Below the pieces are notes generated by a model. That model was given only the letters and a program-made list of their open reading frames with translations. It was not told the DNA's origin and did not search any database. A stretch of 31,114 bases of DNA from positions 1-31,114 of the IMG/VR virus record IMGVR_UViG_3300026116_000078. One strand, written 5' to 3'. The position numbers were made by a program, and so were the translations under genes. This document shows, piece by piece, positions 1-31,114 of the stretch. The first letter of the stretch is position 1. Every line of letters begins with the position of its first letter. The stretch comes from a virus.

Positions 1-438
1 CTGCCAGTTGCACCGGTTGACATTACCGGCGGAGTTACCGGGCAGGCCTTTGCCCTGAAAGACTATCAGCACGCTTCGATCGTGGTTCCCATTGGAGTCT
101 CGGCGGCAGCGTTCACAAAGATCATCGTGAATCAATGCACCGATTCGTCCGGTTCAAATCCGGTCGCAATCGCGTTCAACATTTACAAGCAGGAAACCGC
201 CGGCGTCTCTCATGATGTTTTGGGCGCTCGCACGGCAGTAACCTCGGCTGGCTACACGCCTTCGGCGAATGACGGGATCTTCTACGTCATCGAACTGGAT
301 GCGAGTGAACTAGCCGATGGCTCGCCTTATGTTCAGGTGCAGCTGACCAACGGAACGAATAGCGTGATTGCGGCAGTCATCGCGCTGCTCTCCGGGCCTC
401 GTTATGCTGGCGTCTCAAGCGTAACTGCTACCGCTTAA
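1..438 (+). CDS. Phage structural protein, 3' part (5' end outside window)
   Basis: The reading frame is open from base 1 to the stop at 436-438, so the gene begins upstream. A GTG at 82 lies inside the continuous frame and is probably not the start. The visible 145 residues are rich in Val, Ala, Ser, Thr and Gly, with an alternating beta-strand pattern and no membrane segment or catalytic motif. This fits a small capsid-associated or decoration protein. Its position before the fibre genes and the head-tail connector supports a virion role. It is followed by a strong intrinsic terminator, so it probably ends a highly expressed structural transcript. The exact family is not recognised. Confidence 0.7.
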   Translation: MPVAPVDITGGVTGQAFALKDYQHASIVVPIGVSAAAFTKIIVNQCTDSSGSNPVAIAFNIYKQETAGVSHDVLGARTAVTSAGYTPSANDGIFYVIELDASELADGSPYVQVQLTNGTNSVIAAVIALLSGPRYAGVSSVTATA

Positions 439-454
439 AGCGCCCTCCCTGGAA

Positions 455-487
455 AAGAAGGCGGTTCAGTCTCGCCGCCTTCTTTCT
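455..487 (+). terminator. Intrinsic terminator after the first structural gene
   Basis: A perfect 10-bp stem (AAGAAGGCGG at 455-464 with CCGCCTTCTT at 475-484) encloses a 10-base loop. The right arm ends in a T-rich run. It begins 17 bases after the stop at 438 and precedes the fibre gene at 504, so it probably limits read-through from the head genes. Confidence 0.8.
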
Positions 488-503
488 TCAAACTGACAAC
501 TCA

Positions 504-1481
504 ATGCACGAACCTTGCAATATATATTCCGGCAGCGGGAGCCCTGAAGGACTGGTCGGGGCCGTTTCTGGGTCATTTTATCTCGATGCGGTAACCGGAA
601 TTCTTTACCACAAAGGGCAAGGCAGTGCAGCTACTGGCTGGATTGCCGTCGAATCTGGCGCGGGATCACAGGGACCAAAAGGTGATACTGGCCCGCAAGG
701 TCCTAAGGGCGATAAAGGCGACCCCGGAGACACCGGACCGCAAGGACTTCAAGGTGCAACCGGTTCGCAGGGTCCCAAAGGGGACACAGGCGACACCGGT
801 CCTCAGGGCATACAAGGTCCCCAAGGGTTGCAAGGTGCTACCGGAGCAACAGGCGCGAAGGGTGACACTGGCGCGACAGGCCCTCAAGGTCCTCAGGGGA
901 TTCAAGGGGCCACGGGAGCCACAGGGCCACAAGGCGCAACCGGGCCGCAAGGTCCAGCTGGCAGTGACGCCAGTATCCCAAGTGGCTTGATTGCGATGTG
1001 GTCGGGCCTGTTGGTGAATATCCCGTCTGGCTGGCATCTTTGCGACGGCCAATCGGGAACGCCTGATCTTCGCTCGAAGTTCATCAAGGGTTCGGCGGCT
1101 GGCATCGATCCTGGGACGACCGGCGGCGGAACTTATACGCCTGCAGGAACCGTCTCAGCACCAAGTTTTACCGGAACGCAAGCAACGCTGACAGGTTCGG
1201 TTTCTGCTCCTACATTCACAGGCAGTCAAGGAACCACGTCGGCGGTAAGCGCCGGGACGCCGTCCGGAACCAACAGCGCACCGACTTTTACAGGGAATGC
1301 AGTTGTCGCGGCCTCGACCAATAGCGGCACAAAGCTAGTAACCGGGAACACGAGCACGGGCGTTTCGCCGGTCACGACGGCAACCGGAACGGTGTCAGCA
1401 CCGACCTTCACCGGTTCGGCGATGGGAACGCATACACACACGTTGACGCCCGCGCGGGAACAAATTCCGCGCCCACGTTGA
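504..1481 (+). CDS. Collagen-like fibre protein with tail-collar domain, C-terminus frameshifted
   Basis: The 325-residue product has three parts. Residues 1-53 form a small module (motif GSPEG, then SFYLD, YHK and GSAATGW) shared with the next gene. Residues about 54-153 are Gly-X-Y collagen repeats rich in GPQG, GPKG and GATG. Residues about 159 onward match the phage tail collar type (IPSGLIAMW, then GWHLCDG and PDLRSKF), followed by Ser/Thr-rich APTFTG repeats. It should trimerise as a virion fibre. The listed frame ends in an abnormal tail (PAREQIPRPR). The expected collar ending lies in frame 2 and stops at 1591, so the copy appears frameshifted near 1451-1456. Its place before the connector suggests a capsid or neck fibre as an alternative to a tail fibre. 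Confidence 0.85.
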   Translation: MHEPCNIYSGSGSPEGLVGAVSGSFYLDAVTGILYHKGQGSAATGWIAVESGAGSQGPKGDTGPQGPKGDKGDPGDTGPQGLQGATGSQGPKGDTGDTGPQGIQGPQGLQGATGATGAKGDTGATGPQGPQGIQGATGATGPQGATGPQGPAGSDASIPSGLIAMWSGLLVNIPSGWHLCDGQSGTPDLRSKFIKGSAAGIDPGTTGGGTYTPAGTVSAPSFTGTQATLTGSVSAPTFTGSQGTTSAVSAGTPSGTNSAPTFTGNAVVAASTNSGTKLVTGNTSTGVSPVTTATGTVSAPTFTGSAMGTHTHTLTPAREQIPRPR

Positions 1482-1591
1482 CCATGAACGCTTACACGCC
1501 GGCAGGAACGATTGGGGCGCCGACGTTCACCGGAACACAGGCCAGTCCCGAACCCGCTTATTACTCGCTGGCTTTCATTATGAAGCTGTAA
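1451..1591 (+). other. Out-of-frame C-terminal end of the collar fibre
   Basis: In the frame ending at the TAA at 1589-1591 the sequence encodes GTNSAPTLT, then YTPAG, APTFTG and finally PAYYSLAFIMKL. These continue the repeats of the upstream fibre, and the last piece is the usual collar-domain ending. The frame change occurs at the CGCGCG tract at 1451-1456. Removing one CG pair would join PA to GTNSAPT and restore a 1086-base (361-residue) gene from 504 to 1591. This may be a real two-base expansion, phase variation or a sequencing error. Confidence 0.75.
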
Positions 1592-1604
1592 AGGAGATTC
1601 CAAA

Positions 1605-2111
1605 ATGCAGGACTCGCGCCCATTCTTTTCCGGAAACGGATCGCCCGAAGGTCAAGTTACCGCGCCAGCCGGCGCCTTCTATCTCGATGCTTCGACGGGA
1701 ACGTTCTATCACAAGGCGCAAGGCTCGGCTGCAACAGGCTGGACGGCGATCAACCTCACTGGAAACGTTACGGGCAATGCGGATACTTCAACCCTCGCAA
1801 GCGGGCTTAAAGACACTTGCACCGCAGCTTCTGGAGACGGCGCAATCTCAGTAAAAACCGGTACCGTTGCAATTACAAAAGGTTCAGCGGCTGCATTGAC
1901 TTTGGCCGCGCCGACAGCAACCACAGACGACGGTAAGGTTCTCACCATTATCGGGACAACCGCCTTCGCGCACACGGTCACAACTCCATCGAACAAATTG
2001 AACGGCAACAAAACGACTGTGACCTATGCGGCGGCTGGGGATTCAATCACGGTGGAGGCTTATCAGGGAGTCTGGTATTCGCGCGCGTTGAAAGGCGCTC
2101 TCATCAGCTAA
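1605..2111 (+). CDS. Short structural/fibre protein sharing the upstream N-terminal module
   Basis: The ATG at 1605 follows an AAGGAG ribosome site at 1591-1596. Residues 1-50 closely repeat the N-terminal module of the collagen-like fibre (GSPEG, FYLD, YHKAQGSAATGW), implying attachment to the same virion partner. Residues about 60-168 are low-charge, Thr/Ala/Gly-rich beta structure with a TVEAYQGVWYS ending typical of small phage fibre or knob domains. No enzyme motif is seen. The pair looks like a tandem duplication of the anchor module with different distal parts. A role as head fibre or tail-side decoration cannot be decided from sequence. Confidence 0.75.
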   Translation: MQDSRPFFSGNGSPEGQVTAPAGAFYLDASTGTFYHKAQGSAATGWTAINLTGNVTGNADTSTLASGLKDTCTAASGDGAISVKTGTVAITKGSAAALTLAAPTATTDDGKVLTIIGTTAFAHTVTTPSNKLNGNKTTVTYAAAGDSITVEAYQGVWYSRALKGALIS

Positions 2112-2145
2112 TTTTTGGCTCCAACTTCTGGAAAGGAGTTGGGAC

Positions 2146-2214
2146 TTGCCAGAGCGGAATGCTGACTTTATGGAGCCAGCATTTCAGTCCGGCACATTCA
2201 ATGAATCGGCATAA
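2146..2214 (+). CDS. Possible 22-residue phage peptide
   Basis: A TTG at 2146 sits 7 bases after an AAGGAG ribosome site and opens a 22-codon frame reading MPERNADFMEPAFQSGTF, then NESA, ending at TAA 2212-2214. The ribosome site points to this frame rather than to the connector frame. Short peptides with AFQ-type motifs occur in other phage structural clusters, but that link is an impression. It overlaps the start of the connector gene, suggesting translational coupling. Alternatively it is a chance frame. Confidence 0.35.
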   Translation: MPERNADFMEPAFQSGTFNESA

Positions 2215-2992
2215 ATTTCATCATCGGCAAGCAATCAAGCTGTGGTATCCCCCGCTCGTCTCGGTCGATTCAGTGACCTACATCGATCAGAATGGGGACC
2301 CGCAGACATTGGTCGAAGGAACTGACTTCCAAGTTGATCCGGAGAGCGAACCGGCGATCATTCAGCCTTTGCCGAATACTCTTTGGCCGATAACCATGCG
2401 CGGAGTTAAAAACGCCGCACAGATCCTGTACACGGCTGGATATGAAGTGGATTCTTCAGAACGCATTAGCGGGGAATCAACCGCGTCGAACGTTACCGAG
2501 CCGGAAGTCTTGACGGTCACCGCGCCTTCGCCGCCGAAACAAGTTTCTAGCTATACGCTTGATCTGACTATCCCCGAAGAACTGGTGTTGGCGATCAAGC
2601 AATTAGTCCTGCACTGGTATCAGAACCGCGACATCATTATTGCCACGCCTGGCGCCGGTGGACAGCATCAGCCTTTGCCGCAGCACATTAATGAACTGCT
2701 TGCGGATTACATGCAGCATGATTTCTCGGCACGTTACTATCCGCGCGAAGTCACGCTCGACGATAGCGCAGATGAACCGGTAACGCTGGCTTCTGCGAAA
2801 CAGTTTTGCCGCGTGACTTCGACCGCCGACGATACCTTTATAACCACGCTGATTCGCGCCGCGCGGCGGCATCTTGAGCGGCAAACTTGGCGCAGCCTAG
2901 TGAAAAAGCAATATTTACAGAGCCTTGATCACTTCCCCGGCCATATCTGGCCAGGAACAGCAATCAGTTTGTACGGGAATGAGTACTACTAA
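2201..2992 (+). CDS. Head-tail connector (gp6-like), halves in permuted order
   Basis: This is a connector of the HK97 gp6-like group, which forms the ring between portal and tail. The start at 2201 is chosen because it overlaps the coupled peptide's stop; an in-frame ATG at 2159 is the alternative. The N-terminal half holds what is normally the second half of the family: LWYPPLVSVDSVTYID, then a helix with LVLHWYQNRD and a PLPQHINELLADY ending. The last 90 residues hold what is normally the first half: EPVTLASAKQFCRVT, DDTFITTLIRAARRHLE and a LDHFPG strand. The order therefore looks circularly permuted, perhaps by tandem duplication and trimming. The overall identity is fairly secure; the permutation is inference. 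Confidence 0.75.
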   Translation: MNRHKFHHRQAIKLWYPPLVSVDSVTYIDQNGDPQTLVEGTDFQVDPESEPAIIQPLPNTLWPITMRGVKNAAQILYTAGYEVDSSERISGESTASNVTEPEVLTVTAPSPPKQVSSYTLDLTIPEELVLAIKQLVLHWYQNRDIIIATPGAGGQHQPLPQHINELLADYMQHDFSARYYPREVTLDDSADEPVTLASAKQFCRVTSTADDTFITTLIRAARRHLERQTWRSLVKKQYLQSLDHFPGHIWPGTAISLYGNEYY

Positions 2993-3013
2993 ACACAACA
3001 GGAGAGAACCAAA

Positions 3014-3367
3014 ATGGCAAATGAAATCACAGTAAGCGCAAGTCTCCATTACTCAAAGAACAAAGCGTCCGCGCAGCTTTCCACAAGCTACTCGGCTACG
3101 CAAACCGGCGACAAATATGAGTCGGGTGTACAGATCATCGGGACTACCGAAGAGAGCCTCGCGAAAAACGATGTTGGAACCATCGGATTTCTCGCCGTCC
3201 GCAACCTCGATACGACTAATTTCGTATCATTCGGCCACACTACAGGCGTCTATGACGTAAAAGTGTTGCCGGGTATGGGCGCAGTCATCCCATGGAACGG
3301 AACTAGCGTTTTCGCAAAAGCGGACACGGCAAACTGCGAAGTTGAATACCTGCTGATAGAAGCCTGA
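3014..3367 (+). CDS. Small phage structural protein, unknown family
   Basis: The 117-residue product starts at an ATG preceded by AGGAGA at 3000-3005, a strong ribosome site. It has an N-terminal MANEITVSASLHYSKN strand, then beta-rich sequence including VRNLDTTNFVSFG and VLPGMGAVIPWNG. This pattern resembles small virion proteins with a beta-sandwich fold, such as decoration or fibre-base proteins. There is no signal peptide or membrane helix. It sits between the connector and head closure genes and is followed by a strong hairpin, so it is probably made in quantity. The family is not recognised. Confidence 0.7.
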   Translation: MANEITVSASLHYSKNKASAQLSTSYSATQTGDKYESGVQIIGTTEESLAKNDVGTIGFLAVRNLDTTNFVSFGHTTGVYDVKVLPGMGAVIPWNGTSVFAKADTANCEVEYLLIEA

Positions 3368-3396
3368 TTTCGCGCGGTTCTCTCCCTTGCTGACCG

Positions 3397-3437
3397 AAAC
3401 GGGCAGCGGCGTTTTCTGCCTTACCCGCTGCCCGTTT
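3397..3437 (+). terminator. Strong hairpin, probable terminator or transcript stabiliser
   Basis: A perfect 13-bp stem pairs AAACGGGCAGCGG (3397-3409) with CCGCTGCCCGTTT (3425-3437) around a 15-base loop. The stem ends in three T residues but no longer U tract follows. It may therefore terminate weakly in both directions or protect the 3' end of the upstream message. Confidence 0.6.
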
Positions 3438-3452
3438 GGGAAATAAAACGAT

Positions 3453-3818
3453 ATGGTTCAACTTCTCTACACTCCGATTGGGAGCATGAATCGGTTAATC
3501 GATTTCATGGACCCGGCATCAGGCAGGAATTCGGATGGAACTTTCCCAACTCCAGTGGCATTTGCGACTGGCGTTCCAGCGGCAATTGAAGGCCTATGGT
3601 CAACCAGTCAAGTCACTCGAGCGACACAACAAGTTGTTGCGACGGTCACTCACAGAATCACCATTCGTTACATGCCTGGACTGAGAACGCGCATGTTTGT
3701 GGTCTATCACGACCCAGACAATGGCGACCGCACATTCTCAATCGATCAAATCATCGATCCCGACGAGCTAAAGGTCGAACTGCGGCTTTTGTGCATTGAA
3801 AGGAACGATGGCCGGTAG
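3453..3818 (+). CDS. Head closure / head-tail adaptor protein
   Basis: The 121-residue product fits the phage head-tail joining family (SPP1 gp16 type). It has an early beta strand (MNRLIDFMDP), a central WSTSQVTRATQQVVATVTHRITIRY region and a closing HDPDNGDRTFSIDQIIDPDELKVELRLLCIER segment typical of these small barrels. The function is to close the connector ring and accept the tail. It overlaps the next gene by 11 bases, and the order connector, closure, gp10-like, terminator, tube is the canonical one. The start at 3453 has a weak ribosome site. Confidence 0.8.
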   Translation: MVQLLYTPIGSMNRLIDFMDPASGRNSDGTFPTPVAFATGVPAAIEGLWSTSQVTRATQQVVATVTHRITIRYMPGLRTRMFVVYHDPDNGDRTFSIDQIIDPDELKVELRLLCIERNDGR

Positions 3819-4248
3819 CGTTCAAGTTCACGTACAGATTTCCGGCCGCGAAGATTTGCAGAGGAAGTTGACGACTCTTCCGATTCAGCTTTCAAAGAAG
3901 ATCATGCGTCAGGCCTTGCGCTATGCGGTCACGCCTTGGCTTTTTGGCGCACAGAGTTTAGCCCACAGATTTACCGGCTGGATGGCCTCGCAATTCACCA
4001 TCCGGACAAGCGTTAGGGGCGATGAACTGGAAGGCACGGCCAAGGTAGGAATTAAAAACAAGCCGAATCCCGCTCGACATCAGAAACATGTTCCCGGCGC
4101 TGCGAACGAATTGCTGTGGAATGAGTTTGGAACGATCAAAATGGCAGCGCAGCCGGTGTTTCGGCCAGCCTTTGAAGCGGGCAAAGATGCTGTTCTAGCG
4201 CGGTTCATTGAAAAAGTGAGAGAGCTTCTCGGCGAGACTTTCCAGTGA
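3808..4248 (+). CDS. HK97 gp10-like neck/tail protein
   Basis: The ATG at 3808 is preceded by AAAGGA; an in-frame TTG at 3796 is possible. The roughly 146-residue product has the family layout: a helical N-terminus (GREDLQRKLTTLP, then KKIMRQALRYAV), a strand region, and the diagnostic C-terminal LLWNEFGTIKMAAQPVFRPAFE followed by a helix. Proteins of this family act at the head-tail interface during tail completion. The gene overlaps both neighbours by a few bases, indicating coupled translation in the head-tail joining cluster. Confidence 0.85.
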   Translation: MAGSVQVHVQISGREDLQRKLTTLPIQLSKKIMRQALRYAVTPWLFGAQSLAHRFTGWMASQFTIRTSVRGDELEGTAKVGIKNKPNPARHQKHVPGAANELLWNEFGTIKMAAQPVFRPAFEAGKDAVLARFIEKVRELLGETFQ

Positions 4249-4685
4249 TTGAAAACGCGCTGTATCAGGCTCTTTCGCAATCCGCAGCGGTTACAGATCT
4301 ACTCTCCGATTCGACCGCAGTGTTTTACAAGATGATGCCGAAAGACACCGTTCTCCCGGCAATCGTTTATCAAAGCGTTGGCAAAAATTCGGTGCATTCG
4401 TTTGACGGTGAAAACGAACTGCAAATGAAGCGATTCCAGTTCGATGCTTACGCGGTTGACCCGTTTGTCTCGCGGCAACTGTTGAACGCGATTCACGATT
4501 TGCTTGTGCCATCGAGTTCCGGGCCGCAACCCGCATTTCCGTTCACCTTACCGGACGGCACAGAGATTCAATCGTCAGTCGTTCACAACGACATGGACGC
4601 AGGTTTCGAGCCTGGCGAGCCGGGCCCGTATGGAGAAGTCTTTCGCACTTTACTCGATGTCGAGCTCGCTTACATCGAGAGCTAA
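4245..4685 (+). CDS. Tail completion protein, DUF3168 family
   Basis: A GTG start overlaps the upstream TGA (GTGA). The 146-residue product has the DUF3168 pattern: an N-terminal helix (ENALYQALSQSAAVTDLL), a LPAIVYQSVGKN strand, a QMKRFQFDAYAVDP core strand, a helix with RQLLNAIHDLL, and a final strand (YGEVFRTLLDVELAY). This family, related to lambda gpU-type tail terminators, caps the tail tube. Location directly before the tail tube gene fits. Confidence 0.85.
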   Translation: MIENALYQALSQSAAVTDLLSDSTAVFYKMMPKDTVLPAIVYQSVGKNSVHSFDGENELQMKRFQFDAYAVDPFVSRQLLNAIHDLLVPSSSGPQPAFPFTLPDGTEIQSSVVHNDMDAGFEPGEPGPYGEVFRTLLDVELAYIES

Positions 4686-4703
4686 CCCACAGGAGAAAAA
4701 CAG

Positions 4704-5105
4704 ATGAGCAATGCCTTCAAAGCACAAGGCACGCTACTGAAGCGCGCCGGAACAACCATCGCCGAGGTCGTCAACATTCAGCGGTCAGGGTCGAAAGCCG
4801 ACCTTGCCGATGTCACCAACATGGATTCGTCAGGAGCCTACCGGGAATACCTTCCGACTCTATTGGACGGCGGCGAGATCTCGGCAACCTTGAACTACTT
4901 GGGGAACGCGGACGCCACGCAAGCCAACCTGCAATCTGATTTCGACTCTCAGAGTTTGCAGACTTGGACAATTGTCCTCCCCGGCGGCAAGGGCACTTGG
5001 ACGTTCTCAGCCTACGTGACAGATGTCAGCTTCAACCTGCCCCACGACAAGCAGGCGGAGTTGAGCACGAAGCTGAAGATAACCGGACAACCAACCTTCG
5101 CGTAA
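4704..5105 (+). CDS. Major tail tube protein
   Basis: An ATG after an AGGAG site begins a 133-residue protein of the small tail tube type. It shows GTLLKRAGTTIAEVVNI, a SSGAYREYLPTLLDGGEISATLNYLG core, LPGGKGTWTFSAYVTDVSFNL read in two strands, and a final AELSTKLKITGQPTFA strand. These are hallmarks of hexamer-forming tube subunits. A high-quality terminator follows at 5154, matching the strong expression expected for this protein and separating it from the chaperone gene. Confidence 0.88.
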   Translation: MSNAFKAQGTLLKRAGTTIAEVVNIQRSGSKADLADVTNMDSSGAYREYLPTLLDGGEISATLNYLGNADATQANLQSDFDSQSLQTWTIVLPGGKGTWTFSAYVTDVSFNLPHDKQAELSTKLKITGQPTFA

Positions 5106-5153
5106 AACGTTCGGGATCAGTGATCCCACGTCACTCCTGCGTTAGCTGGCATC

Positions 5154-5180
5154 AAGGGGTAGCTTCGGGCTACCCCTTTT
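5154..5180 (+). terminator. Intrinsic terminator after the tail tube gene
   Basis: A perfect 10-bp stem (AAGGGGTAGC at 5154-5163, GCTACCCCTT at 5169-5178) closes on a TTCGG loop and runs into a short T tract (5177-5180). It likely reduces transcription into the chaperone and tape measure genes, which are needed in lower amounts. Confidence 0.88.
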
Positions 5181-5198
5181 GCTCAATGAGGCTTAAAA

Positions 5199-5711
5199 AT
5201 GAATTCTGCGCTAAGGCGGCGTATTGCCCCTTCCGTACCCCTGACGCTCGAATTGAAGGATGATGGCGGCGCATCCTTCAAAAGAGACTTCCGGCTCGCC
5301 TTCGATTTCAACGTGTGCGCAACCATCGAGGAAAAGACAGGCGTCAACGTTCTCAATGCTTCTGACTTCCTACCTAAGCTCACCAGCCCGAAAGTAATCT
5401 CGGTCTGCTTCTGGGCCGCGCTTCTTCCCCACCATCCCGAATATGAGGAATTCCCCGAAGGCTTGCATGTAATCCGCTCCTACATGGGCGAAGACAATCT
5501 CAAGCAAATCTCTGATGCCATCTGGGAAGCCTATCTCTTGTACTGCCCTGAAAAGAAACGGGAAGCCCTGCGCAAGTTGGCCGAACAGGGAGAGAAAGAG
5601 GTAAACCCTACCCCGCCGAGTCAGACGACGCAGAGCCCGTCACCTGGCTCAAACTCTGGGCAATCGCCCGAGCTGATCTCGGACTCGGCTACGAAGAGTT
5701 CGGCCGCTTAA
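5199..5711 (+). CDS. Tail assembly chaperone, short form (gpG-like)
   Basis: The 170-residue product lies between the tail tube and tape measure genes, the fixed place of the lambda gpG-type chaperone. Residues about 15-135 contain PLTLELKDDGGASFKRDFRLAFDFN, here split by strands, a TIEEKTGVNVL helix, and helices up to CPEKKREALRKLAE. The last 40 residues are Pro/Ser/Thr-rich with no fold, as expected when the normal product is completed by frameshifting. The short form should bind the tape measure during tail assembly. Confidence 0.8.
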   Translation: MNSALRRRIAPSVPLTLELKDDGGASFKRDFRLAFDFNVCATIEEKTGVNVLNASDFLPKLTSPKVISVCFWAALLPHHPEYEEFPEGLHVIRSYMGEDNLKQISDAIWEAYLLYCPEKKREALRKLAEQGEKEVNPTPPSQTTQSPSPGSNSGQSPELISDSATKSSAA

Positions 5712-5950
5712 CCGAAGCGCAGTTAGACGCGCTGCTTGAGCGAAAGATTGAGTTCTACCGCCAAACTAGCGGATTGATTTCAGCTACGGTTGTTAACGCG
5801 AATCCTTTCCGCGGCGAAGATGCTCGGCACTTCAGGCCAATCGATTTCTTCCCGGCACCGGGGAAAACAGCACAGCAATCAATCGAGGAACAAATGAGGA
5901 TTCTGACTTCAGTCATGGGAGTAGGACCGGGTAAACCTGGAAGGGCATAA
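5199..5950 (+). CDS. Tail assembly chaperone, -1 frameshift product (gpG-T-like)
   Basis: Frame 2 is open from just after the TGA at 5549 to the TAA at 5948-5950, which abuts the tape measure ATG at 5951. It encodes a clear protein: EPVTWLKLWAIARADLGLG, YEEFGRLTEAQLDALLERK and a helix ending. This is the gpT-like extension and has no plausible start of its own. A -1 shift must occur between 5552 and about 5635. A candidate is GGTAAAC at 5600-5606, 6 bases after an AGGGAG ribosome-like stimulator at 5588-5593, but it is not a classical X XXY YYZ heptamer. The existence of the fusion is well supported; the slip site is inference. Confidence 0.7.
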
Positions 5951-8908
5951 ATGGCATTCTCTCTCGGCTCACTATTTGTCGATCTCCGCGCGAACACCGC
6001 TGACTTTGTCGAGGGCATGGGGAAAGCTGCCTATGTCGCGAAAAAACTAGGCAGTGATGTAAGCGAATCGCTTGAATCGATCGGCGGCGTAGTCGGTCGC
6101 TTGCTTGAGCCTCTCGGCGAATTTGGCGCAGTTTTAGGAACGACATTAGAGCGCATTGGATCTACCGCGGGCGGCGCAATTTCATCTTTCGGGAAGATGG
6201 GCGGCGCAATTGGAGCAATCGCAGGAGTCGGCGCAGGCGCAGCAGCAGCGTTGGCGATTGTAGAAACTGGCGCAATTGGGTTAGCAATTCACACCGCTGA
6301 AAGTGCGGCGCAACTCGGGGAACTCTCGGCAAAAACTGGCGTTTCGACCGAAACGCTTGCAGGCCTGGGGCTGATCGGTAAGGCCGTCGGCGCAGACATG
6401 GCCACGCTTGCAAAGGGCCTTGAGCTGATGAACAACTCAGCCGTCAAGGCTTCCATCGCGCCTACCGCATCGGCTACGGCTTACTCGCGTCTGGGAATCA
6501 GCGTTCGCGATGCCAGCGGGAAAGTAAAGGATTCTGGCGACCTCTTCCTAGAAGTTGCCGACAAACTCTCCAAACTTCCGCAACCGGAACAGGGATATTT
6601 CGCCAAACAAATATTCGGACGCGGCGGCGCGGAGATGATTCCGGTAATCAATCAGGGAATCGACTCCATTCGGGCGAAGATGGAAGAGGCGAAAGTCTTA
6701 GGCCTTGGAGATCCGCAGACGATCCAAGCCGCACAGGAGTTCAAAGAAACACTCGCGCTCATCGGGGCTGAGGGCCAGGGCGCGGCAATGCAGTTGACGA
6801 AAGAACTTCTGCCAGCCCTTCAATACGTCGCGGGCGCGATCGCCGATGCCTTTAAAACCGGCGGCGCACAGGGATTGATTCACGACCTCGCACAACTGAC
6901 CAAAGGAACCATTGCAGTCGGGGACACCTTCTTTACCATCTTTGAGCAAATCGGAATCATTCTTGAAGGCTTGGGCGGGACGATTCTCGCTGTATTCAAT
7001 GCCATCGGCGCAGCCATTGAATCGGTATTCAAGGCTGGAATCGGGGACTTTTCCGGAGCCAAGGATGCTCTCAAAGCCGGGTATGCTGGCCTCGCGCAAG
7101 AAACTTCCAACTTCTTCAACTCCAGCAAGAAAGCCTGGGAAGACAACGCCAAATTTATTCATGGCGTGATGGATTCTCAGTTGCCCGCGCTTCGACCACA
7201 AAAGCAGCATACTGGCGAAGCTGACCTTGAGCCAAAAGCCGATAAGAGCGTTGAATCGATTACCAAGCAGATCGATGCGCTAAAAGCCCAAGCAAATGCG
7301 GAGCTAGATCTAGCCGCAACTACTTCGCAATCGATCGCGGCGCAGAATCTTCAAAAAGCAGCGGGCGAAGCCGACACACTCATCTCGAAACTGACGGCAG
7401 AAGCGAATGCCAAGGAAAGCGCTGAACGCCAAAAGCTACTCGGCATCATCAAGCAACACATTGAATCCATCCGCGCGCTCACTGCCGAAAAGCAGGTTGC
7501 CAAAGATGCGGTTGCCATCGACGCGGAACTTCAGAAAGAAACACTCGGCTACCAGCGCCAAATAGCCTCTCTTCAAGCCCTCTCCCAAGCCTATGCACAG
7601 GGCGGCGCGGCCATCGCGACAGCGGGAATCAATCAGCAACTAGAAGCCGACTCGCAAAAGGTCGCGCAACTGTCCGAAGAGTACGACTTGCTCTCCAAGA
7701 TGCAGGGCGTCTCGGCTGAAGCGCTCGGGAAAGTAAAGTCGGCGCTTGATACGGCGACGGCGCAACTGGAACAGCATCGCACCCAACTCGAAACCATCCG
7801 GTCACTGAAGTACGACGAAGAAATCAACAAGCAAGGCGATGCGATCCGTGGGGCCATCCCACTTATCGACAATCTGAACCGCGCCTACCTTCAGGACGAA
7901 GAGTCCATCCGGCGCGCTCAGGTTCAACTCCAGCTTTACAACTGGCAATTAGCGCATCCTGGAGCCAGCCAAGAACAGATTCAGGCAACCACCAATCAAT
8001 TCGAGAGGCAATCCGAACAGGCGAGAGATTCTCAGATTGCACAGGAAGCGGGACAGTACAGCCTCAATCGTCAGTATGACGATGCGATTACGAAGCTAGA
8101 GAAGGTTCGCGAAGTCATCCAATCCAGCGGGCAAAGCACGCTTCTGATAGACGCGAGAATCTTCGATGAGCAGAACAAACTCATTAAGCAGTGGGATGAC
8201 GCGGCGCTGAAGGTCGGAACGTTCTCCCAGAAATTCAAAGCCGTTATGAACGAGGTTGCTTTGCAGGGGAAGAACGCAGGGGCGCAGATTGCTGGCGCGT
8301 TTCTCAGTGCAATCGATGGGATAGAGACGAACCTTGCCAAGTTGATTACCGGGCAGAAAACCAACTTCAAAAGCGTTTTCCAAGGCCTGGCCGAAAGCGT
8401 AACCAAAGCCGAGATACAAAAAGGCGTTGGTGCGCTTGCTGGTCATTTTGGCCTAAACATTCCCGGCCTCGGGCCTAAAGTTGACGGCTCAACCGCATCG
8501 CAGGCTCTTTGGGTACGTCTTGCAACGTCAACTGGTTTAACCGTTGGTCCAGCTTCAGTTCCTTTCGGTTCCGGTAACCCGCTAGCAGGTTTCGGAATCG
8601 GTTCAGACGCGGGCGGCGGACATGGGAGTTTTCTCGGGTCATTCTTGTCGATGTTCGCGAGTTTCGGTGGCGGTCTAGCTAACGGCGGTGACATGAGTCC
8701 GGGCAGTTGGTATGTAGCCGGTGAGCGCGGTCCGGAAATCGTCACAGGGCCAGGGACGGTAATCCCTAATCACGCGCTCGGCGGGCGCACCACGAACATC
8801 ACCCACAACCATAACTATCCGTCTGCTGCTAGTCGGGATCTGTTCGGCAGGACGCAAAAGCAGAATCAAGCGCGGCAGATGCGGAATATGCGGCTGGCCT
8901 ACTCCTAA
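5951..8908 (+). CDS. Tail tape measure protein
   Basis: The 985-residue product is the longest of the tail assembly genes and directly follows the chaperone stop. Residues 83-116 form a Gly/Ala-rich hydrophobic stretch, and about 322-365 form a second hydrophobic region; both are typical of tape measures that insert into the host membrane. Residues about 430-780 are predicted coiled coil, rich in Ala, Gln, Glu and Lys. The C-terminus has the common GGLANGGDMSPGSWYVAGE, then GPEIVTGPGTVIP motif. It sets tail length and leaves the virion with the DNA. Confidence 0.93.
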   Translation: MAFSLGSLFVDLRANTADFVEGMGKAAYVAKKLGSDVSESLESIGGVVGRLLEPLGEFGAVLGTTLERIGSTAGGAISSFGKMGGAIGAIAGVGAGAAAALAIVETGAIGLAIHTAESAAQLGELSAKTGVSTETLAGLGLIGKAVGADMATLAKGLELMNNSAVKASIAPTASATAYSRLGISVRDASGKVKDSGDLFLEVADKLSKLPQPEQGYFAKQIFGRGGAEMIPVINQGIDSIRAKMEEAKVLGLGDPQTIQAAQEFKETLALIGAEGQGAAMQLTKELLPALQYVAGAIADAFKTGGAQGLIHDLAQLTKGTIAVGDTFFTIFEQIGIILEGLGGTILAVFNAIGAAIESVFKAGIGDFSGAKDALKAGYAGLAQETSNFFNSSKKAWEDNAKFIHGVMDSQLPALRPQKQHTGEADLEPKADKSVESITKQIDALKAQANAELDLAATTSQSIAAQNLQKAAGEADTLISKLTAEANAKESAERQKLLGIIKQHIESIRALTAEKQVAKDAVAIDAELQKETLGYQRQIASLQALSQAYAQGGAAIATAGINQQLEADSQKVAQLSEEYDLLSKMQGVSAEALGKVKSALDTATAQLEQHRTQLETIRSLKYDEEINKQGDAIRGAIPLIDNLNRAYLQDEESIRRAQVQLQLYNWQLAHPGASQEQIQATTNQFERQSEQARDSQIAQEAGQYSLNRQYDDAITKLEKVREVIQSSGQSTLLIDARIFDEQNKLIKQWDDAALKVGTFSQKFKAVMNEVALQGKNAGAQIAGAFLSAIDGIETNLAKLITGQKTNFKSVFQGLAESVTKAEIQKGVGALAGHFGLNIPGLGPKVDGSTASQALWVRLATSTGLTVGPASVPFGSGNPLAGFGIGSDAGGGHGSFLGSFLSMFASFGGGLANGGDMSPGSWYVAGERGPEIVTGPGTVIPNHALGGRTTNITHNHNYPSAASRDLFGRTQKQNQARQMRNMRLAYS

Positions 8909-8909
8909 T

Positions 8910-9557
8910 ATGTTCTTCGAAGTTGAGTTTCCCCGCGACATCCAATTTCAGCGAGTCGGAGGGCAGGGCTTCAACACGACGCGCATTGCTGTCCAATCAG
9001 GGCAGGAAACCAGCAATAGAAATTGGGCCAATCCGCGCGCCGAATATACCGCTGGACTGGTCACGCCAGCAAGCGCAGTTGGGAACTTGCAAACGTTCAT
9101 CGACAACGTGCGCAACTTCTTCCTTCAGGTCGGCGGAATGGCTGACGGCTTCCGTTTTTATGATCACGTTGACTGCATCTCTTTGGCGCAACCGATGGTC
9201 CTAGTGTCCGGCTCCATCTGGCAGTTGCAAACAACCTATTCTCTGGGCGGTCGAACCTATGTGCGGACAATCACTAAGCCGATTACTGCATCTGTGCTCG
9301 ATTACAAGGGCAATGCTCTCGCTAACACTGTATCGATTGTATCCGGCGGTACGCTTGTTTCTGTAGATCACACGACCGGACAAGTCACGCTTTCGGGAGT
9401 CTCAGGAACGCCGGTTGCAACCTGCAAATATCACATTCCTGTGCGGTTAACCTCGGACAAATTTGAGCCTGAAATTGAAGAATCAAATACCGCGGTCGGT
9501 CCAATCATCAAATGGAACTCGCTTGGACTGATCGAAGTTCGCCCGCCGAACTACTAA
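8910..9557 (+). CDS. Distal tail protein, DUF2460 family
   Basis: The ATG lies one base after the tape measure stop. The 215-residue product matches DUF2460 (TIGR02217): an N-terminal FEVEFPRDIQFQ strand, RRGF-like region, a helix (LQTFIDNVRNFFLQVGG) followed by GFRFYDHVD, a strand pair (QLQTTYSLGGRTYVRTITKP), and a C-terminal IPVRLTSDKFEPEIEE then LIEVR. It corresponds to gp12 of the Rhodobacter gene transfer agent, the ring linking tail tube and hub. The order with the next two genes reproduces the GTA tail-tip module. Confidence 0.88.
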   Translation: MFFEVEFPRDIQFQRVGGQGFNTTRIAVQSGQETSNRNWANPRAEYTAGLVTPASAVGNLQTFIDNVRNFFLQVGGMADGFRFYDHVDCISLAQPMVLVSGSIWQLQTTYSLGGRTYVRTITKPITASVLDYKGNALANTVSIVSGGTLVSVDHTTGQVTLSGVSGTPVATCKYHIPVRLTSDKFEPEIEESNTAVGPIIKWNSLGLIEVRPPNY

Positions 9558-9561
9558 GCGC

Positions 9562-10443
9562 ATGAGAGCCGGAGCATCGGGCATCAATGCCCACATCCAA
9601 CTCGGGCAGACGACAACCGCGCGCCTTTTGAAAGTCACGCGCTCATCTGACGGCCAGATTTTCGGGTTTACGGATCACGATCAAAATATCGTCTTCTCTG
9701 CTGTTACCTACCTTTCCACGACCTCTTTCAATCCCTTCAATCAAGCCGACAAAAACAACGCTGACGCCTCAGACACAGAATTGACAGGTGCGTTTGATTC
9801 GGTCATCACTCGCGTTGATGTGATCGCGGACCGTTGGGACAACTCTACCTTTCAACTGTTGCGAGTGAATTGGGAAAACCCCACAGATGCGCTGATTCTA
9901 ATGACTGGTAGCTTCGGCGAATTTGAGCCGCAAGAGTTTGGTTTTCGAGTTGCCCTGCATGGCCTCGAATACCCTCTTACCTTCATCGGCGGCGATGTAT
10001 GCGGCCCGACGTGCCGAGTTGATTTCGGATCTCCCCCATGTGCCCCGAGCGGATCGTTGGCCGATGGAACGACTATCAATTCCCTTCTTCAATCTCTAAC
10101 AGTTTCGAGCACGGATGGAACGCGAACGATGGTAGTCACCGGCCTTTCTAACACTGGCAAGCCGTTCGATGGGGGTCTTGCAACTTTCCAGACGGGAAAC
10201 AATACGAATCTATCGGCAGAAGTGTTGCATGTCGATTTCGCAACCAACACCATCACGCTTCGACCGTGGACACAAGTCGGAGTGATTCAGGTAGGCGATA
10301 CTTTGAAACTATTTCCAGCGTGCGACAAAGTTTTCTCGACTTGCGTTCAAAGTTGGGCGAATGGTGAAAACTTCCAAGGGGAACCGCATGCGCAGCCAAC
10401 GAACCCTCTCTTCTATCCAGACTACGTAGCGCCGCACGGCTAA
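9562..10443 (+). CDS. Tail hub protein, DUF2163 / BR0599 family
   Basis: The 293-residue product matches the DUF2163/TIGR02218 family (GTA gp13 position). It opens with LLKVTRSSDGQIFGFTDHD and has a VDVIADRWDNSTFQLLRVNW core. A cysteine set follows: C152, C156 and C164 region (DVCGPTC, then SPPC) and, near the end, ACDK and FSTC before FQGEPHAQPTNPLFYPD. In lambda gpL and GTA hubs, cysteines at this place are reported to bind an iron-sulfur cluster; the same is likely here but is inference. It follows DUF2460 by 4 bases. Confidence 0.88.
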   Translation: MRAGASGINAHIQLGQTTTARLLKVTRSSDGQIFGFTDHDQNIVFSAVTYLSTTSFNPFNQADKNNADASDTELTGAFDSVITRVDVIADRWDNSTFQLLRVNWENPTDALILMTGSFGEFEPQEFGFRVALHGLEYPLTFIGGDVCGPTCRVDFGSPPCAPSGSLADGTTINSLLQSLTVSSTDGTRTMVVTGLSNTGKPFDGGLATFQTGNNTNLSAEVLHVDFATNTITLRPWTQVGVIQVGDTLKLFPACDKVFSTCVQSWANGENFQGEPHAQPTNPLFYPDYVAPHG

Positions 10444-10446
10444 CAA

Positions 10447-13400
10447 ATGGGTTTCTTCTCGGGACTTCTCCAAGCTGGCGCAATCCTAGCTTTAGACACC
10501 TTTGCTGCGCTCCTGAATGCGCCCAAGCCGAAGGTAGCAGCCGGACTCAAAAACAAAAGCTATGCGTCAGATGCTTACGGAAACCCCTGGCCGCGCCCGC
10601 GGGGAGTCGTGCGGCTTCAGGGGAAAGTTATATGGATGTCGAATATCCGCACGACCATCCGGAAGACTGTCTCAGGTGGAATCTTCGGCATCGGCTCACA
10701 GTCGGTCTACTACAACCTCTACTCCGTCTCAATGTTCGTCGGTTTCGGGAAGAAACTCGGCGGCGGTCCGGCTGCGAAGTGTTTGCGGATTTGGGCAGAT
10801 GACAAGCTACTGTTTAACTCGGTCATCAGTTCGGGCGCGACTCTCAGCGGATCGATTACCGCAAACGGAGTCAATTACCAAAACGCGCTCAGTATTTCCA
10901 TCACGCTCGGTTCAGGCGCTAGCTTCACGGTCAATGCTGGCGATTACATCACGGTTTCCGGTGACAATACTTCCTATGAAGTCCAAACCCCGATCACGGC
11001 CACCGGGCCCACGACAATCACCGTTCCCATCTGGCCGCCATTGGCGCAAGCAACCACAGGCGGCGAAACCGTAACCCTTCCCGGCCTGAATACCTCCCCA
11101 TACGACCTCTCTTCGTTCGATCCCGATCCGCATGACGGTTCTCATCCAGTAGGCGGCTATGCCCCGTGCCCGCCTGGAGGAATCCGGTTTTATTTAGGCG
11201 ACTCGACACAACAACCGGATGTTGAGATCACTAAAATCCTTGGAGCTGGAAACGCGCCAGGCTACACCGGTACCTTCGGTGTTCACATTCATGACCTGCA
11301 GCTGAGAAATTATGGTGATCATCCTCCACAGATAACCGCAGAGTGGGCTGTCGATGTCGCAACCCCGCAATATCCCCAGGTCGGTCCTATCGCTGACATG
11401 ATCTTTGATCACAGCGATGAAGTGGAAGTTATCGCTGTGCCATTCGCCGGCAATGGCGGCTTCGCCAATTTCAACCGACTGACTCAGGCATTGCCCTATG
11501 TCTGGCTGTTTACCCAGGTCGGAGAAGATAGCAGCCACGATGGGACGATTCGCCGCATCAATACCAGGACCAACCAGCTCGAGCAAAGCCAAATAGTTCC
11601 GCGAGTGGGCACCTTCCGCGTCAAGTCTTTAGTGGCGGATAACGACGGCTTCCTTTACATGGTCCAGAACCTCGGTGCGCTGATCTCGAAGATTGACGGA
11701 TTCAGCTTCAGCACCGTGACCACGTTCACCGGTCTCGGCCTCTCCGGTCGCACCTATTGTTTCGACATGCAGCAAAGCTGCTTCGGAAATCCTGTCACCA
11801 TCAAGATTCTACTGGTGAGCGGCGAGCTGACTGGAACTGCCGCAATCTTTGATCGCGGAACCATGATTCCTTGGGGATCGGCTAACCCAGGTTCCTTAGC
11901 AAGCGTGGTCATCGGCTACACGAATAAGGGCGCTCCAGTCATCGCCGCTGGCGATGCCATCGCCATGAATGGCGCGAGTCTCACGGTTAACAGTGAATTT
12001 CCGACGATCACGGATGATGCCTCTCTCCATCTGTGGGCTATCCAGGGCGCCAATCTCCAGATGTTCGATTTCTCCATGCCGTCCTGGGTCGATCTCTCTG
12101 ACCCCACAAACCCCAAACCGGCTCTGCTGCTTCCGTCTTTGGCCAGGACTGACATCGACGTTTCTGCTGTCACAGCTCCCAACCCCACGCCGTTTCCAAC
12201 TTTGCATTACTACTCTGGCGATGATTCCATGATTGTCGCTTCGAACGTCGGCAAGATGGGCAAGGTTGATGTTAAGACCGGCGCCCTGACAGTGGTTACG
12301 AATGGAGGTAACGGCGGGACTCTGAGCCGGTTTGTGGATGTCATGGGCGGGCTCATCATGTCGGATGGCTCTGGCTGGCGAAGGCTCGACGCGCAGACGC
12401 TTCAATTCGTCCCTGGAGTTTACAACTTCTCCAACTGGTTTCCCCCAGGCACAGCCTTTGCCTTCGGCGGATACCCGGTTTATGACGAGCTCACCGACTC
12501 AATATGGATCGACGCTGACAATAATGGCGGCACCTTCGGCGGACTGAACCGCATCTTCCTTGATCGCGGCACTGGCTCCGGAGTCGGCCTAGATTCAATC
12601 ATCTCATCAGCCATTGATGAATTAAACGCCAGGTTTGGCCTGAACGTTCTTTACGACGTGAGCTTGGTGACGGCCGCAGGAATCACTGTCTATGGAGTGG
12701 AATTTGATCGTGAGAGCTATGCCGACTCCCTTCGCAGGCTGATGCAACTCTATTTGGTGGATGCCGCGCCGATTGATGGGAAAATCTGGTTTATCCCTCG
12801 CGGCCAATCCTCAGCACTGACAATTCCCGAAGATGACCTCGGCGCGCTCGATGACCCGACGAAAAACGAACCGCGAATTATCGAGACCATTCAGGATCCT
12901 CAAGACACTCCTGAGCAAGTTTGGATTCGCTACTATGACCCGCTGAAGCAGGATCAACAGGCCGCACAGTACGCCAAAAGAATTTCAAAGCCCTATGCGA
13001 GCGCGCTTTCTTCTGGCGCTAATATCACGAATTCCCGCCAGCAAATAGACATGAGCGTTCCTGTCACGGAGAACGCTACCCCGATCAAACAGCAGGCGGA
13101 AAAGATTCTATGGGACGGTTGGGCCGGTCGGCGAAGCTTCAAATTCAAGCTCCCGCCAAAATATCAGCGGCTTACCCCTTGTGACGTAATCACCGTCAAT
13201 TACAAGGGAGTGAACGAACTCCTAAGGCTTGAAGAAGTGGACATTGGCGCAACCGGAGCACTGGAAGTCACCGGACGAAGCCAGGATACAAGCGTTTACT
13301 CGGCTCTCTATTTGCCGAGCTCAAGCGGCGGCGTTGGAAGCAGCACAGGCGGAAGCGCAGTTCCACCACCACCACCGACACCTGTGAGCTACACCATCAG

Positions 13401-14481
13401 CCCAAGCATTGCGCTCTCGCAAGCCTCAGCCACAGAAGTGGACATGGTGCAGGGCACCGCTACTTGGTCTGATGGCCGGACGACGACTTATGCGGCCAGG
13501 AGTGGCGGCTCGGGCCTGACGGTTGCTGATCCTGGGGCGGGAAATACTCAGCTTTACTATGTCACGATTTTCGATCCGAATCGAGTAGGCGAACTGCCAG
13601 GCACGCCAAGCCTGACAGCGTTTATCGACGTCACTCCGCAAGCCGTCTTCCTTGGAGATGCGAGATACGTTTTCATCGGCACGATTACTGTTACCCATGA
13701 CACGCTCGGAGTTGTCGTCACAAGCGGCGGTTCGCAGAACATCAATCAGGCGCAAGGCTTCTATGTAAACTCTTCTGGTGGCGGCGGATTCCAGACTCAG
13801 ATTGACGTTCTTACTTATCTAGTGAATTCCCAGAGGTCAACCAAGCACCTCAACGGAAGCGCATTCAATAGTCAAGCCTCCAACATCTACAGCTATCTTG
13901 ATCCTTCAACCCATTCGATCGCGCAAATCAAAAGTGCGGCGGGATGGGCGGCAGATATTCAGCTCTATTTTTCCGATTACGTCAAACAGTTCATCACTGA
14001 ACTCGATGACCCTGGTTACCGGCTTTGGTCGGATGATTCCTCCTACAAGAAATACCAAACGCCTCTGCTCATGATGCCGCGCTACATCACTCCCGGCGTG
14101 GCAATTCCGGACATCGTAAACGGCGGTTCAAATCCATTCAACCGCTATACCGCTTGCGGCCTTATCGACACCATCAACCGCGGCCCAGTCACTTGCAGAA
14201 ATTATTTAGCGACGATGAACTTCGACAATGACGGAGCGGGCGGCGGAAATCTAGGAACCATCTCGACATTGGTTCACGAACGGTATGCGGGAAACTCGCG
14301 CGAACGCATGTATTGGGGCTTAAACCTCGGATTCGTGAAGTGGGACAACGGAGTCTTGGTCAGCGGTTCGGCAATCACCGGAGTTTACAAGATTACCAAT
14401 TGGTCGGTGCATAACAAGCTGGTTGCAGGCGGCGGCGTAACGCCTTCGTTCTCGTGCGGGTATGGAGTTGGCTGGCCATGA
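10447..14481 (+). CDS. Large tail-tip / host specificity protein with inserted repeat region
   Basis: This 1344-residue protein is of the GTA/lambda J-like tail-tip class. Residues 42-64 carry the YGNPWPRPRGVVRLQG signature; a small beta domain (about 135-240) interrupts the usual WADDKLLFN to GIRFYLGD segment. Residues about 350-705 form a long insertion with repeated beta units (for example DGFLYMVQN, then IDGFSF), resembling a beta-propeller. The hub part resumes at about 715 (IDELNARFG, then YADSLRRLMQLY and FIPRG) through RSFKFKLPPKYQRLTPCD. A Pro-rich linker at about 972-978 leads to a distal domain that likely binds the host surface. It overlaps the next gene by 4 bases. Confidence 0.85.
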   Translation: MGFFSGLLQAGAILALDTFAALLNAPKPKVAAGLKNKSYASDAYGNPWPRPRGVVRLQGKVIWMSNIRTTIRKTVSGGIFGIGSQSVYYNLYSVSMFVGFGKKLGGGPAAKCLRIWADDKLLFNSVISSGATLSGSITANGVNYQNALSISITLGSGASFTVNAGDYITVSGDNTSYEVQTPITATGPTTITVPIWPPLAQATTGGETVTLPGLNTSPYDLSSFDPDPHDGSHPVGGYAPCPPGGIRFYLGDSTQQPDVEITKILGAGNAPGYTGTFGVHIHDLQLRNYGDHPPQITAEWAVDVATPQYPQVGPIADMIFDHSDEVEVIAVPFAGNGGFANFNRLTQALPYVWLFTQVGEDSSHDGTIRRINTRTNQLEQSQIVPRVGTFRVKSLVADNDGFLYMVQNLGALISKIDGFSFSTVTTFTGLGLSGRTYCFDMQQSCFGNPVTIKILLVSGELTGTAAIFDRGTMIPWGSANPGSLASVVIGYTNKGAPVIAAGDAIAMNGASLTVNSEFPTITDDASLHLWAIQGANLQMFDFSMPSWVDLSDPTNPKPALLLPSLARTDIDVSAVTAPNPTPFPTLHYYSGDDSMIVASNVGKMGKVDVKTGALTVVTNGGNGGTLSRFVDVMGGLIMSDGSGWRRLDAQTLQFVPGVYNFSNWFPPGTAFAFGGYPVYDELTDSIWIDADNNGGTFGGLNRIFLDRGTGSGVGLDSIISSAIDELNARFGLNVLYDVSLVTAAGITVYGVEFDRESYADSLRRLMQLYLVDAAPIDGKIWFIPRGQSSALTIPEDDLGALDDPTKNEPRIIETIQDPQDTPEQVWIRYYDPLKQDQQAAQYAKRISKPYASALSSGANITNSRQQIDMSVPVTENATPIKQQAEKILWDGWAGRRSFKFKLPPKYQRLTPCDVITVNYKGVNELLRLEEVDIGATGALEVTGRSQDTSVYSALYLPSSSGGVGSSTGGSAVPPPPPTPVSYTISPSIALSQASATEVDMVQGTATWSDGRTTTYAARSGGSGLTVADPGAGNTQLYYVTIFDPNRVGELPGTPSLTAFIDVTPQAVFLGDARYVFIGTITVTHDTLGVVVTSGGSQNINQAQGFYVNSSGGGGFQTQIDVLTYLVNSQRSTKHLNGSAFNSQASNIYSYLDPSTHSIAQIKSAAGWAADIQLYFSDYVKQFITELDDPGYRLWSDDSSYKKYQTPLLMMPRYITPGVAIPDIVNGGSNPFNRYTACGLIDTINRGPVTCRNYLATMNFDNDGAGGGNLGTISTLVHERYAGNSRERMYWGLNLGFVKWDNGVLVSGSAITGVYKITNWSVHNKLVAGGGVTPSFSCGYGVGWP

Positions 14482-15164
14482 GTTCCCCGACGAACGTTAT
14501 ATTTTCCGACTCGCTTCCTCCAGCGAAACCGGATTCCGCGAATATCGAATGGCAGGGCGACCTCCCTGTTCCGGATCCGAACTCGCCCGGCAATCTTGTT
14601 CGGGATGTTTCCGGCTGCTACCGCTTCCCGCAAGTGGGGGGAGTCTTCGTCATCGATGACAACGTTGCCTCGCCTTATGACGTTTCCCTGCTCGACAGTG
14701 GACAACTCTTAGTCGTCAACACGACCGGAGCGGTCACCCTAAAACTTCCATCGGCTGTTCCGTATTTCCCCTATTTGGCGCAGGGAGTTTGGCACGTAAA
14801 GATCAAGAACATCGGGACGGGAACGGTAACCATTGATCCGAACGGAATCGCCCTCGACGGATCAACTAGCACATTCACGCTAGCAACGGGCAGCGGCTTC
14901 GACATCTACACCGAAGGGAGTGCTTACTATACAACCGGGAACTTCTCGACTCCGCCGACATTTGTTGACGAAGTACCTACCGGCGCAATCGACGGCTCAA
15001 ATACTTCTTTCACGATTTCCCATGCACCAAATCCGGCGCTCTCTCTGCAACTCGAATCTGACGGAACATCGCTTGCGCCGACGGTCGGCTACTCAATCAG
15101 CGGCACAACTCTGACGCTAGTTTTTGCGCCTGCGCAAACCCTGATCGCGCGCTATAGGTACTAA
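14478..15164 (+). CDS. Tail fibre / tip-associated protein
   Basis: The start at 14478 gives an ATGA overlap with the tail-tip gene; the longer in-frame GTG at 14454 is less likely. The 228-residue product has an N-terminal Pro-rich region (PPAKPDSANIEWQGD), a central beta domain with LLVVNTTGAVTLKLPSA and VKIKNIGTGTVTIDP, and a C-terminal fibre module FVDEVPTGAIDGSNTSFTI, then LQLESDGTSL and LIARYRY. That last module is frequent at the end of siphophage tip proteins. It probably trimerises on the tail tip. No enzymatic residues are visible. Confidence 0.78.
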   Translation: MSSPTNVIFSDSLPPAKPDSANIEWQGDLPVPDPNSPGNLVRDVSGCYRFPQVGGVFVIDDNVASPYDVSLLDSGQLLVVNTTGAVTLKLPSAVPYFPYLAQGVWHVKIKNIGTGTVTIDPNGIALDGSTSTFTLATGSGFDIYTEGSAYYTTGNFSTPPTFVDEVPTGAIDGSNTSFTISHAPNPALSLQLESDGTSLAPTVGYSISGTTLTLVFAPAQTLIARYRY

Positions 15165-15166
15165 AA

Positions 15167-17557
15167 ATGAAAAAGACAATCGCTGCTCTCTTCGCATTCG
15201 TGTCTCTCCTAACCTTCGGCCAAACTACGCAGGTCAATCACGGCGGGACTGGCTTAACCTCAACCGCGAACCATGACATTTTGGTCGGAACAGGGCCGGG
15301 AACGTATACGCTTGTGACAGTTCCCGACTGCCAGGACACGAGCGGCAATCATTTAAACTTCACCCAATCGAGCAATAGCGTAACCTGCGGAACAAGCTCC
15401 AGCACTCCAGCATCATCTGTCAGCGTGAACGGTTCGACTGTAACATCGCCAAATTTCAACGACACTACGCCGGCAGCTGCCAGCAACAATGTGAATGTGA
15501 CCTGGCAGCAATCTTCTGGCAATGTGTCCGCTCAAGTAGGTGCTGCAACCTCCTCAGTGCTGGGAGCAGTTAAGGGCGGAACATGCACGAATCAATTTCT
15601 GCGCGGCCACACTTCCGGAACCGGCGCGCAAGTCTGCTCAACCGTCGCGAATACTGATCTGGCAAATTCTGCAACGACGGTCAATGGCATTACGTGCTCA
15701 CTCGGAGGAACCTGCACCGTCGGAGGATCAGGACTGAGCGGAACGAACGTACAGACAGGAAATTACACGCTCACGAGCACCGACAATGCGAAGCTGGTCG
15801 TGATGAACTGCTCGGCAGCTTGCACGGCTACTCTCTATGGCAGCCCGTCATCGGTGTACTTTACTGAAATCATCTCGATCGGCAGCATTCAGGCAGCAAT
15901 TTCTCTCAATAGCAAAACATATAATGGCGGCCCTACTGCCCCGACGCTTAACAACCAGAATCCGCTATTGATCTGGAGCGATGGAACGAACTATTACGGA
16001 AACCCAATCGGGAATGTGACTGATCTTCAAGCACGGCGCGGCGGTCATGGATCATTCGTAACCTGCGCTCAATCCAACAACGTCACTTCTGGAACGGAAT
16101 TGGTGTATTGCTTTACGTCCTATGATGGCCTTACCTGGCAGCAGTTCGGCAATGCCCCAGCAATCTCTCAGGCCGGAACTCGCGACCCATCCATTATTCA
16201 CTATGACGGCAAGTGGTGGATGGCGGTTACATATCCCGCGACTACGAGTTGGCAGCTGTATAGCTCGAGTGATCTGGTCACGTGGACCGGTCCGACCACG
16301 GTGAGCACATCCGGAGTCGCAGGGGTAACGAACACATGGGCGCCGCATTTTTTTATCGATAGCGATAGTACGGTTCACGTCTACGTGACCCTGAGCACCA
16401 ACAGCCTCTCGACGCAGAACATTTACGAGATGCATCCCACCGCCCGGGACATGAGCACGTGGAGCACTCCCTCAATCGTTAGCACGGGTTTCTCTCCAGC
16501 ACACAATATCGACCCTAACGTTGTCAGAGTCGGGACTACGTACTACATGTTTTTTAAAGACGACGATACTGGATTCGGCCACAATGGGCCGATTGACTTA
16601 GCAACTTCAACGTCGGCAACCGGGACGTTCACGATCACTCAAACGGGCAACTGGGCAGGCTGGCAGAATACCTTGGGCCGCATAGAAGCCCCGCAGGTCG
16701 TTCAGATGGACAACGGCAAATGGCGAATCTACTTCGTGAACAACAACAATCTTGATTCTCTGAACGTCTACTATTCCGAGACGACCGATTCCACATTTGC
16801 GACAGGTTGGTCAACGCCGACCGCAATCTCCACTCTGGCGAACTATAACCATCCGGTTCCAATCCGCTCGCCATCGGCAACCGACCTTCTCGACAGTTCA
16901 GGATTTTTGAGCCAAGGCGTTACGCCGACGACGGGAGTCATAGCAGGTAGTTGCGGTGATGCAACACATTCTTGCAGTTTGACCATTGACGCTTTCGGGA
17001 GAGTGACCAATCAAACCAACAATGTCATCAGCGGAGGCGGTAGCGGCGACTATGCTCTACTGGCCACGACGACTACAACTGGTTCGCAATCGTCGGTCAC
17101 GTTTTCGAGTATTTCCTCCAGCTACACCGATTTGGTCGTGAAGATTAGAGGTCGCGGGACCAATGCCGTTACGAATGAGAACGTTCTCGCTCAATTCAAT
17201 TCGGATACAGCGGGGAACTATCAGTTCGAAGATGTTCATTGGTTCAGTACGGCTGGCGCTGCTTCTCAGTCAACCGGGCAGACTTCCATAATCGTTGGGC
17301 TTATTCCTGGGAGTTCCGCGACTGCCAACTACTCCGGAACTGCTCAGATGACAATCGGACTTTACTCGACAACTACTTTCTATAAGCAAACCGTGTCCAC
17401 TTGTGGCGTGACACTTGGGACGGGAACATTCAGCGTAGGAGCCTGTTTATATAGCGGTGCGTGGGCAAACACGGCAGCCATAAACGCTGTGAAAATATTT
17501 GTAGCGAGCGGAGGGTTTGTGGACGGCACAATTATCAGCATCTACGGCGTCAAGTGA
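15167..17557 (+). CDS. Tail fibre with GH43-type glycosidase domain and signal peptide
   Basis: The 796-residue protein starts with a classical signal peptide (MKKTIAALFAFVSLLTFGQ), odd for a virion protein. Residues 20-290 are fibre-like Gly/Thr/Ser repeats (HGGTGLTS). Residues about 290-590 form a five-bladed-propeller-like GH43/GH117 domain. The expected triad is present: D340 in TRDPSII, D449 in NIDPNVV and E507 in IEAPQVV, with spacing of 109 and 58 residues, as in arabinanases. The last 170 residues (YTDLVVKIRGRG, then GTIISIYGVK) are a common receptor-binding tip. It likely cleaves an arabinan- or xylan-like surface glycan. Its 3' end overlaps the minus-strand desaturase gene by 16 bases. 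Confidence 0.85.
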   Translation: MKKTIAALFAFVSLLTFGQTTQVNHGGTGLTSTANHDILVGTGPGTYTLVTVPDCQDTSGNHLNFTQSSNSVTCGTSSSTPASSVSVNGSTVTSPNFNDTTPAAASNNVNVTWQQSSGNVSAQVGAATSSVLGAVKGGTCTNQFLRGHTSGTGAQVCSTVANTDLANSATTVNGITCSLGGTCTVGGSGLSGTNVQTGNYTLTSTDNAKLVVMNCSAACTATLYGSPSSVYFTEIISIGSIQAAISLNSKTYNGGPTAPTLNNQNPLLIWSDGTNYYGNPIGNVTDLQARRGGHGSFVTCAQSNNVTSGTELVYCFTSYDGLTWQQFGNAPAISQAGTRDPSIIHYDGKWWMAVTYPATTSWQLYSSSDLVTWTGPTTVSTSGVAGVTNTWAPHFFIDSDSTVHVYVTLSTNSLSTQNIYEMHPTARDMSTWSTPSIVSTGFSPAHNIDPNVVRVGTTYYMFFKDDDTGFGHNGPIDLATSTSATGTFTITQTGNWAGWQNTLGRIEAPQVVQMDNGKWRIYFVNNNNLDSLNVYYSETTDSTFATGWSTPTAISTLANYNHPVPIRSPSATDLLDSSGFLSQGVTPTTGVIAGSCGDATHSCSLTIDAFGRVTNQTNNVISGGGSGDYALLATTTTTGSQSSVTFSSISSSYTDLVVKIRGRGTNAVTNENVLAQFNSDTAGNYQFEDVHWFSTAGAASQSTGQTSIIVGLIPGSSATANYSGTAQMTIGLYSTTTFYKQTVSTCGVTLGTGTFSVGACLYSGAWANTAAINAVKIFVASGGFVDGTIISIYGVK

Positions 17558-18393
17558 GTCAGCATCATAATTGCCCACCGTTGGAATGGATAGAAGAATG
17601 CTTTCGCGGCGGAATCTATTTTATCTGAGCCATCAGCCAGACCAGTGGGAATCAGCTTAGCGCTGCGATCTGGGGCATGGTAAGTTCCGAAAAGCACATC
17701 CCACATTGGAAAGAAGGCTGCGAAATTCTTGTCTAAATGCTCAGGCAATTTCGAGTGGTGGATTCGGTGAACACTTGGATTGGTGATAAATCGATTCAAC
17801 GGGCCGAGACTCATCGTGGAATTCAGATGAATCATATCTCCATAGAACTGCGTCAGCAGGTAGGCCGAGAGCGCTGTCATGGTCGGCGGCTTCAGCAATA
17901 GGATGAGTGGCCCTGCGACAAAAGCCGCATCAATAAAGGCTTCCAGCCAATGATGCCGAAACGACGTTGTTACCCCCATGTGCTCATCGGAATGATGCAC
18001 CGCGTGTTCCGCCCAAAGCCAAGGCCAAGCGTGTTGTGCCCGATGAACCCAATAGAAAACGAAATCGTGAAGGACAAGGAATATGGCGGCAACGCCTAAT
18101 CCCGCTAGCCACTGTCCGTGATCTGAAATCGCCGATAGGTCAAACAAATGGAAATTGTTGCTCAGCCGTGACATCCCTGCGGTGATTGCAGAACCGAGCG
18201 TGATTCTAAGAGCGAAATAAAGCACAGTCAAAAAACAATTAATCGATAGATTCTTCGGCGTATTCGATTCGCTGGCTGGAGACATTCCTTCGATCACAAA
18301 GCAAATCAGGTAGGCGATAGTCGTTTGAAGGATCAGAAACCCAAAGGCCGCAACGGTCATTGATGGTGCGTTAAATAGTGATGTGTTAATCAT
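17542..18393 (-). CDS. Sterol desaturase / fatty acid hydroxylase family membrane enzyme
   Basis: The ATG at 18393 gives a 283-residue integral membrane protein; the open frame extends to 18591 but overlaps the upstream gene. It has about four hydrophobic segments and the histidine clusters of the di-iron fatty acid hydroxylase superfamily: HDFVFYWVHRAQH, HAVHHSDEH and VHRIHHS, followed by the FGTYH ending. Members oxidise lipid or sterol-like substrates using oxygen; the substrate here is unknown. It is the last gene of a coupled minus-strand operon, 2 bases after the preceding stop, and overlaps the fibre gene tail-to-tail. A host-lipid-modifying conversion gene is the likely role. Confidence 0.87.
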   Translation of the reverse strand: MINTSLFNAPSMTVAAFGFLILQTTIAYLICFVIEGMSPASESNTPKNLSINCFLTVLYFALRITLGSAITAGMSRLSNNFHLFDLSAISDHGQWLAGLGVAAIFLVLHDFVFYWVHRAQHAWPWLWAEHAVHHSDEHMGVTTSFRHHWLEAFIDAAFVAGPLILLLKPPTMTALSAYLLTQFYGDMIHLNSTMSLGPLNRFITNPSVHRIHHSKLPEHLDKNFAAFFPMWDVLFGTYHAPDRSAKLIPTGLADGSDKIDSAAKAFFYPFQRWAIMMLTHLTP

Positions 18394-18395
18394 TC

Positions 18396-18626
18396 TTATT
18401 CTAGGGTCCACAAGGTCACCCGTTCCCCGCAAGGAAGGTCGGCAACTTCTTGCATTGTGGAGCCGTTCGATTCGAGTCTGACTTTCAGTTGCGGATTGAT
18501 CACAGCGCGAGTTGCGGCCAGCTTCCACATCTCCGCAGATGTGTATCTCTGGTAAGCGAGAATAGCAAGCCCAGCGCAGACGAGCAGCCAAAAGAAGCGT
18601 TCAGGCGGTAGGAGTTTTTTCAGCAT
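18396..18626 (-). CDS. Small membrane-anchored protein, 76 residues
   Basis: The ATG at 18626 is preceded by GGGGAG with a spacing of 5 bases. A single hydrophobic helix lies at residues 10-24 (RFFWLLVCAGLAILAYQ), followed by a soluble tail with ATRAVINPQLKVRLESNG. The family is not recognised. Its stop is 2 bases before the desaturase start and its start is 1 base after the preceding 41-residue gene, so all are probably translated together. The tail is most likely periplasmic or cytoplasmic depending on topology, which cannot be decided. Confidence 0.68.
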   Translation of the reverse strand: MLKKLLPPERFFWLLVCAGLAILAYQRYTSAEMWKLAATRAVINPQLKVRLESNGSTMQEVADLPCGERVTLWTLE

Positions 18627-18627
18627 C

Positions 18628-18753
18628 TCATCTCCCCAAACTTCGGTGTATCCCTGCTGAGAAATATCCAGATGTCAATGCGCCGAGAAGGATTGCGGTT
18701 AGAGCAATTGCCAAGCTGCGCAGCACATCGAGAGATTGATTGCGGGAGATCAT
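18628..18753 (-). CDS. 41-residue single-helix membrane peptide
   Basis: The ATG at 18753 overlaps the stop of the secreted-protein gene in an ATGA arrangement, and the TGA stop at 18628-18630 lies one base before the next ATG. The peptide reads MISRNQSLDVLRSLAIALTA, then ILLGALTSGYFSAGIHRSLGR, with one clear transmembrane helix. Coupling on both sides is the main support, since the gene is below usual length cut-offs. A holin-like or small accessory role is possible but not shown. Confidence 0.6.
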   Translation of the reverse strand: MISRNQSLDVLRSLAIALTAILLGALTSGYFSAGIHRSLGR

Positions 18754-19091
18754 TCCAGCGGTATATCCCAATTGCCGTTTGGGTAAGATTCGGAAGGCTC
18801 ACCACTAAATATTCTTACCTTCTTGAATCCAGCTTTCTTCATCTGTTCTTTAGCGGGCTCGACGCATTGCTGCTCAAATCTTTGCATGGTGGCAACGCTG
18901 GCGCGAAGCACCCACAATTCCAGAACATCTTTCTCTTTTCCGGTGATATCGATCCCGACGGATTCCCAATCGGCCCGTTCCAGTACTTGCTTGTATTCGT
19001 GGGCAAACTGCATTCTCTCGGGCGGGACTTTCTTGGAGAATGCGGGCAAACTCGCGAGAAGGACAATAAGCAGTACAGACGCGTGTTTCAT
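18750..19091 (-). CDS. Secreted small protein with signal peptide
   Basis: The chosen start at 19091 yields MKHASVLLIVLLASLPAFSK, a good signal peptide with a likely cut after AFS; an in-frame ATG at 19109 adds six residues. The mature part of about 95 residues is mixed in charge: FAHEYKQVLERADWESVGID, then GKEKDVLELWVLRASVATMQRFEQQ, and a C-terminal GFKKVRIFSGEP. One cysteine is present. No family is recognised. It heads the coupled four-gene run leading to the desaturase, and the pairing suggests an envelope function. Confidence 0.68.
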   Translation of the reverse strand: MKHASVLLIVLLASLPAFSKKVPPERMQFAHEYKQVLERADWESVGIDITGKEKDVLELWVLRASVATMQRFEQQCVEPAKEQMKKAGFKKVRIFSGEPSESYPNGNWDIPLE

Positions 19092-19152
19092 GGCTAAAGA
19101 TTCTGCCATGTAAGTTCTAGAAAGTGAATACGCTTTTCCTTCGCCACGTAAC

Positions 19153-19223
19153 GGCAGCAGTGAGTCGAGTCCGCCGGGAGCAACCCTCCCCTGTCTTGCG
19201 TTGGCGGCTCGGCAACTGCTGCC
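19153..19223. other. Multi-stem structured element
   Basis: Four nested stems total 24 bp: GGCAGCAG (19153-19160) with CTGCTGCC (19216-19223); GTCGAG (19164-19169) with CTCGGC (19208-19213); CCGCC (19171-19175) with GGCGG (19203-19207); and GGGAG (19176-19180) with CTCCC (19186-19190). A 12-base asymmetric bulge lies at 19191-19202. Read as plus-strand RNA every pair forms, one as U-G; the minus-strand RNA has one C-A mismatch. It sits between the zinc-ribbon gene and the secreted-protein gene, so it could be a 5' leader of the cargo operon or an independent RNA. No known riboswitch was recognised. Confidence 0.45.
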
Positions 19224-19224
19224 A

Positions 19225-19392
19225 TTAGGTGTTGAGACGTTTCGGAAGTCTAGGCGCAAATTTGCACGGCTTTACCTGGCCGCAGCCCCAGACCGGGCAT
19301 TTGTAGTAAACAAGCGTCCCCAGATCAAAAGACTGGCGCACAAGGAACATCCACAGCTTGTGCTTCGTGCAGCGGTAGAGTTGAGCGGCCAT
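19225..19392 (-). CDS. 55-residue zinc-ribbon-like protein
   Basis: A GAGGGAGAAG ribosome site precedes the ATG at 19392. The product reads MAAQLYRCTKHKLWMFLV, then LGTLVYYKCPVWGCGQVKPC. Cysteines and histidine (C8, H11, C32, C37, C43) are arranged like a small zinc ribbon. It lies 55 bases after the MarR gene in the same direction and ends about 130 bases before the secreted-protein start. A DNA- or protein-binding role is likely; the family is unknown. Confidence 0.6.
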   Translation of the reverse strand: MAAQLYRCTKHKLWMFLVRQSFDLGTLVYYKCPVWGCGQVKPCKFAPRLPKRLNT

Positions 19393-19447
19393 GACTCAAT
19401 TCTTCTCCCTCTTACCGCTAAGATGCCAGATTACTTAAGGTTAGTCT

Positions 19448-20002
19448 CTACCGTCCTTTCCCCATCCCTTCATAATAAGCGTCAATCACCCTCTGAGAGT
19501 ATGCAGCAAATGTGTCTATCTCTTCCTGAGTCAATGATGGGAAGGTCAGATTTGCGTAGGCTCTCCAATTCGCCGCTAGCTTATCGACTGCCCTTCGCCC
19601 TTTCGTGGTCGGCTCGATAAAATACTCCCGCCTGTTCTTTGGATTCCTCACCCTTCTGACGTGGCCGCGCTTCTCCAGGTCATCAATGATGCCAACCATG
19701 ACGTTTGAATTGATGCCGTGGAACTCTGCGAGCGCCTTTTGGTGTGCCTTCACCTCGTGAGCGCTGCTTATAATCCGAGCCTCGCGCAAACTGAGGCCAA
19801 CTTCCTTCCGGAACATTGCCTCAAGACGTGATCTACCGATCTCGGCGGCCAGATCGACAATAGATGCGCGGCTTTTGCTCCATAATTCGGGGAATATTTC
19901 CTTCGGGTTTTTCTTTGGAATAGAAATACAAACCCTCCCCACAAGCACCAAACCCCAAAACAGTAGCAGGAACTTTATTGGAAGTCGGCAAAGAACTGTC
20001 AC
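19448..20002 (-). CDS. MarR-family transcriptional regulator
   Basis: The frame runs from a GTG at 20002. The first about 30 residues are unusually hydrophobic (LPIKFLLLFWGLVLVG), so a later GTG at 19942 may be the true start. The winged-helix core is clear: LREARIISSAHEVKAHQ, then the recognition region LAEFHGINSNVMVGIIDDLE, and a wing RRVRNPKNRREYFIEPTTKG. MarR proteins bind palindromes as dimers and are often released by small ligands. It is divergent from the integrase and leads the minus-strand cargo cluster, which it may control. Confidence 0.82.
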   Translation of the reverse strand: MTVLCRLPIKFLLLFWGLVLVGRVCISIPKKNPKEIFPELWSKSRASIVDLAAEIGRSRLEAMFRKEVGLSLREARIISSAHEVKAHQKALAEFHGINSNVMVGIIDDLEKRGHVRRVRNPKNRREYFIEPTTKGRRAVDKLAANWRAYANLTFPSLTQEEIDTFAAYSQRVIDAYYEGMGKGR

Positions 20003-20008
20003 AAAACC

Positions 20009-20026
20009 TTAGCACTACGGTGCAAA
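20009..20026. promoter_or_regulatory. Imperfect palindrome upstream of the MarR gene
   Basis: TTAGCACTACGGTGCAAA reads as TT-A-GCAC-TACG-GTGC-A-AA, symmetric except for the centre and one A-A position. It lies 6 bases upstream of the longest MarR start. This is the usual location of a MarR autoregulatory site; function is inferred. Confidence 0.35.
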
Positions 20027-20070
20027 AGCTGTGGGAACTGCAACTTTTAGGGTAAGTATTTCTGGCACGA

Positions 20071-20089
20071 ATGGGCCATTTCAGCCCAT
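20071..20089. promoter_or_regulatory. Inverted repeat between MarR and integrase genes
   Basis: ATGGGC and GCCCAT are perfect 6-base arms around CATTTCA. The repeat lies in the 175-base divergent region between the MarR start and the integrase start at 20178. It could be an operator for MarR or another repressor, or an integrase arm site. Confidence 0.35.
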
Positions 20090-20177
20090 GATGTGCAACG
20101 CATACGATGTGCGGCAATGATGATTCAGCCATTCGAGGGGGTAATTTTCCACAGATTTACTCAGGGGAATTTGCTCC

Positions 20178-21257
20178 GTGTTCAACAATCAGGGGTCGAA
20201 AGTAAGTACATTGGCGGCTGCAATTATGTCGGTAGCCGCGCTTACATCATTGCCTTTCCAGGAAGCTTGCGACCAGTGGCTAGAAACCCGTAGACATCAC
20301 ATTTCCGCAAAAACCTTCCACGAATACGAGCTAAACATCGATACGCTCGGGAAGTTTTTCGGGGAAATGCGGCTAACCGAAATCGATGCCGACATGATCC
20401 GGCGCTATCAGCGGATGCGGATGACGAAGTGCGGCCCGCATTCGATCAACCATGAGTGCTCGGTTCTACAGCAGGTGCTTAAGCGCATCGGGCGCTGGGC
20501 GGAAATAGGCCAGGACTATCAGCCTCTACCCCTGCCCAAGACGAAGCGCGGGCGGGCCATCACCCCGGAGGAGCGGGAGAAGCTCTGGCGCATTATGCGG
20601 TCGAATCCCAATTGGGATGCTGCCCGGCTCTGCGCTACCATCTGCATCAATTCGACGGCCAGTCCCGGGGAAGCCTACAAGCTCAAGCACCATGACGTGG
20701 ACATGAAGGCAATGAAGTTCATCGTCGGGCGGAACAGCAATGCCAAGACTGACGAGCGCTACCGGCGAATCCCGATGAATGATGAAAGCTTCGAAGCCTT
20801 CCGCGAAACAATCGCGCGCGCCAAGATCCTAGGGTCCTATAAGCCAGAGCACTACATCTTCCCGTTTTGGTGCTTTGGGCGCGAATACGATCCCGACAAA
20901 CATCAAACTACCTTCCGCACAGCTTGGGAGAAAATCATCGCGCAGGCGGTAAAGAGTGGGCTGAATGTCGAGGGCCTCAGGCTCGAGGACATGCGCCACA
21001 CGGCAAAAACCCTGCTCCTTGAAAGCGGCGAAGTCTCTGGCGAAGTTGCCAACGAGATCGCAGGCCACATTGACGATTCCATGAATCGGTTTTACTCGCA
21101 CATTGGCCAGCAGGCGAAACAAAAGGCGGTCGATTGCCTCTCGTCTACCCCCAAGAAACCAGTTCTCCCCGAGAAATCCACAGTCGGGCCAGTGGATAAC
21201 CGGGAATTGGCGCAAGCGCTAATCGCTCTAGCGGCGAAACTCCTTAATTCTGCGTAG
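20178..21257 (+). CDS. int: Tyrosine-type integrase, Arg I and box II His replaced
   Basis: The 359-residue product has a SAM-like core-binding domain (FQEACDQWLETRR to IRRYQRMR, residues about 27-95) and a catalytic domain. Visible active-site positions are R273 in the EDMRHT box, H297 in AGHIDD and Y306 in RFYSHIG. The first arginine of the usual TGxRxGE motif is serine here (S162 in TASPGEAY), and the HxxR histidine is glutamate. The GTG start at 20178 follows AGGGG; an ATG at 20226 is possible. It should integrate or excise the phage. The altered residues make full activity uncertain. Confidence 0.9.
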   Translation: MFNNQGSKVSTLAAAIMSVAALTSLPFQEACDQWLETRRHHISAKTFHEYELNIDTLGKFFGEMRLTEIDADMIRRYQRMRMTKCGPHSINHECSVLQQVLKRIGRWAEIGQDYQPLPLPKTKRGRAITPEEREKLWRIMRSNPNWDAARLCATICINSTASPGEAYKLKHHDVDMKAMKFIVGRNSNAKTDERYRRIPMNDESFEAFRETIARAKILGSYKPEHYIFPFWCFGREYDPDKHQTTFRTAWEKIIAQAVKSGLNVEGLRLEDMRHTAKTLLLESGEVSGEVANEIAGHIDDSMNRFYSHIGQQAKQKAVDCLSSTPKKPVLPEKSTVGPVDNRELAQALIALAAKLLNSA

Positions 21258-21291
21258 GTTAGAGAGAACCAAAAAAACTTGAAAATAGGGC

Positions 21292-21321
21292 TTGACATCT
21301 AAACTTAGACTCACTTATGCT
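21292..21321 (+). promoter_or_regulatory. Strong sigma70-type promoter
   Basis: TTGACA at 21292-21297 is followed after 17-18 bases by TTATGC/TATGCT at 21315-21321. The start of transcription would be near 21328, only about 4 bases before the ATG at 21332, so the first message may be nearly leaderless. Confidence 0.75.
21298..21309. promoter_or_regulatory. Palindrome inside the promoter spacer, candidate operator
   Basis: TCTAA-AC-TTAGA forms a 12-base near-palindrome between the -35 and -10 boxes. A dimeric repressor bound here would block RNA polymerase. The adjacent gene encodes a small ribbon-helix-helix-like protein, so autoregulation is plausible. Confidence 0.45.
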
Positions 21322-21331
21322 CACACCCGTA

Positions 21332-21499
21332 ATGGCAAAGAAGAAAGCAATTCGCAACATGACTTGGACTCCGAACCTTGAAGATCGCAGGCTCATGGAA
21401 GAGCTAAAAGCCCAGATCGGCTTGAGGGCTGATTCCGAGTTGATGCGGATGGGGCTTAGGGCTCTCGCCGAAAAACAGGGCAGAGCAACTAACGGGTAA
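21332..21499 (+). CDS. Ribbon-helix-helix-like small DNA-binding protein
   Basis: The start at 21332 is preferred because the upstream in-frame ATG at 21317 falls within the promoter -10 box. The 55-residue protein has a basic N-terminus (MAKKKAIRNM), a short strand (TWTPN) and two helices (EDRRLMEELKAQIG, then SELMRMGLRALAEKQ), the layout of Arc/CopG-type dimers. It probably acts as a repressor or an excision-control factor for the neighbouring integrase. It has a promoter of its own with a palindrome in it. No close family could be named. Confidence 0.65.
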   Translation: MAKKKAIRNMTWTPNLEDRRLMEELKAQIGLRADSELMRMGLRALAEKQGRATNG

Positions 21500-21510
21500 T
21501 CCACAGAAAA

Positions 21511-21524
21511 CCTCAACTCTGAGG
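21511..21524 (+). other. Small hairpin after the RHH gene
   Basis: CCTCA and TGAGG pair around ACTC, 12 bases after the stop of the RHH-like gene. No T tract follows, so it is not a standard terminator. Confidence 0.3.
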
Positions 21525-21546
21525 CGATTCGCAAGTGAAAGGAAGC

Positions 21547-21648
21547 CGACGACCGAACGATTTTAGGGGCGCGTAGCTCAACTGGCAGAGCAACTGACTC
21601 TTAATCAGTTGGGGCGGAACTTAAGTTAGTCCCTAAATCCGGTCGTCG
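21547..21648 (+). ncRNA. tRNA-Lys(CUU)-like half cloverleaf in a long outer helix
   Basis: From 21567 the sequence is tRNA-Lys-like: GGGCGCG, TA, a D arm GCTC/GAGC with AACTGGCA loop (21576-21591), and an anticodon arm ACTGA-CTCTTAA-TCAGT (21593-21609) with anticodon CTT. A normal T arm and 3' acceptor strand are missing. Instead, 5' flank 21547-21570 pairs with 21629-21648: nine bp (CGACGACCG with CGGTCGTCG), then about eleven bp (GATTTTAGGGGC with GTCCCTAAATC) with one bulged T and a 3-base bulge. It is not a standard tRNA gene. It may be a tRNA mimic, an attachment-site remnant or a control element for the gene starting at 21653. Confidence 0.5.
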
Positions 21649-21652
21649 CTAA

Positions 21653-22114
21653 ATGGCGACGATGCGGGAACTTATCCAAGACGAGTCGGGCCTTCGCGAC
21701 TTCAAGGGCTTTACCAAATGGTGGTCGGCGGTTTCCTTCGCTGCCGTCTGCATGGCTCTCATCATTGGTGCGGCGATCTACAGCCAATCAAAAGAGGCCG
21801 TTTATTCAAATCCTGCTGGCGTGTTCCAGATCGTCAAGCGCTATGACGCCTATCACTACAAGTTCAACCAAATAGGCGTCGGCGAAATGGCCGTGACGTT
21901 CTGTCCCAATTACGAGCCACAGCTTTCAGCAGGTCAGACAATTTGGTGGATCCACTACATCGATAAAGGGAAGTGCTGGGACATCCAGCCCAACGGCTTC
22001 GGCTACAGACTTATTCGCGATGCATCCGGGAAGCCAACCTTGGCCCCGCCGTGCTTTGTAAATGACCAAGATGTGACCGAGTGCAAACCAAACAAAATGG
22101 AAGCGAGGTTCTAA
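21653..22114 (+). CDS. Single-pass membrane protein, first gene of the early operon
   Basis: The 153-residue product has one transmembrane helix at about residues 25-45 (AVSFAAVCMALIIGAAIY) after a charged N-terminal segment. The rest is a soluble domain with four cysteines (TFCPNYEP, KGKCWDIQ, APPCFVN and ECKPN) that could form disulfides outside the membrane. No ribosome site is visible; an ATG at 21662 is an alternative. The start lies 5 bases after the long helix described at 21547-21648, so RNA folding may control it. Unknown function; exclusion or envelope roles are possible. Confidence 0.65.
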   Translation: MATMRELIQDESGLRDFKGFTKWWSAVSFAAVCMALIIGAAIYSQSKEAVYSNPAGVFQIVKRYDAYHYKFNQIGVGEMAVTFCPNYEPQLSAGQTIWWIHYIDKGKCWDIQPNGFGYRLIRDASGKPTLAPPCFVNDQDVTECKPNKMEARF

Positions 22115-22116
22115 CT

Positions 22117-22305
22117 ATGGGCGGTCCCGGAAATCCTCCAGACAAACCTTACGTTGTCAAAACGCTGTCAGACGATGACGACCAAGCAACGGCCGAATTG
22201 CAAGCAGCAAGGGATGCAGGGTTCGAGGTTCTGTTCGCTACTTCAATAGACCTCGGCCCACGCACTTCAACCCGCGTAATCCTCGGCAACTACAAAGGCA
22301 AATAA
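22117..22305 (+). CDS. Small acidic protein, 62 residues
   Basis: The ATG at 22117 follows GAGG with 8-base spacing. The product contains GGPGNPPDKPYVVKTLSDDD and EVLFATSIDLGPR, with a short helix (ATAELQAARDAGF) between. No metal, membrane or enzyme motif is seen. It starts 2 bases after the upstream stop and precedes a tiny membrane protein, in line with the rest of the early operon. Function is unknown. Confidence 0.6.
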   Translation: MGGPGNPPDKPYVVKTLSDDDDQATAELQAARDAGFEVLFATSIDLGPRTSTRVILGNYKGK

Positions 22306-22307
22306 CA

Positions 22308-22439
22308 ATGCTTCCCGAAATACAAAACGCGATTCTTTCCTCATGGCAGCAGGTCGGCCACGTCTACACAGCGGGAGTTGCTTTGATCCTGGGAGCTGCA
22401 ATAGTGGCTCTCGCTATTACGAAGGCTAGGTATCTGTGA
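22308..22439 (+). CDS. 43-residue membrane peptide
   Basis: The ATG at 22308 is 2 bases after the upstream stop, and the TGA at 22437-22439 overlaps the next GTG start (GTGA). The peptide has a polar N-terminus (MLPEIQNAILSSWQQVG) and one strong hydrophobic helix (YTAGVALILGAAIVALAI) ending in KARYL. Conserved coupling on both sides supports a real gene. A holin-like or membrane accessory role is conceivable but unproven. Confidence 0.6.
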   Translation: MLPEIQNAILSSWQQVGHVYTAGVALILGAAIVALAITKARYL

Positions 22440-22768
22440 ACCTGCTCCAATTTCCGCCGAAAGCATCGCGCCACGTTGCTGAGTTTGTTGGAGCTTTTGC
22501 TCCAGCCCTTCCCCCGCAAGGTTGGGAAAAGCTCGTAACCGAAATCGAGAACTGGCCTACACCCATGGACCGGTTCGCAGATCAGGTTACGGGCTTTCTC
22601 GACGAGATGCCAGATGCAACGACATGCGAAGGCGGATTGCTGGCCTCAATCATGGGATACAGCCGCCAGGCTTGCGAGAACAAAGCATTCATCTGTGATC
22701 TGGATTCCGAGATGTGGCTCTGCAAAGACTGCTGGAACGAATACCAGCAAGGGAATTGGAGGTCGTAA
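22436..22768 (+). CDS. Unknown protein with C-terminal cysteine cluster
   Basis: A GTG start overlaps the preceding stop by 4 bases. The 110-residue product has an amphipathic N-terminal region (FVGAFAPALPPQGWEKLVTE) and a helical middle with TGFLDEMPDATTCEGG. The C-terminus has a CxxC-type cluster (NKAFICDLDSEMWLCKDCWN) that may bind zinc. The stop overlaps the next ATG by one base (TAATG). Function is unknown. Confidence 0.6.
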   Translation: MNLLQFPPKASRHVAEFVGAFAPALPPQGWEKLVTEIENWPTPMDRFADQVTGFLDEMPDATTCEGGLLASIMGYSRQACENKAFICDLDSEMWLCKDCWNEYQQGNWRS

Positions 22769-23004
22769 TGGCTAACGGTCGAATCGAGCGCGATGACTTG
22801 GACCCCAGAAGCGAATTTCTGATCAACATGTTTCAGGACGATCCCCGGTTAGTCGAAGAGCTCAAGAAGTACGACGTACCGGATGAGCACGCCGACGAGC
22901 AAGGATTCAACTGGCAGGCAGCGTTGGCCTATCTATTCTTGCTGGCGTGGCTTTCGGTGATCATTTACGGCGCTGCAATAGCGATCGACAAAGGGGCAAT
23001 GTGA
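22768..23004 (+). CDS. Small C-terminally anchored membrane protein
   Basis: A GGAGG site precedes the ATG at 22768. The 78-residue product has a charged acidic half (RIERDDLDPRSEFLINMF, then DDPRLVEELKKYD) and one transmembrane helix near residues 50-72 (ALAYLFLLAWLSVIIYGAA). It should face the cytoplasm with its charged half. It overlaps the next gene at GTGA. The family is not recognised. Confidence 0.62.
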   Translation: MANGRIERDDLDPRSEFLINMFQDDPRLVEELKKYDVPDEHADEQGFNWQAALAYLFLLAWLSVIIYGAAIAIDKGAM

Positions 23005-23213
23005 TTCTCTGCTCCCAATGCGGCAAAGAAAAGCTATTCACGAACGGCTGGTATCTGTTCTGGGGGGAGCGCTTTGGAGAACGGTGCTGCTTCACTTCAT
23101 TTGATCTTGACCCGGCGATGCAACGCGAAGCAACCGTTCAGAAACTTTGCGGAACTGAATGTTTGCACCGGGCCGTTCAGAAAGCAACTGAGAGATTGAG
23201 GATTTCAGCATGA
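23001..23213 (+). CDS. Zinc-ribbon small protein
   Basis: A GTG start overlaps the upstream stop; AAAGGGG lies just before it. The 70-residue product begins MILCSQCGKEKLFTNGWYLF and later has ERCC and KLCGTECLHRAV, giving two cysteine pairs suited to one zinc ribbon. Such proteins often modulate replication or transcription. It overlaps the ERF gene at ATGA, so it is translated with it; a role in recombination is only inferred from position. Confidence 0.65.
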   Translation: MILCSQCGKEKLFTNGWYLFWGERFGERCCFTSFDLDPAMQREATVQKLCGTECLHRAVQKATERLRISA

Positions 23214-23992
23214 GCACAGCAGAAATAATTCCAGCCGAATCACAAGCGTTGACGGCATCTGTTCCGCAAGACAAGTGGGAGCGCCTTTTGCAGATCGCAA
23301 TCGAGCGTAACGCTGGGGCGGAACAGTTTGCGATGTTGGTCGATTCGATCATGAAGGCCCGCAAGGAAGATGCACGGCTCCAGTTTGAAGCGGCCCTCGG
23401 GAGATTCAAGCAGCATCTTCCTGAAGTCTTCAAAACGCGCAAGGTGCAATTCCCGAACCGGGACGGCGGGCAGACAAGTTACAGCCATGCGGAACTGGAC
23501 AAGGCCGCTCAGATCGTAGCCGAAGAGTTGCAAAAGGAAGGCATAACCTTCAACTGGAAACCGGGCGCGTCGGACGGATCTAGAACGCGAATGATTTGTG
23601 TCTTCCGCCATCCTGAATCCGGACACGTTGAAGAGATGGCAACTCTAGATGGCCCTGCGGACACGTCCGGAGGAAAGAACAACGTTCAGGCAATCGGATC
23701 AACGGTTACCTACCTCCAGCGCTACACGCTTCTAGCGGCCGCTGGAATAGTCCCCAAAGGATTGGACAACGACGGCGCGACACCGACCGAAGGAATGTCA
23801 GAGGACGCAATAGCTGATTACTGCATTCAAATGCAGGACGCAACTCAGATCGGACCCAAGGAAGAAAAGGGAACGCTGCAATTTGTCTTTGCCGAGTGCT
23901 GCATGAAGGCCAACAAATTGGCCGACAAGAGTGCCCGAGCACGGCTCACGAAGGTTTACGAAGAACGCAAACGAGCTCTGAGGCAACCGTGA
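23210..23992 (+). CDS. erf: ERF-family single-strand annealing protein
   Basis: The 260-residue product carries the ERF signature NNVQAIGSTVTYLQRYTLLA at about residues 160-180, preceded by a core with GRFKQHLPEVFKTRKVQFPN and SYSHAELDKAAQIVAEEL. ERF proteins anneal complementary single strands and circularise phage DNA after injection. The C-terminal 60 residues are Lys/Arg/Ala-rich. It directly precedes and overlaps the exonuclease gene, the usual two-component recombination pair. Confidence 0.88.
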   Translation: MSTAEIIPAESQALTASVPQDKWERLLQIAIERNAGAEQFAMLVDSIMKARKEDARLQFEAALGRFKQHLPEVFKTRKVQFPNRDGGQTSYSHAELDKAAQIVAEELQKEGITFNWKPGASDGSRTRMICVFRHPESGHVEEMATLDGPADTSGGKNNVQAIGSTVTYLQRYTLLAAAGIVPKGLDNDGATPTEGMSEDAIADYCIQMQDATQIGPKEEKGTLQFVFAECCMKANKLADKSARARLTKVYEERKRALRQP

Positions 23993-24750
23993 ACGGAATC
24001 GAACAAGGCACGCAGGAATGGTTGAACGAGCGTGCGGGGCATGTTACCGCGTCGCGCATCAATGACGTTCTGACCAAGCCGAGAAAAGGGCAAAAGGAAT
24101 CCGCGGTCCGCAAGGCGTACATGGCGCAACTCATCTGTGAACGACTCACCGGGAAATCGCTCGAGGAAGACAAGGGCAGCTATTGGGACATCAAGCGCGG
24201 CAAGGAACTCGAATCAACCGTGCGAAGTGAATACGACCTCCGCACCGGTTCAGCGGTCGAGACGGCCGGATTTGTGAAGCATCCCAAACTTGCATGGGCC
24301 GGATGCAGCCCGGACGGTTATGTAGGTGAAATCGGACTCGTGCAACTCAAGGCCCCGCGGCGGCATGTGCATCTTGATTGGCTCATTAACCGCGTCGTTC
24401 CAGCCGAGCACAAAAACCAAATGCTGTTCGAGTTGGCTTGCCTGCCTGAACGCCAATGGAACGACTTCGTCTCTTATGTGGATGATCTGCCGTCGCATTT
24501 GCAAACGTTCATTGCGCGACAGACCCGAGACGCAGTAAAGATCGCTGAAATCGAAACGGCGGTTGCAGAATTCAACGCCGAGATCGAAGAGAAGATTTGC
24601 AAATTGAATCACTCAGGCGATGCCGATTTGACTCCAATGCTTGAGCAGAGCTTGAAAGAGGTAGCGGACAAGCCAAAACCAGACTTGAGATTTGAGTTGC
24701 GCGAGTTTGAACGCGCCGGAAGCGATCTCGGCGGAGGGAGGAAGTTTTGA
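23989..24750 (+). CDS. YqaJ / lambda exonuclease-type recombination nuclease
   Basis: The GTG start gives GTGA overlap with the ERF gene. The 253-residue protein has the YqaJ layout: EWLNERAGHVTASRIND, GKELES (E75), CSPDGYVG (D109) and GLVQLKAPRR (Q119, K121), then HKNQMLFELAC. Spacing of D, Q and K (10 and 2 residues) equals lambda exonuclease D119/E129/K131, but the catalytic Glu is Gln. It should resect 5' ends for ERF if active. The C-terminal helix (EIETAVAEFNAEIEEKICKL) may mediate oligomerisation. A downstream HerA-like ATPase could be a partner. Confidence 0.85.
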   Translation: MNGIEQGTQEWLNERAGHVTASRINDVLTKPRKGQKESAVRKAYMAQLICERLTGKSLEEDKGSYWDIKRGKELESTVRSEYDLRTGSAVETAGFVKHPKLAWAGCSPDGYVGEIGLVQLKAPRRHVHLDWLINRVVPAEHKNQMLFELACLPERQWNDFVSYVDDLPSHLQTFIARQTRDAVKIAEIETAVAEFNAEIEEKICKLNHSGDADLTPMLEQSLKEVADKPKPDLRFELREFERAGSDLGGGRKF

Positions 24751-24983
24751 GAGTCCATCTTCTCGATTCCGACGCACCGCTCAAATCCGGCGAGAACTAC
24801 AAAGCCAACTGCGGCGCTGACATTTCCAAGGCTGAGTTTGCTTTCATGTTCGACGCCGATTATGGGCAGGACTACTCGGTTTCATCTCTTCTGTGCTGCA
24901 GGTCATGCAGGACAACGAGATTAGCGAAGCGTTATCTGTACGGCGTGGTTTCAGGCCAAGAGACGAAATGGGCAGCGGCGTGA
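24747..24983 (+). CDS. Cysteine-rich small protein
   Basis: A GGAGGGAGGAAG site precedes a TTG start that overlaps the exonuclease stop (TTGA). The 78-residue product has an acidic N-terminal half (HLLDSDAPLKSGENYKANCG) and a C-terminal SLLCCRSCRTTRLAKRYLYG cluster that may bind a metal. It ends at 24983, overlapping the GTG chosen for the ATPase. No family is recognised. Confidence 0.6.
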   Translation: MRVHLLDSDAPLKSGENYKANCGADISKAEFAFMFDADYGQDYSVSSLLCCRSCRTTRLAKRYLYGVVSGQETKWAAA

Positions 24984-26638
24984 GCAAGATCGTCATTGGC
25001 GAAGCGAGCGGAAGGAACGCAAGTATTGATCTCGACGTCCTGCTTCGCACTCGCCTGCTAATTCAGGCCAATTCGGGCAAAGGTAAATCGTGGCTGCTTC
25101 GCCGTTTGGCCGAACAGTTATTCGGTAAAGTTCAGGTGCTCATCATTGATCCCGAAGGCGAGTTCGCAACCCTACGCGAGAAATTGGACTTTGTTCTCGT
25201 AGGAAAGGGCGGCGAGACGGCGGCGCATCCGAGAATCGCAGCGATGACAGCACAGCGCTTGCTTGAGCTTCGCGCCTGTGCAGTGTGCGACTTGTACGAA
25301 ATGAAGCCCTCCGAGCGTCACGCGTACGTTAGGGCATTTCTCGAAGCGCTGATCGACGCGCCTAAGAATCTTTGGCATCCCTTGGTCGTGATCGTGGATG
25401 AGGCACATGTGTATTGCCCGGAGAAGGGCGCTGGAGAATCGGAAGCATCTGAGGCCGTTATCGGGATGGCAACTCGCGGGCGCAAGCGCGGATACTGCCT
25501 GGTAGCAGCAACCCAGAGGCTCGGGAAGTTTCGCAAGGATGCCGCATCGGAATTGTTGAACGTTGGTATCGGTGGAACTTTCATCGACATCGATCGCAAG
25601 CGCGCCGCTGACGCGCTCGGCGTTTACGGGCAGGACGTGCATCCGTTCTTTGATGAGATTCGTCTGCTTGAGCGCGGGAAATTCTATTTTCTTGGACCGG
25701 CGATTTCCACCGAAAGAATTCTCGTCAGCATTGGCGAAGTACAGACGACGCATCCCGAAGCTGGCAGTGCGCGCCACGCCGCCGAACCTCCCCCGACTCC
25801 GCAAAAGATAAAGGCTCTTTTACCTAGCCTTGCTGATCTCCCGAAAGAGGCCGAAGAGAAGGCCCGCAATATCGCTGATCTGCAGAAGCAGGTTCGCGAA
25901 TTGAAATCGGAATTATCGAAGCGCCCGACCGAAGTAAAGAGGATTGTCGAAGAAAAGATTGTGGAAGTTCCTGTGCTTCGGCCTGATCAGATTCAGGAAC
26001 TGTCAAACATCGCGACGCAGATCAAAGGCGTCGGGGAGATCATCGCGACTGCCTTAGCTTCGGTTCGTAAAGCGCCCGCGGTATCTCCGCTCCGTCCCGT
26101 TCGCAACACAGTTCAGCCAATCAGCAAGGCGAAGCAAATAGTCAAATCGAACGTCGAAAGCGATGGAACTCTTTCGAAGGGCGAGAAGGCTGTGCTCACG
26201 GCCATCGCGCAGGATGGAAGCGGAGTTGATCGTAATCAACTGACGGTGCTCACTGGGTACAAGCGTTCCACGCGTGATGCGTATCTCCAGCGCCTAGCGA
26301 CTAAGGGATTCATTCACGAAAACGGGACTGGCATAAATCCTACAGAAGAGGGATTGCAGGCTTTGGGCGATGATTACGAGCCTCTACCGACCGGTAAAGA
26401 ATTGCGTGATTACTGGATGGAAAGGCTTCCCGAAGGTGAGCGAAAAATCCTCGAGTTTTTAGTTGCCGCATGGCCAGAGCCAGTTCAGCGCGATCTAATT
26501 TCTGATCAAACCGGATATGCCCGGTCCAGCCGTGACGCCTATTTGCAGCGCCTCGCTTCTCGCCGGTTGGTTGATACGTCTGGGCGAGCAGAAGTCGTTG
26601 CATCGCACATGCTTTTCGATGATGGAGTTTCAGCGTGA
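24980..26638 (+). CDS. HerA-like hexameric ATPase with tandem winged helices
   Basis: GTG 24980 overlaps the upstream TGA and is preferred over in-frame starts at 24893, 24905 and 24968. Walker A is NSGKGKS (K36) and Walker B is VIVDEAH (D140, E141); an ATRGRKRGYCLVAATQR block resembles the HerA/FtsK sensor and arginine finger. Residues about 285-340 form a coiled coil. The C-terminus has two repeated winged-helix units, each ending RDAYLQRLA. HerA ATPases translocate DNA and often work with nucleases. Following ERF and YqaJ, it may drive end resection or packaging-like transport; a defence-type role is an alternative. Confidence 0.8.
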   Translation: MSKIVIGEASGRNASIDLDVLLRTRLLIQANSGKGKSWLLRRLAEQLFGKVQVLIIDPEGEFATLREKLDFVLVGKGGETAAHPRIAAMTAQRLLELRACAVCDLYEMKPSERHAYVRAFLEALIDAPKNLWHPLVVIVDEAHVYCPEKGAGESEASEAVIGMATRGRKRGYCLVAATQRLGKFRKDAASELLNVGIGGTFIDIDRKRAADALGVYGQDVHPFFDEIRLLERGKFYFLGPAISTERILVSIGEVQTTHPEAGSARHAAEPPPTPQKIKALLPSLADLPKEAEEKARNIADLQKQVRELKSELSKRPTEVKRIVEEKIVEVPVLRPDQIQELSNIATQIKGVGEIIATALASVRKAPAVSPLRPVRNTVQPISKAKQIVKSNVESDGTLSKGEKAVLTAIAQDGSGVDRNQLTVLTGYKRSTRDAYLQRLATKGFIHENGTGINPTEEGLQALGDDYEPLPTGKELRDYWMERLPEGERKILEFLVAAWPEPVQRDLISDQTGYARSSRDAYLQRLASRRLVDTSGRAEVVASHMLFDDGVSA

Positions 26639-26913
26639 CCCAACTAGACCTAATCCCGCAATTTGACGGCGCAACCTTCCAGCCGGAACGCGACGGCGAA
26701 CGTTTAACCCGCCAGCTTGATCGCGTCAAGGAACTGATGCTCGATGGCCAGTGGAGAAGCTTACCGCAAATAGCAGCCCTAGTCGGCGGATCGGAAGCGG
26801 GAGTTTCTGCCAGGTTGAGGGATCTGAGAAAACCAAGGAACGGGGCGTACACGGTCAATCGGCGGCATGTTGAAGACGGACTACATGAGTATCAGGTGGT
26901 GAAGCCTTGGTAA
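26635..26913 (+). CDS. Winged-helix DNA-binding protein
   Basis: A GTG start overlaps the ATPase stop. The 92-residue product has a helix-turn-helix pattern: LTRQLDRVKELMLDGQWRSL, QIAALVGGSEAGVSARLRDL as the recognition helix region, then a wing NGAYTVNRR. Similar small proteins occur in phage replication modules. It may regulate or assist replication; direct evidence is lacking. Confidence 0.75.
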   Translation: MTQLDLIPQFDGATFQPERDGERLTRQLDRVKELMLDGQWRSLPQIAALVGGSEAGVSARLRDLRKPRNGAYTVNRRHVEDGLHEYQVVKPW

Positions 26914-27164
26914 CTTACTGCCAACTCTGCACTCACCTGATTCCTGAACCTCGCCACAGAAAACATTCTCGAACCTGCTCTCCACTATGTCAACGGCAAT
27001 ACCGTTTAGAGCGCCTCAGAGAGCGCAAGGCAAGAGTTAATGGTTTGGCTCGGCATCAGCCACAGGAACGCCAGGAATCGAACGGGATCAGTGTTCCCGC
27101 AAGTTTTATTGAAACGTTAGACGGAGGCTTCGCCTTCGGTTCGTCTCCAGCTAAAGGGAAATAG
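26907..27164 (+). CDS. Small zinc-binding protein
   Basis: The TTG at 26907 slightly overlaps the preceding stop. The 85-residue product has a MVTYCQLCTHLI knuckle, then RTCSPLCQRQYRLERLRER, giving four cysteines in two CxxC-like pairs followed by a basic helix. This is a typical small DNA-binding zinc protein. The tail is Gly/Ser/Pro-rich. It ends 5 bases before the replication gene. Confidence 0.65.
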   Translation: MVTYCQLCTHLIPEPRHRKHSRTCSPLCQRQYRLERLRERKARVNGLARHQPQERQESNGISVPASFIETLDGGFAFGSSPAKGK

Positions 27165-27169
27165 GGATT

Positions 27170-28057
27170 TTGGGGCAATCAAACGAACAACTCGTATGGA
27201 TACCTCTGTATATAGACAGGATTTTACAGAGTCCTCGCTGGAAAACCATGAAGGATTATCAGCGGGGCTGGTATTTCCAATTATTGATTGAATCATGTGC
27301 ATCGCCGCGACCGGGTTACTTGCGGCTGGATTCGAATCTCTGGTCGATTGCAGGAGCGAAGCGCCGAGACTTTTGGGAATCCCATAAAGCTGCGGTGCTG
27401 GCTTGCTTCAAGGTCCGAGAGATGGAAGGCCAGTCTTGGTTATACAACGAGCGGATGTTGCACACGATCGAGCATTGTTCGGCTGCACTATCGAACAGCT
27501 TGGAGAGGAAGCGAGGACGCGCAGAATCCATCTCTAAATCTATGAAAGGAAACAATAATGCTTCAAAACAGATAAAAACAGATCCTTCTATATCTAATAC
27601 TAAACACTTTTCTAAACCTTCTTTAGAAGAAGTAATTCTTTATTGCATAGAGCGCAAAAACTCAGTTGACGCCGAAAGTTTCATCAATCACTACGAAGCG
27701 AATGGCTGGAAAGTTGGGCGCACTGCCATGAAAGATTGGCGGGCCGCGGTCAGAACATGGGAAAAAAACGACTATGGAACAAATCGGAAACCTGTTCTCG
27801 AAGACCTCTCCGGGGAAGCCAACCCAGAATGCCAGACCTGCAAAGGCGAAGGCTACCGAGCAAGTTACTCAACCCCAGGCAAGCGTGAGCCGTGCGAATG
27901 TACGCGACCCCTGGCGGCGTGGCGTGATCGGTCAAACGGAAGCGGAGCGCAGATGGGCGATGACGGGATTGAGGAAGCGTGGTTTGAGGAACCTGAAGAA
28001 ATACCCGCCCGAGCCATGGGAGCCGCCGTTAACGGAGCAGGAAAGGGAGCGGTTTAA
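27170..28057 (+). CDS. Phage replication initiator (DUF1376-like, O-type)
   Basis: A TTG start with an AAAGGGAAATAGGG leader opens a 295-residue protein. Residues 8-105 match the DUF1376-like winged-helix pattern: WIPLYIDRILQSPRWKTM, YQRGWYFQLLIES and LRLDSNLWSIAGAK. A second helical domain contains FINHYEANGWKVGRTAMKDW, common in phage replication proteins. C221/C224 (CQTC) and C242/C244 (CECT) form a zinc motif like those that contact helicases. An AT-rich stretch inside the gene may be the origin. The last 40 codons overlap a second plausible reading frame. Confidence 0.78.
   Translation: MGQSNEQLVWIPLYIDRILQSPRWKTMKDYQRGWYFQLLIESCASPRPGYLRLDSNLWSIAGAKRRDFWESHKAAVLACFKVREMEGQSWLYNERMLHTIEHCSAALSNSLERKRGRAESISKSMKGNNNASKQIKTDPSISNTKHFSKPSLEEVILYCIERKNSVDAESFINHYEANGWKVGRTAMKDWRAAVRTWEKNDYGTNRKPVLEDLSGEANPECQTCKGEGYRASYSTPGKREPCECTRPLAAWRDRSNGSGAQMGDDGIEEAWFEEPEEIPARAMGAAVNGAGKGAV
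27540..27655. other. AT-rich candidate replication origin within the initiator gene
   Basis: This stretch is much richer in A and T than its flanks. It has two near-identical AAAACAGAT units (in CAAAACAGAT and AAAAACAGAT) and repeats of CTAAAC/TCTAAA. Lambda-type initiators carry their origin inside the gene, with iterons and an AT-rich unwinding zone. The translated linker is polar and low in complexity. Origin function is inferred only. Confidence 0.4.
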
Positions 28058-28061
28058 GTGA
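27774..28061 (+). CDS. Overlapping frame at the 3' end of the initiator
   Basis: This frame overlaps the end of the initiator gene in the second frame. It reads SKTSPGKPTQNARPAKAKAT at first, then a protein-like ending TEAERRWAMTGLRKRGLRNL, with WEPPLTEQERERFK. Its stop overlaps the next GTG at 28058 (GTGA), the same arrangement found at many other junctions here, which supports it. It could be a true nested gene, or only its last third may be used. The alternative is a chance frame. Confidence 0.4.
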   Translation: MEQIGNLFSKTSPGKPTQNARPAKAKATEQVTQPQASVSRANVRDPWRRGVIGQTEAERRWAMTGLRKRGLRNLKKYPPEPWEPPLTEQERERFK

Positions 28062-28585
28062 CTGATGCCGCTTTCATTACGTGGCAAGTAAACAAGGCAA
28101 AGCAAATCGAGCACGAATTGAATCGCGGATCAGGGGCAATGTGGAGAACGCCATTTTATGTTTCTCCAGATAGGGGAGTTGGGATGTTTGATCGAGCGTA
28201 CCGACCGAAGCCGCTAGCTGAAAAGCGCGAATATCGCTGGAAGAAAAAGCCCAAGAAAGAAAGCCTCAAATTCGACTTGTTAATGAATGGTGGAGTCCGC
28301 AAGTACCCAGATGGCCGGGAAGTTTGCCAGGACAACCAGGCAGGACGCGTCGAGTACAAACGCCGGGTAAATGTGATGCTCCAGCGGCAGGGCTTCAGGT
28401 GCTGCCTCTGCTCAGGTCCAATCAATTCCTACAACGCAACCTTCGAGCACAGATGCCCTCGAGGAATGGCCGGCGCACGAAGAGACGATCGGATCGAAGA
28501 TGAGAACGGATTACCGATGAATGGCGCGGCCCACTGGCAGTGCAATGTTGAACGCGGTTCAAAGAGGACGCCTTATGTTGAATAA
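28058..28585 (+). CDS. HNH endonuclease-like protein
   Basis: The GTG start directly follows the initiator stop. The 175-residue product has a basic central region (KREYRWKKKPKKESLKFD) and a C-terminal HNH-type fold: C115/C118 (RCCLCSG), E130-H131 in FEHRCPRG, then GLPMNGAAHWQCNVERGSK with H159 and C162. Phage HNH enzymes cut DNA during packaging, recombination or homing. It lies among replication genes. The start region is weakly supported by a ribosome site. Confidence 0.78.
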   Translation: MTDAAFITWQVNKAKQIEHELNRGSGAMWRTPFYVSPDRGVGMFDRAYRPKPLAEKREYRWKKKPKKESLKFDLLMNGGVRKYPDGREVCQDNQAGRVEYKRRVNVMLQRQGFRCCLCSGPINSYNATFEHRCPRGMAGARRDDRIEDENGLPMNGAAHWQCNVERGSKRTPYVE

Positions 28586-28973
28586 GGTTTCAGAATCACA
28601 AATCGTTCGGCAGATTCTTGACTACCTGGCAGCGGAGCACGTCTTCGCCTTCAGATTGAATACATCCGCCTTCTCCGGTGAGTACAAGGGTAAGCGCTGG
28701 TTTACGCGGAGTCACAGTTTGGGTTCGGGGGTGTCCGACATTTTAGCGTTGCCGGAAATCTACGATATTTGCGCCGATACCGACATGATTCTGCCTACCT
28801 GGATCGAGTGCAAAACCGAAAATGGCAAGCAGTCAGAGCATCAAAAGTGCTTCCAGATTTACGTGGAATCTCTCGGCCACAAATACATTCTTGCTCGATC
28901 AGTTGACGACATTCGGACATTCGGGCGCTGTGGCAAGAGCGCGTGGGTAAGTTATGAGACTCGCTTTCGATGA
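28575..28973 (+). CDS. VRR-NUC / Holliday-resolvase-like nuclease
   Basis: An AAAGAGG site lies 7 bases before ATG 28575. The 132-residue protein has the compact PD-(D/E)xK layout: ESQIVRQILDYLAAE helix, SGVSDILAL with D55, and WIECKTENGKQSEHQ with E78 and K80, then a closing GHKYILARSVDDI. This is the VRR-NUC pattern found in phage structure-specific nucleases. It overlaps the HNH gene by 11 bases and the following gene by 20. Branched DNA cutting during recombination is likely. Confidence 0.82.
   Translation: MLNKVSESQIVRQILDYLAAEHVFAFRLNTSAFSGEYKGKRWFTRSHSLGSGVSDILALPEIYDICADTDMILPTWIECKTENGKQSEHQKCFQIYVESLGHKYILARSVDDIRTFGRCGKSAWVSYETRFR
28932..28947 (+). repeat. Boundary repeat, copy 1
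   Basis: GGCAAGAGCGCGTGGG is the first of three identical 16-base copies. It lies inside the 3' end of the VRR-NUC gene, 6 bases before the ATG at 28954. Its reading frame differs from that of the other two copies. Confidence 0.85.
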
Positions 28974-29496
28974 TCAGCTAATTCGGACGAATCACTTTGA
29001 CGGTGAGATGTCCCTGCTCGCTGATCGGCATTATTCGCGGCGAACTCCCGGCACTCGGCAATTTCTCTATTCGGGTAGGAAATTGGTTCTCAGGGATGCG
29101 GAAGGCACGGTTCTGTTCGGCTGGATTTGGCCGGATGACGACAAGCGGATGGACGGGCAGACGGGTTACAACTGCGCCATTTTCCGCAACGAATCTTCGC
29201 GCCGAGCTCACGAAATCATTCTGGAAGCTGAGCAACTGGCCTTCGCAAAGTGGGGTCCGAATCGGATGTACAGCTACATTGATCCCGCTAAAACGGCGGT
29301 CATTGTGGCACTGCGGAACTACCCGAAATGGGGCGTTCGCAAGGGTGAGCGGATCGTTGGCTTTTGCTATCGCAAGGCTGGATGGAAGCCTCGTCTTCAT
29401 AAAAACGGCAAGCCCCATCTATCGAAGGCTGGGCAGTGGTTGTTCGTTAAAACTCGGTATGCGGGGCAAGAGCGCGTGGGAGCCGTAAAACCGTGA
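28954..29496 (+). CDS. Conserved phage protein, possibly acyltransferase-fold DNA modifier
   Basis: The 180-residue product shows MSLLADRHYSRRTPG, KLVLRDAEGTVLFGWIWPD, GYNCAIFRNESSRRAHEI and a closing FCYRKAGWKPR block. The central strands and the R-N-E-S loop recall acetyltransferase-fold proteins, and the whole resembles a widespread phage family that may be related to Mom-type DNA modifiers. That relation is from memory and unverified. If right, it would protect phage DNA from restriction. It overlaps the VRR gene and carries a boundary repeat near its 3' end. Confidence 0.6.
   Translation: MRLAFDDQLIRTNHFDGEMSLLADRHYSRRTPGTRQFLYSGRKLVLRDAEGTVLFGWIWPDDDKRMDGQTGYNCAIFRNESSRRAHEIILEAEQLAFAKWGPNRMYSYIDPAKTAVIVALRNYPKWGVRKGERIVGFCYRKAGWKPRLHKNGKPHLSKAGQWLFVKTRYAGQERVGAVKP
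29465..29480 (+). repeat. Boundary repeat, copy 2
   Basis: The second exact copy of GGCAAGAGCGCGTGGG; together with copy 3 it extends to GGGCAAGAGCGCGTGGGAG. It ends 12 bases before the GTG at 29493 and encodes QERVG within the upstream protein. Confidence 0.85.
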
Positions 29497-29813
29497 AGTT
29501 TGAGTCACATTGGCGTAAGCAGGCAGCGGAGGTTATCTCCGAAGTTCTGGATCAGTGCGATTGGTCAACCCCAGAGAACGAGAAGGCTACCCGCGCACGG
29601 CTCCGAGAGGCATATCCATTCGGGGAGAAGAGGTATCACCCGTACAAGATTTGGCTGGACGAGATTGCACGGCAAATGGGCAAGAAGTGGCCCATCGGTC
29701 ATAAGCGGGCTTGGGAAAACAATCAACGTCGCATCAAGACTCAGCTGCAAAAGTTAGCCGAATGGGAAAAGTTGTATGGCGGGCAAGAGCGCGTGGGAGG
29801 GAAACAGGTTTGA
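29493..29813 (+). CDS. Unknown basic helical protein
   Basis: The GTG overlaps the preceding TGA. The 106-residue product is charged and helical (HWRKQAAEVISEVLDQCDWS, then RLREAYPFGEKRYHPYKIW and ENNQRRIKTQLQKLAEWEK). Many Lys, Arg and Trp residues suggest nucleic acid contact. It ends with GQERVGG, encoded by the third boundary repeat, and overlaps the next gene at TTGA. No family is recognised. Confidence 0.65.
   Translation: MKFESHWRKQAAEVISEVLDQCDWSTPENEKATRARLREAYPFGEKRYHPYKIWLDEIARQMGKKWPIGHKRAWENNQRRIKTQLQKLAEWEKLYGGQERVGGKQV
29782..29797 (+). repeat. Boundary repeat, copy 3
   Basis: The third exact copy of GGCAAGAGCGCGTGGG. It ends 12 bases before the TTG at 29810 and, with AGGGAAACAGG after it, supplies the ribosome-binding region of the next gene. 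Confidence 0.85.
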
Positions 29814-30028
29814 AGAATCCGCCGAGTTTCGTGATGTATGTCGTGATGGTCAAGCCTCTAGCTGATAGCGTCTTCGATCCCTGCTGGGGTTTATGGGAAG
29901 AACCGTCTCGCGGAGTGTATGCCAGGGGCTTTGCTCGGAAGCGTGATGCCGACAAAGAATGCCGGATTTATCGAACTCGGTACGGCAAGAAGAATGCCTA
30001 TGTTCAGCAGTATGGGCCTTACAAATGA
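29810..30028 (+). CDS. Unknown small protein, 72 residues
   Basis: A TTG start overlaps the preceding stop (TTGA) after an AGGG site. The product contains SFVMYVVMVKPLADSVF, PCWGLWEEPSRGVYARG and a basic helix FARKRDADKECRIYRTRYGKK split by turns. The mix of aromatic and basic residues suggests a compact nucleic-acid-related fold. It overlaps the next gene at ATGA. Function is unknown. Confidence 0.6.
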   Translation: MKNPPSFVMYVVMVKPLADSVFDPCWGLWEEPSRGVYARGFARKRDADKECRIYRTRYGKKNAYVQQYGPYK

Positions 30029-30243
30029 CGGCGATTTTCGATGTCTCGATTCGCGGCGAACGATTGAGGCTGCTATCGCCCGAAGAAGCACATCTCCTGA
30101 TTCAAGGATTGTCTGTGTGCCTCAGTGCCTACGAGAACGGTGAGAAATGGACGTGGAGTGCGCCGGACGGTCGGGATCGAATAGTTGTGCGGATGGTATC
30201 TGGGAAATTGCCGGAATTGAAGAAACTGAGGCCGGGGCTGTAG
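30025..30243 (+). CDS. Unknown small protein, 72 residues
   Basis: An ATGA overlap with the upstream stop sets the start. The product begins MTAIFDVSIRGERLRLLSPE and continues with a helix (EAHLLIQGLSVCLSAY) and strands in WTWSAPDGRDRIVVRMV. It has no metal or membrane motif. It is a compact alpha/beta protein of the early operon with unknown function. Its TAG touches a GTG of the next frame. Confidence 0.6.
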   Translation: MTAIFDVSIRGERLRLLSPEEAHLLIQGLSVCLSAYENGEKWTWSAPDGRDRIVVRMVSGKLPELKKLRPGL

Positions 30244-30263
30244 TGCCCAAGGAGAGACACGCC

Positions 30264-30512
30264 GTGGATAACGAGATAATTTGCGAAGTTGCTGGTCATA
30301 CAGAGCCGATTTTCAAGATTCGTTTCGGCAGAATAATGTGCGGCCATATCACAGACGGGATTGGATTAGCTAACGGAGATTGCGGCGGCTACGTGCTCTC
30401 TTTTGCGGACTTAGAGAAGGCATATTTTGCAGCCAAGAAATTCCGCGAAGAGAATCCGCCCACGCATCACGAACTACAAATGGCCCAGTTAATCACGGCT
30501 AGGGGAGCGTAG
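30264..30512 (+). CDS. Unknown small protein, 82 residues
   Basis: GTG 30264 follows AAGGAGA with 9-base spacing and is preferred; GTG 30243, touching the previous stop, is the alternative. The product has EIICEVAGHTEPIFKIRFGR, then IMCGHITDGIGLANGDCGGY and a C-terminal helix AYFAAKKFREEN. Three cysteines are present but no standard zinc pattern. Function is unknown. Confidence 0.58.
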   Translation: MDNEIICEVAGHTEPIFKIRFGRIMCGHITDGIGLANGDCGGYVLSFADLEKAYFAAKKFREENPPTHHELQMAQLITARGA

Positions 30513-30541
30513 CGCCACCACGAAATGAGACAGGGGGGGAA

Positions 30542-30745
30542 ATGTTAACAAGTCACTACCAGGATACGATGCGGCAAAGACGGAGAGCGGCCAGGATTAC
30601 ACGTCGCGCCAAGAAACGCGGAGTGAGCGTTACAGAATATATGGCCCGGGTCATCATGCGTGCTTTGGAGCGCGACAAACGGCTGCTCCGTTCACCGAAG
30701 GCCCACGAGAAGTGCTACTCAGCTAGCGGAATGCTGGCTGTCTGA
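30542..30745 (+). CDS. Basic small protein with RHH-like helix
   Basis: A GGGGGGA run just before the ATG gives a strong ribosome site. The 67-residue product is very rich in Arg and Lys (MRQRRRAARITRRAKKRG), followed by SVTEYMARVIMRALERDK, which resembles the strand and helices of ribbon-helix-helix proteins. DNA binding is likely. Unlike its neighbours it is not overlapped with the upstream gene, leaving a 29-base gap. Confidence 0.55.
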   Translation: MLTSHYQDTMRQRRRAARITRRAKKRGVSVTEYMARVIMRALERDKRLLRSPKAHEKCYSASGMLAV

Positions 30746-30760
30746 GAGGGGGCATGGCAA

Positions 30761-30946
30761 ATGGGGAATAACACAGAGCGGCGGATTTTGACGATTTCGA
30801 GCATGGATACCGCGCTAATTTGGAAGGCGCTAGAGCAGTTAATCGAACAAACCAGCGATCCGGTTGAAAAGTGCGAGGCTCAAACACTACTGGCGCGGAT
30901 GAGAAATTACTCCTACAAGCAGGAGCGCGAAAGGACTTCCCAATGA
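30761..30946 (+). CDS. Small helical protein, 61 residues
   Basis: The ATG at 30761 is preceded by a GAGAGGGGG run about 10 bases away. The product has ILTISSMDTALIWKALEQLI and CEAQTLLARMRNYSYKQERE helices and is weakly acidic then basic. No domain is recognised. It overlaps the next gene at ATGA and ends with a degenerate copy of the boundary repeat. Confidence 0.55.
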   Translation: MGNNTERRILTISSMDTALIWKALEQLIEQTSDPVEKCEAQTLLARMRNYSYKQERERTSQ

Positions 30947-31077
30947 CCAATAGCTTATGGCTTCTCTTGTTCCTCCTTCTGCTCTCGGGATGCGCTGTAG
31001 TTCGAGCACCGAAGAAAACTTATCAATTTCTGTACTGTCAGAAGATGAACCCAGACGGTAAGACCTATCAGTTTTGA
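30943..31077 (+). CDS. Small lipoprotein, 44 residues
   Basis: The ATGA overlap sets the start. The signal is MTNSLWLLLFLLLLSGCAVV with a lipobox LSGC, so the Cys should be lipidated. The short mature part has a repeated KTYQF (in KKTYQFLYCQKM and GKTYQF). Outer-spanin subunits and exclusion lipoproteins are comparable in size and type; neither can be claimed from sequence. No partner inner spanin is evident nearby. Confidence 0.58.
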   Translation: MTNSLWLLLFLLLLSGCAVVRAPKKTYQFLYCQKMNPDGKTYQF

Positions 31078-31100
31078 GCTACACCGTGCGGGAGGTTGGA

Positions 31101-31114
31101 GTGCAAATAAACAC
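31101..31114 (+). CDS. Start of the next early gene (partial)
   Basis: GGGAGG at 31090-31095 lies 5 bases before a GTG at 31101 that stays open to the window end; an in-frame GTG at 31086 also exists. Only four codons are visible. Confidence 0.35.

Follow-up and report, generated by a model that had tools for sequence, protein, structure and literature searches.

A tRNA-Lys(CUU) 5′ half downstream of a tyrosine integrase gene is very probably a phage attachment site, here enclosed by a 20-bp inverted repeat

The element at positions 21547-21648 of an IMG/VR virus record (IMGVR_UViG_3300026116_000078; the whole 31-kb stretch analysed, 31,114 nt, is referred to as the window) is very probably an attP that serves the tyrosine integrase encoded beside it, one of the rarer attachment sites in which the phage copy covers the 5′ half of the target tRNA gene. 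In the window, tail genes lie to the left, the integrase gene occupies positions 20178-21257, and the recombination genes ERF and YqaJ, together with a gene for a HerA-like ATPase, lie to the right. The integrase, a plus-strand product of 359 aa, has a PF00589 match (E=1.7e-12), a SAM-like N-terminal domain and a match to the PHROG integrase family (E=1.2e-38). Its gene ends 309 nt upstream of the tRNA half, which is on the same strand, and the enzyme most likely acts on the attP identity block at 21567-21612.

That the window contains a tRNA 5′ half is beyond doubt. Positions 21567-21612 (plus strand) correspond to nt 1-46 of tRNA-Lys(CUU) and are identical at 45 of 46 positions to the whole tRNA-Lys located at the ends of two proviruses described below. 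Agreement is complete over nt 1-43 (43/43) and extends to two of the three positions at nt 44-46, the sole mismatch being nt 44; after nt 42 the window half reads TTGG where the provirus tRNA reads TAGG. The half comprises the acceptor 5′ strand GGGCGCG, U8A9, the D stem GCTC/GAGC, the anticodon stem ACTGA/TCAGT and the loop CTCTTAA, which presents CUU. Inspection of the 21547-21648 element revealed neither the CGCGCCC partner of the acceptor strand nor a T arm 3′ of the half. A complete phage tRNA gene was considered and rejected: ARAGORN called 0 tRNA genes in the window, with no complete cloverleaf bearing a T arm and 3′ acceptor, and the Rfam tRNA model scored 26.9 bits on the half, under its cut-off of 29. 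These results uphold an earlier sequence-only reading of this DNA, which had described a tRNA-Lys 5′ half with a CUU anticodon that lacks the T arm and 3′ acceptor and is not a standard tRNA. The missing parts are accounted for by the attP reading, since a 5′-half attP is without them by design.

Halves of tRNA-Lys(CUU) were sought in IMG/VR with a pattern scan for the 5′ half, which returned 8 loci, and with a second, more degenerate pattern, which returned 22; most of the loci were whole tRNAs, and halves were present in four contigs. Two contigs are, by their sequence organisation, integrated proviruses, each delimited on one side by an orphan 5′ half and on the other by a complete tRNA-Lys(CUU). 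In IMGVR_UViG_3300035673_000078 (44,818 bp), the whole tRNA-Lys is found at 215-290 (minus strand) and the orphan 5′ half at 44518-44565 (minus strand); half and tRNA agree over nt 1-45 and diverge thereafter. In minus-strand orientation, host DNA is followed by the orphan half, the provirus, its integrase, the whole tRNA and host DNA again. The integrase is a homologue of the window integrase (29% identical, E about 1e-31 to 1e-35), has the same orientation, with 237 nt separating its end from the tRNA downstream. Provirus and window have the same target tRNA and homologous integrases, each encoded upstream of a tRNA-Lys 5′ half and in its direction; the provirus differs in being integrated and in having a reconstructed attP without the inverted repeat considered below. 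The second provirus, IMGVR_UViG_3300005529_000026 (94,356 bp), contains a tRNA-Lys at 43-118 (minus strand) that is identical to that of the first at 76 of 76 nt, and an orphan half at 94229-94277 (minus strand) with another tyrosine integrase beside it. This orphan half was missed by the first pattern, probably owing to a mismatch like that at nt 44. The middle of the same genome (L052), a provirus already in tRNA-Lys, also holds a 29-nt 3′ piece that is 86% similar to tRNA-Lys (61663-61691, minus strand).

Two further contigs extend these observations. In L059 a tRNA-Lys(CUU) half lies 83 nt from the contig end, and in L061 a free, attP-like 5′ half lies inside the contig at 1596-1644, as in the window, directly adjoining an unrelated tyrosine integrase (1642-2799, minus strand), which suggests that the 5′-half design has been adopted more than once. 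When aligned, all of the identity blocks begin at tRNA nt 1 and stop between nt 41 and nt 48, just beyond the anticodon loop. Counted against the attP reading is L027, which encodes a homologous integrase and has no recognisable tRNA half near it, implying that only part of the integrase family uses the tRNA-Lys target. No lysogen of the window phage itself was found: the exact 46-mer (with TTGG at its end) was absent from a collection of 84,980 genomes, probably because this query spanned nt 44, which differs from the provirus tRNA. As a probe sequence for such a lysogen we give GGGCGCGTAGCTCAACTGGCAGAGCAACTGACTCTTAATCA. Neither the integrase nor the ORF at 21653 nor the exact element had close relatives in the searches made.

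Identity ends just past the anticodon loop, from which we infer that the crossover probably occurs within this loop (CTCTTAA, 21598-21604, plus strand), the probable 7-bp overlap region, which is flanked by the inverted core ACTGA/TCAGT. The integrase would act on the anticodon-loop region in both partners, attP and the host tRNA-Lys(CUU) gene, and recombine them there, and phage nt 1 to ~43 would take the place of the displaced host 5′ half. One prophage end would carry an intact tRNA-Lys transcribed from a phage promoter, and the other would carry the host's own tRNA promoter with an orphan 5′ half, the ORF at 21653 then standing downstream of the host tRNA promoter in the lysogen. When the window P arm and half were joined in silico to the host 3′ part, ARAGORN called a tRNA-Lys(ctt). 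The features of a 5′-type tDNA attP are found here: a tyrosine integrase nearby, an identity block that begins at nt 1 and spans the crossover (with the provirus tRNA as reference), a joint that restores the whole tRNA, and flanks consisting of an orphan half and a whole tRNA in two relatives, one of which has a homologous integrase. An attP containing tRNA identity, which had earlier been listed as an alternative to an RNA function, is thus strongly supported by the adjoining integrase, the match at 43 of 43 nt and the orphan-half/whole-tRNA signature of two proviruses; use of the block as attP with the host tRNA-Lys, the outcome that the same reading had set against its RNA proposal, is essentially what these comparisons indicate. 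Comparison of the window with 3300035673_000078 yielded 8-9-mers common to their attP arms but no convincing integrase arm sites.

If the phage provides the 5′ end of the tRNA, a promoter is required between the integrase gene and the half. A promoter-like sequence, TTGACA-18-TATGCT, is located 3′ of the integrase gene at 21292-21321 (plus strand) and matches the consensus at 10 of 12 positions; the consensus scan returned 2 sites against 0.3 expected, and comparable TTGACA sites were recognised by eye at the same location in L027 and L033. It is a candidate for driving transcription of a small ORF and also, once the phage is a prophage, of the restored tRNA-Lys. The small ORF (21317-21499, plus strand; 60 aa, or 55 aa from a second ATG at 21332) lies between the integrase gene and attP and has a homologue 3′ of the related integrase in L027 (36% over 53 aa). 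This 55-60-aa product, which is conserved at this position in two phages, is possibly a small DNA-binding or excision factor.

Several observations concern the wider neighbourhood and other phage contigs. The HerA-like ATPase gene (24893-26638) has relatives in 26 viral contigs at 44-75% identity; its best PHROG match is to the terminase large subunit (E=1.2e-15), and its role may lie in packaging or in recombination. In one phage contig (L020, 13408-21032, and also L019), 33 ARAGORN tRNA genes of many isotypes are found downstream of a HerA-like gene. ARAGORN also identified a tRNA-Lys(ttt) at 2995-3067 of Corynebacterium phage phi16 (L030, KY250482.1) that is unannotated in the GenBank record, and nine tRNAs without annotation are present in L031 (OQ183418.1 region). 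Between the tail genes and the integrase gene of the window, on the opposite strand, is a fatty-acid hydroxylase/sterol-desaturase gene (17542-18591, minus strand; PF04116, E=2.8e-30), the best plasmid homologues of which are in Proteobacteria and are about 30-37% identical.

As an attP with a 5′ tRNA half, the element is ordinary in kind and uncommon in form. The Islander survey recorded 159 of 3919 islands with a 5′ tDNA fragment compared with 3760 with a 3′ fragment (PMC4383910). The 5′-tDNA sites of its anticodon-centred type A resemble the window in that a tRNA 5′ fragment is carried in the element beside a tyrosine integrase, identity stops just past the anticodon loop and insertion restores the gene (PMC4383910). 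Unlike those islands, the window shows an unintegrated attP, with a 20-bp inverted repeat that is missing from three other attP sites examined. Archaeal integrases of the pTN3-like group target the tRNA 5′ half, with the tRNA expressed from the integrase promoter, an arrangement seldom seen in bacteria (PMC8371274). Comparison of the att arrangements shows that they share with the window an attB formed by the 5′ half of the tRNA gene and a restored tRNA read from an element promoter, whereas the window belongs to a bacterial-type tailed phage and would use a separate P-arm promoter. Actinobacteriophages of the K4 and L clusters, which show tRNA-dependent lysogeny, also have a tyrosine integrase that targets a tRNA-Lys gene, but they have only about 10 bp in common with attB and carry a whole tRNA (PMC10865867), whereas the window has 43 nt and no whole tRNA.

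The attP reading leaves the 20-bp inverted repeat unexplained, and this is counted against it. The repeat forms a helix, or clamp, that closes around the tRNA half. RNAfold pairs the left arm, CGACGACCG-AAC-GATTT-T-AGGGGC (21547-21570, plus strand; the P side, the last 4 nt being tRNA nt 1-4), with the right arm, GTCCCTAAATCCGGTCGTCG (21629-21648, plus strand; the P′ side). The pairing of the flanks over nine plus eleven bp, as first proposed from the letters, is borne out and resolves into 9+5+6 = 20 bp, in which 21547-21555, 21559-21563 and 21565-21570 pair with the unbroken segment 21629-21648, with 3 nt and 1 nt bulged out of the 5′ strand; the six innermost pairs involve tRNA nt 1-4. The fold of the whole element has a z of -3.3. 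By complement alignment the clamp scores 13.0, a value that no shuffle out of 3000 and no window placement of the same geometry out of 3431 attained. With 60-nt arms, 2/400 and 1/1500 shuffles were as good. By RNAduplex energy alone the clamp is less special, since 76 of 5000 shuffles (1.5%) and 357 of 6156 window placements (5.8%) did as well. The clamp is therefore probably not due to chance, though it is not extreme on every measure.

When the arms of the three other attP sites were joined, no comparable helix was found: their complement scores were 9.8 (26/400 shuffles as good), 8.8 (169/400) and 6.0 (1485/1500), compared with 13.3 for the window, and the sequence of the right clamp arm is not conserved in them. 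Among the attP sites compared, the inverted repeat around the half is thus peculiar to the window phage. Within the window, CGACGACCG has no mismatch-free second copy. Taken from its outermost pair, the dyad is centred at 21597.5, about 3 bp (2-4 bp) away from the middle of the anticodon loop at 21601, a position that would suit paired protein-binding sites around the crossover.

One explanation of the clamp, akin to the translational control of the gene at 21653 that the sequence-only reading had also listed, adds an RNA role to the attP function and is not exclusive of it: in a transcript from the free phage the clamp would fold and affect translation of the ORF at 21653, and integration would part the arms and relieve the effect. 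We consider this unlikely. The clamp lies above nearly all shuffles, and its arms are necessarily apart in the prophage. It ends 4 nt before the ATG of the ORF in question, a 153-aa frame from the open-reading-frame list (21653-22114, plus strand). A hairpin seen by eye at 21642-21663, TCGTCGC-TAAATG-GCGACGA, places this ATG in its loop; because it takes in part of the right clamp arm, hairpin and clamp are mutually exclusive and would compete. Against these points, the clamp is present in none of the relatives examined, and the ORF has no match in Pfam, PHROG or phage records. Slightly less probable still is the fuller proposal that attP doubles as an integration-state-sensing RNA, in which the clamp would form only in the unintegrated genome, sequestering the tRNA half together with the region where the ORF starts, until integration separates the arms. 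If this were true, integration would yield a working tRNA-Lys at one end and bring the ORF downstream of the host tRNA promoter at the opposite end.

The sequence-only reading had favoured an anticodon mimic or decoy for a PrrC-type nuclease. In such a model the 20-bp helix would hold the transcript and show a tRNA-Lys anticodon arm to PrrC, RloC or another anticodon nuclease, and the host tRNA-Lys would be spared. The CUU anticodon-arm sequence is intact, the closing helix is stable, and phage tRNAs that counter tRNA-cleaving defences have been described (PMC10264068, PMC11555353). However, the clamped RNA is predicted to form neither a D nor an anticodon arm: pair probabilities, computed for unmodified RNA, are about 0.002 for the D stem and about 0.018 for the anticodon stem, and forcing both arms costs a predicted 4.4 kcal/mol, whereas the same folding method returns a cloverleaf for the provirus tRNA. 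The helix does not, therefore, obviously present the anticodon. Moreover, three other 5′-half attP sites are without a clamp, the same half is found as att remnants at provirus ends, and a decoy has no need of an integrase as neighbour. With its arms not predicted, its clamp absent from the other sites examined and its missing parts fitting an attP, the decoy proposal is unsupported and very improbable. Equally doubtful is a decayed phage tRNA-Lys gene without attachment function: the element is indeed a tRNA 5′ half within a phage genome, but the half is mismatch-free over 43 nt, its 3′ counterpart is abruptly gone and the provirus halves break at the same place. The bacterial Y RNAs of the YrlA type, which combine a long closing helix with a Ro60/Rsr-binding tRNA-like domain, retain the T and D arms and replace the anticodon stem, the reverse of the window element. 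A YrlA identity is the least credible of these readings and was rejected: its match to Rfam RF02553 reaches 23.8 bits, far under the gathering score of 69, and lies on the minus strand, whereas the tRNA half is on the plus strand. No Rsr-type gene was seen in a scan of the larger proteins of the window.

The attP reading carries implications beyond this phage. A 5′-half attP at tRNA-Lys(CUU) recurs with at least three different integrases, namely that shared as homologues by the window and 3300035673, that of 3300005529 and that of L061. The reading predicts that the tRNA-Lys of the lysogen would depend on a phage promoter. It also advises caution: where a tRNA half adjoins an integrase, an att site is the possibility to examine before any RNA function is put forward.
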